Shown here: positions 1 to 64,000 of the stretch, piece after piece | Numbering within the stretch: position 1 is the stretch's first letter | How the letters are laid out: every line of letters begins with the position of its first letter | From: an uncultured Blastocatellia bacterium | GTDB lineage: Bacteria; Acidobacteriota; Blastocatellia; Chloracidobacteriales; Chloracidobacteriaceae | Reading direction: 5' to 3' | Assembly (NCBI GenBank): GCA_937934745.1 | Contig: CALGZC010000040.1 | Coordinates: 62,001 to 126,000 of the forward strand | Length of the DNA: 64,000 nucleotides | Notes under the pieces: generated by a model | The model's input: only the letters and a program-made list of their open reading frames with translations | What the model was told of the DNA's origin: nothing | Databases searched by the model: none | Program-made: the position numbers and the translations under genes

Positions 1-1
1 C

Positions 2-1819
2 AACTTGGCGTTCATTACCGTCATCGGCAAGGATGGAACGATGACCGAAGCTGCCGGCGACGCTTTTGCCGGACTCGACCGCTTCAAGGCACGCGAAAAT
101 GTGGTCGCACGCCTCGCGGCCGAAGGAGCATTGGTCAACGTTGAGGACTACACTCACAACGTCGGCCACTGTCAGCGGTCAGGTGTCCCGATTGAGCCGC
201 TTGTGTCGGAGCAGTGGTTTCTCGATGTCAAACCGCTGGCGGAAGTTGCCATCCAGGCCGTGCGGGACGGGCGGACGCGCTTTGTCCCCGCCACGTGGGA
301 AAAGGTGTACTTTGACTGGATGGAGAACATTCGCCCGTGGTGCATCTCACGACAACTGTGGTGGGGCCACCGCATTCCGGCCTGGTACACCGCCGATGGC
401 CGCTTTGCGGTCGCCCGCTCTGAAGCTGAAGCGCGGCAAAGGCTCGGCGTCGGTGATGACGCGGTCTTGACGCAGGATGAAGATGTACTGGATACCTGGT
501 TTTCTTCGGCACTGTGGGCTTTTTCCACTTTTGGCTGGACGGGAGACCCGGCACAGGATGCCGCCAATGCCGATCTGACCACCTTTACGCCGACCGATGT
601 GCTGGTCACCGGCTTCGACATCATTTTCTTCTGGGTGGCCCGGATGATGATGATGAGCCTGCACTTCACGGGCGATGTGCCGTTTCGCACGGTGTTTGTC
701 ACGGGCCTGGTGCGCGATGCGCAAGGTCAGAAGATGTCAAAAACCAAGGGCAACGTCGTTGATCCCCTGGATGTGTTTGAAAAGTACGGGACAGACGCCG
801 TCCGCTTCTCACTGGTGTCGGCCGTTACCGGCGCAAATGACATCAAGCTCCAGGAGAGCAAGATGGAGGCGGCGCGCAACTTTGCCAACAAGATATGGAA
901 CGCGGCGCGCTTCACGCTCGGCCACTTGCCGGAGACAGCTGCGCCGTTACCGGTAGATGCACCGCCGACCCTGGCCGACCGCTGGATAACGTCCTGCCTA
1001 ACGCGCGTCATAAACGATGTCCATGATGCCCTGGAGTCGTTTCGATTCCATGACGCAGCCCTGGTGCTCTACAAATTTTTCTGGAACGACTTCTGCGACT
1101 GGTACATCGAGCTGGTCAAGCCGGTGGTTTCGGGGGCGGAAGACACGTCGAAACGGACGGCCGCACGCGGCCGCCTCGCCGCAACACTCGAGCAGGCGCT
1201 GCGCTTACTGCATCCCTTTATGCCCTTTATCACGGAAGAACTCTGGCAGCGCATCAGTCCGTATGTGTGGCCGGCTGGAACGCGCCCGTCCAGCCTCTGT
1301 ATCGCCCCTTATCCACAACCTGGCCAAGCGCAGCGCGATCTGGCGGCGGAACGCGCCATGGAATCGGTCATCGGCCTCATTGCGCGCGTCAGAAATATTC
1401 GCGCCGAAATGAACCTTCCACCGGGGGCATTGGTGGACCTGCATGTCGCGGCTGAGCCGGAGCGGTTGGCGCTTTTTGCCGAGCAACAAGCTGCGATTCT
1501 GCGGCTGACCCGGGCAGCGTCGCTGACCGGGCACACGACGCTGCCGGAACTGGGCTTTTGTGCGCGCAGCCTGACGGCGGATGGCGTCCGACTCGCAATC
1601 CCGCTCACCGGTCTGGTGGATGTCCAGGCCGAGCGCGCGCGGCTCGAGAAAGAACTGACAAGGCGCGAAAAGGAACTAGCCCAGTTGCTTGAAGTGGTGA
1701 ATCGTCCTGGATTCGCCGAACGTGCTGCTCTGGAAGTTGTGGCGGAAAAGACCGAGCAACGGGCGACGCTGGAGGCACAACTGGCGGCGCTGCGTGAGAC
1801 GTTGGGGACATTTTCGTAA
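2..1819 (+). CDS. valS: valyl-tRNA synthetase, 3' part (5' end outside window)
   Basis: Class I aminoacyl-tRNA synthetase that charges tRNA-Val in the cytoplasm. The reading frame is open from the left edge, so the N-terminus with the HIGH motif is missing. Visible signatures are the tryptophan-rich catalytic stretch around nt 315-375 ([16 protein letters not shown]), the DTWFSSALW segment near nt 495 and the KMSKS-loop variant KMSKT at nt 731-745. The anticodon-binding alpha-helical domain follows, then a C-terminal charged coiled coil (from about nt 1610) typical of bacterial ValRS. It ends with TAA; a 7-bp hairpin lies about 65 nt downstream. Identification is secure. Confidence 0.97.
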
Positions 1820-2125
1820 GTGCACCTGGTCGGCACCGCACGGTAGAGCCCACCTCCGGCGGTTGTACGCTCTGGGCAGGGACAGCTCGTGTCGAGCTGC
1901 GCTTCGGTGAGACCATCTACCCGGCGTGGTTGTGTCGGCAAGCCGGGTTGGCCGGCAGGGCACAACCGCCGGCGGACGAACCTGCCCCCGAACCGCTAGG
2001 TTGGGACGGACCGTGTGGTGCGGTGCCGGAGAACGCCTTGCGTTGTCTCAGAGGAGCTAGGTGGCAAGCCGGTCGGTCGTATCGCCAGCTCGCTCCAGAG
2101 GACATTCGGCGGAGGAGAATAGCCC
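1820..2125. other. intergenic stretch with inverted repeats after valS
   Basis: No convincing gene. A perfect 7-bp stem with a 3-nt loop lies at 1883-1899 (CAGCTCG/CGAGCTG) and may mark the end of valS transcription, but no T-tract follows. A second, longer arm pair, GGTTGTG at 1928-1934 and CACAACC at 1961-1967, encloses a further CGGC/GCCG pairing, so this part could fold as RNA. I could not match it to RNase P RNA, tmRNA, SRP RNA or a known riboswitch. The ribosome binding site GGAGGA at 2111-2116 belongs to the next gene. Confidence 0.4.
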
Positions 2126-2746
2126 ATGGTACGTCACTTGTTAGCCACCTTGTTGTTTGTCCGTTGCCTCGGTGTTGGTGATATCGTGGCGGCCCAGGCG
2201 CCTGAGCGTGCGTTGCCCCGCGCCGGCCTTGATCGGCGCATTGCGTACCGGCTTTTGGCCACGACGAAAACCTCAACCCTGGAACGGGAACTCAATCAGG
2301 CAGCCCAGGAAGGCTTTCGCTTTGAGGGTGTGATGGGGGGAGAAACCGCCTTTGGTGGCAAGGAGTCGGTGGTGATCAGGTCGCGCACCGCAGACGCCGA
2401 GGTGACATATGAGTACAAACTGCTGGCAACTAACAAGACCTCGACCCTCGCCAGGGAGCTGGCCGATGCCGGGCGGAAGGGTTTTGAAGTTCGCGGCAAA
2501 ACCATTTTTGAAACGACATTTGGCGGTAAGGAGTGAGTGGTGATTCTGGAGCGCCCGGCAGTGGGCCGGCCTGTCCCCGTTGAGTACAAGCTGCTGGCGA
2601 CATCACGAACCTCAACGATGCAAAAGGAACTGAATGAAGCAGGTCGCGAAGGCTTTCAATTCGTCGTGATGGCGGTTGCCGAAACCGCCTTCGGCGGGTC
2701 TGAGGTCGTTGTGGTTTTGCGGCGCGCAGGGCATCGGGAATGGTAG
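2126..2746 (+). pseudogene. three-repeat secreted protein split by in-frame TGA
   Basis: Function unknown. The first ORF (2126-2536, 136 codons) starts with a short hydrophobic leader and carries two copies of a roughly 50-residue repeat of the pattern Y-(K/R)-LLAT-x(2)-TST-(L/M)-x(2)-EL-x(3)-G-x(2)-GF...E-(T)-x-FGG. It resembles the small DUF4177-type repeat. The reading frame stops at TGA 2534-2536, exactly where repeat 1 has a serine codon. The same frame then continues for 70 codons (2537-2746) with the end of repeat 2 and a full repeat 3. AAGGAG lies at 2528-2533, 6 nt before GTG 2540, so the second half could also be translated by re-initiation. It is either a nonsense-mutated gene, a sequencing error or a coupled gene pair. 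Confidence 0.7.
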
Positions 2747-2999
2747 GGGCCACAATCCTGTCTTTCTGTCTTTTCCAGACTGTCACCGGGCGAGAATCCC
2801 GCCCCTGGGGCGGACAGGTCTCGGCTCAGCCCGCTGCGCAGTCGGTGCAGCACGACGCCGAAGACCTACCGATTGCGGCGGCGGCAAGGATTCGGCGTCG
2901 GCAAGGATACGTTACAGTCATGGGGCACAGTGCTAGGCTAGCGACCTGCAGCTTGATTCCATTGCCCCCGGCAACGTTTCCTTTTGAGGTCTTCAGAAC
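2747..2999. other. non-coding leader upstream of crtP
   Basis: 253 nt between the repeat-protein remnant and crtP. G/C-rich with a short stem GGGCG/CGCCC near 2779-2800. ORFs here have no recognisable content. It presumably holds the crtP promoter, but I see no clear -35/-10 pair and only a weak ribosome binding site (TTGAGG near 2984). Confidence 0.35.
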
Positions 3000-4427
3000 A
3001 TGACAGCAACGGCTTTGGCAACGACGACGGGCGGACGACCGCGCGTCGTCATTTGCGGTGGTGGGCTGGCCGGATTGGCGGCCGCGAAAACGCTTGTGGA
3101 TAACGGCTTCGAGGTTGAGCTTTTGGAGCAGCGCCCCATCCTCGGCGGCAAGGTCTCTGCGTGGAAGGATGCCGACGGCGACTGGATCGAGACGGGCCTG
3201 CACGTGTTTTTCGGCGCGTATGTCGAGATTTACGAGCTGATGAAGGAACTCGGCATTTACAACCGAATTCTGTGGAAGGAGCACAAGCTAACCTACACGC
3301 TGGCAGGCGGTGAACGGTTCAGCTTCCGGACCACCAATTTACCGTCGCCGTTTCATCTGTTGCCGGCAGTGTTTGAAAATCACTACTTTTCGCTGCCCGA
3401 AAAGCTGACCCTCGGCAAATCGCTGTTTCCGATGATTTTCGGCAGCGACCAGTACATGGCGGCACAGGATCGCTACACGTATCAGGAGTGGCATCGGCGC
3501 TGGGGTATTAACGACCGCATGCTCAAGAAGATGTTTCTGCCCATGACGCTGTCGCTGAAGTTTATGCCGCCGGAAGAAATCTCCGCCAAGGTCGTGTTAG
3601 ATGTCGCCGGAACATTTTTGCGCGAGCCGCATGCGTCGCGCATGGGCTTTCTGAAAGGCTCGCCGCAGGAACATCTCACGCAGCCGCTGGCGGATTACAT
3701 CACAAGCAAGGGCGGTCGCATCCGCGTCAACTGCAATGTCAAGACACTGATTCTCGACGAGCGCCGCCGGATTGCCGGCGTGGAGCTCATCACCGGCGAG
3801 CGCGTCACCGGCGACTACTACCTGACAGCACTGCCGATTCACAAGCTCCAGCGCGTCATTCCATCAGAACTCAAGGAAGACCCGTTTTTCGGCAATCTCG
3901 ACCAGTTTGAGGGCGTACCGGTCGTCACGGTGCAGATGTGGTTTGACCGCCAGATTTCCTTCATTGACAACATTCTTTTCTGTCCCGACGGCGTCATTCC
4001 GGTCTATGCCGATTTCGGCAACACGACGCCTGACTACTTTCTGGACCAGAAAGCAGAAATGGCGCAGCGGCGTTCGCGGATGGAGTTCGTTGTTGCGCCG
4101 GCCCGCGACATCATTGGGTGGAGCGATGAGGACATCATTGGGCGCGTCTGGGAAGATGTAAAAGCGTGCTTTCCCAACACGGCGCCGAAAGCGAACATCA
4201 CCAAAGCTACCGTTGTCCGCATTCCACAGTCGGTATTTGCGACCAAGCCGGGCATTGACCGGCTGCGTCCGACGCAGAAGACGCCCGTGCCGAACTTCTT
4301 CCTGGCCGGCGGCTACACGCAGCAGCGGTTTTACGACAGCATGGAAGGGGCCGTGGCGAGCGGCCGCCGTGCGGCAGCAGCCATTCTGGAAGCCCATCGC
4401 GCCACCGGCGCGTTAGCCCATGCCTGA
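3000..4427 (+). CDS. crtP: 15-cis-phytoene desaturase, CrtP/PDS type
   Basis: Membrane-associated flavoenzyme that introduces double bonds into 15-cis-phytoene towards zeta-carotene. This is the plant/cyanobacterial/green-sulfur-bacterial route rather than the CrtI route. The 475-residue protein has an N-terminal FAD dinucleotide motif GGGLAG (residues 20-25). It is followed by the diagnostic LGGKVSAWKDADGDWIETGLH segment with FGAY, which matches CrtP better than CrtQ. The C-terminus has the desaturase signature FFLAGGYTQQ..DSMEGAV..G. The length is usual for CrtP. Its last 8 nt overlap the start of the following amidohydrolase, so the two are probably co-transcribed. CrtP in a bacterium with Oar-type receptors points to a chlorophototrophic acidobacterium. 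Confidence 0.93.
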   Translation: MTATALATTTGGRPRVVICGGGLAGLAAAKTLVDNGFEVELLEQRPILGGKVSAWKDADGDWIETGLHVFFGAYVEIYELMKELGIYNRILWKEHKLTYTLAGGERFSFRTTNLPSPFHLLPAVFENHYFSLPEKLTLGKSLFPMIFGSDQYMAAQDRYTYQEWHRRWGINDRMLKKMFLPMTLSLKFMPPEEISAKVVLDVAGTFLREPHASRMGFLKGSPQEHLTQPLADYITSKGGRIRVNCNVKTLILDERRRIAGVELITGERVTGDYYLTALPIHKLQRVIPSELKEDPFFGNLDQFEGVPVVTVQMWFDRQISFIDNILFCPDGVIPVYADFGNTTPDYFLDQKAEMAQRRSRMEFVVAPARDIIGWSDEDIIGRVWEDVKACFPNTAPKANITKATVVRIPQSVFATKPGIDRLRPTQKTPVPNFFLAGGYTQQRFYDSMEGAVASGRRAAAAILEAHRATGALAHA

Positions 4428-5919
4428 GCCGATGCGAATCTGCGACACCCGATTACGACGCAGGCTGCTGCCGCTGCTGGAGGCCCTGGCGGTCTGGCTG
4501 CTTGTGGCGGCGGTGGCCTTGACGGACGGACACATGCGGAGCGTCGAGGCTGTGGACCTCCTCGTGCGCGGTGGCACGGTTGTCACGATGGATGCGCAGC
4601 GGCGCGTTATCGCGAACGGGTTTTTGGCGGTGCGCGGCGAGCGGATTGTCGCCGTTGGCGAGGCCGCCGAAGCGGTGCGCTACCGGGCTAAAACCGTACT
4701 GGAAGCAGATGGCAAGGCGGTGTTGCCCGGCCTGATCAACGCACACACACACGCGCCGATGACGCTCTTCCGCGGCCTCGCCGACGATATGCGGCTTCAG
4801 GAATGGCTGACCCAGGTCATTTTCCCGGCCGAGGCAAAAAACGTCACCCGTGAGATGGTTCGCGCCGGAACGCGCCTCGCCTGCCTGGAGATGATTCGCG
4901 GCGGAACGACCTGCTTCGTAGACATGTACTACTTCGAGAGTGACATCGCGGAAGTCACGGAAGCTGCCGGGCTGCGCGCCATCTTGGGGCAGACCGTCAT
5001 TGATTTTCCCGTCCCCGATGCGCTGACGCCGCAGCTCGGGCTGGAAAATGCCGAGCGCTTCATCCAGAAGTACAAAACCGGGCATCCGCTCATCACGCCG
5101 GCGGTGGCGCCGCACGCGCCCTACACCTGCGCGCCGGAAACGCTGGTCGCCTGCCGCAAGCTAGCTGACAAACACGGCGTCCCGCTGGTGACGCACCTGG
5201 CCGAAGCCGACACCGAAACCCAGACCATTCTGGAACGGTACGGCAAGCGTCCCGTGCCGCACGTCGAGCGGGTGGGGTTGCTCGGGCCGCGTACCATTGC
5301 TGCCCACGTGATTCAGATCACGGCCGATGAGTATCCGCTGCTGGAGAAACACCGGGTGGGCGTCGTGCACTGTCCGCAGAGCAACCTCAAGCTTGCTGCC
5401 GGTGTTGCGCCGGTCCCGGACATGCTCGCCGCCGGGCTGGCCATTGGACTTGGCACGGATGGCGCGGCGTCCAACAACGACCTGGATATGTTTGAGGAAA
5501 TGGATACCGCGGCGAAGCTGCATAAAGTCATGCGCCGCGATCCGACGGTTGTGCCGGCGCAGACGGCGCTGGAAATGGCGACCATCGGCGGCGCGCGGGC
5601 CATTCACCTGGCCGACCGAATCGGCTCGCTAGAGGTCGGCAAGCTGGCCGACTTCATCGTCGTAGATGTTTCACATCCGCGCCAACTTCCGAACTACAAC
5701 CTGTATTCAACGCTCGTCTATGCCACGAAGAGCAGCGATGTGGAAACGGTCGTCGTTCACGGCAAACTGCTCATGCGCGACCGGCGCCTGCTGACCCTGG
5801 ACGAAGCAGCGATTCGCCGCGAGACGGCCGCCTTTCGGGGGCGCATTCTCGACAGCCTCAAGGCGAGCGGTCAGCGGCAAGCGCAACCCAGGCACCACGC
5901 TATGCCAGCCGGCGAATGA
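4420..5919 (+). CDS. mtaD: MTA/SAH deaminase-like amidohydrolase with hydrophobic N-terminus
   Basis: Metal-dependent amidohydrolase of the 5-methylthioadenosine/S-adenosylhomocysteine deaminase family, converting the adenine moiety to hypoxanthine. Metal ligands are visible: HTH in NAHTHAPMT, then THLAEA, AAHVI and the aspartate in GLGTDGAASNNDLD. It differs from usual family members by roughly 35 extra N-terminal residues with an arginine patch and a leucine/alanine-rich hydrophobic stretch that looks like a signal or membrane anchor. If translation instead starts at ATG 4534 the protein would be an ordinary cytoplasmic enzyme; neither start has a strong ribosome binding site. A paralogue without the extension is at 43.7-45.0 kb. 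The exact substrate cannot be read from sequence. Confidence 0.85.
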   Translation: MPEPMRICDTRLRRRLLPLLEALAVWLLVAAVALTDGHMRSVEAVDLLVRGGTVVTMDAQRRVIANGFLAVRGERIVAVGEAAEAVRYRAKTVLEADGKAVLPGLINAHTHAPMTLFRGLADDMRLQEWLTQVIFPAEAKNVTREMVRAGTRLACLEMIRGGTTCFVDMYYFESDIAEVTEAAGLRAILGQTVIDFPVPDALTPQLGLENAERFIQKYKTGHPLITPAVAPHAPYTCAPETLVACRKLADKHGVPLVTHLAEADTETQTILERYGKRPVPHVERVGLLGPRTIAAHVIQITADEYPLLEKHRVGVVHCPQSNLKLAAGVAPVPDMLAAGLAIGLGTDGAASNNDLDMFEEMDTAAKLHKVMRRDPTVVPAQTALEMATIGGARAIHLADRIGSLEVGKLADFIVVDVSHPRQLPNYNLYSTLVYATKSSDVETVVVHGKLLMRDRRLLTLDEAAIRRETAAFRGRILDSLKASGQRQAQPRHHAMPAGE

Positions 5920-6859
5920 CATCCTGCGCCTCACGGCAACGCCAGCTCCAGAAATACTCTTCGGCAACCCGACCCAGGCGGGCGAGCGACTTGCGCCACA
6001 CGCGCGGCGACGCCAGGTAACGCCCCCACGTCCGCCGGGCGTAAAGCGCTGTAATCTCGGCCGCCAAGCTGGCAGGCGGCAACTCGACCGGCGATGCGCC
6101 GGGACGGAACACCGCCCGAATCACGGCCCCATCGCCGGCAACCTGCGTCGCCTGCGTCGCCCAGCCGGCGCGCGCCGCCGTCTGGGCCAGCGTCTGCGGG
6201 GTGAAATGGAACAGATGCGCGGCGAAGAACGTGTTGTTCGGTGCGGCGTACCGGTACAGGAGATTAGGTACCTCAATCGCCAGCGCGCCTTCGGGCGTCA
6301 GCCACTGGGTCAAGCGGCCGAGCGCCGCGACCGGATCGCGGAGGTGCTCCAGGACGTGAAAGGCCGTCACGAGATGAAAGGTCGGGCGCGGCTCGAGGGC
6401 GTCGAGCGGGGCGCTCGCCACCGGCGCGGCGTACGCCGCTCGCGCGTGAGCGGCATAGCCCGCGTGCGGCTCGATGCCTTCCGCCTCGAAGCCGCGCGCC
6501 CGCGCCACGGCGACAAACTCGCCGCCGCCGGCGCCGATGTCGAGTAGCCGCGCGCCAGGCGCAAGCCAGGGGGCCAGCCAGTCGAGGCGCTCACGGGCCA
6601 GCCGCACCGCCCGCACGATGTGCTTTTTCTTGGGACGGTGAACACCCTTGTAGGTTTCGCGATATGCCTGGGTGTAGAACGTATGTAGTGTTTCCGCGTC
6701 GGGTCGTGGCGTCACTTGCGCGACGGCGCAGCGCAGGCACAACGCGGTCGTCAGGGGGCGACCGGTTTTGCCGTCCACCTCGGAAAGTACGTACCGGTCC
6801 TGACCACCGCAAATACCGCAGATGAAAGCGTCCATGGTCTCGCAAGGGCTGCGCGGCAT
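5900..6859 (-). CDS. class I SAM methyltransferase with N-terminal zinc-ribbon
   Basis: 319-residue SAM-dependent methyltransferase of unknown substrate. The N-terminus has two CxxC-like pairs (CGICGG and CLRCA) that form a small zinc-binding region, followed by RPDAETLHTFY. This arrangement is common in methyltransferases linked to sugar and cell-surface biosynthesis. Motif I is LLDIGAGGGEFV and motif IV/V is LVTAFHVLEHLRDP. A weaker start at residue 9 (6835) is possible. Its 3' end overlaps the convergent amidohydrolase by 20 nt. No operon partner is visible. Confidence 0.8.
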   Translation of the reverse strand: MPRSPCETMDAFICGICGGQDRYVLSEVDGKTGRPLTTALCLRCAVAQVTPRPDAETLHTFYTQAYRETYKGVHRPKKKHIVRAVRLARERLDWLAPWLAPGARLLDIGAGGGEFVAVARARGFEAEGIEPHAGYAAHARAAYAAPVASAPLDALEPRPTFHLVTAFHVLEHLRDPVAALGRLTQWLTPEGALAIEVPNLLYRYAAPNNTFFAAHLFHFTPQTLAQTAARAGWATQATQVAGDGAVIRAVFRPGASPVELPPASLAAEITALYARRTWGRYLASPRVWRKSLARLGRVAEEYFWSWRCREAQDVIRRLA

Positions 6860-7117
6860 GGGAAAGCTGCGCCGTTCTAAGCTTTGATTCTACACGGCCC
6901 GTTCACCCCGGAAAGGGGGCGTGTCACTCGGAGGCGGTGTGCAATCCATCCCGAAGCCACGGTTGGCTGTGGTGTGGTACAAACAACCGCCCACTAGAGC
7001 TTAGCTTCTCGGAATCGTGTGCGTATGCTCGGCTGGGTGGCCGCGATGAGGCCTGCGCCAAGTTCACAGGGCCAATCAAAACGCAACCTTGGAGATAGCG
7101 GAGGCAATGAAAAGCGT
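6860..7117. other. intergenic region before the restriction-modification island
   Basis: Divergent spacer between the methyltransferase and the DNA methylase. The sequence changes from G+C-rich to A+T-rich near 7100, so the left edge of the island probably lies here. I see no tRNA, direct-repeat target site or integrase remnant. GGAGG at about 7099-7103 precedes ATG 7107, which opens a 4-codon peptide (MKSV) whose stop overlaps the methylase ATG at 7118 (ATGA). Confidence 0.45.
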
Positions 7118-7990
7118 ATGAAAAGCGGCGCCCCTTCGCTAGTCATTCAGCGAAGAAAAAGGCGAGTCATAGCTTTTGGTTGGTACGGTGGGAAGTATTC
7201 ACACCTTAACTGGCTACTTCCCCTTCTTCCTTCATGTCACCATTATTGTGAACCATTTGGTGGTTCGGCTGCTGTTTTATTAAATCGAGAACCTTCGCCT
7301 GTAGAAACATACAATGATATTGATGGTGAAGTTGTAAACTTCTTCCGAGTCTTAAGAGATGAAACAGAACGTTTGATAAGAGCAATCGGACTCACACCTT
7401 TTTCACGGGAAGAATTTGCAATAGCTTGCGAGATAGACCCATCTTTAGACCCTGTTGAACGTGCAAGAAGATTTTATGTTCGTGCTCGTCAAGTGCGAAC
7501 AGGTTTGGCTCAATCTGCAACGCTAGGACGATGGGCTAATTGTAAAAACACAAGCAGAGCAGGGATGGCAGGCGCTGTATCTCGCTGGCTCGGTGCAGTT
7601 GAAGACCTACCAGATATAGCACTGCGCTTGTTGCGTGTGCAAATTGAAAACAGGCCTGCTATTGAAGTCATACGTTTGTATGACTCACCAAGGACACTTT
7701 TTTACTGTGATCCTCCGTATGTTCATAACACACGGGGTGATAACAAGGCTTATGCTTACGAAATGAGTGATGAAAAACACCGTAAGTTAGCATCAGTATT
7801 AAATTCGGTTCAAGGTCTTGTAGCTATTTCGGGTTATGATTGTGATTTGATGAACGAGTTGTACCCTTCTACAAAGTGGTACAAGAACATTGCTCCAACT
7901 AAAACAATACACTCAACAAAAGATGAGCGAACCGAGATTCTGTGGACAAATTATGACCCCAAAGCAGTCAACTCTAAAACGCTATTTTAG
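7118..7990 (+). CDS. D12-class N6-adenine DNA methyltransferase
   Basis: DNA adenine methylase that would protect host DNA by transferring a methyl group from SAM to an adenine in a specific site. The 290-residue protein has the family order of motifs: GWYGGK (about residues 21-26), EPFGGSAAVLLNR (motif I), NDIDGE and the catalytic DPPY at residues 198-201. The frame is open upstream to 7019, but those residues are not part of the fold; ATG 7118 follows a ribosome binding site and a four-codon overlapping leader. It lies 9 nt upstream of the putative endonuclease gene, forming a type II restriction-modification pair. A+T-rich composition and codon use unlike the neighbours indicate horizontal acquisition. 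Confidence 0.92.
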   Translation: MKSGAPSLVIQRRKRRVIAFGWYGGKYSHLNWLLPLLPSCHHYCEPFGGSAAVLLNREPSPVETYNDIDGEVVNFFRVLRDETERLIRAIGLTPFSREEFAIACEIDPSLDPVERARRFYVRARQVRTGLAQSATLGRWANCKNTSRAGMAGAVSRWLGAVEDLPDIALRLLRVQIENRPAIEVIRLYDSPRTLFYCDPPYVHNTRGDNKAYAYEMSDEKHRKLASVLNSVQGLVAISGYDCDLMNELYPSTKWYKNIAPTKTIHSTKDERTEILWTNYDPKAVNSKTLF

Positions 7991-7999
7991 GATACGACA

Positions 8000-9118
8000 A
8001 TGAGCAGACCCGACGAGATTCTTTCAAAAATCCTGAGACGTGCTTTGGCAGATATAACCACGCCAGTTATTTCAGACGATGATATTCGCTCACGAGTTGA
8101 ATATGTATGCCGCCAGATTGGTAATTGGGCATGTACAAGACTCCTCATGGCTTGCCTATTAGCCAAAATAGATCGGCCAGATGTTGGTCCTCGGAAGCCA
8201 TATACTGAAATCGGCGAGTCTGATGCTTTCTCTGGTCGCTCATATGATGAAAAGTACATTACTCGTTTCGTTTATGAAAATCATTTGCCATTAAACCTAA
8301 CAACCGCTTTTCTTACCCCTGCATTTCGCAATTTAGATAGACCGCTTACGACAGATTTAGATTTGGTAGGAAAACCTCGCCAAGTGTACAAAGCAACTCT
8401 ACAATTACTTGATGACGTTTATCGAGAGAAAGTAACAGCAGAAGATTTGTTGACTGAAGTCGTGCGTATACTGCTTCTTATGCGAGAAGAGAAGCAGACA
8501 AGAATCAATACCTTACTCGCTGGATTTTCATCTGAAGATATGTTACCCCTGTCATCTGAAGAGATTGTTAACTTGATTGAACAGCACCTCAAGTGTAAAA
8601 ATTCTAGCAGATTGCCCGTTTTGATTGTGGCTGCGGCTTATAATTCTGTGGGAGAAAAACTTGGTGAGCGCATATTGCCATTACATAGTCATAACGCTGC
8701 TGATGAACAAACAGGTTCCTTAGGAGATGTGGAAGTATGTCTTGAGAATGATGACCACGTGGTAACGGTATATGAGATGAAAATGAAACGAGTGACTATT
8801 GATGATATTGACCGTGCGCTTGAAAAGATTGCTTCGACTACTAATAGTATACATAACTATATCTTTATCGCCACCGATGTAGTTAGCGATGAAGTTAAGT
8901 CTTATGCGGCAGGATGCTATGAAAGAACTGGTGGAACTGAGATTGCTGTACTTGATTGCATAGGCTTTCTGCGTCATTTTTTGCATTTTTTCCACAGGTC
9001 ACGAGCCAAGTTTTCGGATTCCTACCAAAGCCTTGTATTGAGCGAACCAGATAGTGCAGTGAGTCAGCCTCTAAAAGAAGCTTTTCTGGCATTGAGGCAA
9101 GCGGCAGAAGCTGACTGA
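8000..9118 (+). CDS. type II restriction endonuclease, SacI-family-like
   Basis: 372-residue protein that I read as the endonuclease partner of the upstream adenine methylase. The central-to-C-terminal part contains a PD-(D/E)xK-like core: D243 in SLGDVEV, then E259 and K261 in VYEMKMK, preceded by a predominantly helical N-terminal domain. The GDVxV...T.E.K pattern and the segment GRSYDEKYITRF agree with what I remember of the SacI family, whose known member cuts GAGCTC. The recognition site of this protein cannot be deduced. It shares the A+T-rich composition of the methylase. The family assignment is moderate; the restriction role is supported mostly by context and the catalytic motif. Confidence 0.65.
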   Translation: MSRPDEILSKILRRALADITTPVISDDDIRSRVEYVCRQIGNWACTRLLMACLLAKIDRPDVGPRKPYTEIGESDAFSGRSYDEKYITRFVYENHLPLNLTTAFLTPAFRNLDRPLTTDLDLVGKPRQVYKATLQLLDDVYREKVTAEDLLTEVVRILLLMREEKQTRINTLLAGFSSEDMLPLSSEEIVNLIEQHLKCKNSSRLPVLIVAAAYNSVGEKLGERILPLHSHNAADEQTGSLGDVEVCLENDDHVVTVYEMKMKRVTIDDIDRALEKIASTTNSIHNYIFIATDVVSDEVKSYAAGCYERTGGTEIAVLDCIGFLRHFLHFFHRSRAKFSDSYQSLVLSEPDSAVSQPLKEAFLALRQAAEAD

Positions 9119-9157
9119 GAAAGCCCTGTAACAAACACTTGAACCTGATGTCAATCG

Positions 9158-9178
9158 GCTGCGCGGGGCAGGCGCAGC
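9158..9178 (+). terminator. hairpin after the endonuclease gene
   Basis: Perfect inverted repeat GCTGCGC/GCGCAGC with a 7-nt loop, 39 nt after the endonuclease stop. No T-tract follows, so a terminator role is only plausible. A second perfect 8-bp stem (GCGCCGTC/GACGGCGC) lies at 9200-9223, just before the carboxylase start. Together they mark the right edge of the island. Confidence 0.35.
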
Positions 9179-9242
9179 GTAGGTCGTCAGGCAATCCTTG
9201 CGCCGTCGCGCCTTGGACGGCGCATCCGAGTCAAACAAGCCT

Positions 9243-10847
9243 ATGTTGATTGAGTCGAAACTTCAGACCGATAGTGAAGAATTTCAAGCCAACTACGCCG
9301 CTATGCTGGCGCAGTGCGCACAACTGCATGAACGTCTTGAGCTGGTCAAGCAGGGCGGCGGCCCGGCGGCGCAGGAAAAATTCCGCGCGCGCGGAAAGCT
9401 GCTGCCGCGCGAGCGCATCGCCCATCTGCTTGATCCGCGCAGCGATTTTCTAGAGCTGTCGCCGCTGGCGGCGTGGGATATGTACGACAACGAAGCGCCG
9501 TGCGCGTCGTTCATTGCCGGCATTGGGCGGGTTCACGGCGTCGAGTGTCTTATCACGGCGAACGACGCGACGGTCAAGGGCGGCGCGTTCTACCCGATGA
9601 CGGTGAAGAAAAGCCTCCGCGCCCAGCAGATTGCCCTGGAAAATCGCCTGCCTTGTATTTCGCTTGTGGAGTCTGCCGGGGCAAATCTGTTCTACCAAGC
9701 GGAAATGTTTGTCGAAGGCGGACGGGGCTTTGGCAATCAGGCGCGGCTGTCGGCGCGCGGCATTCCGCAGATTGCACTCGTGTTCGGCAGTAGCACAGCG
9801 GGCGGCGCGTACGTTCCCGGCATGTCTGACTATGCCGTGATGGTGCGCCGTCAGGCAAAGGTATTTCTGGGTGGGCCGCCGTTGGTCAAGGCGGCGACGG
9901 GCGAGGATATTGACGACGAAACCCTGGGCGGCGCGGACATGCACGGGCGTGTGTCGGGCGTGAGTGACTACACGGCCGAAGATGATGAAGACGCCATCCG
10001 CATCGGGCGCGAAATCGTTGCCAGCCTCAACTGGCGCAAGCCACCCGTGCCCAACTACCGCACGCCGGAACTGCCGGCCTATGACCCGGATGAGCTGCTG
10101 GGCATCATTCCGGTCAATCCGCGCAAGACGTTCGATATGCGCGAAGTCATCGCCCGGATTGTGGACGGCTCGCGCTTTTTCGAGTTCAAGCGCGACTACG
10201 GCCCAACGCTGCTGACGGGTCATGCCCACATTGACGGCTTCCCGGTCGGGATTGTCGCCAACAACGGCGTGCTGTTTTCGGAATGCGCGCTCAAGGCAGC
10301 GCATTTCATCCAGCTCTGCAATCAGGCGCGGATTCCGATCATTTACCTGCACAACACACCGGGCTTTATGATCGGCAAAAAAGTCGAGCACGAGGGCATT
10401 GTCAAACACGGCTCAAAGATGATTCAGGCTGTCTCCAACGCGAGCGTGCCGCAGTTTTCGGTCATCGTGGGCGGCTCATACGGCGCCGGGAACTACGCCA
10501 TGTGCGGCCGCGCCTACGATCCCCGGTTGCTCTTTTCATGGGTCAACAGCCGGATTGCCGTCATGGGTGGTGAGCAGGCGGCCGGCGTCCTGGTGCAGGT
10601 GCGGGTGGCGGCTATGAAAGCGCGTGGTCAGACACCCAACGCCGAGCAACTGGAGGCAATGCGGCGCGAAGTGGTTGAGCAGTTTGAAGCGCAATCTTCG
10701 GCATACTATGCGACGGCGCGCCTGTGGGACGATGGGATCATCGATCCCCGTGATACACGCCGTGTGCTGAGCTTGGGGGTATCCATGGCGTACAACGCCG
10801 ACTTCACCAGCGAGCCGGCGTCGCGCTACGGCGTATTTCGGATGTGA
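9243..10847 (+). CDS. acyl-CoA carboxylase, carboxyltransferase (beta) subunit
   Basis: Carboxyltransferase subunit of a biotin-dependent acyl-CoA carboxylase of the methylcrotonyl-/propionyl-CoA carboxylase group. It moves CO2 from carboxybiotin to an acyl-CoA in the cytoplasm. The 534-residue length matches MCC-beta. Both crotonase-like halves are present: GGAFYPMTVKKSLRAQ and GSSTAGGAYVPGMSDY in the N-half, NNGVLFSECALKAAHFIQLC and GGSYGAGNYAMCGRAYDPR in the C-half. ATG 9243 is chosen because the family starts about there; the frame is open upstream. No biotin carboxylase or biotin carrier gene is next to it, so the partner is encoded elsewhere and substrate choice remains open. Confidence 0.9.
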   Translation: MLIESKLQTDSEEFQANYAAMLAQCAQLHERLELVKQGGGPAAQEKFRARGKLLPRERIAHLLDPRSDFLELSPLAAWDMYDNEAPCASFIAGIGRVHGVECLITANDATVKGGAFYPMTVKKSLRAQQIALENRLPCISLVESAGANLFYQAEMFVEGGRGFGNQARLSARGIPQIALVFGSSTAGGAYVPGMSDYAVMVRRQAKVFLGGPPLVKAATGEDIDDETLGGADMHGRVSGVSDYTAEDDEDAIRIGREIVASLNWRKPPVPNYRTPELPAYDPDELLGIIPVNPRKTFDMREVIARIVDGSRFFEFKRDYGPTLLTGHAHIDGFPVGIVANNGVLFSECALKAAHFIQLCNQARIPIIYLHNTPGFMIGKKVEHEGIVKHGSKMIQAVSNASVPQFSVIVGGSYGAGNYAMCGRAYDPRLLFSWVNSRIAVMGGEQAAGVLVQVRVAAMKARGQTPNAEQLEAMRREVVEQFEAQSSAYYATARLWDDGIIDPRDTRRVLSLGVSMAYNADFTSEPASRYGVFRM

Positions 10848-10869
10848 ACCGGCCGGGTTTGACGGCCGG

Positions 10870-11889
10870 TTACGATGGGGTTTGCACCTGTTCAGTGCGA
10901 CGTTCCGGCATCGCATCGCTGGCGGCGGCGTCAGGGTGCCGGCCGCGCCAGACAGCCTCGGTGGTCGCTTTGCGCGCCGGTGTGATGACATACTCGCTGC
11001 CGTTGGTCGCGATGGTGATGTCGCCGTGCACGTCGGTACGGTACACCGTAGCTCCACTGCGTCGGAGCCGGTCGAGTGTCGCCTGCGTGGGATGACCGTA
11101 ACGGTTGGTTGCCCCACAGGAAATGATGGCGACTTCCGGCTTGACGGCACGCAGGAACGGTTCTTTGGTCGAATGGCGGGAGCCGTGATGGGCGACTTTG
11201 AGGACCTTGACATTGAGCGGTGCTTTGTCCGCCAAAAGGCGCGCTTCGGTTTCATCTTCGGCATCGCCGGTAAACAACATTGAAAACTGTCCGTAGTCCA
11301 ACCGCATAACAATCGAGTTGGCGTTAAGGTCGCTCCCGGAAACGTTTTGCAGCCACGGTTGCCGGGGGCCCAGCACTGCTAGCACAATGCCGTTGTCAAG
11401 GTTGAACTTCTGCCCTGCCTGGGCGATGACCAATCGCCCGACATGCGTTTTGACGGCTTCCAGCATCCGGCGGTAGGTCAGTGTCGTGTGCTCCTGCCCG
11501 CTGTCGAGGAAGTTTTTGACTTTGACAGCCTCCAAGACGTAGCCTATGCCGCCGATGTGATCGGCGTGGGGATGCGTGGCGATCAGAAGATCGAGTTCGC
11601 GGATGTCCAGCCGGCGCAAAAACGCCACGACCTGTGTGCCGGCCTCGGCCAAACCCGCGTCTATGAGGACAGCTTTCCGTTCCGGCGTCACAATGAGGTA
11701 GCTGTCGCCCTGTCCGACATCAATCGCATAGATGTGGAGCACCTTGCCGGTCAAGGTCGGCGGCGCAGGTGTGAACCTGTCCCGGAACTGCCAGACGAGC
11801 CAGAGCGCGACGGCAATGCCGGCGATGATCATCGGCAAGCAGCCGCGCCGCCCGCCCGGCGCCGAGCGACGACCTCGACCAGCGCTCAT
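10870..11889 (-). CDS. ComEC/Rec2-like metallo-beta-lactamase-fold protein, membrane-anchored
   Basis: 339 residues: a basic N-terminus, one transmembrane helix (about residues 18-36), then a complete metallo-beta-lactamase domain like the C-terminal domain of ComEC. Zinc ligands are THPHADHIGG, the aspartate in LFTGDAEDE and the histidine in VAHHGSRHST. The DVGQGDS entry motif is typical of ComEC-related hydrolases. There is no ComEC channel domain, so this is a stand-alone extracytoplasmic hydrolase of unknown substrate, possibly a nuclease or phosphodiesterase. ATGA overlap with the upstream gene makes it the last gene of the lpxD operon. Confidence 0.85.
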   Translation of the reverse strand: MSAGRGRRSAPGGRRGCLPMIIAGIAVALWLVWQFRDRFTPAPPTLTGKVLHIYAIDVGQGDSYLIVTPERKAVLIDAGLAEAGTQVVAFLRRLDIRELDLLIATHPHADHIGGIGYVLEAVKVKNFLDSGQEHTTLTYRRMLEAVKTHVGRLVIAQAGQKFNLDNGIVLAVLGPRQPWLQNVSGSDLNANSIVMRLDYGQFSMLFTGDAEDETEARLLADKAPLNVKVLKVAHHGSRHSTKEPFLRAVKPEVAIISCGATNRYGHPTQATLDRLRRSGATVYRTDVHGDITIATNGSEYVITPARKATTEAVWRGRHPDAAASDAMPERRTEQVQTPS

Positions 11890-12449
11890 CGGGACGCCGC
11901 TCTCCGGTCGTAGCCTTCGTCCGCCAGTTGGCGGGCGCGGGCATTGGCATTAGGTGTCGTTCGGGCGTCAACGGTAGCGTCAATGTGCTCAAAGCCGGCA
12001 AGGCCCTTGACGACCAGCTTCTCGCCGACTTCCCGGGAAAAGTCCGGCGCGCCGTTCTCGCCGACAGAGTATTCAAACGCTCGCGCAATCACGGCGAAGG
12101 GCTTCCCGTTGGCGAGACGCCACTCGATTTTGCGCCCTTTCTGGCGGTCGTAATGCGGCGCTTGCCCGCCGGCGACAAGAGAGGAAAATCGCCCGTCGCG
12201 CGATTCCACAAAAATATCGGCAGCCCAGGCGCTGTAGCTGATCAGCAGGCGATAGCCGCCCCGACCGGCGCAATAGGTTGGCGCGTCGCTTCCCTCGGCC
12301 GCAGCGCGCCCTGCGCGACACTGTGTGTTGAGGTCGGTGTAGGCGCTCGTGAAGCCTCCTTGCGCCGTGGCGCGCCCGGGCAGGCTCGCCGGCAAAAGGC
12401 ACAGGGCGAGAATACCCAGCCAACACAACCGGAAGTATGTGCAGTTCAT
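11886..12449 (-). CDS. small secreted protein of unknown function
   Basis: Not recognised. The 187-residue product begins with a signal peptide (hydrophobic segment, then A-T-A before QGG) and is therefore exported. The mature part is hydrophilic with two cysteines (QCRAG and YCAGRGG) that could form a disulfide. The start at 12449 is favoured over the upstream codon at 12473 by the ribosome binding site AAGGAA immediately upstream. It starts inside the lpxD stop codon (ATGA) and ends inside the start of the next gene (ATGA). It is thus translationally coupled on both sides and probably works in the cell envelope. Confidence 0.75.
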
Positions 12450-13519
12450 TCGAGTTTCCTTTCTGCGCTGCACTTAGCCTCGAGCGCGGCAAGGCGTGTT
12501 TCGAGGGTGTGGACCAATTTGAGCAACGCCGGCAGCTTCGCCTGCGCGGCCGAAATCCGTAGCCACTGCCGCCGTTCGACGGCCGGGTAGCCGGCGACTT
12601 GCTGTCCTGGCGGCACATCGTTGGGGATGCCGCTCTGCGCCAGCGCCGTTGCGCCGTCGCCAATGGTAAGGTGCCCGGCGACACCGACTTGCCCGGCGAG
12701 AATGACCTGCGAGCCGATGACGGCGCTGCCGGCAATGCCGACTTGGGCACACAGCAGCGTGTTTTCACCTATTTGGACAGCGTGGCCGATTTGCACCAGG
12801 TTGTCGAGCTTAGCGCCCCGGCGAATGCGGGTTTCGCCGACGCTCGCGCGGTCAATCTGCGTTCCGGCACCGATTTCCACATCGTCTTCCACCACGACAC
12901 GCCCGGCCTGGGGGATCTTTTCCCACCGACCGTCAGGGCGCTTGGCGTAACCGAAGCCATCACAACCGATGGTGACATGGTTGTGGATGATCACCCGCTG
13001 CCCGATTTCAACCCCTTCCCGAACAACGACGTGGGCGTGGAGCACACAATCGGCGCCAATCTGCGCGTCATCATACACCACGACATGCGGGTAGAGTGTT
13101 GTTCGGTCACCGATGCGAACGTTGTCTCCGACGACCGCATAGGGGCCAATCCTAACGTCGGCTCCCAACTGCGCCGAAGCCGCCACAACTGCTGTCGGAT
13201 GAATCCCCGGCGGAGGGGATGGCGGACGGTGAAACCACTGGGCAACCTGCGCAAAGGCAAGGTAGGCATCAGGCACACGGACAACCGGACACGGCAGGCC
13301 ATCGGCCGCCATGCCACGGCTGAGGAGGATGGCGGCCGCCTGCGTTGTGCGCGCCTGCGCCGTGTAACGCGGGTTGGCCAGGAAGGTCAACTCTGTCGGA
13401 CCGGCATCGGCGAGGGCAGCAACGCCGGTAATCACAACCTCCGCTGCTGCGCCTTCCACTTCATAACCGAAGGCATCTGCAATCTCATGGAGGGTGTATG
13501 CTAAACGCTCCCGGGCCAT
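12446..13519 (-). CDS. lpxD: UDP-3-O-acylglucosamine N-acyltransferase
   Basis: Third step of lipid A synthesis: transfers a hydroxyacyl chain from acyl-ACP to the 2-amino group of UDP-3-O-acylglucosamine. The 357-residue protein has the N-terminal uridine-binding domain (LTFLANPRY), a left-handed beta-helix of hexapeptide repeats from about residue 105 to 290, the [10 protein letters not shown] motif and the [13 protein letters not shown] segment containing the catalytic histidine. A charged C-terminal helix completes it. The length is normal. It sits 21 nt after a methyltransferase and overlaps the next gene by 4 nt. This gene shows that the cell makes lipid A. Confidence 0.95.
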
Positions 13520-13540
13520 GTCGTTCTGGTGAAGCGTGTC

Positions 13541-14128
13541 TTACTTGACGACTTCCAGTTCAAAGTAAATCTCTTTGCCCCGCATGATGGCGTTTAGGTA
13601 CTGTTCCCAAAAACGCCGCAGGAAACGCCAGCGGGCCTGGCGGCGGTCGAGGTTGATCAGCCATTCGACGCCGCACAGGCGCCACAGCCTCAGCAAGGTG
13701 ACGTACGGCGGTCGCTGGCGGAAGCGAACCGGTGCGTAGAAATCAAACACTTCTTGTCCCACGGTCAGGTTCCGAAATGAATAGCTGTTCAGATGGTTGC
13801 GGTGCGTCAGATCGGTCGGAAAGTCAGGATTTGTCCAGTGCGGAGCGACCAGCCAAACCCATCCACCGGGACGGACAATGCGGTGCAGCTCGGTGACGAC
13901 GGTCAAGGGGGACAGGACGTGTTCAATGACGTGCCGCCCGATGACCAGATCGAAAGCATTGTCGGGAAAAGGGTAGGGAACGTTATCGAGGTTATGGATA
14001 ACATCGGCGGCGGAGTACGGGTTGGCGTCTAGCCCGGTCGCGCCGGGCGTCTTGCGTCGTCCGCAGCCGATATCCAGCACGCGCCATCCCTCCGCCGCCG
14101 CCAGCCACTGCGCGAGCACATCAGGCAT
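13541..14128 (-). CDS. class I SAM-dependent methyltransferase (Methyltransf_11-like)
   Basis: 195-residue methyltransferase. SAM-binding motif I is VLDIGCGRRKTPGATGLD, followed by DLVIGRHVIEHVLSP and a LHRIVRPGGWVWLVAPH motif. The C-terminal half has many arginines and tryptophans and may contact a membrane or nucleotide-sugar substrate; the substrate is not identifiable. ATG 14128 is preferred because it overlaps the upstream stop codon by 8 nt, giving translational coupling. Placement before lpxD suggests, but does not prove, a role in envelope or lipid metabolism. Confidence 0.82.
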   Translation of the reverse strand: MPDVLAQWLAAAEGWRVLDIGCGRRKTPGATGLDANPYSAADVIHNLDNVPYPFPDNAFDLVIGRHVIEHVLSPLTVVTELHRIVRPGGWVWLVAPHWTNPDFPTDLTHRNHLNSYSFRNLTVGQEVFDFYAPVRFRQRPPYVTLLRLWRLCGVEWLINLDRRQARWRFLRRFWEQYLNAIMRGKEIYFELEVVK

Positions 14129-15428
14129 AGATCCCGCGCAGAGCAAGGTCGCGGCTCATGTGCCGTACGCCCGAAATGTACGCGGCATCGCGCAAGCTGA
14201 CGCCGTATGTCTCGGCGACCCCAACGACATTCCGATACATTCGCGTGACGTAATCGCGGAGGCGCTCTAAAACGACGTGCCGTCGCCAACGAAAGCCAAT
14301 GCGATTTTGCACCCACTCAAAGTAGCGGACGATGGTGCCGCCTGCTTCGCCCATAATCGCCGGAATCACGTAGATGTCGCTGTTTTCCAAGGTTTGACTT
14401 GCCTCTGCCGTCGTCGCCCCATGCGCTGCCTCGCACAGGATTCGGCAGCGGAGTTGATTGACGTTGTCGGCCGTGATTTGGTTCTGCAAGTAGGCCGGCA
14501 CGAGGACGTCGCAATCAAGCGTCAGCAGCTCGCTGTCGGTGATTGGATCGGCTTCCAGGTAGCCGGCCAGCGAGTGCTTGTGCGCAAAATAATCCAGCAC
14601 ATCGGGAATGTTGAGTCCGTCGGGCCGATACACGCCACCCCCGGAGTCCGTGATTGCGATCACGCGGTAGCCGGCTTCGTACAACAGCTTTGCTGCCGAG
14701 CCACCGCGCCGCCCGGCGCCCTGAATGGCAACACGGGTCTGGGAGGGGTTTCCCCCAAGGTGGGCCAGTGCTGACTCCAGTAAGCACCAGACGCCATAGC
14801 CGATCGCCTCGTGCGAACCATGCGAACCGCCTAGCTCCAGAGGCTTACCGGTGACAATGGCCGTGACGGTTTGACGGGCGTGCATGGAGTACGTGTCCAT
14901 AATCCAGGCCATAACCTGCTGATCGGTACTGAAGTCAGGGGCAAGGATGTCCCGCTCAGCACCGATAATATCCAGAATTTCGACAACATAGCGTCGGGTT
15001 AAGCGCTCCAGTTCTTGGTTAGACAGTTGGGAGGGATCACAGACGACCCCGCCCATTGAACCGCCGAAGGGGACGCCGGCAACCGCTGCCGTGAGGGTGG
15101 ACCACATAGCCAGGGCGCGTAGGTCGTCCAACGTCAGATCGGGTCGGTAACGCAACCCACCGTGCATTGGACCCATTGCAACGTGGTGTTGTACGCGGTA
15201 ACTGGGGAAGATGTGAATTTCGCCACAGTCCATCTGAACCGGCAGGTTGATGGCCAACTCCCGACTCGGCAGGGCCAAAATCAGGCGGTAATTCGGATCG
15301 AGGTTCAAAATATCGGCAGCGCGGTTGAAGTACATACTGACGACGCGCGTCATGCGCGCCTTGTTATCCTCGATGGTGTCGAGGTCGGGCAGTGAACGGA
15401 AAGAAAGCGACAGGAGGGGATTGCTCAT
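14121..15428 (-). CDS. glutamate-dehydrogenase-like protein lacking active-site lysines
   Basis: 435 residues with the full Glu/Leu/Phe/Val dehydrogenase fold: an N-terminal substrate domain, a Rossmann domain (QGAGRRGGSAAKLLYEAG, then DSGGGVYRPDGL) and the C-terminal YFEWVQN segment. Compared with hexameric GDH, the three key lysines are all changed. The positions are H89 in GPMHGG, T113 in STLTAAV and M125 in GGSMGG; D165 (LAPDFST) is kept. The serine that precedes YFEWVQN in active enzymes is R368. Ordinary deamination is therefore unlikely. A regulatory subunit is possible, as with GdhA of Thermus thermophilus, which works with a catalytic partner. The start at 15428 has AAGGA upstream. 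It is the first gene of a five-gene operon. Confidence 0.88.
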   Translation of the reverse strand: MSNPLLSLSFRSLPDLDTIEDNKARMTRVVSMYFNRAADILNLDPNYRLILALPSRELAINLPVQMDCGEIHIFPSYRVQHHVAMGPMHGGLRYRPDLTLDDLRALAMWSTLTAAVAGVPFGGSMGGVVCDPSQLSNQELERLTRRYVVEILDIIGAERDILAPDFSTDQQVMAWIMDTYSMHARQTVTAIVTGKPLELGGSHGSHEAIGYGVWCLLESALAHLGGNPSQTRVAIQGAGRRGGSAAKLLYEAGYRVIAITDSGGGVYRPDGLNIPDVLDYFAHKHSLAGYLEADPITDSELLTLDCDVLVPAYLQNQITADNVNQLRCRILCEAAHGATTAEASQTLENSDIYVIPAIMGEAGGTIVRYFEWVQNRIGFRWRRHVVLERLRDYVTRMYRNVVGVAETYGVSLRDAAYISGVRHMSRDLALRGIYA

Positions 15429-15453
15429 ACATAGGTCCTTGTGGTGGTAGATA

Positions 15454-15479
15454 TGTACACCGCGTGTAGTTGTACACCG
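15454..15479 (-). promoter_or_regulatory. candidate operator in the leader of the GDH-like operon
   Basis: Two direct copies of TGTACACCG (15454-15462 and 15471-15479) spaced 17 bp apart, the first overlapping the perfect inverted repeat TACAC-CGC-GTGTA at 15456-15468. It lies 26-51 nt upstream of the GDH-like start codon. The arrangement is typical of a regulator binding twice on one DNA face, but no regulator can be named. Confidence 0.35.
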
Positions 15480-15615
15480 AATTGCCCTGTGGTGGGTAAT
15501 TCTACAACGCAATTCTGGTTGCCATAGGCTACGTTGTGAGTGACACCGAGCCTGTGTTTGCCCCCGGGCGTCCTGATGCTCCCACTGTAACGTCCAAGTG
15601 TAACGCCTGAGCCGA

Positions 15616-17118
15616 ATGCCGATGCCGCTGCACCTCCGTCGTCGCTTGTTCACCATTCTCCGCACCTTTCTGCCGTTTTTTCAGGCTTGTTTTCAGGCTT
15701 GGCTGGCCGGTTACCTACCGTGGGGCGACCGGACGGCACGGACGGCGCGCGCTGCGCAAAAATTGCGTGAAGCCCTGGAGCAACTGGGGATTGTTTTCAT
15801 TAAGGTCGGACAAGTGGTTGGAGTCCGCACAGATGCGCTGTCACCGGCCTATGCTGCTGAACTTGCCAAGTTGCAGGACGCCGTGCGTCCTGTGCCGATT
15901 CACATTGTCAAACCATTTCTCGAACGGGAGTATGGACGGGTGCTGTCGGAAATCTTTGAGCGCTTTGATCCCGACCCCCTTGCCACGGCCAGCATCGGGC
16001 AGGTGCACCGCGCCCGGTGGCGCGGGCGGGAGATTGTCGTCAAGTTCCTCAAGCCCGATACGCTTGCTCTCCTGGAAACGGATTTCGAGCTGATCCGGCG
16101 CATGGCAAGTGGACTGCGCCGGGTATCGCGCAATCCCGTGTGGGAGGACATCCTGACGGTTGTTGGTCGTTTCGAGGCGGGTTTTCGGGAAGAAGCGGAC
16201 TTTACGGCAGAGCGGCAGCATGCCGTGCGGCTGCGAGAGTTACTGGCGACGTTCCCAGATGTCGTCGTGCCGGAAACAATTGATGAGCTGTGTACGCCAC
16301 GCATTCTGGCGTTGGCCTTCGTGGACGGTTATCGAATTAGCGACGCAGATGCCGTGCGCCGCATTGTGCGCCGGCCGGAGCGACTCCTAGACCGCCTCGT
16401 TCACCTCTATGCCTACATGATCCTTTGCGAAGGCTACTACCATGCCGACCCGCATCCGGGCAATTTTCTGGTGCTGCCGGACGGCCGCCTCGCGCTGCTG
16501 GATTTCGGTATGGTGCAAACCCTGCGGGCAACAACGCGCGAGACCTTGGCCCGCGTCGTCGAAGCTGCCCTGCGGGGACGGCTCGACGATGTCGTGGATG
16601 GTTTTTACCGCCTTGGACTGGTAGACCCGGAAACGCCGCGCGATTTGGCGCGTGCTGCCGTGGCCCGGATCGGGGAAATCAATGTGTTGCAGTCCAATAC
16701 GAAAAACCGCATCACCGCCGTGGGAAAAGCGGTTGAGGAAAGCCAGGTGCGGTTTCTGTTACCAGAAGACTTGGCGTATCCTTTCCGCCTGATTCAAATG
16801 CTGGAAGGCGTTGCATCCTACTACCAGCCGGGGTGGAATGTCATTGCCGATGGCGGTGCCGGTTTGCAGGCAGCGTTAGAAGATTTGGTGCGCCGAACAC
16901 GCAGCACCCGCCCACCGGAGATTGCACCATCTGCGGCTGTCAACGGTGCGCGCCCCGCCACAAGTCCGGTGCGGCGATTGTTCCAAGCGTTACAGGAGAT
17001 ATTCGAAGCAACAACAGAAGAGCTTGAACAAGCGTCGCCGCCGGGTGCGGCACCGCCGCCGACCACGGTCCGTTGCGAAATGCCTGCGGCGGCAGCACCT
17101 GTCGCCGGCCGTCTGTAG
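15616..17118 (+). CDS. ABC1/UbiB (AarF) family atypical kinase
   Basis: 500-residue member of the UbiB/ADCK protein-kinase-like family, ATPases that support isoprenoid-quinone or prenyl-lipid metabolism at the membrane. Family motifs are visible: FIKVGQ (KxGQ) near residue 60, ASIGQVHRA as the nucleotide-binding loop, EADFTAE, HADPHPGNF in the catalytic loop and LLDFGMV as the metal-binding DFG. It lacks an obvious C-terminal membrane anchor; instead it ends in a proline/alanine-rich tail of about 80 residues. It is divergent from the GDH-like operon and convergent with the tRNA-Leu gene. The target lipid pathway is inferred from the family only. Confidence 0.88.
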   Translation: MPMPLHLRRRLFTILRTFLPFFQACFQAWLAGYLPWGDRTARTARAAQKLREALEQLGIVFIKVGQVVGVRTDALSPAYAAELAKLQDAVRPVPIHIVKPFLEREYGRVLSEIFERFDPDPLATASIGQVHRARWRGREIVVKFLKPDTLALLETDFELIRRMASGLRRVSRNPVWEDILTVVGRFEAGFREEADFTAERQHAVRLRELLATFPDVVVPETIDELCTPRILALAFVDGYRISDADAVRRIVRRPERLLDRLVHLYAYMILCEGYYHADPHPGNFLVLPDGRLALLDFGMVQTLRATTRETLARVVEAALRGRLDDVVDGFYRLGLVDPETPRDLARAAVARIGEINVLQSNTKNRITAVGKAVEESQVRFLLPEDLAYPFRLIQMLEGVASYYQPGWNVIADGGAGLQAALEDLVRRTRSTRPPEIAPSAAVNGARPATSPVRRLFQALQEIFEATTEELEQASPPGAAPPPTTVRCEMPAAAAPVAGRL

Positions 17119-17172
17119 CTGCCTGATGACCGTCGTGGCAGGATGCGACATCAAACACCGGTGGACGAAAAG

Positions 17173-17255
17173 TGCCGGAGGAGAGACTCGAACTCTCACG
17201 GGGTTGCCCCCACCGGATTTTGAGTCCGGCGCGTCTACCATTCCACCACTCCGGC
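17173..17255 (-). tRNA. tRNA-Leu (anticodon CAA)
   Basis: 83-nt class II tRNA on the minus strand. The acceptor stem GCCGGAG/CTCCGGC is perfect and the discriminator base is A. The anticodon stem-loop reads CCGGA-CTCAAAA-TCCGG with CAA at positions 34-36. A long variable arm (GGGG...CCCC) and a T-arm with GTTCGAGTC are present. No CCA is encoded. It reads UUG codons. Confidence 0.96.
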
Positions 17256-17293
17256 GCTTAGGGAAGCCAACCGTAGACAGCGCAACCGGGAAG

Positions 17294-17322
17294 TATATAG
17301 CGCAGTCGGACCGTAAGCGCAA
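17294..17322 (-). promoter_or_regulatory. promoter of the tRNA-Leu gene
   Basis: On the minus strand, TTGCGC (plus-strand 17317-17322) is separated by 17 bp from TATATA (17294-17299). A start about 7 nt further would give a leader of roughly 30 nt before the tRNA 5' end at 17255. Good match to a housekeeping sigma promoter; not experimentally known. Confidence 0.5.
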
Positions 17323-17390
17323 AGCCCGGTGCTACGGTGTCAGGCGATCCCGGCGTGCGAGGCGCGGAACAGAACGGCCGATGTTGTTGT

Positions 17391-17434
17391 CCCGGCGTAG
17401 TTTAAGCCGGATCAGCCGGGATGGATTTTTTTTT
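17391..17434 (+). terminator. terminator-like hairpin in the speA leader
   Basis: CCCGGC at 17391-17396 can pair with GCCGGG at 17415-17420, with a shorter CCGG/CCGG pairing inside. After 5 nt comes a run of nine T residues (17426-17434). It lies 85 nt upstream of the speA start and no plus-strand gene ends shortly before it, since aarF ended about 270 nt upstream. It could therefore be an attenuator for speA or a late terminator for aarF. Confidence 0.5.
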
Positions 17435-17518
17435 GACGCCCCTGTTTTGCATTTGCTACATTTGCAGGCTTGTTTGCATTGGAACTGCCAACGTGACTTC
17501 AGGCTGCAAGGAGAGGCG

Positions 17519-19408
17519 ATGAAAGCAAAGCTTGAGGAAGTCGCCCAAACGTACGGCATTGAGAACTGGGGTGCCGGCTACTTCAGCATCAACAAAAAAG
17601 GTCACTTAGTTGTTCATCCAAGCGAGTACGACCGACGCGGCGCTGACGTTATGGAAATCCTTGAAGACCTGCAGCGCCGGCGTATCTCAGCACCTCTACT
17701 GCTGCGCTTTCCACAGATCCTCGTCAACCAAATGAAAAGGTTGACGGGTGCTTTTCGCAATGCCATCAAAGAATTCGGTTACAGTGGTCGGTACTATGGC
17801 GTGTTTCCGATGAAAGTCAATCCACGCCGTGAGGTGGTGGAGGAGTTCCTGCGCGCCGGACGGCGATATGACTTTGGGATCGAAGTTGGCAGTAAACCAG
17901 AACTATACGCCGCGCTGGCCCATGAGCAATCGCCTGACTCCGTCATGATTTGCAACGGTTTCAAGGACGAAAGCTACATCCGTCTGGCATTGCTTGGAAC
18001 TGAGCTTGGCAAAAATGTCGTCATCGTGATTGAAAAGATCGGCGAGCTGGAACTGGTGATTCGGCTGGCACAGGAGATCGGTATTCGTCCGCTGCTCGGC
18101 ATTCGCGTCAAACTGTACTCAAAAGGGAGCGGACGCTGGGAAAAATCAGGTGGTGAATCGGCAAAGTTCGGGCTGACAACGAGTGAAATTCTCGAGGTCA
18201 TCCGCGTCCTTCGGGAGCATGAAATGGTGGATGCACTCCGGTTGCTCCATTTCCACATTGGTTCGCAAATTACAAACATCAAGCGAGTTAAAAACGCCAT
18301 CAAGGAAGCTGCGCGGGTCTATGCCAAAATTCGGGCAATGAAGATCAACGTGGATTACTTGGATGTCGGCGGCGGACTCGGTGTTGACTATGATGGGAGC
18401 AAAACCAGCTCGGAATCGTCGGCCAACTATACCGTGCAAGAGTTTGCCAACGACGTTGTGTACACCATCAAGAGCGTTTGCGAGGACGAAGATGTTCCCG
18501 AACCGCACATCATCACGGAGTCGGGCCGTATGCTGACGTCTTACCATGCTGTTCTGGTGGCAAACATCCGCGCCGAGATTGAGACGGTTGTTGGTGAATA
18601 TGAAGCTGTCAAAGTGGATGAAGACGACCCACAGGTCATCGTCGAACTCAAGGATTTGTGTTTGGGTATCAACTCAAAGAATTACGTGGAATACTACCAC
18701 GATGCTCTAGAGCACAAGGATGAAATGTACACACTGTTCAACCTTGGCCTAATTTCACTAGAAGACCGCGCCAAAGGTGAGATTCTGTTTTGGGAAGTCT
18801 GTGAACGGACGGCCAAATATGCACAGAATGACAAGAGCATGATTGAGGAGTATGAAGAGTTGCGTCAGATGTTAGCGGCAAAATATCTATGCAACTTTTC
18901 GATTTTTCGCTCTTTGCCTGACAGTTGGGCAATTGACCAACTTTTCCCCATTATGCCGCTTCACAAGTTGGACAAGACCCCAACCGAACTCGCGACGCTG
19001 GTGGACATTACCTGCGATTCAGACGGCGTGATTGATAAGTTTGTGGACCTAAAGGACATCAAAGAGACACTTGAACTCCATCCCTTCAAGGGGGAGCCGT
19101 ACTTCCTTGGTATTTTCCTGGTCGGCGCGTATCAGGAAGTCATGGGCAGCGGTCACAACCTGTTTGGCCCGCTCCACGAAGCCCACATTATCATTGAGGA
19201 CGAAGGGTATCTGATTACCAAAGTCGTGCCTGGTGGGACGTTGGGTGAGGCGGTGGCAACCGCCCGGTATGAACAGGCGGCGCTTCAGGATGGCTTTGGC
19301 GAACTGGCTGCCGAGCAAGTCAAGCGCGGCCGCCTGTCGGCCGAACGGGCGAATGAGTTGTGCCGCCAGTATGAAAGCTATGTTTCCTGCTATACCTACT
19401 TGAGCTAA
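17519..19408 (+). CDS. speA: biosynthetic arginine decarboxylase
   Basis: PLP-dependent fold-III enzyme converting arginine to agmatine, the first step of polyamine synthesis from arginine. The 629-residue length is typical. The PLP lysine lies in YGVFPMKVNPR, the glycine-rich phosphate-binding segment is YLDVGGGLGVDYDGS, and the second active-site segment VDITCDSDG near residue 500 contains the catalytic cysteine. The long frame is open upstream to 16922 through the tRNA region, but ATG 17519 is preceded by AAGGAG with 4-nt spacing and begins the family homology. The next gene, 80 nt downstream, is a deoxyhypusine-synthase-like protein, suggesting a polyamine operon. No agmatinase is nearby. 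Confidence 0.95.
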   Translation: MKAKLEEVAQTYGIENWGAGYFSINKKGHLVVHPSEYDRRGADVMEILEDLQRRRISAPLLLRFPQILVNQMKRLTGAFRNAIKEFGYSGRYYGVFPMKVNPRREVVEEFLRAGRRYDFGIEVGSKPELYAALAHEQSPDSVMICNGFKDESYIRLALLGTELGKNVVIVIEKIGELELVIRLAQEIGIRPLLGIRVKLYSKGSGRWEKSGGESAKFGLTTSEILEVIRVLREHEMVDALRLLHFHIGSQITNIKRVKNAIKEAARVYAKIRAMKINVDYLDVGGGLGVDYDGSKTSSESSANYTVQEFANDVVYTIKSVCEDEDVPEPHIITESGRMLTSYHAVLVANIRAEIETVVGEYEAVKVDEDDPQVIVELKDLCLGINSKNYVEYYHDALEHKDEMYTLFNLGLISLEDRAKGEILFWEVCERTAKYAQNDKSMIEEYEELRQMLAAKYLCNFSIFRSLPDSWAIDQLFPIMPLHKLDKTPTELATLVDITCDSDGVIDKFVDLKDIKETLELHPFKGEPYFLGIFLVGAYQEVMGSGHNLFGPLHEAHIIIEDEGYLITKVVPGGTLGEAVATARYEQAALQDGFGELAAEQVKRGRLSAERANELCRQYESYVSCYTYLS

Positions 19409-19488
19409 ACCGAGTCGGCCGGCGTGCGAACGCCAGCATCGGACCGATGCATCCCCGGCGCCCGTCACCAGGCTGGAAGCGAGAGGCT

Positions 19489-20538
19489 ATGAGCAGAAAA
19501 GCGAAAGCGTCGCCTTATTTGAAGCGACCAACCGATCCCATTGAGATTGATCGTGACCGCAGCGTAGCCGGACTGCTGGCCAAATTTGAGGCGACTTCTT
19601 TTCAGGCCCGCAACCTCGCCATCGCCCATAATATTTGGCTCAACATGCTCGACGACACCTGCACCATCGTGCTTGGGTTGAGCGGGCCGCTCATCCCGGC
19701 CGGCATGCGGCGTTTGATTGCCTGGCTGATTCGGAATCGCTACGTAGACGTTGTCGTCACAGACGGTTTGACGGTGTTTCACGACATTCACGAATCACTG
19801 GGACGGCAACACTACCAAGGCTCACCGTTGACGGCGGCCAGTGAACTCCAGGCCCACCGAATCGCACGTTTGTACGACACACTCCTGAGTGAAGAAGAAG
19901 TCCAGGAAGCGGACGAATGGCTGCGCAGCTTCGTCAATATGCAGGATATGAGCCGTCCCTATGCGACCCGCGAGTTCCTCAACTTGCTAGGTCATGAACT
20001 ATCCGAAATCGCCAACGAGGACGGCGTGTTGACGGCGGCGTACAAAGCACGCATCCCGGTGTTTTGTCCCGGTGTGACGACTTCGCCGCTTGTGCGTGGC
20101 ATTGCAGCCGGCCGCATTGACCGAAGATCGTTGTTTTTGTTTGATGTTATTCAGGACGTGGTAGAAATGGCGCACATTTTGGTTGGGTCGACTAACGTCG
20201 GCGCGCTGTACTTTGGCTCCAGTCTTTGCAGCGATTTTGTGTGCCAGGCGCAGGCAACGGGCACGGTGGTCAATGCACGGTTGCGTCCGTTGAAGTATGT
20301 CGTCAAAGTCACGCTCGACGGATTGCTGAACGGCGGTACGCTGTTGCATCCGGTTGAGGACGCTGACAACTGGAGTCGCGCCGCGAAGGAACTCCGGCTT
20401 GTGACGGCGTACTGTGATCCGACCATTGCGCTACCCATGCTGGTGACGGCGCTAACGCAGAGTGCCACGCGCCAGATCAAGTCCCGGCGCAAGCCGACCT
20501 TCACACTCGGCCGCGATCTCGTCATGAGCGCCGCATAG
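19489..20538 (+). CDS. deoxyhypusine-synthase-like protein (polyamine aminobutyl transferase family)
   Basis: 349-residue NAD-binding protein of the deoxyhypusine synthase family, seen in VLGLSGPLIPAGMR, DVVVTDGLTVFHDIHESLG and the Rossmann-type FCPGVTTSPLVRG segment. Bacteria lack the eIF5A substrate of true DHS; bacterial relatives make homospermidine or guanidino-polyamine analogues instead. The C-terminal active-site region reads WSRAAKELRLV...TIALP. Ungapped alignment to the eukaryotic WGK motif places arginine at the catalytic lysine, although the nearby AAK lysine could replace it with a 3-residue shift. It lies directly after speA, so agmatine or a product of it is a likely substrate. 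ATG 19489 starts after GAGAGG. Confidence 0.82.
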   Translation: MSRKAKASPYLKRPTDPIEIDRDRSVAGLLAKFEATSFQARNLAIAHNIWLNMLDDTCTIVLGLSGPLIPAGMRRLIAWLIRNRYVDVVVTDGLTVFHDIHESLGRQHYQGSPLTAASELQAHRIARLYDTLLSEEEVQEADEWLRSFVNMQDMSRPYATREFLNLLGHELSEIANEDGVLTAAYKARIPVFCPGVTTSPLVRGIAAGRIDRRSLFLFDVIQDVVEMAHILVGSTNVGALYFGSSLCSDFVCQAQATGTVVNARLRPLKYVVKVTLDGLLNGGTLLHPVEDADNWSRAAKELRLVTAYCDPTIALPMLVTALTQSATRQIKSRRKPTFTLGRDLVMSAA

Positions 20539-20644
20539 GCGACGCCCGCAGCGTTAGGGCCGACGGTGCGGTGTTTGCCGGGTCATGCCGGTAGCAAAAA
20601 ACCAGCCGCACCGATGGCGACGTCCCAGGTCCTTTTATCGGGGT

Positions 20645-21034
20645 ATGAATAAGCGTTTTTACGAGGTTATGGTTGAGACGCAGTTTTGTGCTGCGCACGC
20701 ATTGCGCCGGTACCGCGGTCAGGGAGAAGCTGTTCACGGCCACAACTGGCGGATTCAAGTGTTTGTACGCGGTGAGAAACTCGATGAAAACCATATTCTG
20801 ATTGACTTCCGAGCCGTGCGCGAAGCGACGGAAGCGATTATGCAGTACCTCGACCACAAGCACCTCAATGAGCTGCCCCCCTTCGACGGCGAACTCAACC
20901 CTTCGACGGAAAACATAGCAGCCTTTGTCTTTCACCAAGTTGCCGCCCGTATCAACAACGACCACTGTCAGGTCACGCTGGTGCGAGCCTGGGAAACACC
21001 GGCCACCATGGCCGCCTACGGCCTGGCAGGTTAA
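20645..21034 (+). CDS. 6-pyruvoyltetrahydropterin synthase family protein, PTPS-III type
   Basis: 129-residue COG0720 enzyme acting on 7,8-dihydroneopterin triphosphate. Zinc histidines are in FCAAHALRRY and VHGHNW, and the second catalytic part is LDHKHLN with PSTENIA. The QueD/PTPS catalytic cysteine (C-x3-HGH) is absent; the sequence reads GEAVHGH, the E-x2-HGH motif reported for PTPS-III. That subgroup makes 6-hydroxymethyl-dihydropterin and can replace FolB in folate synthesis. This suggests folate rather than queuosine as the pathway. The frame is open to 20585, but the fold starts at ATG 20645. rimI follows 2 nt later. Confidence 0.87.
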   Translation: MNKRFYEVMVETQFCAAHALRRYRGQGEAVHGHNWRIQVFVRGEKLDENHILIDFRAVREATEAIMQYLDHKHLNELPPFDGELNPSTENIAAFVFHQVAARINNDHCQVTLVRAWETPATMAAYGLAG

Positions 21035-21036
21035 CG

Positions 21037-21537
21037 GTGACGACTGTCCCGGATGTACTGCCGCTGACGGTGTGGGACGCGCAGGCCTGTTGGGAGCTGG
21101 ATCGCCGCTGCTTCGCCGCCTATGAGACGTACGATTTGGCCACCTTTCGCCTGTTGCTCAGCTCGCCGGACTCTGTTTCGTACAAAGCCCTCGATGCCCG
21201 GCGGCAAATGGTTGGGTTTCTCATCGGCTTGGTTGACCGCCTGCTGACGCCTGGCCGTGGGCGCGGACAGCTCATCGGCAGCGGGCATATTCTTGCCGTT
21301 GGTGTTGCCCCAGAAGCGCGCCGGCAGGGGCATGCGCGCCGCCTGCTGGGCGTAGCGGAACAGGGCTTTCGGCGGCGCGGGATCACCATGGTGCACCTTG
21401 AAGTCCACGCTTCAAACAGCGCTGCCTGCCGCTTGTACACCACAGCAGGCTACTCGGTCACGCAACGTTTACCCGCGTACTACACCGATGGCGATGATGC
21501 CCTCAAGATGGTCAAGTCACTCGTGATCAATAGCTAA
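21037..21537 (+). CDS. rimI: GNAT acetyltransferase, RimI-like
   Basis: 166-residue GNAT-fold N-acetyltransferase similar to RimI, which acetylates the N-terminal alanine of ribosomal protein S18. The acetyl-CoA pyrophosphate loop is VAPEARRQGHARRLL, followed by VHLEVHASNSAACRLYTTAGY and ending in YYTDGDDALKM, the typical RimI C-terminal pattern. It has a GTG start directly after the pterin gene. There is a 21-nt 3' overlap with the convergent aroDE gene. Other GNAT substrates are possible. Confidence 0.82.
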   Translation: MTTVPDVLPLTVWDAQACWELDRRCFAAYETYDLATFRLLLSSPDSVSYKALDARRQMVGFLIGLVDRLLTPGRGRGQLIGSGHILAVGVAPEARRQGHARRLLGVAEQGFRRRGITMVHLEVHASNSAACRLYTTAGYSVTQRLPAYYTDGDDALKMVKSLVINS

Positions 21538-23055
21538 GGTTCGCTCGGCCGCAGCTTGCATGACCGGCTCCGGCGCAAGCTGCCGTGTCCAAAGACGAAA
21601 TTGCTCTGCCGCTTGGCTGATGAGCATTGGTAAGCCGTCCAGGACGGCAATGCCCCGCTCTGCTGCCGCCCGCAGGAGGGGGGTCTGACGTGGGCGGTAC
21701 ACGAGGTCATAGACCCACGACAAGCCTTCTAACCGCTCCGGCGCAACAGGACAGTCCGTTTCAGCATAGCCGGCCATACCTACCGGCGTCGTGTTGACTA
21801 GCCCGGTGAAGTGCCGGCCCACAAAGCAGTCGAGAGCTTCAACCGGTACGCCAAACCGTTCACCAAGCATCCGGGCCCGGTCAGGACGCCGGGCAAAAAG
21901 CGTGACTTGCGCGCCGACCTCGGCCAGACCGCAGACTACGGCATGCGCCGCGCCACCGGCCCCAAGTACTGCCACCCGTTCACCGCGTACTGCAAATCGC
22001 GCCACCAGGGGGTGCATCGCACCCACGACATCTGTGTTGTCACCGACCAGTTCCGTGCCCTGGATCAGGAGGGTGTTGACGGCACCGACACGCGCCGCTG
22101 TTGGTGTCAGTCGGTCAAGGTAGGGGAGGATCGCCCTCTTATGCGGTAACGTCACACTGTAGCCGCCAACCGTCCAGGGTGTCTGCCGGGTGCGGGGATG
22201 AACCAGGTTCTTGATGAAGTCCCCTAAATGCTCCGGTGCAACTTCGACCGGAATGTACACCCAGTTCAGGCCCAAATGCGCGAAGGCAGCGTTGTGCATG
22301 TCCTTTGACAGCGAATGGGCGATGGGGGCACCGATCAGTCCGGTTACCACAGTGTCACGGTTCAGTTCGGTCACACGAAACGTTCGACGCAGTTCGGTGC
22401 TGGGAAGCTGCCCCGGTGCAAGGGTGCGTCCGTCATGGGCAGCAGCATAAGTCCAGCGTGCGCCGTAGGCCACACCGAGCAAGCGGGTCAAGCTGCCGCA
22501 GCCGCCCATTCCGACGGGGATTTTCTGTGCGGGCGGCAGGTCTGTCTTGTGCAGCCAGTGAAAGAGTCGCACAACGTCATCCGGTTGGTTGATGGCCGTT
22601 GCCAGCTTGGCGGTTCCGGCGTACGGAGGAAAGTGCGCGGCAGCAAAGGCAATAACGTCCGGCGGCGTTGCGTGAAAGTCATGGTGCGAAACGATAATGC
22701 GCGACCAGACGGCCCGATCGGACGGATAAGTATCCAACAAGGGGGCAACCAAGTCTGATTCTACATCAAAGGCTTCTGCATCGGTCTGGAGGGCGTCGCG
22801 CCAGAACCTTAACCGTTCGTCTGGTGTGAGTTCTCGAAAGCCTCCCTGCGCCCGTGGGCGTAGGGTGACGACCACCGGTTTCGTCCGTCTGGTCAGCGCG
22901 CCGCGCAGAATAGGGTACATCTCGTCCGGTGACAGTGTGTGTAGGGCGTCAAAACGCAGTTCAAGCCAGTCGGTGTCGGCAGTGGCCGCAGCCAGCGCCG
23001 CGTAGAGTGCATCTGTCGTGGCAGCGACAATCGGCGTGCAAATCACGATGATCAT
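21517..23055 (-). CDS. aroDE: bifunctional 3-dehydroquinate dehydratase / shikimate dehydrogenase
   Basis: 512-residue fusion for steps three and four of the shikimate pathway, the arrangement known from plants and some bacteria. The N-terminal type I dehydroquinase (about residues 1-215) has the catalytic histidine in SHHDF and the Schiff-base lysine in TAKLATA. The C-terminal shikimate dehydrogenase starts near residue 235 with GLIGAPIAHSLSK, then NVTLPHK-like SVTLPHK, DNTDVVG and the NADP-binding VAVLGAGGAAHAV with NTTPVGM. Both halves look catalytically intact. It is the third gene of a minus-strand operon, 26 nt after the DCC-family gene. Confidence 0.95.
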   Translation of the reverse strand: MIIVICTPIVAATTDALYAALAAATADTDWLELRFDALHTLSPDEMYPILRGALTRRTKPVVVTLRPRAQGGFRELTPDERLRFWRDALQTDAEAFDVESDLVAPLLDTYPSDRAVWSRIIVSHHDFHATPPDVIAFAAAHFPPYAGTAKLATAINQPDDVVRLFHWLHKTDLPPAQKIPVGMGGCGSLTRLLGVAYGARWTYAAAHDGRTLAPGQLPSTELRRTFRVTELNRDTVVTGLIGAPIAHSLSKDMHNAAFAHLGLNWVYIPVEVAPEHLGDFIKNLVHPRTRQTPWTVGGYSVTLPHKRAILPYLDRLTPTAARVGAVNTLLIQGTELVGDNTDVVGAMHPLVARFAVRGERVAVLGAGGAAHAVVCGLAEVGAQVTLFARRPDRARMLGERFGVPVEALDCFVGRHFTGLVNTTPVGMAGYAETDCPVAPERLEGLSWVYDLVYRPRQTPLLRAAAERGIAVLDGLPMLISQAAEQFRLWTRQLAPEPVMQAAAERTLAIDHE

Positions 23056-23081
23056 TCACGGAGGTCATTCACGAAGATCGG

Positions 23082-23498
23082 TCACAAAAAGCGCGCGCGG
23101 ATGTCCAGCGTCGGTAGGGGACAGGCATCGTATCTTCCAAAGAGCCGGTAGCGCCAAGCAGCAAACACAGTGTAGAGCCAATCGCGCACAGCAGGGGGCA
23201 GGACATACCCAATCGTCAACAGTTGCCACCAGCCGCCCAGGTATTCAAGAACGCGCAGCACCGCCGTTGAGCGAACAAAGACCTTTTCGGTTCCATCGGG
23301 TGCAGTTTCCACAAGAACAACAGACTCTATGGACATCAACCACGGATGCCGTGCGATGACAGCCGCACCGTATGCGCCCTGAAGAGGGGCAAACAACATG
23401 GTTCCACGTCGGTCATGGGCAAGGATGAACTGAACAGCCCAGTTGCAGAAGCCACATACACCGTCATAAAGCAAAACCTGGGTCAGTCTTTCCGGCAT
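23082..23498 (-). CDS. DCC-family thiol-disulfide oxidoreductase-like protein (DUF393)
   Basis: 138 residues with the hallmark DGVCGFC motif near the N-terminus, the SIESVVLVE segment, and the C-terminal VRDWLYTVFAAWRYRLFGR region shared by the DCC (DUF393) family. The CxxC pair suggests thiol-disulfide chemistry, but no physiological role is established for most members. It lies between a zinc-ribbon membrane protein and aroDE, 26 nt from each, so it is probably part of a three-gene operon. Confidence 0.88.
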   Translation of the reverse strand: MPERLTQVLLYDGVCGFCNWAVQFILAHDRRGTMLFAPLQGAYGAAVIARHPWLMSIESVVLVETAPDGTEKVFVRSTAVLRVLEYLGGWWQLLTIGYVLPPAVRDWLYTVFAAWRYRLFGRYDACPLPTLDIRARFL

Positions 23499-23524
23499 GG
23501 CAGGTTTCGAGCTTGCGTAGGGAG

Positions 23525-24121
23525 TCAGAGGGGGTACTTTGTGAGTTCCTGGGCCCAGTTGTTTTGGGGCGACACCTGTTTGCGCTCAATGTCCACTTCC
23601 CAAACCGCTGTCCGGGGGGACTCGCCGACAAGCTTGACCGTGTATGTCACCCGACATTTCGACCCCTGACACTCGACACGCCAACCGTCTACATCATCCA
23701 CCTTGTTTTCATCAACCAACTGCTGCACGTAGGTAGTTAGCGCCTCGCCGATTGTTCCCCCCTGCTTGGCGTGCGCGCGTTCCACTAAGTGGAGTGCGCC
23801 GAGGTCATCAGTCGGCGCCGAGGTGTGCCAGAACCTGTATTCGCTAAGGCCGTAGCCAATCAGGGCAAAGACCACCAACGTGCTGCTGAACAGCACAATG
23901 AGCTGCCACCTGGGAAGCTTGATTCCAGACCCGGCTTGGGCGCGAGCGGGTTGCTGCGGTTTACCGAGCGCGGTTTTCTTTGTTTTGACCTGCGGTGCTG
24001 CGTACTTGCCGGCAATGCCGCTACTCACACCCGATGGCTGAATCTTTGGCGTTGCCAGCTTACACCTGGGACACCGGTCGGCATCTACCGGGACTGCACA
24101 AAAGCAGCGTGGACATCTCAT
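23525..24121 (-). CDS. zinc-ribbon single-pass membrane protein
   Basis: 198 residues. A rubredoxin-like zinc ribbon opens the protein (C3-x2-C6 and C17-x2-C20), followed by a basic, low-complexity linker, one transmembrane helix (about residues 74-96) and an extracytoplasmic domain with one cysteine pair (VECQGSKC). No family recognised. The N-terminal zinc ribbon would be cytoplasmic. The ORF extends further upstream, but ATG 24121 gives the conserved zinc-ribbon start. It is the first gene of an operon with the DCC protein and aroDE, and a 15-bp palindrome lies 71-85 nt upstream. Confidence 0.75.
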   Translation of the reverse strand: MRCPRCFCAVPVDADRCPRCKLATPKIQPSGVSSGIAGKYAAPQVKTKKTALGKPQQPARAQAGSGIKLPRWQLIVLFSSTLVVFALIGYGLSEYRFWHTSAPTDDLGALHLVERAHAKQGGTIGEALTTYVQQLVDENKVDDVDGWRVECQGSKCRVTYTVKLVGESPRTAVWEVDIERKQVSPQNNWAQELTKYPL

Positions 24122-24499
24122 ATCCCAGCCTTTGAGCCAGAGCGCGGATGGAGGGAGATCGCAAGATATTCGGTGAAGTTGCCAGGAGAGGTGACATAAT
24201 ATGTCAGTTTTCCACAATCCGGTAACAAAAATCTGTCCGTCGGACTGAATTGTTCCGACGCCGAACGACGTCTCAGGCGGCCGCCCATCAGGACAAAAGA
24301 CATCTTAAACACCAACTTTTTCAAGGTTTTGAAGTTCCCTTTGCAAGCTTGGCGAACCGTTCCGGTGTACCATGCCCACACTGTGGAGCCAGTTTTGCGG
24401 TGAAAAACGACTCGCCGAGGTCATGTTCCAAGCAACTTAAGAACCCTTGGGTGAGATCGGGGGAGTGTGGCTAAAGCGCCATTTCCAGGAGAACCAAGT
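24122..24499. other. divergent intergenic region between zinc-ribbon and pilin-like genes
   Basis: 378 nt without a convincing gene. It holds the palindrome described separately at 24192-24206, which also supplies a TATTAT -10-like hexamer on the minus strand. Near 24480-24490 the purine-rich CCAGGAGAACC precedes the pilin-like start. Short ORFs on both strands show no family features. Confidence 0.4.
24192..24206. promoter_or_regulatory. perfect 15-bp palindrome, candidate operator
   Basis: TGACATA-A-TATGTCA, seven-base arms around one central base, in otherwise G+C-rich DNA between divergent genes. It overlaps a TATTAT hexamer on the minus strand, so a bound protein could block the zinc-ribbon/DCC/aroDE promoter. 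The TGACA...TGTCA form resembles sites of CRP/FNR- and MarR-type regulators, but the regulator is unknown. Confidence 0.5.
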
Positions 24500-25099
24500 A
24501 TGTCAGGTGAGTTTTCACGCATCGCTCTGCGCTGCCCGTTGCGCAATACACGCCGTGCACGACGCAACACACACCGTGGATTCACCATCGTTGAGTTGAT
24601 GATGGTGATCGCCGTCATAGGGATCATCACAGCGATTGCCGTCCCCAATCTGATTGCTGCCCGTGCTGCTGCCCGGCGTGGGTGGTTTCAAGCCACAGCG
24701 CGTGCGATCGGTTCTTCCATTGAAGTGTTTGCCCAAACAAATCGCGGTCGCTACCCGATGGACGGCTTATTTTTCGGTCCTCCAGGACGGAATGCTGCCA
24801 AGTGGGAGCAAGACTCAGGCATGCCTTGGATTGGGTTTGACAATCCATCCAAGCAACCAACCTGGTCTATTGACTACCAGGTTCACCCGAGTCCGGTTGC
24901 GCCGGGCGCGCACTACATTGGATTGTGTTACTCCGGTTTGCGTGGTGCGCCGGCGGATGCCAGCATTACCAACAACGCCTCACTGTGGAATAACTATGGA
25001 CTCGGACAGGAAATTCCGGGCGACCGACGGCTCATCTTTATCTTCCATCAGGGAGTTCCGGCGGATCGGATCTGCCCGAATTCAACCTGCACGCCCTAG
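24500..25099 (+). CDS. type IV pilin/pseudopilin-like protein
   Basis: 199-residue prepilin. A basic leader ends in the prepilin peptidase site G-FTIVEL (glycine before a phenylalanine, glutamate at +5), followed by the hydrophobic N-terminal helix MMVIAVIGIITAIAVPNL. The globular part has two cysteines near the C-terminus (ICPNSTC) that could form a disulfide loop. This could be a minor pilin or a type II secretion pseudopilin. The ATG start at 24500 follows AGGAG; the frame is also open from GTG 24467. No pilus assembly genes are adjacent. Confidence 0.88.
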   Translation: MSGEFSRIALRCPLRNTRRARRNTHRGFTIVELMMVIAVIGIITAIAVPNLIAARAAARRGWFQATARAIGSSIEVFAQTNRGRYPMDGLFFGPPGRNAAKWEQDSGMPWIGFDNPSKQPTWSIDYQVHPSPVAPGAHYIGLCYSGLRGAPADASITNNASLWNNYGLGQEIPGDRRLIFIFHQGVPADRICPNSTCTP

Positions 25100-25210
25100 T
25101 GGATACCCACGGCAAACCACCACCGATCAAGTTTGATTTGGCCACAGAGTTTGAAGTAAATGTCCGTCTCGGTTAGTCCGAGGCGTCTTCTGTTTTTTTT
25201 TGGAAAGCCC

Positions 25211-25522
25211 ATGCCGCGTACCAGAGTTGCCGCTGTGGCCGACGTCCCACCGGGACATATGCGCTTAGTGGTGATCGGACAGCAGAAGATAGTGATTTAC
25301 AACTGTAGTGGCACGCTGTACGCCAGTGAGAACACCTGTCCGCACCTGGGCGCGGCGTTGAGTGAGGGAGTTCTGATTGGAACGGAAGTGACGTGTCCGT
25401 GGCATCACTGGTCATTTGATGTGACAACCGGGGCCTGTACCAGCAATCCACTGGCTCCTAAGCCGTTGACCGTGTTCCCAACCACGGTCGAGGGCGGCGA
25501 AGTATGGGTCGATCTCCCATGA
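25211..25522 (+). CDS. Rieske [2Fe-2S] ferredoxin-like protein
   Basis: 103-residue stand-alone Rieske protein of the dioxygenase-ferredoxin / NirD type. The two cluster-binding motifs are intact: CPHLGAA and CPWHHWSFD. It is a soluble electron carrier for an unidentified oxygenase or reductase. The frame is open to 25160, but homology begins at about ATG 25211. The stop codon TGA overlaps the recD2 start (ATGA), although there is no known functional link. Confidence 0.9.
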   Translation: MPRTRVAAVADVPPGHMRLVVIGQQKIVIYNCSGTLYASENTCPHLGAALSEGVLIGTEVTCPWHHWSFDVTTGACTSNPLAPKPLTVFPTTVEGGEVWVDLP

Positions 25523-27723
25523 GTTGTCGGCTGACCGTCCCGACGCAGCTCATCGGGGTGGTTGAGCGCATTGCATACACCAATCGTGAGACAGGTTACA
25601 CGGTGCTTCGGCTACAGGCTTCTGACGAGCGCGAGCCTGTTACGGTCATCGGCTATTTCCAGGTGCTCTCACCTGGGACCAGGCTGCGGCTGAACGGGTT
25701 CTGGACCACCCATCCTACCCACGGCGTACAGTTCAAGGCCACACATCATGAGTGCCTCCAACCGGCAACCCTGGCCGGTATTGAAAAATACCTCGGCTCC
25801 GGCCTCATCAAGGGGATCGGGCCGGTCACAGCCCGGCGCATTGTTGCGCACTTCAAAGAAGCGACACTCCACATCATCGAAACCGATGTCCGGCGGCTCA
25901 GTGAAGTTCCGGGGATTGGGGACAAACGTGTTGCCCTCATTGCGCGTGCCTGGGAAGCACAACGCGCCGTCAACGATGTGATGCTGTTTTTGCACTCGCA
26001 CGGCGTCTCGACGCACTACGCAACCAAGATCTACCGGCAGTATGGCGCACGGGCAATTCAGACCATCGTCGAGAATCCCTACCAATTGGCGCGGGACATC
26101 TACGGCATCGGCTTCAAAACCGCCGATACCATCGCGACGCATCTGGGCTTTGCGCCGGATGCCGAGGCACGGGTGCGCGCTGCCTGCACCCATACGCTGC
26201 ACGAAGCCGCCGAGCAAGGGCATTGTTTTTTGCCGGCAGCTAAGCTGGTCACCGAAGTGCAAGCACTGTTGGGCCTGTCGGATGCATCGCGCGTGCGCGC
26301 CGTCGCGTCCACGCTGGCCGCCGAGAACGAGCTGGTCGCCAGGGTCGTTGCGGAGTCAGAGCCACCGGAAACGCACTACCACCTGCCCTACTTATTTTAT
26401 GCCGAGCAGCACATTGCGCGCTTACTCCGGGGGTTGTGTGTCCGCCCACAAACTGATTTAGAAGGGCGTGCCAATCGGTGGTTGGAAACCTATGTGGCGT
26501 ACAAGCAGCCGCTGTCGGACGAACAACGGCAAGCTGTTTTGGCAGCGGCCTCGCAGCGGATTCTGGTCATTACCGGTGGACCAGGTTGTGGGAAGACCAC
26601 GACCTTACGCGCTGTGGTGGACTTATTCCGGGTGCTGAGGCTACGGGTAGAACTCGCCGCTCCAACCGGTCGAGCTGCTCAACGACTGTCCGAGGTTGCC
26701 GGTGTCGAAGCGCGGACGCTGCATCGGTTGTTGGCGTATGACCCGGGACGCGGACGCTTTACACACGACAGCGATAACCCCCTAGATACCGATGCGGTCA
26801 TTGTGGACGAGGCTTCTATGCTGGATGCACCGCTGACGGCCGCATTGCTCAAGGCACTTCCGGCGCACGGCCGGTTGCTGCTGGTGGGCGATGTAGATCA
26901 GTTGCCGTCGGTCGGTCCAGGGCGGGTGCTCGCCGACATCATTGCGTCCGGTGTCATCCCCGTTTGCCGCCTGACGCAGGTCTTTCGCCAGGCTGAAGGC
27001 AGTCTCATTATCCAGAACGCACACCACATTCGTGCGGGGCAGTTCCCGAAACTCATGCAGCCGGATGGGAAAACGACAACAGATTGCTACTTCGTCGCTG
27101 CTGAGACGCCGCAGGACATCCACCGCCGGCTTGTCAACATCGTGGCGCGCAGTCTGCCGAAGCGCTTTGGGTATGATCCAATTGACGATATTCAGGTCCT
27201 GACCCCAATGAATCGCGGTGAGTTGGGGGCGGTGGCGCTGAACCAACACCTCCAGGCAACGCTCAATCCCCCCCACCCGGCACGCCCGGAAGTTGAGCGG
27301 CTAGGGCGCCTATTCCGGGTTGGGGACAAAGTGGTTCAGCGTGTCAACAACTACACCCGCGAGGTGTTCAACGGTGATCTTGGGCGGATCGTAAGCATCG
27401 ATCGGGAAGAGCAAATCCTGACGGTGGATTATGGTGGACGTTTGGTGAACTATGACTGGGCGGAGACCAATGAACTGGCCCAGGCTTTCGCGCTATCTGT
27501 CCATAAAAGCCAGGGATCGGAGTATCCGGCAGTGGTCATCGTCCTGCATCCGCAGGCTTTCCCGGTGCTGAGTCGCAATTTGCTTTACACGGCCCTGACC
27601 CGCGCCAAGGGTACGGCCGTCTTCCTGGGGACAGCCCGCGCCATTGGATTGGCGCTGCGCCGGAGAGAAGCGGAACAACGCCATACCTGGCTGGCAACCG
27701 CGTTGCGTGAGGCCGGGGTCTGA
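25519..27723 (+). CDS. recD2: RecD2-type ATP-dependent 5'-3' DNA helicase
   Basis: 734-residue SF1B helicase of the RecD2/TraA type, which works outside RecBCD in DNA repair and replication. Order of parts: an OB-like N-terminal region (VVERIAYTNRETGYTVLRL), two helix-hairpin-helix segments (IKGIGPVTARRIV, VPGIGDKR), Walker A ITGGPGCGKTTTL, Walker B VDEASMLD, LVGDVDQLPSVGPG, LTQVFRQ, and the C-terminal VHKSQGSEYPAVV motif. All helicase motifs look intact. The start at 25519 uses the ATGA overlap with the Rieske gene. Length fits the RecD2 group. Confidence 0.95.
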   Translation: MSCRLTVPTQLIGVVERIAYTNRETGYTVLRLQASDEREPVTVIGYFQVLSPGTRLRLNGFWTTHPTHGVQFKATHHECLQPATLAGIEKYLGSGLIKGIGPVTARRIVAHFKEATLHIIETDVRRLSEVPGIGDKRVALIARAWEAQRAVNDVMLFLHSHGVSTHYATKIYRQYGARAIQTIVENPYQLARDIYGIGFKTADTIATHLGFAPDAEARVRAACTHTLHEAAEQGHCFLPAAKLVTEVQALLGLSDASRVRAVASTLAAENELVARVVAESEPPETHYHLPYLFYAEQHIARLLRGLCVRPQTDLEGRANRWLETYVAYKQPLSDEQRQAVLAAASQRILVITGGPGCGKTTTLRAVVDLFRVLRLRVELAAPTGRAAQRLSEVAGVEARTLHRLLAYDPGRGRFTHDSDNPLDTDAVIVDEASMLDAPLTAALLKALPAHGRLLLVGDVDQLPSVGPGRVLADIIASGVIPVCRLTQVFRQAEGSLIIQNAHHIRAGQFPKLMQPDGKTTTDCYFVAAETPQDIHRRLVNIVARSLPKRFGYDPIDDIQVLTPMNRGELGAVALNQHLQATLNPPHPARPEVERLGRLFRVGDKVVQRVNNYTREVFNGDLGRIVSIDREEQILTVDYGGRLVNYDWAETNELAQAFALSVHKSQGSEYPAVVIVLHPQAFPVLSRNLLYTALTRAKGTAVFLGTARAIGLALRRREAEQRHTWLATALREAGV

Positions 27724-27838
27724 TGTTGCCCGCGTTGTTTCTTGACATAGCCTTGCGAGGCGACATACGCTCTACCACAATTTTCAAGCACTTACGGGCA
27801 AAACGTTTGCCCTGGCAAGAGAGGTCTCCAGCGATTTC

Positions 27839-28585
27839 ATGCTCAGTGAGCGCATCGGCAACGGCGGTGCCAAGATCCTGGATACGCTGGTTCGCTACTT
27901 TGCCCGCATTTTTCCCAATCCGAATACGCTGACCTTCATCGGGTTGCTCATCAATATCGGCTGCGCCGTCCTCTACGGCTGGGGCTATTTTTTCATCGCC
28001 GGTCTGGTGATGATTGTGGCCAATCTCTTCGACATGCTGGATGGGCGCGTTGCCCGGTTGACCGGACGTGTGACGCGCTTTGGAGGCTTCTTTGATTCGG
28101 TGATGGATCGCTACTCCGATGTCATCGTGCTGATTGGGATTATGGTGTTCTACGCACGGAACACACCTTATCACAGCACGCTGTACGTCACCTTGGCCGG
28201 CATCGCGCTCCTTGGTTCCGTACTCGTCAGCTATACCCGGGCGCGGGCAGAAAACTTGATTCAGCAGTGTAAAGTCGGCTTTCTGGAACGCCCGGAGCGG
28301 GTTGTTCTCATCATCATCGGCTCGCTGACAGAAATTGGCCCGGAGGACAATCCATTCCTGCACAAAATGCGTGCCGTGCTATGGGTCCTGGCTGTCCTTT
28401 CGCACTGGACGGTCGTCCACCGCATGTACCACACCTACCTTGAAGCCCGGCGACTCGATATGTCATCCGATATGGCGGGCGAAGCCGGTTCAGCCGTCGC
28501 GGAGCAAGCACCCCGGTCGCCAAGCGAAGCCTGGAAACCGACGCTACCAAAAGAGGAGGCAGCTTCTTGGTATCGAGCGACATAG
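27839..28585 (+). CDS. CDP-alcohol phosphatidyltransferase
   Basis: 248-residue integral membrane enzyme that condenses a CDP-activated lipid with an alcohol in phospholipid synthesis. The complete family motif is DMLDGRVARLTGRVTRFGG followed by FDSVMDR, giving D-x2-DG-x2-AR-x8-G-x3-D-x3-D, with the expected hydrophobic helices around it. The acceptor (inositol phosphate, glycerol phosphate or another alcohol) cannot be assigned. The C-terminal 40 residues are hydrophilic. It lies 115 nt after recD2. Confidence 0.88.
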   Translation: MLSERIGNGGAKILDTLVRYFARIFPNPNTLTFIGLLINIGCAVLYGWGYFFIAGLVMIVANLFDMLDGRVARLTGRVTRFGGFFDSVMDRYSDVIVLIGIMVFYARNTPYHSTLYVTLAGIALLGSVLVSYTRARAENLIQQCKVGFLERPERVVLIIIGSLTEIGPEDNPFLHKMRAVLWVLAVLSHWTVVHRMYHTYLEARRLDMSSDMAGEAGSAVAEQAPRSPSEAWKPTLPKEEAASWYRAT

Positions 28586-28616
28586 CGGCGAGGTGCTGAG
28601 GAGTTATCAAACGCAT

Positions 28617-29315
28617 ATGCTATGCCCTTGTTGTGGACGGGAAAATCACGACCTACGCCGAGGCTGTCTCTGTGGTGCACGCGCCATTGCTGCACCACAA
28701 ACCGATGAGATCGCCGAGCTGCCGCGCATCGGACGTGCTCTGGTGGGGATGGCCTGCGCCATCATCGGCTGGGGAGGTTTTGTGACACTCTGGTTGGCTC
28801 CGGCTGCATTGGTAGGGGCCTATGCCAGTTGGACGGCATATCGCCGCGCCCAACGTCAACCAAAACGATTTGGCGGCCTGGCTTACGCGCGGCTTGGCAT
28901 GCTCCTGACCGCCCTGGCGTTGCCGGGGCTCGTGTTGCTTGGCGGCTATCGCATCCACCAGTGGCATATCGTCCAACAAGAAAGCGCCCGCGCCGCCAGT
29001 CGCGCTCGGATGCTGGAACTATCCCTGGCGATTCAAGCCTACCAAAAGCAACACCGGATGCTGCCGTCGCCGCAGTTGACCGAATTGCGTGCAGCCGGGT
29101 TGGTCTCCGGCCCGATAACCGACGAGTGGGGGAAGGGCCTCCGCTATCGTCCGACCGGTGAGCTGGCAGCCGCAAACCCGGCCGCCACGCCACTGATAAC
29201 CCAGTACAGTATTGTCTCGGCCGGTGAAGACGGTGTGTTTGGTACGGCAGACGACCTGGTGTTACAAGACGGTGTGTTTATCACTCCGCCACAGGCGCCG
29301 TTGAATAGTAGGTAG
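28617..29315 (+). CDS. zinc-ribbon membrane protein with GspG-like C-terminal domain
   Basis: 232 residues. It begins with a tight cysteine cluster (CPCC and CLCG), has two hydrophobic segments (about residues 44-66 and 83-103), and ends in a soluble region resembling the major type II pseudopilin GspG. That resemblance covers a LSLAIQAYQKQHRMLPS helix, DEWGKGLRYRP, and a YSIVSAGEDGVFGTADD calcium-loop-like motif. No prepilin cleavage site is present, so it is not itself a pilin. The combination is unusual; function unknown. ATG 28617 fits the zinc-ribbon start; it lies 32 nt after the phosphatidyltransferase. Confidence 0.72.
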   Translation: MLCPCCGRENHDLRRGCLCGARAIAAPQTDEIAELPRIGRALVGMACAIIGWGGFVTLWLAPAALVGAYASWTAYRRAQRQPKRFGGLAYARLGMLLTALALPGLVLLGGYRIHQWHIVQQESARAASRARMLELSLAIQAYQKQHRMLPSPQLTELRAAGLVSGPITDEWGKGLRYRPTGELAAANPAATPLITQYSIVSAGEDGVFGTADDLVLQDGVFITPPQAPLNSR

Positions 29316-29329
29316 CTGGAGAGAGAGGT

Positions 29330-29647
29330 GTGGGCAAGGTTTCTAAGGACTCCGCAGGTACTCTGCGCGCTTGGTGGCGACGGCTGCTGAACAGAGAAGA
29401 CCCCGACCTGGCACGCCGCCGCCGTCTGTCTGCAACAGGGCGCATTGTTGAAGGTGAGGTTCTCGAGGTCAGTCCCGGCAGAACAAACTCCGGCGTGTTG
29501 GTGCGCTATCGCTATGAAGTCGCCGGTGTCGAGTATGAATCCTTCGACCTGGTTGACAAACCTCAGGCGGTTCATCAGTACCACCCAGGTCAGCGGGTTA
29601 GTGTCCGTTATGACCGGCGACTTCCGGCTGACTCAATCCTCGGCTGA
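29330..29647 (+). CDS. DUF3592-like small protein
   Basis: 105 residues with a GTG start preceded by GAGAGAGG. The central part VEGEVLEVSPGRTNSGVLV with YRYEVAGVEYES and PGQRVSVRYDRRLPADS is the beta-rich DUF3592 pattern. Unlike many DUF3592 proteins it has no transmembrane segment. Function unknown. Its last 15 nt overlap the convergent Xaa-Pro peptidase gene. Confidence 0.75.
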   Translation: MGKVSKDSAGTLRAWWRRLLNREDPDLARRRRLSATGRIVEGEVLEVSPGRTNSGVLVRYRYEVAGVEYESFDLVDKPQAVHQYHPGQRVSVRYDRRLPADSILG

Positions 29648-31003
29648 GTGCGCAGATTGCCGCCGTGCCTGCCGCATGGCTTGCTCAATTGCTTCCGGGC
29701 GAGAGGGAATGTCGGCGGAGAGTTTGACCAAACCGGTTTCTGTCACAAGGTAGTCGTCCTCAATTCGGATCCCAATCCGTTCGGCCGGGATGTACACGCC
29801 CGGCTCAATGGTGATGACGCTGCCAGGCGGGAGCGGCTGGGCGTAATCACCCACGTCGTGGACGTTGAGACCGATAAAATGCCCAAGACCGTGGATGAAA
29901 AAGTTGTCAAGGGTCAGTTGGTTCCCGGCGCGTAACAGACTCGCGCGCATGGCGTCGCGTGCTGCCAATGTCAGATCACTCATTCGGCTTTTGCCCGGCA
30001 CAAAAGCTTTGACCGCTGCCTCCTGCGCCGCCAAAACAAGCTCATAGAGGGCGCGCTGCCGAGGTGTGAACTTGCCGTTGGCCGGAAACGTGCGTGTGAT
30101 GTCGGCCGTATAACCTCGGTACTTGGCCCCGACATCAATGACTACGACATCACCGTCCTGAATGCGGGCGCGGTTTCGGTTGTAATGCAGAATGGTCGCG
30201 TTTTGCCCACTCCCGATAATGCAGGGGTAGCCCGGTCGCTCCGCTCCGTAACGGTAAAAGGTGCCGAGAACAACTGCTTCAAGCTCATATTCGTAACACC
30301 CTACCGCCAAGTGGTGTGGAATCTGCCGAAACGCCTCCCCGGTGATCCAGATGGCCTTTTTGAGCAGGTTGATTTCCGCCGGCGTCTTGCGCATCCGCAT
30401 GAGATTGACCACCGAACGGGCATCGTTGACCGGCACAGTGGGTAGGTGCTGGCGTAATATCTCGACAAGTCGGCGGACAGCTGTTTCCTGAGGCGCTTCA
30501 AGATTAGCGACCAGATGCACCTTCTTGTCGTCAAATGCACCACCTCCCCGTAACGCTTGCAAGACCGTTGCCAGGGTATCGGACGGTAACGCCTTTTCAA
30601 CGCCAAAGCTTCGCTCGGCATCTCGGTCTGGCTTTGGCTGGGGGCCAATCCAGCGTTCTTTTTGCGGGTCATGACGGGGCAGAAAGAGAATTTCGTGCGC
30701 GCCCTGGTACGGTGTTGGCGTCAGCAACAGAACGGCACCCGGCGCTTCCACACCGGTCAGGTAGAAAAAGTTGTCATCCTGAAAAAATTTCTCATTGACC
30801 CCCAGAGATTCCTCGACTCGCCCCGGAACTAAAACAATGCCATCCGTTAGTTGTTGACGGAGCCGATCGCGCCGGGCCTTGAAATCCGCCAGCGGCTGCT
30901 CTGCCAGCATCGGTACGGCAGACGACGTTTCGGCCGCATACCGCGCCGTCCCAACACACAAGAGAAAGAAACTGAGGATGACAACGGCCGAGGAGCGCAG
31001 CAT
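29633..31003 (-). CDS. secreted Xaa-Pro aminopeptidase (M24B)
   Basis: 456-residue metallopeptidase that removes N-terminal residues before proline. It has a signal peptide (SSAVVILSFFLLCVG...A) and is therefore periplasmic or secreted. The N-terminal PepP-type domain contains FFYLTGVEAPGAVLLL. The pita-bread catalytic domain carries the dinuclear metal ligands in VVIDVGAKYRGYTADITRTF (both Asp), GLGHFIGLNVHDV (His), ITIEPGVYI (Glu) and IRIEDDYLV (Glu). All ligands appear present. It is monocistronic and lies just upstream of the tRNA-Arg in transcription-opposed gene-poor space. Confidence 0.92.
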   Translation of the reverse strand: MLRSSAVVILSFFLLCVGTARYAAETSSAVPMLAEQPLADFKARRDRLRQQLTDGIVLVPGRVEESLGVNEKFFQDDNFFYLTGVEAPGAVLLLTPTPYQGAHEILFLPRHDPQKERWIGPQPKPDRDAERSFGVEKALPSDTLATVLQALRGGGAFDDKKVHLVANLEAPQETAVRRLVEILRQHLPTVPVNDARSVVNLMRMRKTPAEINLLKKAIWITGEAFRQIPHHLAVGCYEYELEAVVLGTFYRYGAERPGYPCIIGSGQNATILHYNRNRARIQDGDVVVIDVGAKYRGYTADITRTFPANGKFTPRQRALYELVLAAQEAAVKAFVPGKSRMSDLTLAARDAMRASLLRAGNQLTLDNFFIHGLGHFIGLNVHDVGDYAQPLPPGSVITIEPGVYIPAERIGIRIEDDYLVTETGLVKLSADIPSRPEAIEQAMRQARRQSAHSAED

Positions 31004-31073
31004 AAAACGACGGTAATCGCGCAGATAAAGGGCGGCAAACCGGTGACCGGCTCCGGGAACTGTGTTGGGGAAG

Positions 31074-31147
<74 letters not shown>

Positions 31148-31176
31148 ACAAGATGACAGGTTAGCATTGCGGCCGG

Positions 31177-31800
31177 TTAGCGTGCTGTGCCGGCCGGCTT
31201 GGCCACCGGGTTTGCCTGATTGTAGCGTGCTGCAAAGTCTTCTGTAATGTCCATCCCCGGTGCAAGATACACCAGTCCACCTGCCTCGGCAGCCAGCGCA
31301 ACATCAAGCAGGATATGGATGCCACGTTCTTTAGCATACGCTTCTAACGCCTTGGAAATTTTTTCGCGGACGGGATTGAGTAAAATCGCCGCCCGTTTTT
31401 CGGCAGCCTCGTTGAGGTCTTCCTGCCGGCGCTTGAAGTCTTTTTTCTTGCGTTCGAGATCATCCGTTCGTTTGAGGCGGGCGTCTGGAGGCAACTGGTC
31501 CGCCAGCCGCTGGAGAGCATCCTCTTCGGCCTGAATCTCTGCGCCCAGGCGTTGCAGGGCATCAACGGTCGGACGGAACTCCGTCTGAAGGGTCACAACC
31601 TGTTGTCGGTACTCATTGATCAGCTCACCGAAGGCTTGGGTGTTGACGACGGCGATCCGCGGCCCGGCTGCATCTGCTCCGGCTGGGGATTGCTGGGTTG
31701 GTGGTTCGGCAACCAGGATGGCTTCAATGGTTGCTTCAGGCAAGGCGCCGCTACTCGGCATACCGAGCAGGCTCAAACCAAGACACATCAGGAAAGACAT
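31177..31800 (-). CDS. skp: periplasmic OmpH/Skp-family chaperone
   Basis: 207-residue Skp-like chaperone that holds unfolded outer-membrane proteins in the periplasm. It has an N-terminal signal sequence and a beta strand IAVVNTQAFGEL. Long charged helices (LQRLGAEIQAEEDALQRLAD through KKKDFKRRQEDLNEAAEKRA) form the tentacles. It closes with ILLDVALAAEAGGLVYLAPGMDITEDFAARYN, a classic OmpH ending. It lies 54 nt downstream of bamA, the conserved bamA-skp order. Confidence 0.93.
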   Translation of the reverse strand: MSFLMCLGLSLLGMPSSGALPEATIEAILVAEPPTQQSPAGADAAGPRIAVVNTQAFGELINEYRQQVVTLQTEFRPTVDALQRLGAEIQAEEDALQRLADQLPPDARLKRTDDLERKKKDFKRRQEDLNEAAEKRAAILLNPVREKISKALEAYAKERGIHILLDVALAAEAGGLVYLAPGMDITEDFAARYNQANPVAKPAGTAR

Positions 31801-31854
31801 TTTGTGACCTCGGAAAAATTGCGCTTGATGGATGCTGCCGGGAAGAACCGGCAG

Positions 31855-34848
31855 TTAGAATGTGCGCCCAACGGTAAACCGGATGACCCCGCGTTCTTCC
31901 ACGATACCGAGCTGGCGCGGGTCAAAGACGTTGGTTTTAGCACCGGGATTGTACGCAAAAATCAGACGGAACGGCACCTGCAACACCGGTAGGTTGACCT
32001 GTAGTTCTGCCCCGACCGACGTGCGGAAGTTGCGCCCGATTCCGGCCAGCGCCTGGCTGAGGTTGACCTGTGTTCGGGAAGCCTGTTGCGCCTGAACGAA
32101 AGCAACGCGGAAACCATCCGGGAGCGGTCCACTCGGGTTGGGATCATTCGGGCGTGTGCCGTCAAGGCGTGTGCCGTCCGGGCGCAGGATAATCGCGCCG
32201 GGTACTGGTGAATCCGGCGTTGACCCCAGGGTGGCCGGCAGCGCCCGCGCCCGAATGCTCTGGTCACGGAGCGAACGAAGGTTGAATACCGAGCCGGCGT
32301 CGGCAAACAACGCCACCCCAAGCGGCCCGACCAGCGGGATGCGATACTCCAGGTTCAAAAGCAACTGCGAGTCGCCCCCCACCGGAATAAACTGAAATGA
32401 TCCAGGTGGTAGTGGAAAGCGTTTGTCCGTATATGTGTATTCCTGAATGACGGTCGGGCTGACCTGCAAACCCGGTTGGAGAACTTGCCCGGTGAGGGCA
32501 TCTATCACCCGCACATCGGTTGTCGTCCGCCGGTCTTCAATCGGCGCCACCGGTGAAATGGTGCGAATCCCATAGCCGCGAATTTCAAACTCCCCGCCGG
32601 TGTAAAACCGATTGAACTGCGGGACACCGCCGATGAAGGCAAGCGAATTGCTGTCAAAGGGCGTTCCATAGGCGCTGACGTGCGCGGCACGAAACCGCAT
32701 GCCGAATACGGCCGGTTTCTCAATCCCCTGCCCTAAAAAGCGGAACGGGCGGAACTCCCGGTACTCAAACAGTGGCGCGAGATTTTTCACACGCCCGCCT
32801 AATCCTGACCAGGTCAGACTGAGCGTCAGATTGCGCCCGTTGGTCGGATTAATCGGGTTGTTGACCGTGTTGTACACAAACGACGGTGTGAGTGAGCTGA
32901 TTGTGATCCCCGGCTGGGCAAAGGTCACAATGATGTCGTTATTAGGGTCGTTGTCCCGATTGACGGGCGGATCGGTAATCTGTGAGGTGCTGTAACTGTA
33001 ACTCATCCCAAGGCGCGACACGCGGCCGAGCTTAGGAAACCGGCTGGTCAGCACCGCGAGGGGAGCAGACAGCGACAGGGAGGCTCCGGTTGTGTCCTGC
33101 GTGAAGAGATTCCGTTCGTCCAGGCCGGTGAAGCTGTTGAAAAAACCGCTGGCAATGGCCGCCCCGCTGATCCCACTCGCATAGCGGAAGCGTTGGCTGA
33201 ACACGGAGATACCAAAACCGATGCGCCGATCTAGGAAGTACGGGTCGCTGTATGACAGGGCAATGTTACGGAAGAGGTTGCCGGCCTGGATGTCCACCGA
33301 AACACTTTGACCGTACCCAAACAGGTTGTTGGTCGTGTAAGTCAAACCGATGAACGACCCGCCGATCCCGGAAACGCCACCGGAAAATTGAATCTGTTGC
33401 CGACCACGCTCCTTGACCTTAATGACGACGCTGACGGTTTTACGCCGTTCGTCAGTTGTGGTTTGGATGTCTTCCTTTTTGATCTCATCGAAGTACCCCA
33501 GTTGGTTGAGCAGTAAGATAGAGTATTCCATCAGCTCCTGGTTGTAGGGCTCTCCTTCGCTGACCAACAACTCCCGGCGCAGCACCTTGTCGCGGGTCGT
33601 GTTGTTGCCCGAGAACTCGATTTGCTCCACCGTGTACACAGAGCCTTCCTCAATAGCAATGAGGAAATCGGCTACGCCTTCCGTTGCACCCTGGGCAGGT
33701 GGCTTGAACGTCGGCTGCACGTTGACATCGGCCTGAATGTAGCCCCGGCTGCCGTAAGCTTTCTTCAGGCGCTCATAAACACCCTCACGAATGGTCTTGG
33801 CGCTGGCGATGTCGCCCTTGCGCATACCGGAGATGAGAAGTACTTGCTCCGGTGTGAAAATGGTTGACCCCTCGATGGTGATGTCGCCGAAACGGTAGCG
33901 GATGCCTTCATCAATCGGGACAACAATCCGTAGGCCGTCGGACTTTTTGCTGATCAGTGGCAATCCACCGCCGACTTTGCCGATGTTTTCGATGCGTGGC
34001 GTCCCAATCGTCGGGCGCAAGTAGCCTTTTTCGCGCAAAAACTGCGCCACCAACTGCATGTCCGTTTCAAACTTTTCCGGCGAATAGACATCTTTTGCTG
34101 TGAAGCGGGTCAGAAAGCTGGACGGTTTGGTGTACTTCATCTGCTTGCGCAGCGTCCGGCTGGAAAAGACCTGATTGCCCTCGAACTCGATTTTGGCAAC
34201 ACGCACCCGCCCGCCTTCGTCCACGTTGAAGATAATGACGACAGAGGTTTTCGAGACATCCTCAATTTCAGCCGTGACGATGGCGTTGGGACGCCCGCGT
34301 TCGCTAAGCATGCTTTTGAGTTCACTTTCGGCTCGCTTGACCTGCACCGGGTCATAGGGGGAGTCCTTAGTGATTGAAATGCGTTTTTCCTTGAAGCGGG
34401 TGATCACATCGCTGACCTGGATGGACTTCAAGCCCTCGTAGATAATGTCGCGGACAACCGGATATTCGGTCAGGTTGAACACCACGATGACGCCACCTGT
34501 GTTACCCGGTTCGAGCGTGACGTTGCTGCGCAGGGGATCGAAAAAGCCCTGAGCCAGAACAGCCTGGTAGTCACGTTGGACTTGCTCGGCGCTGTAGAGG
34601 TCCCCTGGCTTCAGGGTCACGTACAAGCGCAGGGTGTCGGTCGGAATGCGACGGTTGCCACGAAACTGAACGTCTTCAATGAGTTGCTGTTGAAGTGGGT
34701 CTTGAACCACGCCACTGGCAAGACTGTTATCCTGAGCCCGGGCGACCGGTGCGGCAACGACAAGGCTGCCGAATAGCAGCGCTGCCCAGACCTGTGCCGC
34801 CCAGCGGCGCGGGACATGACCAGCTAAAGATGTAAGGTACAAGAGCAT
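31855..34848 (-). CDS. bamA: outer membrane protein assembly factor BamA
   Basis: 997-residue Omp85 protein, the central insertase for outer-membrane beta-barrels. A signal peptide is followed by five POTRA-like repeats (first beginning IEDVQFRGNRRIPTDTL, last around VEQIEFSGNNTTRDKVLRREL) and a 16-strand barrel region with YSDPYFLDRRIGFGISV and a conserved RGYGIRTISP lid-loop motif. The chain ends in a phenylalanine (FTVGRTF), the usual C-terminal signal. It is somewhat longer than E. coli BamA because of insertions in the barrel loops. skp follows; bamD is encoded at 62.3 kb. Confidence 0.97.
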   Translation of the reverse strand: MLLYLTSLAGHVPRRWAAQVWAALLFGSLVVAAPVARAQDNSLASGVVQDPLQQQLIEDVQFRGNRRIPTDTLRLYVTLKPGDLYSAEQVQRDYQAVLAQGFFDPLRSNVTLEPGNTGGVIVVFNLTEYPVVRDIIYEGLKSIQVSDVITRFKEKRISITKDSPYDPVQVKRAESELKSMLSERGRPNAIVTAEIEDVSKTSVVIIFNVDEGGRVRVAKIEFEGNQVFSSRTLRKQMKYTKPSSFLTRFTAKDVYSPEKFETDMQLVAQFLREKGYLRPTIGTPRIENIGKVGGGLPLISKKSDGLRIVVPIDEGIRYRFGDITIEGSTIFTPEQVLLISGMRKGDIASAKTIREGVYERLKKAYGSRGYIQADVNVQPTFKPPAQGATEGVADFLIAIEEGSVYTVEQIEFSGNNTTRDKVLRRELLVSEGEPYNQELMEYSILLLNQLGYFDEIKKEDIQTTTDERRKTVSVVIKVKERGRQQIQFSGGVSGIGGSFIGLTYTTNNLFGYGQSVSVDIQAGNLFRNIALSYSDPYFLDRRIGFGISVFSQRFRYASGISGAAIASGFFNSFTGLDERNLFTQDTTGASLSLSAPLAVLTSRFPKLGRVSRLGMSYSYSTSQITDPPVNRDNDPNNDIIVTFAQPGITISSLTPSFVYNTVNNPINPTNGRNLTLSLTWSGLGGRVKNLAPLFEYREFRPFRFLGQGIEKPAVFGMRFRAAHVSAYGTPFDSNSLAFIGGVPQFNRFYTGGEFEIRGYGIRTISPVAPIEDRRTTTDVRVIDALTGQVLQPGLQVSPTVIQEYTYTDKRFPLPPGSFQFIPVGGDSQLLLNLEYRIPLVGPLGVALFADAGSVFNLRSLRDQSIRARALPATLGSTPDSPVPGAIILRPDGTRLDGTRPNDPNPSGPLPDGFRVAFVQAQQASRTQVNLSQALAGIGRNFRTSVGAELQVNLPVLQVPFRLIFAYNPGAKTNVFDPRQLGIVEERGVIRFTVGRTF

Positions 34849-35028
34849 GCATTGTTACACGGTACGACAAAGTCAATAGAGCAGGCGCAGGGTGGCGCGC
34901 TAAGTAAGTCACGCATCATAGCCAAACCGTGTTCGCAATCAAGAAAAGTCATTTTCCCTGTCGCTTGTCCTTGTCTCTTGCTGGAGGCGTTCGCCACGCA
35001 AACGCCGTGGTCGGTTCCGCCGGTGTGG

Positions 35029-36768
35029 CTAACCGGCCGACCAGGCAGGGAAGGCATGCGTTCCGGGAGTCGGCCGTTCAGACCGTTGTGTAACCGGCGC
35101 GTTGGCGTCCGGGTGCACCGGGGATTCGGCAAAGAGTAAGGCATCAATGGCGTTGAGAAGCGGTGCAAAGGTTGTCCGGTCCTGAGCAGCAATGGGAATC
35201 GCGTGGTAACGGGCGCAGAGAACGTGCACTTGCTCGGGCAGGAGAAGGTCAATCTTGTTGAAAACGAGTTGGCGCGGTAGGTGCAACAGCTCCAGTTGGG
35301 CCAGAATGTCCTCAACAACTGTGATGCGGCGCTCGTAGTCCGGCGTGGCAATGTCCACCAGATGGAGGAGCAAGTCGGAAGTTTCGATTTCCTCGAGTGT
35401 CGCTTTGAAGGCGGCCAACAGGGTCGGCGGTAAGTTACGGATAAAGCCAACGGTATCGTTGATGATGATGTCACGGTCATGCGGCAGACGCAGCCGGCGG
35501 CTTGTTGGGTCGAGCGTGGCAAACATCCGCCGTTCCGCAACGACCTCGCTGGAAGTCAGCGCATTGAGCAGCGTGGACTTCCCGGCATTCGTGTAGCCGA
35601 CAATCGAGACCACGGGCATCTGCCGCCGTTCGCGTTGTGCCCGCCGTGTTCGGCGCTGGCTGCGCAGTCCAACGATCAGCTGTTCGAGGTCGGCAATCCG
35701 GTCGCGGGCGCGGCGGCGATCCACTTCGAGCTTGGTTTCACCGGGGCCGCGCGCGCCAATACCGCCGGCCAATCGCGACATGTCGGCTCCGTGTCCTGCT
35801 AGCCGCGGCAGGAGGTATTTCAGTTGGGCAAGTTCAACCTGCACTTTCCCTTCACGGCTGCGGGCACGTTGGGCGAAAATATCTAGAATCAGTTGCGTGC
35901 GGTCGAGAATCTTCAGGTCGGTCGCCGCCTCAATGGTGCGCACCTGAGCCGGTGACAGGTCTTGGTCAAACAAGAGCACATCGGCTGCGTGCTGGAGGCT
36001 GCGAATGATGACTTCCTGGAGTTTGCCCTTACCGAGGAGCGTTTTAGGGTCAAGTTCGCGACGGCGCTGGATGAGCTTGTCCACAACAACGAGATCGCAG
36101 GATTCGGCCAGTTCAACCAGTTCGTCCAGGGCGGCTTCAGCGTCGGCAAGCGCGCCGGTCGTTACGACAACCAGCATTGCGCGGTCGCGCGTGTCGCGGG
36201 CATCACGGAGCTTGCGGGTGCGGGCAAATTCGGCTTCTAAGTTCTCTATCAAGTCAAGAAAATCAACCCGCAGCCGACTCGGGTGAACTTTGTCCAGATA
36301 CGCCCACGGCTCACGACTGCCGGCCAGTGCGTCTTCGGAGGCAGGTAGTAAGTGTGCCGCGTGAATCCACTCCGGTAAACCGTCGTCGTTGACCCGGATG
36401 ACACCCATTAGGTCCAGGCGCAGCAGGGCCAGGTCATTGAGGTCGTCGCGAGTAAGGCCGTCACCGGAAAGTTGGGTGTGCAGACAGCGTAAGCCGCGAA
36501 AGCGCCCCTGCCCGACGCGGACACGCTTGAGATCGGGAATCACAATGCCGCCCGCATCGCCGACGGTCACATACGCCACCTCGCCCTGCCGACTGATTAA
36601 CACACCAACCTGGCGGCGAATTTCGGCAGAAAGCTCGGTCATATGGCGCGCCAGCTCCGGGGTAATGATGTCGCGGGGCGGGACGCGGCGGCTGAGCAGT
36701 CGTTCCAGCCGTTTAATCTGACCGGATTTGAGACCCTGTATGTTACCTTCGAGCTTGGAAATAGGCAT
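35029..36768 (-). CDS. hflX: ribosome-associated GTPase HflX
   Basis: 579-residue HflX GTPase, which binds and splits stalled 70S ribosomes. It has the long N-terminal extension (GNIQGLKSGQIKRLERLLSR onward), the HflX domain (LIQRRRELDPKTLLGKGKLQE, FDQDLSPAQVRTIEAATD) and the glycine-rich GGIGARGPGETKLEVDRRR. The Ras-like G domain follows: G1 GYTNAGKST, G2 TLDPTSR, G3 NDTVGFIRNLP, G4 FNKIDLL. The start at 36768 has GGAGGA only one base before ATG, so the true start could be upstream in the open frame. It is divergent from cofG. Confidence 0.95.
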   Translation of the reverse strand: MPISKLEGNIQGLKSGQIKRLERLLSRRVPPRDIITPELARHMTELSAEIRRQVGVLISRQGEVAYVTVGDAGGIVIPDLKRVRVGQGRFRGLRCLHTQLSGDGLTRDDLNDLALLRLDLMGVIRVNDDGLPEWIHAAHLLPASEDALAGSREPWAYLDKVHPSRLRVDFLDLIENLEAEFARTRKLRDARDTRDRAMLVVVTTGALADAEAALDELVELAESCDLVVVDKLIQRRRELDPKTLLGKGKLQEVIIRSLQHAADVLLFDQDLSPAQVRTIEAATDLKILDRTQLILDIFAQRARSREGKVQVELAQLKYLLPRLAGHGADMSRLAGGIGARGPGETKLEVDRRRARDRIADLEQLIVGLRSQRRTRRAQRERRQMPVVSIVGYTNAGKSTLLNALTSSEVVAERRMFATLDPTSRRLRLPHDRDIIINDTVGFIRNLPPTLLAAFKATLEEIETSDLLLHLVDIATPDYERRITVVEDILAQLELLHLPRQLVFNKIDLLLPEQVHVLCARYHAIPIAAQDRTTFAPLLNAIDALLFAESPVHPDANAPVTQRSERPTPGTHAFPAWSAG

Positions 36769-36841
36769 TCCTCCCGTGTTTCGGCCGCCTTGCAACAACG
36801 GCCGGGATGGCAGCTCTGATTTCAGCATACGCGCGCCGAAG

Positions 36842-37936
36842 ATGGAAAGCAGGCACTGTGAGAGACAAGCCCGAACCCGGGAACAGCAGCCGGTTGCTGC
36901 TGCCGGTAACCAGCGTGTGGAAGTGGTCACGTACTCGCGCAGTATCACGTTTATCCCGACCTACACCTGCGCCTTTGCCTGTGGTTACTGCGCCTTTGCG
37001 CGACCGACCCCGCTTGCCCCGCTGTCTGCGGCCGAAACGTGCTTTGCACGGGGCGTCCGCGCCGGCTGTCGGGAAGTGCTGATCATGAGCGGCGAAGGCG
37101 TCATGGCTTTCCCTTGGATTCGGGCAGCGCTGTGGCGGTGGGGGTTTCGTGATTACCAGGACTACTTGTACGCCGTGTGTCGGCTGGCGCTGGAGCGAGG
37201 GCTGCTCCCACATGTCAACATCGGCAACCAATCCGAAGCGGCGTTGCGCCGTTTGCGCCCGGTGTGCGCCTCGATGGGGATGATGTTGGAGACGACGAAT
37301 GCCTTACTGCTGCAACAAGCTCCGCACCGGCACGCACCGAACAAGCATCCGCAGCGGCGCCTCGCGACGTTGGCGGCGGCCGGGCGTGCGCAGGTTCCCT
37401 TTACGACCGGCCTCCTGATCGGCATCGGTGAAACGTGGGACGACCGGCGGCGCTCGCTAGAAGCAATTGCCGAGCTGCACCAGCAGTACGGCCATATTCA
37501 GGAGGTCATCGTGCAGCCGTTGACGCCCCATCCGAGGACGACAATGGCCGCGTCTTGTGCGCCTGATCTGCCGACCTTGGTCGCTGTTGTCCAGATGGCG
37601 CGCGCCCTGTTGCCGGATGACGTTGTCATTCAGATTCCACCCAATCTCATCCCGGAGGCAGAGGGTCGGCGGCAATTGCTGCTGGCCGGTGCGCGTGATT
37701 TCGGCGGGATTTCACCGGAGCAGGATCACATCAACCCGCACGAACCTTGGCTGCCTCCCGAACACTACGCCGCCGAACTGGCCGCCTGGGGATTTGCGTT
37801 GCGTCCCCGTCTGGCCGTGTACCCACGGTTTCATACACCCGATTGGCTGGCACCGGAGGTGTATCGCCTGGTGACGGCCGTTGAGCAGCCACCCCTGTGC
37901 TCACCGGCCGGCATTACTCCGGCGCACGGCGTTTGA
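36842..37936 (+). CDS. cofG: 7,8-didemethyl-8-hydroxy-5-deazariboflavin synthase subunit CofG
   Basis: Radical-SAM enzyme that with CofH joins a tyrosine-derived unit to the pyrimidine precursor to form 8-HDF (F0), the chromophore of coenzyme F420 and of some photolyases. The iron-sulfur motif is CAFACGYCAF (C-x3-C-x2-C). The family segments MSGEGVMAFPWIR, HVNIGNQSEAALRRLRPV and FTTGLLIGIGET follow, and DFGGISPEQDHINPHEPWL lies near the C-terminus. The 364-residue size is plausible. Start chosen at ATG 36842; the frame extends upstream. No cofH, cofC or fbiA-type gene is in the window. Confidence 0.92.
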   Translation: MESRHCERQARTREQQPVAAAGNQRVEVVTYSRSITFIPTYTCAFACGYCAFARPTPLAPLSAAETCFARGVRAGCREVLIMSGEGVMAFPWIRAALWRWGFRDYQDYLYAVCRLALERGLLPHVNIGNQSEAALRRLRPVCASMGMMLETTNALLLQQAPHRHAPNKHPQRRLATLAAAGRAQVPFTTGLLIGIGETWDDRRRSLEAIAELHQQYGHIQEVIVQPLTPHPRTTMAASCAPDLPTLVAVVQMARALLPDDVVIQIPPNLIPEAEGRRQLLLAGARDFGGISPEQDHINPHEPWLPPEHYAAELAAWGFALRPRLAVYPRFHTPDWLAPEVYRLVTAVEQPPLCSPAGITPAHGV

Positions 37937-38133
37937 CCCGGTACGCGGCTGGCCCTGTTTTGGACAGCAGGCGACATCGGCAGGCAGAAACGGGCAGCGC
38001 ATCTGTGCGGTGTCGGCGGCAGAACTTCTGCCGCCGGCCGAAGCCGGTGTGTCAATTGGGGGCGTGACCGGATAGAGTATGCATAATGCTTGTACGTTTG
38101 CGTCTGTACTTTGCTGATGAGGGACACCGACCA

Positions 38134-39990
38134 ATGTGCGGTATTGTGGGTTATGTCGGAGCTAAGTCGGTTGTTGCCGTGCTCTTAGACGGACTCCGGC
38201 GGCTGGAATATCGCGGGTATGACTCGGCTGGGATTGCCGTCATTGCCGACGGACAGCTTGAAATCCGGCGTGCTTCCGGCAAGCTGTATAACTTGGAAGC
38301 CGCGATTCAGCGGGCGCCGCTGGAAGGTAGCTACGGCGTTGGCCACACCCGGTGGGCAACCCACGGCCGCCCAACCGAAGAAAACGCCCATCCACACCGT
38401 GACGCCAGCGGGCGCATCGTCGTTGTCCACAACGGCATCATTGAAAACTACCTGGCGCTCAAGCGGTCGCTGGAACAGCAAGGTCATACCTTTTTGACAC
38501 AGACCGATACTGAGGTGATCGCGCATCTCATCGGCCGGTATCGGCAGGCAAACCTCCCACTTGCCGCTGCCGTTCGGCGGGCGCTGAAGGACCTCGTCGG
38601 GATGTTTGCCATTGCCGCCGTCTCGGCCGACGAACCGAATACGATTGTTGCCGCGCGTTGCGGCCCGCCGGTCGTCGTTGGGCTAGGACAGGATGAAAAC
38701 TTTGTGGCGTCGGATGTGACGGCCATTCTGCACCATACGCGGGATGTGGTGTTTCTGGACGACGAACAGGTGGCCGTCATACAGGCCGACGGTGTGACCT
38801 TTACCGATTTTGCCGGGCGCACCCTCTCGCCCCTGGTGCAGCGCGTGATGTGGGATCCCGTGATGGCGGAAAAGGGTGGCTTCAAACACTTCATGCTCAA
38901 GGAAATCCATGAGCAGCCGCGTGCCGTCCGTGACACCTTGGCCGGGCGGGTGAGCCTCGATGAAGGTCGGGTATACCTCGATCCGATGGCCATTCCAGAT
39001 GAGGCCTGGCGAACGTTCAACCGCATCGTGATCACAGCCTGTGGTACAAGCTGGCATGCGGCGCTGTTGGGGAAGGTCATCATTGAAGAGCTGGCGCGCC
39101 TTCCGGTTGAGGTGGACTACGCGAGCGAGTTTCGTTACCGCAACCCACTCCTCGACAAACACACGTTGGTCGTCGTCATTACGCAATCCGGCGAAACGGC
39201 CGACACGGTGGCTGCCCTGCGGGTGGCTAAGCAACGCGGCTGCTCTACGCTGGCCATTTGCAACGTCCCAGGCTCGATGGCCGCGCGCGAAGCGCAGGCG
39301 GTTTTTCTAACCCACGCCGGGCCGGAAATCTCCGTTGCCTCGACCAAAGCGTTTACTTCCCAAATTGTTGCCCTGTATTTACTGGCGCTGCACCTTGGGC
39401 AATGCCGTGCGACTCTAACGCCCTCCGCTATCACACAGCACATTGAGCAGTTGCTGGCGCTCCCGACGAAACTGGAAGCGACGCTCGGACAGGAGGCGGC
39501 CGTGGCGGAGTTGTCTAAAGAATTTTTCCGCGCGTCTGACTTCCTCTACCTGGGACGTGGCGTCCATTTCCCGATTGCTCTTGAGGGAGCGCTAAAACTC
39601 AAGGAAATCAGCTACATTCACGCCGAGGGTTTCCCGGCCGGCGAAATGAAGCATGGGCCAAATGCGCTCATTGACGAACGGTTACCGGTCGTGATGCTGC
39701 TGCCGTGTGAGACCGGTAATCCGGCTTCCGAGGTGCGGTATGAGAAAACGCTGTCCAACCTTCAGGAAGTCAAGGCCCGCGATGGGCGCGTCATTGCAGT
39801 CGTGACCGAAGGGGATACGCAGGCGGCAGCGTTGGCCGAATATGCGATCACCATTCCTCCGGCGAGTGATCTCCTTGCCGCCGTGCTGGCCATTGTGCCA
39901 TTGCAGCTCCTGGCCTATCACATTGCCGTTCGACGTGGCTGTGATGTCGATCAGCCGCGTAATCTCGCCAAAAGCGTAACGGTTGAGTAG
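38134..39990 (+). CDS. glmS: glutamine-fructose-6-phosphate aminotransferase (isomerizing)
   Basis: Makes glucosamine-6-phosphate from fructose-6-phosphate and glutamine, the entry to peptidoglycan and lipid A amino sugars. The start must be ATG 38134, because the catalytic nucleophile is the cysteine right after Met (MCGIVGYVG); the frame upstream is not coding. The N-terminal glutaminase has [16 protein letters not shown] and HNGIIEN. Two SIS domains follow ([25 protein letters not shown]), with the C-terminal LAKSVTVE. The 618-residue length is normal. No glmS ribozyme signature was seen upstream. The ydcF-like gene begins 2 nt after the stop. Confidence 0.97.
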
Positions 39991-39992
39991 GT

Positions 39993-40763
39993 GTGTTGTA
40001 CCTTGAGAAGTTCCTCGCACCGCTTTTTTTCCCCTTGTCGGTCGCCCTACTGGGGCTTGGCGCGGGCGTGGAATTGCTGTGGTTTTCGCCATGGCAGCGC
40101 GCCGGTAAAGTGATCGTGACGGTGGCTATGGGATTCCTCGCCCTGGCCGGTCACAGTTGGACGGCCAACGCCTTGTTGCGCCCGCTGGAGGATGGCCAAG
40201 CCGTGTTTGCCCCGACCGGCTTCGTGCCGGCTGAACGGCAAACGATTCGCTGGATTGTGGTGCTTGGCGGCGGTGCAACGGCGACGGCTGACCTCCCGCC
40301 GACGCAGTGTTTGTCCACTGCCTCGCTCCAGCGGCTTGTCGAGGGCATTCGCCGGCACCGGTTGCTGCCGGCGGCGCAGCTTGTGACCTCAGGTGGGGCA
40401 GTTTTTTCGGCGCGGCCAACGGGTGAGATCAGGCGCGATGCGGCCTGTGATCTGGGTGTTCCTCCAGAGCGCGTCATCGCTCAGCCGGCCGGACGCAACA
40501 CGGTTGAGGAAATTGCTGCCGTGGCATCCCTCGTCAGAGCAGAGCCATTCCTGCTGGTGACTTCTGCCACACACAGGCCACGCGCTCTGGCCGCCTGCCA
40601 GGCACAGGGGTTGCTCGCCCTGCCGGCCCCGACCGACTTCCAGGCAACGGATGACGACGGCGTTTGGACGCCGGGCGATGTCTATCCCAGCGCGGCGGCG
40701 CTTCATCAATCGGAACGGGCAACGTATGAGTACCTCGGCCGCTTGCGGGCGTGGATGCGGTAG
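39993..40763 (+). CDS. ElyC/SanA/YdcF family (DUF218) membrane protein
   Basis: 256 residues: two N-terminal transmembrane helices (about residues 8-25 and 37-56), then a DUF218 Rossmann-like domain with WIVVLGGGA, LVTSGGAVFS, AGRNTVEEIAAVASLV and LVTSATHRPRALAAC. Members such as E. coli ElyC affect peptidoglycan and envelope polysaccharide synthesis, which fits the coupling to glmS (GTG start 2 nt after the glmS stop). The biochemical activity is unknown. The 3' end overlaps the convergent VanZ-like gene by 58 nt. Confidence 0.88.
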   Translation: MLYLEKFLAPLFFPLSVALLGLGAGVELLWFSPWQRAGKVIVTVAMGFLALAGHSWTANALLRPLEDGQAVFAPTGFVPAERQTIRWIVVLGGGATATADLPPTQCLSTASLQRLVEGIRRHRLLPAAQLVTSGGAVFSARPTGEIRRDAACDLGVPPERVIAQPAGRNTVEEIAAVASLVRAEPFLLVTSATHRPRALAACQAQGLLALPAPTDFQATDDDGVWTPGDVYPSAAALHQSERATYEYLGRLRAWMR

Positions 40764-41230
40764 GTGTCTGCTTGAGCCGATTGACTGCGCCTGCTGCGTA
40801 CCCAGTACAGCAACCCGATCCCGGTCGCACTCAGTAGCACGCCGAGGCTGTCGAGCACGACATCGGCAACGGAGCTACTGCGCTCGGCCGTAAACGTTTG
40901 GCGCCACTCATCCAGCCCGGCATAGAGAATGGATACGAGGGCTGCGCCGGCCGTCGCCGCCCAGGGCCGCCAGTAGCCGGCGCGCCGGAAGGCGACATAC
41001 CACAGGAGGGCAAGTACCGCGTACTCGGCGACGTGACCGAGTTTGCGCACCACGAGATGGCATGTTTCTACGGTGTATGGGTCTGGATTCGGCAGGCACC
41101 GGTAGAGCCAGCTCCGGACCCAGGGCGTGGTGTTGCGCCAGGATAGCCAGTCGCTTGAGAACACAAAGATGGCTGCCATCCAACTGATGGGAAGCAACAG
41201 CCACCACCAGCGCCGTTTAGGATCGGTCAT
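40706..41230 (-). CDS. VanZ-like family membrane protein
   Basis: 174-residue protein with about four transmembrane helices and the VanZ pattern: FSSDWLSW early, VRKLGHVAEYAVLALL in the middle and LDEWRQTFTAERSSSVADVVLDSLG, containing the conserved DE(W/I)xQ...R...D..DVxxN/S motif. VanZ itself gives low-level teicoplanin resistance; most relatives have unknown roles. Its start overlaps the stop of the upstream SDR gene (ATGA). The last 58 nt overlap ydcF on the other strand. Confidence 0.86.
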   Translation of the reverse strand: MTDPKRRWWWLLLPISWMAAIFVFSSDWLSWRNTTPWVRSWLYRCLPNPDPYTVETCHLVVRKLGHVAEYAVLALLWYVAFRRAGYWRPWAATAGAALVSILYAGLDEWRQTFTAERSSSVADVVLDSLGVLLSATGIGLLYWVRSRRSQSAQADTYRIHARKRPRYSYVARSD

Positions 41231-41967
41231 AAGGAGAGCCGTTTGAAAATGGGTTCGGGAAGGCTCCGAATCACCAGCATGATGAAACGCCAGAAAAACG
41301 GCGTATACAGGTCGCCGTCGGCGCGCTCCAATGCGCGGACAATATCGCGCGCCACCCGTTCAGGGCTGGCGACGATGGGCGGTAATGATAGGCCATAAGT
41401 CATCGGCGTATCCACAATGCCCGGCTTAATGGTGACGACACGCACGCCTTTTTTGCACAGCCTTTGCCGAAGCCCCTGACAAAACACCGTGACGCCGGCC
41501 TTGGCCGAGCCATAGACGTAGTTGCTTTGGCGTCCGCGATCGCCTGCAACTGACGAGATGACGCCAATGACGCCCCGCCCCTGCGTTTCAAAGTAGTTTG
41601 CTGCGTGCGTCACGATGGACACCACACCGGTGTAGTTGGAGGCAATCATCGCTTCGGCCGCAGCCACATCGCGTTCGGCTTGTTTCTGGTCGGTGAGCGT
41701 CCCGAAAGCAACGAGTAGGCCGTCCAGTCGTTCGGCGCGGGCGATGACCGAAGCAAACACAGCCGCGTGGCTGGCCGTGTCGCAGGCGTCAAAGGCGACC
41801 GCAGCCGTTTGTACGCCGTACCGCAGATGGGTGTCGGCCGCAATGCGCTCGACCTCAGGGACGTTGCGGCCGGCCAGGATCAGTGCCGAGCCGCGTTGCG
41901 CCAGCTCCCGGATGACGGCGCGGGCAATGCCCGACGTGGCGCCAAAAATAGCGTAGGTGTGCGCCAT
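41227..41967 (-). CDS. short-chain dehydrogenase/reductase
   Basis: 246-residue NAD(P)-dependent oxidoreductase. The Rossmann motif is AIFGATSGIARAV, the catalytic SYK triad is visible as VISSVAGDRGRQSNYVYGSAKAG (Ser, Tyr, Lys), and IKPGIVDTPM follows. The hydrophobic C-terminus (FWRFIMLVIRSLPEPIF) resembles SDRs such as DprE2-type 2-ketosugar reductases, which act on lipid-linked sugars at the membrane. Substrate not assignable with certainty. It is 6 nt after the FAD oxidase and overlaps the VanZ-like gene by 4 nt. Confidence 0.88.
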   Translation of the reverse strand: MAHTYAIFGATSGIARAVIRELAQRGSALILAGRNVPEVERIAADTHLRYGVQTAAVAFDACDTASHAAVFASVIARAERLDGLLVAFGTLTDQKQAERDVAAAEAMIASNYTGVVSIVTHAANYFETQGRGVIGVISSVAGDRGRQSNYVYGSAKAGVTVFCQGLRQRLCKKGVRVVTIKPGIVDTPMTYGLSLPPIVASPERVARDIVRALERADGDLYTPFFWRFIMLVIRSLPEPIFKRLSL

Positions 41968-41973
41968 GACGCT

Positions 41974-43131
41974 CTAAATGACGGCCGTTTCGTGCAGCAA
42001 CTCGCCTTTGGCAAAGCGCTCAATAGAAAGCGGCGTCACGTCCAGCGTCCGCGATTCGCCGAACAGGATCATTTCCGCGATGGCCGTACCCATGGCAGGC
42101 GAATGCATAATGCCGTGTCCGCTAAAACCAGTACACACATAAAAACCTGTGATGTTCGGAACGGTTCCGACAATGGCGTGGTGGTCGGGTGAGATGTCAT
42201 AGAGGCCGCCCCAGCAGCGGCGGAGGTTGATCGAAGCATTTTCAAGGCAGGGAACACGTGGGAGCGCGCGCTCAATGATCGCGTCAATGAAGTCGGGATT
42301 GAAAGTTGTATCAAAACTTTCCGGTTCGTTCGGGTCAGCCCAGCCGAGCATCACCCCGTCGCCTTCCTTGCGCATGTAGCAGCCGGTGCTCAGGTCAACA
42401 AGCATGGGGAGTTCGCGCGGCAGCTCGTCAAATCGCTCTGTGGTCACAATTTGTCGTTTCGTTGGACGAATGGGGATGTCCACTCCCAGCTTCCGCCCCA
42501 CCAGGTGGGCCCAGGCGCCGGCCGCGTTCACGACGGTGCGTGTAGCAATGTGCCCCCGGTTGGTGACAACGCCCGTGATGCCATCCCGTTCAACGGTGAA
42601 GTCCAGAACCTCTGTTTCCAGCTCAATACGCGCACCCTGTTCACGAGCCTTGCGGTTGAAGCCCTGCATGATGCTGTACGGATCTACGAAACCGTCTGTT
42701 GGACAGTATGCGCCGCCGAGTACGTCTTCGACATAGAGTTGCGGGACGAGTTTGGCGATGTCCTCGCGGGTGAGCCATTCCACCGGCACCCCTTCTGCCC
42801 GCTGAAGGGCCATATTGCGCCGTAGGTAGTCCACATGCGTCGGTTCGGTGGCAATGAACAGATAGCCGTATTGCCGGTATTCCGGGTCTTGTCCGGTGAG
42901 TTCTTCAAAGTGGCTGAAAAACTCAATGGAAAACCGCGACATGCGGATGTTGACCGGGGTGGCAAACTGCTGACGGACGCCGCCAGCGCTACGTCCGGTT
43001 GAATGCTTGCCCTGAAAGTTTTCACGTTCGAGAATGAGCACATCGCGGCAACCATGCCGGGTGAGAAAGTAGGCGATGCTACAACCGATAACACCACCGC
43101 CAATGATGACAACCTCAGCTTGCTTGTGCAT
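41974..43131 (-). CDS. FAD-dependent amine/amino-acid oxidase (DAO family)
   Basis: 385-residue flavoprotein of the glycine oxidase / sarcosine oxidase beta-subunit group. It has the N-terminal dinucleotide motif VVIIGGGVIGCSIAYFL, RSAGGVRQQF, the conserved VVNAAGAWAHLVGRKLG and the C-terminal RCWGGLYDISPDHHAIVG with GFYVCTGFSGHGIMHSPAMG. It probably oxidises a secondary amine or D-amino acid with reduction of FAD. The substrate and electron acceptor are unknown. It is 52 nt after a tiny zinc protein and 6 nt before an SDR, so likely one transcript. Confidence 0.9.
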   Translation of the reverse strand: MHKQAEVVIIGGGVIGCSIAYFLTRHGCRDVLILERENFQGKHSTGRSAGGVRQQFATPVNIRMSRFSIEFFSHFEELTGQDPEYRQYGYLFIATEPTHVDYLRRNMALQRAEGVPVEWLTREDIAKLVPQLYVEDVLGGAYCPTDGFVDPYSIMQGFNRKAREQGARIELETEVLDFTVERDGITGVVTNRGHIATRTVVNAAGAWAHLVGRKLGVDIPIRPTKRQIVTTERFDELPRELPMLVDLSTGCYMRKEGDGVMLGWADPNEPESFDTTFNPDFIDAIIERALPRVPCLENASINLRRCWGGLYDISPDHHAIVGTVPNITGFYVCTGFSGHGIMHSPAMGTAIAEMILFGESRTLDVTPLSIERFAKGELLHETAVI

Positions 43132-43183
43132 ACGTCAGGGATTCGCCCCTCAGAACGGGTGATCGGCCGTGGCCGGTGAAGGA

Positions 43184-43363
43184 CTAAGCGTCCACATCCT
43201 CTTTTTCTCGTTCAAGTTCCTCAAAAAGATTGTCGTAGCAGGCTTGACACACGGCCCGGTACCCAAATTGCCGCACGACTTCTGCCAGTTCGGGAATGCG
43301 CGTAATGTCAAAAAGCTGTCGGGCGGGTTCATCGCAACAATCGCAGAAAGCTCGCGTAGGCAT
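43184..43363 (-). CDS. 59-residue zinc-ribbon-like protein
   Basis: A short ORF that reads ATG...TAG on the minus strand. The protein has a first cysteine group CDCCDE near residue 7-10 and a second pair CQAC at residues 39-42, separated by an amphipathic stretch (FDITRIPELAEVVRQFG), then an acidic helix (LFEELEREKEDVDA). The spacing suits a treble-clef or ribbon zinc site. No family recognised. It precedes the FAD oxidase by 52 nt in the same direction. A longer ORF in another frame across the same DNA has no comparable pattern. Confidence 0.7.
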   Translation of the reverse strand: MPTRAFCDCCDEPARQLFDITRIPELAEVVRQFGYRAVCQACYDNLFEELEREKEDVDA

Positions 43364-43707
43364 CGTTGTTTACCCTGGACAGAGAAGAAACACGGTGCAA
43401 CCGCCGGGCGGTCAGACCGAGCTGAAAACCAAAGTTGAGCTACTTGTGCGTTGGGCTTTGCTAAAGACAACCCCTGTCAAGAAGTGTAAAACAAAACTGG
43501 GTTCGATTGTGCGTAGCGTAACGTACCTTGCTGGCCTTGGTAAGGCCAACCGAGCCACATCTACGCAGACCGGCGTTGTTGTTCGCGCCGGACGGCACGG
43601 AAGCGGCCGCCGTCACAAGGCCGGTGGGTGAGTGCACGCAGCACAGCTCGGTACAGCACGCTCAACGCCGTCAAGCCGTTTAGGTAGGGGTGTCCCGCAG
43701 TGGTTCA
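43364..43707. other. intergenic stretch upstream of the zinc protein
   Basis: 344 nt without a supportable gene. A perfect 7-bp hairpin with a 3-nt loop (TGGCCTT/AAGGCCA) is at 43532-43548; no T-tract follows. TTGACA occurs on the minus strand around 43478-43483 but without a good -10 at the right distance. The region must contain the end of the amidohydrolase transcript and the promoter for the 59-residue protein operon. Confidence 0.35.
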
Positions 43708-45030
43708 TCACAGCACTCCGGCGCGGGTTGCAACCGTAGCAAATGCCTGTCGCGCCTGCGCCCGAATGGCAGCCGCCTCCAACGTTGTTAGCGCTCCGTT
43801 GCGGACGACCACTCGGCCGGCAATGACCACGTGCCGGACATCGCCGGCCGTTGCGGCGTACACCAGGGCGGACAAGGGGTCGGGATGCGGCGCCGCATGC
43901 AGCGTATCCAGGTTGACCACTGTCACGTCGGCCGCTTTGCCGACCTCAAGGCTGCCGATTTCCCGTTCTAACCCAAGCGCCCGCGCCCCTTGCCACGTCG
44001 CCATTTGAAACGCCTCCAACGCCGTCAGCTTGGCTGCGCCACAACGCATTTTTTGGAGTAGCGCCGCCGTCCGCATCTCTGTGAAAGCATCCAGGCGGTT
44101 GTTGCAGGGAGCACCGTCTGCGCCCAGCGAAACCGATATGCCGCGTTCCAGCATTTCCACCACCGGAGCAATCCCTGAGCCGAGCTTCAAGTTTGAAGAC
44201 GGACAGTGCAGAACATGCGTGCCGGTTTCGGCTAAAATGTCCAGCTCTTCTTCATCTAACCAAATACAGTGCGCCACGCCAACCTGTGGCCCGGTCAGGC
44301 CAAGAGCGTGCAGATAGGCGAGATTGCGCCGGCCGGTGAGGCGGATGACCAGCGCCACTTCGTCACGGTTCTCGGCTGCGTGTGTGTGTAACCGCACGCC
44401 TTTGTCACGGGCTAACGCTGCAATGTCGCGCAGCAGTGTCTCCGTGCAGGAGAGGACAAAGCGCGGGGCAAAGGCAATCTGTAAGCGGCCATCTGCTTGA
44501 CCGTGCCAGGTGTCCAGCAGGCGCAGTGATTCCGTCCGGGCCTGGGCCGTTGTTTCGCGCAGTCCAGCCGGCACGTCCTCCCCGGCATCCATCAAGCACT
44601 TGCCCACCACGGCCCGGAAACCACTCTCGGCGACAACCTCCAGTACGGCATCGGTGTGATGGACACTTTCCATGGTCAGGGCGCAGGTTGTGCCGCCACA
44701 CATCAGCTCTGCCACTGCCAACTGGGCTGAAACGCGGATGCTCTCCGGTGTGTGCGCCGCTTCCAGCCTCCAGATGCGTGTTTTGAGCCAGTCGAGCAGT
44801 TCCAGATCGTCGGCCGCACCGCGAAACAGGGTCTGGCACAGGTGCACGTGGGATTGCACAAACCCCGGTATGACCACACTGCCGCGCGCGTCGAGCGTCT
44901 CATCGGCCGTTGTCGGTCCACCGCCAATGTGCGTAATCCGTCCGTCCTGGATATAGAGGTCGCCGGCAATGATCTGGTGGCGTGGCCCGCTTGTCAGAAG
45001 CGTTCCGTTGGTAATCCGCAGCGTTGGCAT
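43708..45030 (-). CDS. MTA/SAH deaminase-like amidohydrolase (second copy)
   Basis: 440-residue amidohydrolase of the ATZ/TRZ-MtaD group. Metal ligands lie in VQSHVHLCQTLFRG (HxH), LHTHAAENRDE, GVAHCIWLDEEE and SLGADGAPCNNRLD. Unlike the copy at 4.4 kb it has no hydrophobic N-terminal extension and replaces the second motif by HAAEN. The candidate substrates are deaminated nucleosides such as MTA, SAH or 5'-deoxyadenosine, or another heterocycle; sequence alone cannot decide. It starts 6 nt after the Rsm22-like gene stop on the same strand, so the two are likely co-transcribed. Confidence 0.85.
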   Translation of the reverse strand: MPTLRITNGTLLTSGPRHQIIAGDLYIQDGRITHIGGGPTTADETLDARGSVVIPGFVQSHVHLCQTLFRGAADDLELLDWLKTRIWRLEAAHTPESIRVSAQLAVAELMCGGTTCALTMESVHHTDAVLEVVAESGFRAVVGKCLMDAGEDVPAGLRETTAQARTESLRLLDTWHGQADGRLQIAFAPRFVLSCTETLLRDIAALARDKGVRLHTHAAENRDEVALVIRLTGRRNLAYLHALGLTGPQVGVAHCIWLDEEELDILAETGTHVLHCPSSNLKLGSGIAPVVEMLERGISVSLGADGAPCNNRLDAFTEMRTAALLQKMRCGAAKLTALEAFQMATWQGARALGLEREIGSLEVGKAADVTVVNLDTLHAAPHPDPLSALVYAATAGDVRHVVIAGRVVVRNGALTTLEAAAIRAQARQAFATVATRAGVL

Positions 45031-45036
45031 CACGTG

Positions 45037-46320
45037 TCACCGGATTGGGGATTGGCGTTCGACGTGCGCCCCTGGTGGAAGCCGTAAACCATCTGCCAGA
45101 GGCACGGGCAATTCTGAAAGCCAGAGTATATCGCCCCGTAGTGCGTCGCCAAAGGCAGCATTTTCGGGACGCCGGTCGCGCTTAAAGCGCGTCAGTAAAG
45201 TGCAACGGTCGTCGCCGCACACAAGACGTTTGTCACGTCCTTTCTCACGCTGGAGATCGCCAATGACACGCCAGGCTGACCCGGTGGGACGTGGTTCGAC
45301 CGCACGTTTGCCGTCCTGACGGAAAACAACGTAGAAAAACTTTTGAACTTGGCTGCGCAGACCGGTGAGCGCATCAAGCTGAGCGACAAGCGGAGTCGGT
45401 TTCCACGTCAGCGAAACATGGCACCAGTCCCGCGGAGGACGCTCTGCCCGCATGCGGCAGGGGCCGCCGGCCGTACAGGGTGCAAAGACATCCAGCCGCG
45501 GGACGCTCTCCAGCAACCTATCGCGGAGCACCATTGCTGCACGCGCCGTCTGGTGGAGTGCTGGCTCGATGATGTACAACCCGCCGTCGGGCGTGAGTCC
45601 TTCCTGCGCCAGCGTCCGAATCCAGGCCGGCAGCGGCATCATCTCCTCTTCCGAGGCACTTTCACCGGTACTTTCACCGGAGATTTCATTGAGTACATTA
45701 GCCAGCCAGACAAAATCGGCTCCGCCCCGCGGCAGATAGGCTTTGACCTGCGTGGCTTCCCCGGTGTGTACCCTGAGCTGTACCGTTACGGCCTCGCGCC
45801 GCTCGGCGTTGAGCCAACCCACTGCCTGACGCAGCAAGTCTGTGGCTTCCTGCGCTGCTGTCGGCGACGCTTCGACCAAGACCGCATTGACCCGGAAGGC
45901 CGTCGGACGCAGCGCTACGAGAAACCGCAGGGTCGCGAGTGTGGCTGTTCCCGGGCCGCAGCCAATATCCAGCACCGTGAACTGTGATTTTGCGGCAAGC
46001 TCGGCAGCCAATTGCGCCTGCCGCCCCACCTCGGCCAGTACCCAGGCGACTTTGACATAGTTGCGCGGTAGGAAGTGGAATAGATACGCCGCCCGTCGTG
46101 CGTCGTGCCAGTAGTCACCCGATGACGCCTTAGGCAAGGCTTGCCGCTTTCTGGTGAAATCATTTGACAGGCGCACGAGGGCATCGGCAATCGGTGCGAG
46201 AAATGCTCTGCCGACCGGCCCACGGTCGTACTGGGCCAGTGCTTCAGAACCTAAGCGGTGCGCCACTTGGTGGCGTTCCAGTTGGCGTAAAAAGTCGTCG
46301 TCAAACATTGTTGAAAACAT
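45037..46320 (-). CDS. Rsm22-like methyltransferase with C-terminal cysteine cluster
   Basis: 427-residue protein resembling the Rsm22/METTL17 family, which associates with the small ribosomal subunit. N-terminal helical region, then a SAM-binding core (FTVLDIGCGPGTATLAT, VLVEASPTAAQEA, WLANVLNEIS) and EEGLTPDGGLYIIEP. The C-terminal part has cysteines in FAPCTAGGPCRM and DWCHVSL, and another pair in CGDDRC. These match the cysteine-rich, iron-sulfur-binding part of that family. ATG 46320 is the first plausible start; ATG 46308 is an alternative and neither has a strong ribosome binding site. Confidence 0.72.
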   Translation of the reverse strand: MFSTMFDDDFLRQLERHQVAHRLGSEALAQYDRGPVGRAFLAPIADALVRLSNDFTRKRQALPKASSGDYWHDARRAAYLFHFLPRNYVKVAWVLAEVGRQAQLAAELAAKSQFTVLDIGCGPGTATLATLRFLVALRPTAFRVNAVLVEASPTAAQEATDLLRQAVGWLNAERREAVTVQLRVHTGEATQVKAYLPRGGADFVWLANVLNEISGESTGESASEEEMMPLPAWIRTLAQEGLTPDGGLYIIEPALHQTARAAMVLRDRLLESVPRLDVFAPCTAGGPCRMRAERPPRDWCHVSLTWKPTPLVAQLDALTGLRSQVQKFFYVVFRQDGKRAVEPRPTGSAWRVIGDLQREKGRDKRLVCGDDRCTLLTRFKRDRRPENAAFGDALRGDILWLSELPVPLADGLRLPPGAHVERQSPIR

Positions 46321-46449
46321 GGCTAGAACATTGCTAAGCCGGGACAACAATGCGCCTTCCTCAGACGACCACGAAAGCGGTTGTCTTGAGCAGGCAACGC
46401 ATCTTATCGTTGTAGGCAGTGACTTCTATGTGCAGGGAGCGTGCGGGCT

Positions 46450-47328
46450 ATGATCGAGGCTTACTTCGCGGAGAAAGTTCCCGAAGTCAACCGGTGGCTT
46501 GATCGACTCATGCCGCCTGCGACAACGCCTCCACCGCGCATCCACGAAGCCATGCGATACAGCCTCATGGCGGGCGGCAAGCGCCTGCGCCCAATCCTTG
46601 TCCTAGCCGCCGGTGAGGTTTTCGGAGGTGCCCCGGAGCGGCTTTACCCCGTAGCCTGTGCCTTTGAAATGGTCCATACCTACTCGCTCATTCACGACGA
46701 CCTGCCGGCTATGGACAACGACGACCTGCGACGTGGGCGACCAACGTGCCACAAGCAGTTTGACGAAGCGACCGCGATTCTGGCCGGCGACGGCCTCATG
46801 ACGCATGCCTTTCGTATCTTGGCCGAAATGGGTGCCTCGGCAGAGCAAAAAGTGCGCGTGATCCGGGAGCTGGCTATCGGTTCTGGAACGGTGGAAGGCA
46901 TGATTGCCGGACAGGTTGTCGATCTTGAGGCCGAACGGCAGCCGATTGATGCCGAACGTCTGGCCTTTATCCATCGTACTAAGACCGGCGCGCTCATCCG
47001 GGGAGCGCTGGTGTGCGGGGGGATTGTCGCCGGGGCTTCTGAAGCGGATCTTGCACTACTTGCCGCCTACGGCGAAAGGGTTGGACTGGCATTTCAGATT
47101 ACCGATGACATTCTTGACGAAACGGCAACTGCTGAACAGCTCGGCAAAACACCGGGCAAAGATGCTGCGGCCGGTAAAGCGACCTATCCGGCGCTGTACG
47201 GCCTAGAGCCATCCCGCCGTCAAGCGGAAGCCCTCGCCGAGGAGGCCGTCAGCATCTTAGCTCCACTTGGCGAACGTGCGGCGCTTCTGGCAGCTTTGGC
47301 ACGTTTTGTTGTCCACCGTACGTCGTAA
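46450..47328 (+). CDS. ispA: short-chain polyprenyl diphosphate synthase (FPP/GGPP synthase)
   Basis: 292-residue trans-prenyltransferase that condenses IPP with allylic diphosphates to give farnesyl and perhaps geranylgeranyl diphosphate. The first aspartate-rich motif is DDLPAMDNDD (bacterial DDx4D type) after YSLIH, preceded by GGKRLRP. The second aspartate-rich motif is FQITDDILD followed by GKDAAAGKATYP. All substrate-binding residues look intact. Product length cannot be fixed from sequence. The product feeds quinones, hopanoids and the carotenoid pathway of crtP. The GTG at 46441 is an alternative start. Confidence 0.93.
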   Translation: MIEAYFAEKVPEVNRWLDRLMPPATTPPPRIHEAMRYSLMAGGKRLRPILVLAAGEVFGGAPERLYPVACAFEMVHTYSLIHDDLPAMDNDDLRRGRPTCHKQFDEATAILAGDGLMTHAFRILAEMGASAEQKVRVIRELAIGSGTVEGMIAGQVVDLEAERQPIDAERLAFIHRTKTGALIRGALVCGGIVAGASEADLALLAAYGERVGLAFQITDDILDETATAEQLGKTPGKDAAAGKATYPALYGLEPSRRQAEALAEEAVSILAPLGERAALLAALARFVVHRTS

Positions 47329-47366
47329 ATGCAGCCCAGCTGGGCACTGTGTCGGAAAAAATCGCT

Positions 47367-47903
47367 ATGTTACGTACAATCCGCTGGTTCGACATCCTGA
47401 CGCTGGTGGTTCTGAACTTGGCCGTGTTGACCTCACCCGCGGCCACGCAATCAAATGGTGAACACGCCCCTGTCGCCCCCGATTTCACGGCGCCGAGTCT
47501 GACCGATGACACGTCGATCCGTCTTTCGTCTCTGCGGGGCAAGGTGGTCGTTATCAACTTTTGGGCCAGTTGGTGTCCTCCTTGTCGCGCCGAATTTCCC
47601 ATGTGGTCCAGACTCCATCACACTTACAGGAAGCAGGATTTTGTTTTGCTATCGCTCAACTTGGCCGAGGATGCAGCGACGGCGCGGCGGTTTCTTGAGC
47701 GTGAACGGCCTCCGTTTCAGGTGTATAGCGGTGCCGGCGCAACGGCAAAGTACGATGCCTCGCGGCTGCCGACAACATACTTTATTGACCGCGCCGGGCG
47801 CATTCGGCGGCGCGTCTCGGGTTTTCACCCGCAGCGCACCGAGGCGGAGTTTGTCACCTTGATTGACGGCCTGCTGGCCGAACCGACTCCGGCAGAGCCG
47901 TAA
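47367..47903 (+). CDS. TlpA-like periplasmic thioredoxin-fold protein
   Basis: 178-residue exported thioredoxin of the TlpA/ResA group. A signal-like N-terminus (hydrophobic up to SPAA) is followed by APDFTAPSLTD, VVINFWASWCPPCRAEFP with the active-site CPPC pair, LLSLNLAEDAATA and the cis-proline in SRLPTTYFIDRAGRI. It probably reduces or maintains periplasmic cysteines, for example during cytochrome c maturation. ATG 47367 with GGAAAA upstream is preferred over GTG 47349. It lies 38 nt after ispA. Confidence 0.9.
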   Translation: MLRTIRWFDILTLVVLNLAVLTSPAATQSNGEHAPVAPDFTAPSLTDDTSIRLSSLRGKVVVINFWASWCPPCRAEFPMWSRLHHTYRKQDFVLLSLNLAEDAATARRFLERERPPFQVYSGAGATAKYDASRLPTTYFIDRAGRIRRRVSGFHPQRTEAEFVTLIDGLLAEPTPAEP

Positions 47904-48233
47904 GTGAGAGCCGTAAGCGCTGATCTGCGCGCTGGCCACCGGTCATTGTGTATCGCAAGCGGCCGGATTTATGGGGCACGGCGGGATTCAGCTCCCGCGA
48001 CCTCTGCCCCGATGAGGTGCGCCCCCGTCCCCGAACGGCAACTGCTGAACTGCCGGAGCGAAGCCAGAACCCTTCCCAAACCGCTGTCGGGGCCTCGTCT
48101 GTGTCTGATCGGGAAATCTTGCAGAAGCCGCACCAGAACTCACTGTTGGGATGACGGACTCAAGGAGCTGTGGAAGGTCGTCCACAGCTCCTGCAAGTCG
48201 TCATAGCTTAGCTGCACACTCTAGAAACGTGGG
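47904..48233. other. intergenic region between convergent genes
   Basis: 330 nt. A hydrophilic GTG-started ORF (47948-48154, 68 codons) is open but has no ribosome binding site or family features, so I do not call it. The strong hairpin at 48163-48192 is listed separately. Confidence 0.4.
48163..48192. terminator. 12-bp perfect hairpin between convergent genes
   Basis: AGGAGCTGTGGA and TCCACAGCTCCT form a perfect 12-bp stem with a 6-nt loop. It lies between the ends of the TlpA-like gene (plus) and the SPFH gene (minus). There is no T-tract on either strand, so it may stop both transcripts weakly, act with Rho, or protect 3' ends. Confidence 0.5.
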
Positions 48234-49334
48234 TTAGCGGGGCGTGTATTGTGGCTGAGGTTGCTGGGTGGACGGAGTCGTCGCCCGCGCCGGGATCGGT
48301 GTCGGTTGGGCAGTGGCTGGCTGCGTCACTGCCGGCTGCGGCATCGTTGCCGTCTGGGGCGGGATAACCAGCGACGGAGCGGCGGGCGCTTTGGCTTTGT
48401 CAGAGAATAGTTCTTTGAGCATGCCCACTGACGACAGCACATTTGACGCCTCGACTGGCATGAAAACGACCTTGCTGTTCTCACTCTGCGCCATCTCACG
48501 CAGGGATTCAATGTAACGCCCCATCAGGAGATACTGTGCCGGATTACCGGCACCGGCCAGGGCTTGCGCAATAATTTGAATGGATTTCGCCTCTGCTTCA
48601 GCCGCACGCAGACGTGCCTGCGCCGCGCCTTCCGCACGGAGTACCTGCATTTGACGTTCACCTTCAGCACGTGCAATCGCCGCATCGCGCTCGCCTTCGG
48701 CGCGGGTGATGGCCGCTTGGCGCTCACCTTCGGCTTGCAGCACCAGGGCGCGCCGGTTGCGCTCGGCCGTCATCTGTTTCTCCATAGTAACGCGGACGTC
48801 TTCCGGGGGGTTGATGTTGCGGACTTCAACACGCGTCACCTTGACGCCCCACTTGTTGGTCGCTCCATCCATGACAAGGCGCAGCTTGTTATTGATGGTA
48901 TCACGTGAAGACAGGGTTTCATCTAAGTCCATCTCCCCCATGACGCTGCGCATGGCCGTAATCGTCAACTGCGTAATCCCGCCAGTGAGGTCGGCAACTT
49001 CGTAAACGGCTTTGTAGGGATCGGTAATCTGCCAGTAAATTATTGAGTCCACGCCGACCGTCACGTTGTCTTTCGTGATGACCGGCTGCATCGGCAGGTC
49101 GGTGTATTGCTCGCGGAGATCAATGTATCGCATCCCAACCGGAAAGCCCGTCCAGTTAACGCTGCGCGGCGAGTCAATGAAGGGGATGATGATATGCGGT
49201 CCACTGCCTAGAATGCCGGCGTATCTACCAAGCCGCTCAATAACCAGGACCTGCATTTGCGGCACGATCCGAATGGTTTTCAACAAAACGATCAGGCTAA
49301 ACAGAACAAGTAACGCCGATCCAAGCACTATCAT
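48234..49334 (-). CDS. SPFH/Band 7 (stomatin-like) membrane protein
   Basis: 366 residues: one N-terminal transmembrane helix (IVLGSALLVLFSLIVLLKT), then an SPFH domain with RLGRYAGILGSGPHIIIPFID, KDNVTVGVDSIIYWQ and LRLVMDGATNKWGVKVTRVEVRNINPP. A long coiled coil of AEGER/RAEGE repeats follows (about residues 200-250). The C-terminus is a proline/threonine-rich tail. Such proteins form cage-like membrane microdomain assemblies. The partner NfeD gene lies 56 nt upstream, the conserved pairing of this family, related to QmcA/YbbK. Confidence 0.93.
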   Translation of the reverse strand: MIVLGSALLVLFSLIVLLKTIRIVPQMQVLVIERLGRYAGILGSGPHIIIPFIDSPRSVNWTGFPVGMRYIDLREQYTDLPMQPVITKDNVTVGVDSIIYWQITDPYKAVYEVADLTGGITQLTITAMRSVMGEMDLDETLSSRDTINNKLRLVMDGATNKWGVKVTRVEVRNINPPEDVRVTMEKQMTAERNRRALVLQAEGERQAAITRAEGERDAAIARAEGERQMQVLRAEGAAQARLRAAEAEAKSIQIIAQALAGAGNPAQYLLMGRYIESLREMAQSENSKVVFMPVEASNVLSSVGMLKELFSDKAKAPAAPSLVIPPQTATMPQPAVTQPATAQPTPIPARATTPSTQQPQPQYTPR

Positions 49335-49390
49335 AGCAAACTCCTTTGGTGAGTAGGGTGGTTCTGTGAGCAGGTTTTACCGTACGTCGG

Positions 49391-49900
49391 TCAGCGATGA
49401 GGCGATCTTCCAGTCTGGGCTGTCTTCCAGTCTGGGCTGTAGTGAACTGGACGAACATAAAGTTGATTGCCTTCAATCTGTATCACCTCACACTCCACAC
49501 CCGAAGATAGGGTCTCACCGTGGATTGGCAGTGCCGTCCAAACCGTGCCGTCGAGGTCGATTTCGGCCTCACGGCGTGGACCGCGGCTTTCCGTGATGAT
49601 GATGCCCCGTTTCCCAACCAAGCTAAGGTCGTTGAGTGCAGGTAGTGTAGAGACAGGCTTGTTGAGCCACCGGAGAAAGATGCGCCGCGTACTTGCCGTG
49701 AGCGTCGTGGCAACCACCAGAAAGACGACAAGTTGGAACGGCAGGCCGAAACCGACTGCCGCTGCCAGAGCTGCTGCGCCGGCCGCAAGCCCAAACCAAA
49801 TGGCAATGAACCCGGTGGTCAACACTTCCACCGCGGCACAGATGGCGGCAATCACAAGCCACACGATCCACATGGAGTCCACCAAATTCTGTGTCATCAC
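49391..49900 (-). CDS. NfeD-family membrane protein
   Basis: 169 residues with three to four N-terminal transmembrane helices (VWLVIAAICAAVEVLTTGF, then two alanine-rich helices) and a C-terminal OB-fold (VGKRGIIITESRGPRREAEIDLDGTVWTA). NfeD proteins accompany SPFH proteins and probably interact with them; this one precedes the SPFH gene. The last codons lie in a tandem 17-bp duplication (49407-49423 and 49424-49440), so the second copy is read in a shifted frame and the C-terminus is altered (SPDWK, then TAQTGRSPHR). Confidence 0.92.
   Translation of the reverse strand: MMTQNLVDSMWIVWLVIAAICAAVEVLTTGFIAIWFGLAAGAAALAAAVGFGLPFQLVVFLVVATTLTASTRRIFLRWLNKPVSTLPALNDLSLVGKRGIIITESRGPRREAEIDLDGTVWTALPIHGETLSSGVECEVIQIEGNQLYVRPVHYSPDWKTAQTGRSPHR
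49407..49440. repeat. 17-bp tandem duplication at the 3' end of the nfeD gene
   Basis: CTTCCAGTCTGGGCTGT occurs twice head-to-tail. Removing one copy would restore a frame ending ...SPDWKIASSLTDVR at a TAA (plus-strand 49377-49379). The duplication therefore looks recent and changes the protein tail. Confidence 0.9.
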
Positions 49901-50130
49901 TTTTCTAACCTCTTTGTCTGCGCAGGTACGTTGGCGCAGGGAGAAAAGTTTTCAGATTGTGTCTGTTACCCTAACCTGGAGAGGTTTGCTACGGAATGCG
50001 GTCTATGGGTTTCAGTATACCACGCTTGAACCACGCCCACGGGAAATGCGGCTTGACGCTGCTGTGCGAGATGCGTAGAAGTTTCATTTCAAACAAGTGT
50101 TTCAATCAAACGCTTGAAAATGGTGAGCTT

Positions 50131-52011
50131 ATGAACATTGGCAAGTATCGCACGTCGGTCTGGGTTGTAGGGTGGAGCCTCTGGGTTGTCGTGGGTTTGG
50201 GGCCGGCAGCGGCGGTTGCCCAACAGGCTCCGATGGACACGGGCTCTGGAGTGCGTCACACCCTCGCAGGGATTGTCCGGCCGGTAGCGTCGGAGCAGGG
50301 CCGGTCGGACACAACCGCATCCGACCGGGACCTGACCGAGCAAGCACGGCAGCGGGTCGCTGGCGAGCCGCGCGTTGGCATCCTCCCAGGGACAAGTCGT
50401 CCCCTGGCGCTGCGCGATGCCGTGCTCATGGCGTTGCAATCCAACCCGGACATTGAGATGCAACGGATTGCCGTCCAGCAGTCGGCTTTTGATGTGACCC
50501 GCGCGAAGGGTGTGTTTGATGCCACGCTCACCAGCCAGTTTGCTTACGCGGCGCTGCGCACTCCGGCCTTCAATCCCTTTGCCGGGGCAGACGACAACGG
50601 GGCGGTTGAGACCCGCTTGGCGCAGAACACCTTTGCGTTTACGAAGCCACTGATGACCGGCGGCCGCACTGGCGTCGAGTTCACTTTGGCCCGGCAGGAC
50701 ACAACGAACATCTTTGCCGGTCTCAACCCGCTCTACACCTCGCAGTTGACATTGACGTTTACCCAGCCGCTATTTCGCAACCGGCGGACGGATGAGTCAC
50801 GCCGCCAGATTGAACTGGCGAAGCGCCGATTGACGCTGTCCGACTCGCAGTTCCGGCAGCGCGTCATTGACATTGTGGCGCAGGTACAGTCGGCATACTG
50901 GGATTTGGTGTTTGCGCGGCGCGAGGTAGAGATTCGCGCCGAAGCCGTCGCCTTGGCGAACATCCAACTGGAGCAAAATCGGCGCTTCGTTGAAGCCGGC
51001 ACTGCTGCCCCGGTGGACATTGTGGCCGTTGAGGCTCAGCTCGAGCAGCGACAGGAGGAGTTTTTGCAATCGCTGGAAAACCTGACGCGGGTGGAAAACA
51101 CGCTCAAGGCACTAATTCTCAACGAGCGGGAGTCGCCGTTGTGGGGCGAGGCCCTGATTCCGACCGAACAGATTAACTTGGAGCCGGTAACCTTGTCGCT
51201 AGATGAGGCTGTGCGTGCTGCACTCACCAAGCGCCCTGAAATGGAGCAGTTTGCCATCCAGAAAGCCGCCAACGAGGTTGACATTCAGTTTTTCCGTGAC
51301 CAGTTGCGTCCGCAGGTGGATTTCTTCGCCTCATATGGCTTGCAAAGTGCTGCCGGGACGCCACTGCCGATTCGTGCCAATCCCTTTGGAGAGGGTTTCA
51401 ACACCGTCATTCTCGACCGCCTGAACACGCTGTCGTCTGGAGCCGGGTTGCCGCCGGTCGTGGTGCCGACGCCAACCCTGCGCCTGCCGGGCTTCTTCAT
51501 CGGTGGGTTTGGCCAAAACTTGGGTAACTTGTTCTCAAAGAACTTTTACACCGTGCGCACCGGGTTGAATTTCAGCTTCACACCGGCGAACCGCGTCGCC
51601 CAGAGTGCATTGGGGCGGGCGACTGCCCAAGCGCGGTTGCTTGATGCCCAGCGGCGGCGGGTGGAAACCCAGATTGAAAGTGAGGTGCGTAACGCTCTGC
51701 AATCCGTTCAGACGGCGTTCCGGCGTGTGCAGGCGGCACGGTCTTCTCGGATCGCTGCCGAAGCACAATATGCCAGTGAAATGCGTCGCTATCAGGTGGG
51801 TGAGTCCACGAACTTTCTCGTCCTCGACCGCCAGAATGCTTTGTCGGCCGCGCAGGGACGCGAGATCCGGGCGCTGACGGACTACAACAAAGCGGTCGTG
51901 GCGCTTCAGCGGGCGATGTCCACCACACTGGATGTGAATAGTCTCACGGTCAAACCTTCCGATCCTACCCGCCAGGACAGGGCGGCCCCAGATGTTGAGC
52001 CAGGGCCATGA
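50131..52011 (+). CDS. TolC-family outer membrane channel protein
   Basis: 626-residue outer-membrane efflux protein. A signal peptide (ending AVAQQAP) precedes two homologous OEP halves: LRDAVLMALQSNPDIEMQRI opens the first and LSLDEAVRAALTKRPEMEQF the second. The long helical hairpins are seen in IELAKRRLTLSDSQFRQRV and the ENLTRVENTLKALIL segments, and the C-terminus has YQVGESTNFLVLDRQNALS. It is larger than E. coli TolC because of insertions in each half. The frame is open from 49996, but ATG 50131 begins a proper signal peptide. The MFS gene overlaps its stop (ATGA), suggesting a joint export system. Confidence 0.93.
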   Translation: MNIGKYRTSVWVVGWSLWVVVGLGPAAAVAQQAPMDTGSGVRHTLAGIVRPVASEQGRSDTTASDRDLTEQARQRVAGEPRVGILPGTSRPLALRDAVLMALQSNPDIEMQRIAVQQSAFDVTRAKGVFDATLTSQFAYAALRTPAFNPFAGADDNGAVETRLAQNTFAFTKPLMTGGRTGVEFTLARQDTTNIFAGLNPLYTSQLTLTFTQPLFRNRRTDESRRQIELAKRRLTLSDSQFRQRVIDIVAQVQSAYWDLVFARREVEIRAEAVALANIQLEQNRRFVEAGTAAPVDIVAVEAQLEQRQEEFLQSLENLTRVENTLKALILNERESPLWGEALIPTEQINLEPVTLSLDEAVRAALTKRPEMEQFAIQKAANEVDIQFFRDQLRPQVDFFASYGLQSAAGTPLPIRANPFGEGFNTVILDRLNTLSSGAGLPPVVVPTPTLRLPGFFIGGFGQNLGNLFSKNFYTVRTGLNFSFTPANRVAQSALGRATAQARLLDAQRRRVETQIESEVRNALQSVQTAFRRVQAARSSRIAAEAQYASEMRRYQVGESTNFLVLDRQNALSAAQGREIRALTDYNKAVVALQRAMSTTLDVNSLTVKPSDPTRQDRAAPDVEPGP

Positions 52012-53312
52012 CGGTTGAGACCATACCGCGCCTGGCCTTCCTTCGGCAGTGGGCCGCCGACTGGTCGCCACTGCGTCAGCCGGCCCTGCGCATTTATTTG
52101 AGCTGCCAGGCGGTGTCGCTGCTCGGTACGTGGATGCAGATTACGGCTCAATCGTGGGTGGTCTGGGAACTGAGCCACGCCATGCAGGCGCAGGGGATTG
52201 TCACCTTACTGGGTTCAATCCCGCTTCTGGTGTGCGCGCCCTGGGCCGGGACGGCGGCCGACCGTTTTGACCGGCAGAAGCTGCTCATTGTGACGCAAGT
52301 CTCCGCTATGTTGCTGGCCTTTGCGTTGGCGCTGCTTGTGCAAACAGGGTTGGTGCAACTCTGGCACGTGTATGGGTTATCGTTCCTGTTAGGTATTGTG
52401 GCAGCGGTAGAACTCCCCGCCCAGCAAGCGTTCATCGGTGACCTGGTCGGGATGGGCGAAATCCGCAAGGCTTTGGCGCTTAACGGCATCATTGTACAAC
52501 TCGGCCGCACAATCGGCCCGGCGCTGGCCGGCTGGACCATTGCACACCTTGGTGTTGCCAAGGCCTTTTGGATGAACGGGGTTAGTTTTCTCGCCGTCAT
52601 TGCTGGTCTGCTAGCTATCCGTATTGCTGCTGCCGGACATCAGCCCGATGGGGCTGGTCGCCCAGGGGGCTTTGCCGAGGCCGTGCGGTATTTGGGCGGA
52701 CAGCCGCGCCTACTGGATTTGCTCGTCTTTGTCATGCTGGCGTCCTTTTTCGTGCTGTCAAATCTGACCGTCTATCCAGCGTTGGCAACGGTTGTGCTCG
52801 GCGGCGATTCACGGACGTTGGGTTGGTTGCTCGGTGCTTCGGGGGTGGGGGCCCTCGTCGGTTCACTACTGGTGACGCACCTTGGCCGGGTAACGCCGTG
52901 TGTCGGACGAATGCTCGTTGGGTGTACGGTGTGGGCCGGCATCATGATTCTGTGCAATTCGCTCAGCCAGACCTTGCCCGGCGCGATGACCTGCATTATT
53001 GCGACCGGCCTCGCTGTGCCGTTTATCTTCACGACGGCGAACGGCCTGATGCAAATGCTGTCGCCTCCTCAAATGCGGGGACGACTGCTCAGCATCTTGC
53101 TGATGGTTGGCTTCGGTCTCCAGCCGGTGGCTGCGATTGGCATCGGGTGGATTGGCGACCGTTTTGGTGCCTCGCAGGCCCTGTTCGTCAACGGCTGTTG
53201 CCTGATCACAGGCGGGGTGTTGATGGCCGCCCGACGCGGGCTGTTGGCGTGGCAGGTTGGCGCGCTAGCCGAAACGTCCGGGCCGAGTCGGCGGACAGCG
53301 TTCCCGACGTAG
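52008..53312 (+). CDS. MFS transporter (EntS-like)
   Basis: 434-residue major facilitator with about 12 transmembrane helices. The cytoplasmic loop between helices 2 and 3 is AGTAADRFDRQKLL, the usual G-x3-D-R-x-x-R motif. Proteins of this kind (EntS/MFS_3) export siderophores or drugs. Its start overlaps the stop of the TolC-like gene by 4 nt, consistent with a tripartite-like exporter, although no membrane-fusion protein is present here. Substrate unknown. A 7-bp hairpin follows at 53341-53365. Confidence 0.9.
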   Translation: MTVETIPRLAFLRQWAADWSPLRQPALRIYLSCQAVSLLGTWMQITAQSWVVWELSHAMQAQGIVTLLGSIPLLVCAPWAGTAADRFDRQKLLIVTQVSAMLLAFALALLVQTGLVQLWHVYGLSFLLGIVAAVELPAQQAFIGDLVGMGEIRKALALNGIIVQLGRTIGPALAGWTIAHLGVAKAFWMNGVSFLAVIAGLLAIRIAAAGHQPDGAGRPGGFAEAVRYLGGQPRLLDLLVFVMLASFFVLSNLTVYPALATVVLGGDSRTLGWLLGASGVGALVGSLLVTHLGRVTPCVGRMLVGCTVWAGIMILCNSLSQTLPGAMTCIIATGLAVPFIFTTANGLMQMLSPPQMRGRLLSILLMVGFGLQPVAAIGIGWIGDRFGASQALFVNGCCLITGGVLMAARRGLLAWQVGALAETSGPSRRTAFPT

Positions 53313-53690
53313 TGGTACGGTGGAGGCGTAGGGGCAGTCCGGGTTGAGCTGCTGGCCGTCAACCCCGACGGTTCCTGCCGAGAGCCGGTGTGACAGGTGC
53401 TTGTTCCACTGGGCGCACGCTCCTCGTCGGGGGCGCGTGATGGCTGGATATGTGTCCAGCCGGCGCAGCAATGTTGGAGCCGTCCGGTGGGAAGGTTGGT
53501 GTTATGGGTCCCTGATGTAATCTAACGCCCTGTCGCCTGGGCATCGGGTCCGCTGGGTGGGTATGTTGTCGAAGCCACCACTGCTGCCGTATCAGCCGGC
53601 CACGACCGCAAGAAGTGAACAAGTGTTGATTTTTCAGAAACTTCGGTCAACCCTGTCGATGCGCACCGCATTGTTCTCGCTCCGTTGTCT
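53313..53690. other. intergenic region between the exporter and the TetR gene
   Basis: 378 nt with no supportable gene. Hairpin GGGTTGA/TCAACCC at 53341-53365 (11-nt loop), 28 nt after the MFS stop, and a second hairpin GGCTGGA/TCCAGCC at 53442-53461. No T-tracts. An A/T-richer patch near 53615-53655 precedes the TetR start and probably includes its promoter. Confidence 0.35.
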
Positions 53691-54563
53691 ATGAAGCCGC
53701 AAATCCAAAGCCAGACCGAGTCTGCTGCTGCCAGCGCGTTCCAGGCGTCGCCAGCGCGGCGTCGCCGGCGTGTGGCTGACGGCGATGCCGATGTTAAGAC
53801 CCGGCTACTGACGGTTGCCGAACACCTGTTTGCCGAACGGGGATTTGCCTGTACGAGTATCCGCGACTTGGCCGCCGAGGCGAACGTCAATATTGCTGCC
53901 GTCAACTACCATTTTCACAGCAAGGAAGAGCTATACCTGGAAACCCTGCGCTATGCCATGCGGCGCTCGAAAGACCTAACGCCACGCTTCATGCGCATTT
54001 TGCGCGCCGCGCAGCGGGCCGGAACATCCGAAGCCGCCCGGCAGGGGATTGTCCGCTTTATTACGACCTTCATTACCCACCTGTATGGTCAGTCCGGCGA
54101 GACCGACTACTCCCTAGCCCTGATGTCGCACGAGATGGTGCATCCGACCGGCGCACTGGACATTGTGATCCGTGAGTTCATTCGACCACGGTATGAAATT
54201 TTGATGGCGCTGATCCGCCTGGCGCGCCCTGACATCAAGGATGACACCCAGGTGGCGCTGCATGTGTTCAGCATTGCCGGCCAGTGTCTTCACGTCCACT
54301 TTTGCCGTCCGATTGCCCTGCAACTGGTGGGCGAACGGCGTTTGACGCCGCGCTTGGTCAAGCAGATTGCCCTCCACATTGCCGAATTTTCTCTCAAGGG
54401 GCTGTTGCCGGCAGGGCTTCCGGTGTCGCATTTTCTGGGCGCAGGTGCGGAAACAGAATCACATCCCGAATCGAGCGCTGATTTGTCAGCAGCATCACCA
54501 GCCGGTCGATCCCGACGCCCTCGCCGGCCGTCGGCGGCATACCGTAGGCTAACGCCCGAATAA
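53691..54563 (+). CDS. TetR/AcrR-family transcriptional regulator
   Basis: 290-residue regulator. The N-terminal helix-turn-helix is [44 protein letters not shown], preceded by an arginine-rich arm. The ligand domain matches the CerR/DUF1956 group ([35 protein letters not shown]). It may control the TolC-MFS exporter just upstream. The last 56 codons (from 54394) are antisense to the 3' end of lysS, encode a low-complexity Ser/Pro/Arg tail, and probably arose when an earlier stop was lost. The ATG start at 53691 has no strong ribosome binding site. Confidence 0.9.
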
Positions 54564-55917
54564 AGTCCTCATCGAGCGGCATGGCTTCGTCGTCGCCGCG
54601 GGCGCGCTCGGCAAGCTGCTGCTCAAAGCGGCGGCGCTGCTCGTCGGGATCGTTAAGTTCGGTAAAAGCGTTGGCGCACTCCATCCCGCCGATAAAGAGT
54701 TCAAAACGGTCAACGAAGTTGGGGTTGTCATCGGCATGCCGCGCCAGGGGACTGAGTTCTGTTGGAAAGCGGGTGATAAAGGTCGGCTGGATCAGGTTTG
54801 GTTCGGCGACGTGCTCAAACAGTTCCCCTAGACGTTGACCGTAGCCGAGGTGGGGTGCCATAGGAAGCTTGAGCCGCTCGAGGGCCCGATTGACGCCGGC
54901 CAGATCGTCCAACTCGGCGATAGTTGGCGGATCGGCGGTCGGCCAGTGCGCAACGATCGCTTCCTGCATCGTCAGACGCCGCCACGGACGGGCAAAGGAA
55001 ATGGTCACTTCCCCGTAAGTAATGGTGTCGGACGCGCAAGTTTGCGCAACGACCTCGGTGAGGAGTTCTTCGGTCAGCGTCATGAGGTCTTCATACGTTG
55101 CATAGGCTTCGTAGAATTCCAGCATGGTGAACTCCGGATTGTGGCGCGTCGAAAGGCCCTCATTGCGAAAGTTGCGGTTGATTTCATAGACCTTTTCAAA
55201 GCCGCCGACGATGAGCCGCTTGAGGTACAGCTCGGGGGCGATGCGCGCATAAAGCGGCATGTCCAGAGCGTTGTGGTGGGTCACAAACGGGCGCGCCGTC
55301 GCGCCCGACGCAATGGGGTGCAGCATGGGTGTCTCGACTTCGAGGTACCCGCGTGCATCAAAGAACCGCCGTATGGCCTGAATAATCTGTGCCCGTTTGA
55401 CAAACACCGCCCGGACATCACAGTTGGCAATCAGGTCGGCGTAGCGCCGCCGATAGCGCAACTCGATGTCGTGCAAACCGTAGTGTTTGTCCGGCGGTGG
55501 GATGATGGCCTTGGTCAAGAACGTGAGCTGTTCAACGTGTACGGATAGTTCACCGGTTTTCGTCCGAAAGAGCCGGCCGGCGACGCCGATGAAGTCGCCC
55601 AGATCGAGCCGTTTTAGAAGTAACCACTCCTGTTCCGGTAGGTCATTTTTCCGTAAGTACGCTTGGAGCATCGCCGCGCCATCGGTAAAGCGGATGAAGG
55701 CGGCTTTGCCCATGAGGTTGATGGCTTGAATTCGTCCTGGAACGCGCACGGTGACCGCGGCAGCCTCCAGTTCATCGCCTGGGTAGGCGCCATACGCAGT
55801 CACGATCTGGCTGACACTGTGCGTTCGGCGATAGCCGGCCGGATAGGACGGGAAGCCGAGCGCGGCGATGTCGGCTAAGTTCCGACGCCGTTGCTGAGTG
55901 TATTCGTTTTCTTCCAT
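54394..55917 (-). CDS. lysS: lysyl-tRNA synthetase, class II
   Basis: 507-residue class IIb synthetase. The N-terminal OB anticodon-binding domain contains [23 protein letters not shown]. Motif 1 is [19 protein letters not shown], motif 2 [26 protein letters not shown], and motif 3 [15 protein letters not shown]. The C-terminus ends shortly after FPHLRPE with a short Ala/Pro tail. Length and motifs are normal and the start is [11 protein letters not shown]. The 3' end overlaps the convergent TetR gene by 170 nt, including motif 3. Confidence 0.97.
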
Positions 55918-55947
55918 ACCGTTGTGTCACCCTGCGCCAAGCCGGTA

Positions 55948-56664
55948 TCACGTGCCGATGACTTTCATCCGGCGGAGGATACGCGCCAGCTCAATACGTC
56001 CGCGATTGATGCGCGATTTGACTGTTCCTTCGGGAATCTGGAGCTTTTCAACGATCTCCTGGTAGGTCATTTCTTCAATATCGCGCATGATGACGCACTG
56101 GCGTAGGTCGGGGGGAAGCTTCTCAATGGCCTGCATGATTTGTAGCGACTGTTCCTGGCGCTCGATATGTTGCTGGGGATGGTCGGTGTGACTGCGCAAG
56201 TGATGAACATGAACCTCAAGGTCTTCACCTTCCTCAAGCGGCTGGCGTTGGCGGCGGCGATAGTCGTCAATGATGAGGTTGCGTGCCAGGCGCAGTAGCC
56301 AGTTGGGCAGATCGCCCACGTCAGGGTTGTACTGCTCAAGCGAGCGGTAAACCTTGAGAAACACTTCCTGGGTGAGGTCTTCCGCCTGTTCATGGCGGCC
56401 GACGAACTTGTAGGCCAAGTAGTAGATGCGGCGGGAATACTGCCGGACGAGAAATTCCCAGGCAGCCGCGTCGCCGGCGCGGCAGCGTGCAACGAGTGCC
56501 ATATCGGCAGAGCGGTCGCGAGATGTGCCGCCAGGTGGTGGAAGGTTTGCTTCCAGCGTGGCAAGCGCTTCTCGCCGGTCAGGCGGCAAGTCCTTGAGAT
56601 CGTCAGAACTTTCCGCACTGAGGGTGGGTAGACCATCTGGCGGCATGCTCTCCGGCGAGGACAT
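55948..56664 (-). CDS. ECF-type RNA polymerase sigma factor
   Basis: 238-residue alternative sigma factor. A disordered N-terminal 50 residues rich in Pro/Ser/Asp precedes region 2 (FVGRHEQAEDLTQEVFLKVYRSLEQYNP, with the -10-binding helix NWLLRLARNLIIDDYRRR). Region 4 follows with LPPDLRQCVIMRDIEEMTYQEIVEKLQIPEGTVKSRINRGR as the helix-turn-helix. No anti-sigma gene is adjacent, unlike most ECF systems. A start at residue 7 (56646) is possible. lysS lies 30 nt downstream on the same strand. Confidence 0.93.
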   Translation of the reverse strand: MSSPESMPPDGLPTLSAESSDDLKDLPPDRREALATLEANLPPPGGTSRDRSADMALVARCRAGDAAAWEFLVRQYSRRIYYLAYKFVGRHEQAEDLTQEVFLKVYRSLEQYNPDVGDLPNWLLRLARNLIIDDYRRRQRQPLEEGEDLEVHVHHLRSHTDHPQQHIERQEQSLQIMQAIEKLPPDLRQCVIMRDIEEMTYQEIVEKLQIPEGTVKSRINRGRIELARILRRMKVIGT

Positions 56665-56847
56665 CGGACAAACCCGTGGGATGCCAAATCGGGGGGGGTG
56701 ACACGAACTTACGCTTTTTGGCGGCGCAAGTCAAAATGACCAGGCCGCCACCGCGGCACACGAGCTTGCCGCCACACCTGCCAACATTGATCGGCAGCTG
56801 TGCTGCCCGCCCCGGGGCCGGGGCGGGCAGCACACCGGTACAACCTG

Positions 56848-59800
56848 CTAGAAGGTGTAGCGGAGCGCGAACTGCATCACCCGTGGCGGCCCCTGCGTTG
56901 CCGTAAAGCGTCCAAAACCAGGACCCGGCTGGCTTGTGGTTGAGTCCTGGGGAATCTGGAAGTTCACGGTTTGCACGCCGGTGAGGCATGCGGTGTTGGT
57001 AGCGTTGAAGACTTCCCACCGGAAGAGCAGGGTTTGCTTTTCACTCCACGGCATGCGGAAGTACTTGCCCAAGCCGAAATCGAGCGACACGAAGCCGGGA
57101 TCGCGGAGGATGTTCCGCCCGCCGGTCTCGCCGGCGCGCGGGTTGCGGAAGGACTGCGACGCCGCCACCGGATCGCGGAACAGGTTGGGCCGTCCGCCGG
57201 CGCCGTTGCGCGTTGGCGACGAGCTGATCGGACGGATGGGAACGCCGTTGCTCTGAACGTTCCAGTTGGTCGCCCAGCGTCGCCCGTCGAAGGGCGCGTC
57301 CACGGGCAGGCCCGAATTCCAGCGGAAAATGCTTGTGAGCTGCCAGCCGCCGATGAAGGCGTCCGCCCAGCGTGGGATGTCGGAGGCGAAGGCGCGCCCG
57401 CGTCCCACGGGAATGTCCCAGATGGCGTTGAAGTTAATGATGTGGCGCGTGTCAAAATCCGAGAATGACCGGTTGTCGCGCGGTCGAATCGGGTTGAGAA
57501 TAAACGCGCTGCCGAACTGCCCGAACCGCTGGAGACCCGAGGCGGTATCCAGCGACTTCGACAGCGTGTAGTTGAAGTCCCAGGTGAGCTGGTCCTTGTA
57601 GCGTTGCCGCACGGAGAGCGTCAGCCCGTGGTAATCCGAAGTGGCGATGCTGCCCCAAGCCGCGAGCGTCCCATATTGCGGCTGGAAGAAGATCGGCGTT
57701 CCAGGGCGGCCGTCGGTGCGGAAGAAGAAGTTGGCGTAATCGAACGCCAACTGAAGCGTCGTCCAGTCGCTGCCGGCAATGCCGTCAATGACGCCGATGC
57801 CGGGGACGGGAATGCGCGCAATGGAGGCGTAAACAGCCTGCGCCGGCGTCAAGCCGCGAAAAGCGTCCTCGTCGCCGACGAAGAAATCGCCCAGCGCCCC
57901 GATGAGGTCAACACCCTGGAACAAGTTCGTGAAGTAGGGGAGATTTGGCACCGCCGACAGCGGCGCATTGCGGTCGCGTAGATCGGCCAGGATGCCCGCT
58001 ACGGTGTACCAGTCCTGACCCGATTGCGGATCACGCAGGTTGTTGAGCGCCACGATGTCGCGCGTGGCGAGCAGGTTGCGCCCAATGCGCCCGATGTAGG
58101 ACGCTTCGGCATAGAGTCCGCCCGGCAGCTTGCGTCCAAGCGTTACGTTGAAGACGTGGTTGTAGGGCGCGCGCACCGTCGCGTCCAGGGACTGCTCAAT
58201 GGCCTGAATCCGACGGAACGAACCCGGCTGCTGCCGTGGGAACGTCAACTGTCCCGGAATCGTGATCAGCGGCAGCCCCCGCACCTGCTGACCGATGCCG
58301 GTAATTAACGGCGCGGGGCGCGTTGTAACGTTGAAGGAGTTGGCCGGGGTCAGCGACTGCGACGAGAAGCCGAGCGTGTTGTTGTTATCGAATTGGAAGG
58401 CGATCTGCGTTCCGTAGTAGTCATTGACCAGCCCGTAGCCGCCGCGAACGATGGTGTCTCCTTCATTCCCTAGCAGCCGCTTCCAGAAGCCGCCTTCTGC
58501 GCGCGGCGACCAGGCAACGGCAAAGCGAGGCTGCCAGTTGTTCCAGTCAATGTCGTAGTTGCCGGGTCGGTTGTTGGCTGGGCCGGCTAAATCCACCACA
58601 ATCGGGTCGTTGAAGGGAACGCCGGCTTGCATTCCACGCAACCGCCCCTGAAAGTATTCACCCAGGGGGACGGTGGTGCGCGCCTGGAGTCCGTTTTGCT
58701 CATAGACCGGACGGCTGACGCTGTAGCGAATCCCATAGGTGAGGGTGAGATTCGGCCGCACACGCCACGTATCCTGGAGATAGCCTTCATATTCTTCGGT
58801 GGCTATGTCACGCCGAATCGGTATGCCACTTTCAAGGAGCGAACCGTCGCGGGTGAAGTTGAAGTTGGCGGAATACTGCGACGCGCGCCCGATGAGCGCC
58901 GACATGGCGACTTGCACCGGACTGCGAAAGCCGGTGCTGATCGGAAAGCCGGCCGCGATGATGGGGTTGGACAGCACTGCGCCGCTCTGCTGGTAAAACG
59001 AGAAGTTGGCGACAATGGCATCAAAGGACCGGGCGGAGTTCAGCACCTGATTGCGGATGATGCGGACGTTACCGCCGAACTGAAACGAGTGTCCACCCTT
59101 GATGAGCGTGAAGTCGTTGACGAAGTTGTACACCGGCGAGACGCGGGACAGCGAGCGGGAAAAAGCGAACGGCTGAAACACATCCCGCAGGTTGAGGGAG
59201 TTTTGGTTGGAATCGCCGCCCAGCGTGAAGGCGTTGCGCGTGATGCCAAACCGGAAGACATTGATTTTGTTGCTTGAAATCGTCCAGGTATGACTCGCGG
59301 CCAGTCCCGTCGGATGCTCCCAGGCGGTTGGCGTCGGCGTATCGGGGAACTGCTGCGCCGCGCGGGCGCTGTTGTCCTGCTGGTAGTTGAGGCGCGCCGA
59401 CAAAACGTGTTTGTTCTGCTGGTCAACGTTCCAGTCCAGCCGTGCAATGCTGGTGTTTTGCCGCACTGGCAGCGGGGCGTTGAATGTGAACCCGCCGGTG
59501 TTGAGGCCGTCGCCTACCTGATCGTTGTTGACCGGGTAGCGCTGCGCGGCCTGGGCCATCAGTTGCAGCGTGATTGGATTGAGGCCGACTGCCGGGAAAA
59601 TGGCTTCCAACTGCGGGCGCGTCAGCGTGGTCACGCCGCCGCTCGCATTGATGAAGCGGAGCGTGCCCTGACCCATTGTCGGGCGCGGCACGAGTCGCGT
59701 GACCGGCGTCCCCTGCGCCAGCCGCAAGCCTTCGTAGGTGAAGAAGAAAAAGAATCGATCCTTGACGACGGGGCCGCCAATGGCGCCGCCGAACTGGTTG

Positions 59801-60648
59801 CGAATAAGCTGCGGGCGCGGCGTGCCGGCCAGGTTGTTGAAGAAGTCGTTGGCCGACGTGACGGTGTTCCGGTGGAAATGAAACAGCGTGCCGTGGAATT
59901 CATTCGTGCCGCTTTTGGTGACGAGCGAAATTTGCGCGCCGGACGACCGACCCTGATTGGCGTCGGCGTTGACGGTCGTCACGCGGAACTCGCTCACCGA
60001 GTCGGGCGTCACGCGCAGCACTGGCGTGAAGGCGAAGCCGTTGACCTGGTCGTTGACATCCACGCCGTCGAGCGTGACGTTGGCCTGGTCGCTGCGCCCG
60101 CCGGCAACGTAGCCATCTGCCGTCACGCCCGGCTGCAAGCTCAGCAGCGCCGCGACGTTGCGGCCTTCGAGCGGCAGTTGCTTGATTTGCTGCTCGACGA
60201 AGTTGTTGCCCAGGCTGGCGTTTTGCGTGTTGATGATGGCCTCGAGCGAGTTGGCGGAAACGGTGACAACTTCATCCGCGCCCCCCACCTCCAGCGTCAT
60301 GGAAACATCTGTCATTTTGTCCACAAGCGCCGGGATGTTTTCGACGACTTTTTTCTTAAAGCCACTGGCCTCAACACTTATGTTGTAGCGTCCGGTGGTC
60401 AGGTTGCTAAAGCTGTATGTCCCGTTGTTGTCGGTCGCCTGGGTACGGGTGACGCCGCGGTCAACATCGGTGAGCGTAACGGTTGCGCCGGCGATGACAC
60501 GTCCCTGCTCATCCTTGACCGTCCCTGAGATTCCCGTTGTCCCTGATTGCCCGAAGATTGGAATGCCACTGCCTGTAAGGAACATCAGTAGCAGGAAGAG
60601 CCGTGGTAGCCAGGCATCAAGCCAGGCATCAGCGTTGCGTGTGTACAT
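56848..60648 (-). CDS. Oar-like TonB-dependent receptor with carboxypeptidase-regulatory domain
   Basis: 1266-residue outer-membrane protein. After a signal peptide (LPRLFLLLMFLTGSGIP..G) come an N-terminal beta-sandwich (SGTVKDEQGRVIAGATVTLTD, YSFSNLTTGRYNISVEASGF) of the carboxypeptidase-D-regulatory type, a plug (LPLEGRNVAALLSLQPGV, LDGVDVNDQVNGF) and a long beta-barrel ending in a terminal phenylalanine (QFALRYTF). This is the large family abundant in Acidobacteriota and related to Oar of Myxococcus. The ligand is unknown. ATG 60648 follows AAGGAG with 10-nt spacing. It is monocistronic. Confidence 0.92.
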   Translation of the reverse strand: MYTRNADAWLDAWLPRLFLLLMFLTGSGIPIFGQSGTTGISGTVKDEQGRVIAGATVTLTDVDRGVTRTQATDNNGTYSFSNLTTGRYNISVEASGFKKKVVENIPALVDKMTDVSMTLEVGGADEVVTVSANSLEAIINTQNASLGNNFVEQQIKQLPLEGRNVAALLSLQPGVTADGYVAGGRSDQANVTLDGVDVNDQVNGFAFTPVLRVTPDSVSEFRVTTVNADANQGRSSGAQISLVTKSGTNEFHGTLFHFHRNTVTSANDFFNNLAGTPRPQLIRNQFGGAIGGPVVKDRFFFFFTYEGLRLAQGTPVTRLVPRPTMGQGTLRFINASGGVTTLTRPQLEAIFPAVGLNPITLQLMAQAAQRYPVNNDQVGDGLNTGGFTFNAPLPVRQNTSIARLDWNVDQQNKHVLSARLNYQQDNSARAAQQFPDTPTPTAWEHPTGLAASHTWTISSNKINVFRFGITRNAFTLGGDSNQNSLNLRDVFQPFAFSRSLSRVSPVYNFVNDFTLIKGGHSFQFGGNVRIIRNQVLNSARSFDAIVANFSFYQQSGAVLSNPIIAAGFPISTGFRSPVQVAMSALIGRASQYSANFNFTRDGSLLESGIPIRRDIATEEYEGYLQDTWRVRPNLTLTYGIRYSVSRPVYEQNGLQARTTVPLGEYFQGRLRGMQAGVPFNDPIVVDLAGPANNRPGNYDIDWNNWQPRFAVAWSPRAEGGFWKRLLGNEGDTIVRGGYGLVNDYYGTQIAFQFDNNNTLGFSSQSLTPANSFNVTTRPAPLITGIGQQVRGLPLITIPGQLTFPRQQPGSFRRIQAIEQSLDATVRAPYNHVFNVTLGRKLPGGLYAEASYIGRIGRNLLATRDIVALNNLRDPQSGQDWYTVAGILADLRDRNAPLSAVPNLPYFTNLFQGVDLIGALGDFFVGDEDAFRGLTPAQAVYASIARIPVPGIGVIDGIAGSDWTTLQLAFDYANFFFRTDGRPGTPIFFQPQYGTLAAWGSIATSDYHGLTLSVRQRYKDQLTWDFNYTLSKSLDTASGLQRFGQFGSAFILNPIRPRDNRSFSDFDTRHIINFNAIWDIPVGRGRAFASDIPRWADAFIGGWQLTSIFRWNSGLPVDAPFDGRRWATNWNVQSNGVPIRPISSSPTRNGAGGRPNLFRDPVAASQSFRNPRAGETGGRNILRDPGFVSLDFGLGKYFRMPWSEKQTLLFRWEVFNATNTACLTGVQTVNFQIPQDSTTSQPGPGFGRFTATQGPPRVMQFALRYTF

Positions 60649-61125
60649 GCCCAGAAGACTCCTTCTATTCGTCAGGTGAAGTTATCTGGCTGCAATGAAC
60701 CACCGAAGAGACAGAAGGCGTCTCCTACCTCCCCTGTGGATCACGATAGTATCTGAACTTGCGTGATTGTTTCGTTTGTAACACAGGCTTTAGGTGGTGG
60801 AAACCTGGAACTTGGCGCAAGTTCAAGTTTTTTGCTGCCGGTGCAGCCTGCATTCCAGCGGAGAGACGCAGCCGGAGATGCACAGCATGGGACGTCGTGC
60901 GGTGTCACACGGTCGGCGCCGTTGGCTGCGGTTTCCCGTTTCGGCAGCGCGCTTTTCTTCCCCAACAGATGAGCAAAGCGGTTCTGCGTGACAAGGGATG
61001 CCCCACCTGCGAGATCGGACGCCAGGGCTGCTTCACGGCCGGATGTTTCCGGCCCTAGTCGTCGGTGACCGAAAACCGATCAGCCGGTTGCTGCTGTTTC
61101 TACCCTGGTGGTAGAGTCGCCGGCC
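60649..61125. other. intergenic region upstream of the receptor and PASTA genes
   Basis: 477 nt. It contains the receptor promoter region on the minus strand (TACTAT near 60748-60753 with no good -35), and a short plus-strand ORF 60969-61058 (29 codons) ending in a cysteine-rich tail CPTC...C...C. The ORF has no ribosome binding site, so I do not annotate it as a gene. A perfect 7-bp hairpin GGCCGGA/TCCGGCC overlaps its last codons at 61037-61054. Confidence 0.35.
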
Positions 61126-61473
61126 ATGACGAGCGTAGTCAGCGGTCGTCGGCCGCAGCGCCTGATGAAGTCGTGGCTGAAACGCGCCTTATGGTGGTTC
61201 ACGGTGGTGCTTTTGCTCGTCCTGGCGTTTGCGGCAGGCGGCATTGCCACTTGTTATTTCACGCGTGGGGAGCGGGTTGCCGTCCCGAACGTTGTTGGGA
61301 AGACAGAACGCGAGGCGCGTCAGTTACTCGAAAGAAACGGACTGCGCGTGGTAGTCATTGATGTTCCCGATGCACCGGAGCCGGTAGGGACTGTGACGCG
61401 CCAGAATCCCAGGGCAGGCAGTATAGTTCGGAAGCCCTTTCCGGTGAAAATCAGCGTCAGCCGTGCACGGTAA
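61126..61473 (+). CDS. membrane-anchored PASTA-domain protein
   Basis: 115 residues: an N-terminal basic segment, a single transmembrane helix (about residues 22-45) and one PASTA domain (VAVPNVVGKTEREARQLLERNGLRV ... VTRQNPRAGSIVRK). PASTA domains bind peptidoglycan fragments; here the kinase or transpeptidase part usually attached is absent. Function beyond peptidoglycan recognition is unknown. It begins at ATG 61126, and rpe follows 45 nt later. Confidence 0.85.
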   Translation: MTSVVSGRRPQRLMKSWLKRALWWFTVVLLLVLAFAAGGIATCYFTRGERVAVPNVVGKTEREARQLLERNGLRVVVIDVPDAPEPVGTVTRQNPRAGSIVRKPFPVKISVSRAR

Positions 61474-61518
61474 AACGGTGGATGCCGGAAGGCACGCTTT
61501 CCTAGGGCTGGAGAGAAG

Positions 61519-62244
61519 ATGAACGAAGTCAGAATTGCCCCGTCGATTTTATCGGCCGACTTCGCCCGCCTCGGTGAGGAAGTGCAGCGTGTCGAAGCTG
61601 CCGGTGCGGATATGCTACACGTCGATGTGATGGACGGTCACTATGTGCCGAATCTCACCATCGGCCCGCCGGTCGTGGCTGCCCTGCGTAAGGTGACGCG
61701 CTTGCCGCTGGATGTACATCTTATGATGACCAACCCCGATGCTTTTCTGAAGGCATTTCGGGATGCGGGGGCAGATTTGATTTCCGTCCACGTCGAAGTG
61801 GTCCCTCACCTGCACCGAACCCTGGATACGATTCGGGCGTTGGGAGCGCGACCGGGCGTCGTCCTCAATCCGGGAACATCGCTGGCGCTGCTGGATGAAA
61901 TTCTGCCCTGTGCCGACTTTGTTTTGGTGATGACGGTCAACCCAGGCTTCGGTGGACAACGTTTCCTGGAAACTGGTTTGTCCAAAATTGCCCGTCTCCG
62001 GCGTCTGATTGAAGACCGTGCGCTGCCGACGGTGATTGAAGTGGACGGTGGGATTGACCTACAGACCATCCGCGCCGTCGTCGAGCATGGTGCCCGGTGG
62101 ATCGTCGCCGGATCGGCGGTCTTCGGCGCGCCCGATCCCGGACTGGCGGTCAAGCAGCTGCGTGCAGCAGCGCTCGGTGCGGGTCACACTGCCCCCGCTG
62201 GTGTCACCACCGGCTCAACTGTTCGGCCGCCGACGAGGTTGTAA
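61519..62244 (+). CDS. rpe: ribulose-phosphate 3-epimerase
   Basis: 241-residue TIM-barrel enzyme interconverting ribulose-5-phosphate and xylulose-5-phosphate in the pentose-phosphate pathway. Conserved family sequence: IAPSILSADFARLGEEV, HVDVMDGHYVPNLTIGP, LDVHLMMTNPD, VNPGFGGQRF, EVDGGI and AGSAVFG. Metal ligands His, Asp, His, Asp are all present. The last 20 residues are a non-conserved extension. Preceded by GGAGAG at a good distance. Confidence 0.96.
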   Translation: MNEVRIAPSILSADFARLGEEVQRVEAAGADMLHVDVMDGHYVPNLTIGPPVVAALRKVTRLPLDVHLMMTNPDAFLKAFRDAGADLISVHVEVVPHLHRTLDTIRALGARPGVVLNPGTSLALLDEILPCADFVLVMTVNPGFGGQRFLETGLSKIARLRRLIEDRALPTVIEVDGGIDLQTIRAVVEHGARWIVAGSAVFGAPDPGLAVKQLRAAALGAGHTAPAGVTTGSTVRPPTRL

Positions 62245-62281
62245 CCGTTACGTCCGGTTTATGTTAAGGAGGGTTAGTCAA

Positions 62282-63478
62282 TTGCCGATATTGGGTGTGC
62301 TGGAGCAAACGTTGAAGCGTGGTTGGGGCCTCTGCGTCCTGACGGCGCTTATCACGGCTTCACTGGCGTGCGGAAGCCCAAAGAAAAAGGTGACGACCGA
62401 GGAAATCCGCGAGGGCCGTGACCGTGAACTCTACGCAGAGGGACTGCGGGCGATGCGCAAGCGACGGTATGAAGAGGGGCGCTTGCTGCTGAGCACGCTG
62501 ATTGGTAGCTACGACAGTAGTCCCCTCTTGCCGCTGGCCAAACTGCTCATTGCCGACTCTTTTTACCGGGAAGGTGGGGCGTCAAGTCTGGCGCAGGCAG
62601 ACGCCGAATACCGGGAGTGGTTGCAGTTTTTCCCACAGCACCCGCTGGCCGACGATGTGCTCCTCAAAATTGCACAGATTCACGTTCGGCAGATCGGCCC
62701 GGCCAATCTGGACAATACCGAAGCGCGCCGCGCCGAGCGGGAGTTGATGCGTTTGGTACGTGAGTACCCACAGTCGAAACTTCAGCCGCAGGTTCAGGAA
62801 TACCTCAAGTTTACCCGCGAACAACTCGGCATGCACAGCTTGGGCGTGGCGCGGCTCTACTTCAAGCAGCAGAAGTATGTTGCGGTCAAAGGCCGCTGCG
62901 AAAGTATTATTCGGAACTACCCGGACTTTACCTACATGGACGAGGCATTGTTTCTCCACGGTGTTGCGTTGACCCACCTGGAAGACACACCGGAAGCCGC
63001 AAAGTCGTTTGCCCGGATTGTGCGGGAATACCCCAACAGCGAATGGCGAGACAAAGCCGCCGAGTATCTGGAGCGTTTTGGCGTCGAAGTGCCGGCTCCG
63101 GCAGAGGGGGCAGAAGTCAGACAGGTCGTTCGGAAGACCTTTATCAAGCGCAAGTTTGAGGAGATCTTTGGACCCAGCGCCAGTGTGTCAAAGGAAGGCA
63201 TCATTCTGAAGAAAGACGACACCGTTGACCCAGAGGTGGAAGAACTTCTGGTCAATTTGGGTGTCCGCACCGATGTCGTAACGCCGGAGTCCACCATCAC
63301 CGGCCAGGGCCGGCAAATGCAGACCTATCAGCAGCGTGTCAATGCCCGGTCAGACGAAACTCCCCGTCCAACCGCGGTGCAGACTGAACCGGCTCCCGCA
63401 CCCATCACCGACCCGGTTCCAAGGGTTGTGAAACCGAATAAAAGGAGCAAAAAGTCTAAGGCTCAACCGCCGCGCTAG
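62282..63478 (+). CDS. bamD: outer membrane assembly lipoprotein BamD
   Basis: 398-residue TPR lipoprotein of the BAM complex. A lipobox (SLAC, cysteine at +1) follows a short signal peptide; the TPR repeats begin at about residue 55 (RDRELYAEGLRAMRKRRYEEG ... LADDVLLKIAQIHVRQIGP ... FARIVREYPNSEW). A low-complexity, Lys-rich C-terminal extension of about 120 residues is unusual for the family. The start is taken as TTG 62282 because AAGGAGGG at 62266-62273 is 8 nt before it; ATG 62261 lies inside the ribosome binding site. bamA is at 31.9 kb. Confidence 0.88.
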   Translation: MPILGVLEQTLKRGWGLCVLTALITASLACGSPKKKVTTEEIREGRDRELYAEGLRAMRKRRYEEGRLLLSTLIGSYDSSPLLPLAKLLIADSFYREGGASSLAQADAEYREWLQFFPQHPLADDVLLKIAQIHVRQIGPANLDNTEARRAERELMRLVREYPQSKLQPQVQEYLKFTREQLGMHSLGVARLYFKQQKYVAVKGRCESIIRNYPDFTYMDEALFLHGVALTHLEDTPEAAKSFARIVREYPNSEWRDKAAEYLERFGVEVPAPAEGAEVRQVVRKTFIKRKFEEIFGPSASVSKEGIILKKDDTVDPEVEELLVNLGVRTDVVTPESTITGQGRQMQTYQQRVNARSDETPRPTAVQTEPAPAPITDPVPRVVKPNKRSKKSKAQPPR

Positions 63479-63574
63479 ACGCTGCTTTCCACGATCCCAT
63501 AGCGCCTCTGTCGGCGACAGCGCCCTGGTATCTCCGGGGCACAGAGCGCGCCGTGCCTCTCCCTGTTGGCTGCA

Positions 63575-64000
63575 ATGAAAAACCTTGCTGTGTTGTTGTG
63601 TTTGCTGTTGTGCATGCCTTTCCCACCGTCGTTTGCCCGACTGCCGGGACCACAACCCACTGCCGCTGTCAGTTTCGATTTCCAACAGTTTGGCCCCTAC
63701 TCGCCCGACTTTGTGTCCCCTTGGACAACCCTCGGCTACGAGATCGGCCGGTTTCATACCAACTACGCCAACTTTGAGCGCGTTCTGCGCGAGTATGCCG
63801 CTCGGTCAGATCGGCTGCGCGTTTTTGAGCGCGGACGCACACCGGAACACCGGACGCTCTACACCCTGGTTGTCAGTTCCCCGAAAAACATCGCCCGTCT
63901 GGGGGCGATCAAAGCCGATGCCGCACGGCTGGCTGACCCACGCCGCCTGACAGATGCTGAAGCTGAGGACCTGATCCGGCAGATGCCGATCATCGTCTGG
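63575..64000 (+). CDS. M14-type zinc carboxypeptidase, N-terminal part (runs off the window)
   Basis: 142 codons to the right edge, no stop. It has a signal peptide (KNLAVLLCLLLCMPFPPSFA), then FDFQQFGPYSPDFVSPWTTLGYEIG, a RFHTNYANFERVLREYAARSDRL helix, ERGRTPEHRTLYTLVVSSPKNI and ARLADPRRL. This is the start of an M14 metallopeptidase domain of the large secreted acidobacterial type. The zinc-binding HxxE motif lies outside the window, so catalytic competence cannot be checked. It begins 96 nt after bamD. Confidence 0.8.
   Translation, partial: MKNLAVLLCLLLCMPFPPSFARLPGPQPTAAVSFDFQQFGPYSPDFVSPWTTLGYEIGRFHTNYANFERVLREYAARSDRLRVFERGRTPEHRTLYTLVVSSPKNIARLGAIKADAARLADPRRLTDAEAEDLIRQMPIIVW

Follow-up and report, generated by a model that had tools for sequence, protein, structure and literature searches.

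Textbooks present deoxyhypusine synthase (DHS) as an enzyme that works through a covalent imine, and bacteria are not known to have eIF5A. What does a DHS-family protein do in Chloracidobacterium, a photosynthetic acidobacterium, when it is encoded directly behind an arginine decarboxylase gene and carries an arginine at the position of the imine-forming lysine? We addressed this question for one such protein, P0001, encoded in a window of 64,000 nucleotides (the whole stretch of DNA that was analysed) from a Chloracidobacterium genome (G000; 3.29 Mb, 99.9% completeness). Among public records, the window is closest to MAGs of the same genus, at 89-90% identity.

A DHS-fold protein encoded behind speA

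The gene pair lies at the following positions of the window.

17522 to 19408, + strand: speA, the upstream member of the pair, for biosynthetic arginine decarboxylase (TIGR01273, 724 bits, and NF003763, 829 bits, both above cut-off)
19489 to 20538, + strand: P0001, a type A protein of the DS family and candidate DHS-fold pseudoenzyme (PF01916, fold, dN/dS)

The second open reading frame is intact, encodes 349 amino acids, and starts after a gap of 80 bp from the end of speA at position 19408. P0001 scored 208 bits against PF01916 (DS; E = 2.7e-61, cut-off 27) and thus belongs to this superfamily, which bears out the initial annotation of a DHS-family protein directly behind speA. Its top NCBIfam model was NF002006 (PRK00805, "deoxyhypusine synthase"), with 259 bits for a cut-off of 434. 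The same model ranked first for every type A protein tested and none reached its cut-off, the scores being 316 bits in the sister genus and 379 bits in family f6. P0001 also scored below cut-off against the homospermidine biosynthesis protein model NF001980 (147 bits, cut-off 450) and against NF002699 (166 bits, cut-off 500). The AlphaFold2 model of P0001 (pLDDT 87.6) has the DHS fold and matched human and Pyrococcus DHS with a Z score of about 32 (rmsd 2.2 over 297 residues); the regulatory subunit of trypanosomatid DHS (6dft_B) was matched with a Z score of 29.6.

Downstream of P0001, positions 20585 to 21537 encode a QueD-like 6-carboxytetrahydropterin synthase, which scored just below the TIGR03367 cut-off, and a GNAT acetyltransferase; unlike in several relatives, no agmatinase gene is found there. 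A contig titled Actinomycetota bacterium (L004; scaffold name WN_Acidobacteria) carries speA and a fragment of a type A protein with 80% identity to P0001, and its title is probably a mislabelling. Plasmid records gave just distant DHS matches.

Schiff-base lysine and NAD site

Residues that published work on human DHS singles out, together with the surrounding motifs, were mapped onto the alignment of relatives. The positions concerned in P0001 are listed below.

19759 to 19773, + strand: TDGLT, eroded NAD motif (TTAGG in human DHS, TGAN in other type A proteins; from the alignment)
20080 to 20082, + strand: codon of Thr198, equivalent to human Asp238 (Asp in types B and C and in most other type A proteins; from the alignment)
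20215 to 20223, + strand: GSS, eroded GGG motif (human G282-G284; from the alignment)
20323 to 20379, + strand: catalytic-loop region, residues 279-297 (model confidence below 50)
20377 to 20379, + strand: codon of Arg297, equivalent to the Schiff-base lysine Lys329 of human DHS (ungapped alignments; Arg throughout the genus)
20386 to 20388, + strand: codon of Lys300, at +3, proposed in the initial annotation as a replacement lysine (K/R also in Lys-bearing relatives)

From the tryptophan of WGK to the conserved aspartate, P0001 aligned without gaps to DHS from Pyrococcus, from another archaeon and from human, so that the arginine suspected at the Schiff-base position is indeed there. A MAFFT alignment of 82 relatives placed Arg at the K329 position in all seven Chloracidobacterium genomes, three of which are assembled in just two contigs each, and Arg297 is therefore not an artefact of sequencing or metagenome assembly. 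Human K329A almost lost spermidine dehydrogenation (PMC10042821) and human K329R was unable to hypusinate eIF5A (PMC8707118). A clear lysine in close relatives had been named beforehand as grounds for abandoning the initial proposal. Such a lysine does occur in the sister genera represented by G051 and G063 (65% identical), as WTK and WNK, but Chloracidobacterium has lost it.

It had also been suggested that Lys300, in the motif AAK, takes over from the missing residue. Position +3 is K or R in 26 of the 32 Lys-bearing type A proteins, as it is in all 26 that lack the lysine; the basic residue is thus a background feature, present regardless of the catalytic lysine, and we rejected this substitution. 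We likewise rejected the poorly predicted catalytic loop as a mark of a pseudoenzyme, since the loop of a Lys-bearing control (L050) was predicted with equally low confidence.

The changes extend well beyond the lysine. Compared with human DHS, P0001 keeps the equivalents of W327 and D342 but is changed at K329, H288, D238, D243, K287, N292 and D316 and in the TAGG and GGG motifs. Chloracidobacterium type A proteins carry the substitutions T131D, G133L, G134T, D238T, D243R, K287S and H288D; across the genus, G283 and G284 have become Ser (with one Thr, at G283), the S317/G318 pair is lost, and W327 and D342 are retained. Ser248 and Asp249 of P0001, which follow GSS, correspond to human K287 and H288. 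The changes at H288, D243, D316 and E137 say little by themselves, because most bacterial relatives differ from human DHS at these positions. More can be learnt from T131, D238, GG283-284, K287, S317-G318 and K329: all are kept in type B, all except K287 in type C, and nearly all in Lys-bearing type A proteins outside families f1 and f4. In place of the NAD-site signature (TAGG or TGAN, GGG, and D238), the P0001 sequence has TDGLT, GSS and T198. Judged from the alignment, most of the NAD-site signature has thus been lost from Chloracidobacterium type A. Since the imine-forming lysine is gone as well, these proteins probably no longer perform the DHS reaction, and they may no longer bind NAD.

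Recurrent lysine change and selection in type A

DS proteins of the class Blastocatellia fall into three types, A, B and C, and genomes usually hold type A plus either B or C. Like P0001, type B and the SpeY proteins covered by NF001980 belong to the DS family; the one type B member tested, from a related genome, passed this model with 567 bits (cut-off 450), whereas P0001 and the type C protein of the window's genome both scored below its cut-off. That type C paralogue, P0002 (L006:1444-2427, equivalent to G000:C56:58913-59896), carries WGK and is encoded away from P0001, so that one genome holds both a Lys-bearing and a Lys-less paralogue. Type C, with WGK, is 74-94% identical over several Blastocatellia families and forms a well-conserved but unassigned DS subfamily; the two members tested passed no NCBIfam DS model, NF001980 included, with a top score of 107 bits. 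We found type C in all seven Chloracidobacterium genomes searched, with the lysine in all four sequences read. P0001 and P0002 did not match each other by phmmer.

The lysine is absent from 26 of 58 type A proteins (23 with R and one each with G, A and Q). The second paralogues, types B and C, which are not linked to speA, retain it in every one of the 24 sequences; the difference has a Fisher p of 1.6e-5 when ancestry is ignored. Parsimony on a quick type A tree, built with the lysine column left out and with SH-aLRT support only, required at least eight changes between K and not-K over the 58 proteins; it cannot separate loss from regain, and family f7 and genus g183 both mix K and R, with Lys and Arg alternating between close relatives. 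The NAD site followed its own course. In f3, f7 and f81 the lysine is lost (some f7 members keep it) and the NAD signature is retained; in f4 the lysine is mostly kept, and GG283-284, D238 and K287 are lost in most members; in Chloracidobacterium both lysine and signature are lost. On this pattern of residues, the active-site parts of type A erode independently of one another.

Repeated wearing away of the active site, at different points from lineage to lineage, is what a redundant, decaying paralogue heading for loss would show, and G267, from the same order, holds type C only. Selection speaks otherwise. Pairwise dN/dS (Nei-Gojobori) of type A within Chloracidobacterium was 0.03-0.08. By the same method and in the same genus, type C gave 0.02-0.045 and speA 0.012-0.017; all these values are rough because many synonymous distances are near saturation. 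P0001 is under strong purifying selection. The gene is intact in every Chloracidobacterium genome, and residues specific to and invariant in type A are kept throughout, those in alignment A1 including R74, E102, H108, Y158, R161, C193 and R333. We therefore regard decay as very improbable.

The Lys-less proteins of f3, f7 and f81 raise another possibility, namely that type A couples small amines (agmatine, or agmatine and putrescine) with NAD by direct transimination, so that the lysine relay would be dispensable and free to drift to R, Q, G or A. Retention of the NAD signature in these three families suits a redox-active enzyme better than a pseudoenzyme, and the Lys/Arg alternation in f7 and g183 fits as well. 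The chemistry is reasonable, since bacterial homospermidine synthase (BvHSS), an unrelated enzyme, has no active-site lysine and homospermidine chemistry is thus possible without one (PMC4725965), a point that also counts against a pseudoenzyme. However, K329A cost the human enzyme nearly all its spermidine dehydrogenation (PMC10042821). Chloracidobacterium has also lost T131, D238, GG283-284 and K287, and f3, f7 and f81 fit amine coupling better than this genus does.

Agmatine metabolism and the proposed role of type A

Type A lies directly behind speA in nearly every Blastocatellia genome read outside genus g183, in families f1, f3, f4, f5, f6, f7, f81 and f82. In other classes of the phylum it does not adjoin speA but adjoins an agmatinase gene, and in several families the three genes stand together.

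Order speA - type A - agmatinase: loci L059, L060, L062, L063, L065, L071, L072, L073, L131-L133 and L135

Because of the class-wide speA linkage and the agmatinase adjacency, an agmatine-related role is the best contextual guess for type A. AguA was found in none of the 14 genomes with an adjacent agmatinase and in 24 of the 32 without one (ancestry ignored), and this mutual exclusion suggests that both serve the conversion of agmatine to putrescine. AguA was also raw-associated with the state of the lysine (20 of 26 Lys-less and 10 of 32 Lys-bearing type A proteins); phylogenetically independent pairs did not bear AguA out as a driver of lysine loss.

All seven Chloracidobacterium genomes carry AguA. 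In the window's genome an AguB-like gene lies near it, both genes being best matches yet below the NCBIfam cut-offs. That genome has no agmatinase, its sole arginase-family protein being an arginase, and three Chloracidobacterium genomes (G000, G312 and G123) had no match to SpeD (AdoMet decarboxylase, PF02675) or SpeE (spermidine synthase, PF01564). Given AguA, AguB and a type C paralogue that keeps its lysine, and no SpeD, SpeE or agmatinase, the simplest and likelier triamine route in Chloracidobacterium would run from arginine through agmatine and putrescine to homospermidine, formed by type C.

In Thermus, the CdmS pathway leads from agmatine through caldomycin to homospermidine (PMC10981699). 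CdmS is, like P0001, a bacterial DS protein in an agmatine context, and the order speA - type A - agmatinase, like the adjacency to agmatinase in other classes, matches the logic of that pathway and favours amine coupling by type A. CdmS nevertheless keeps its lysine (Lys299) (PMC10981699), whereas P0001 has Arg and falls short of NF002699. A caldomycin step for type A in Chloracidobacterium is weakened by the absence of any agmatinase, and the exclusion between agmatinase and AguA points to putrescine formation instead of the processing of an agmatine dimer. On balance, we consider amine coupling by type A a minority possibility. Of the proposal in the initial annotation that the enzyme acts on agmatine, the agmatine-related role holds up through the speA and agmatinase linkage, and active coupling loses ground to the NAD-site loss and the missing agmatinase. 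Its idea of a lineage-specific polyamine found no support: besides the NAD-site loss, an agmatine dimer would find no agmatinase, and the WGK paralogue together with AguA and AguB offers a complete homospermidine route.

The fixed order of speA and type A would also follow if type A acted on SpeA, as an antizyme-like regulator that binds SpeA, or senses agmatine or a polyamine, and adjusts SpeA activity. Direct linkage throughout the class and purifying selection on a protein whose chemistry seems lost both agree with this. On the other hand, genus g183 (5 readable genomes; L124-L126, L105-L109) keeps type A, with Arg in three and Lys in two, and has no speA in the four genomes checked; and speA and type A are not neighbours in other classes of the phylum. 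We hold regulation of SpeA to be unlikely, somewhat more so than amine coupling. The g183 genomes also yielded no type B or C paralogue, and thus neither a DHS nor a SpeA partner can be an obligatory requirement of type A in general. SpeD/SpeE-family genes are present in both g183 genomes checked for them, and the type A locus lies near an apparent glnA (recognised by eye), as in f4 relatives.

The reading that we favour, with confidence no greater than even, is that P0001 is a conserved DHS-fold pseudoenzyme with a non-catalytic role in agmatine/polyamine metabolism, prozyme-like in its most specific form. Its ancestor, already encoded behind speA, would have been a DS paralogue with both the lysine and the NAD site, and purifying selection would maintain type A for the non-catalytic role after loss of the reaction. 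As a prozyme, P0001 would pair with the type C protein P0002 and stabilise or regulate it, and P0002 would convert the putrescine that SpeA, AguA and AguB deliver into homospermidine. The precedent is the trypanosomatid DHSp, which is without the lysine and activates DHSc about 3000-fold (PMC3663545); Lys-less DHS paralogues also occur in Entamoeba. As in trypanosomatids, a Lys-less paralogue accompanies a Lys-bearing one in the genome of P0001. P0001 differs from DHSp in being bacterial and speA-linked; its candidate partner is very divergent, and some type A relatives have no partner at all. Partnership with type C is further argued against by the occurrence of type A with B in some genomes and with C in others, and by the failure of phmmer to relate P0001 to P0002.

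For the family as a whole, the chances seem to us evenly divided that the speA-linked DHS-fold proteins of Blastocatellia have repeatedly abandoned the covalent DHS mechanism, as a bacterial counterpart of the prozyme or as agmatine couplers free of a Schiff-base lysine. Our literature search, limited to open-licence papers, found no report of a Lys-less bacterial DHS, and dead DHS paralogues seem, in the literature found, to be confined to a few protists. If true, either outcome would be, to our knowledge, a mechanism undescribed for bacteria, and it bears on whether pseudoenzyme control of polyamine synthesis also arose there. Type A proteins provide a natural series (lysine and NAD site, NAD site only, lysine only, neither) for testing the purpose of the lysine with two small-amine substrates. 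In Chloracidobacterium, where the searches found no spermidine synthase, homospermidine is predicted to be the main triamine.
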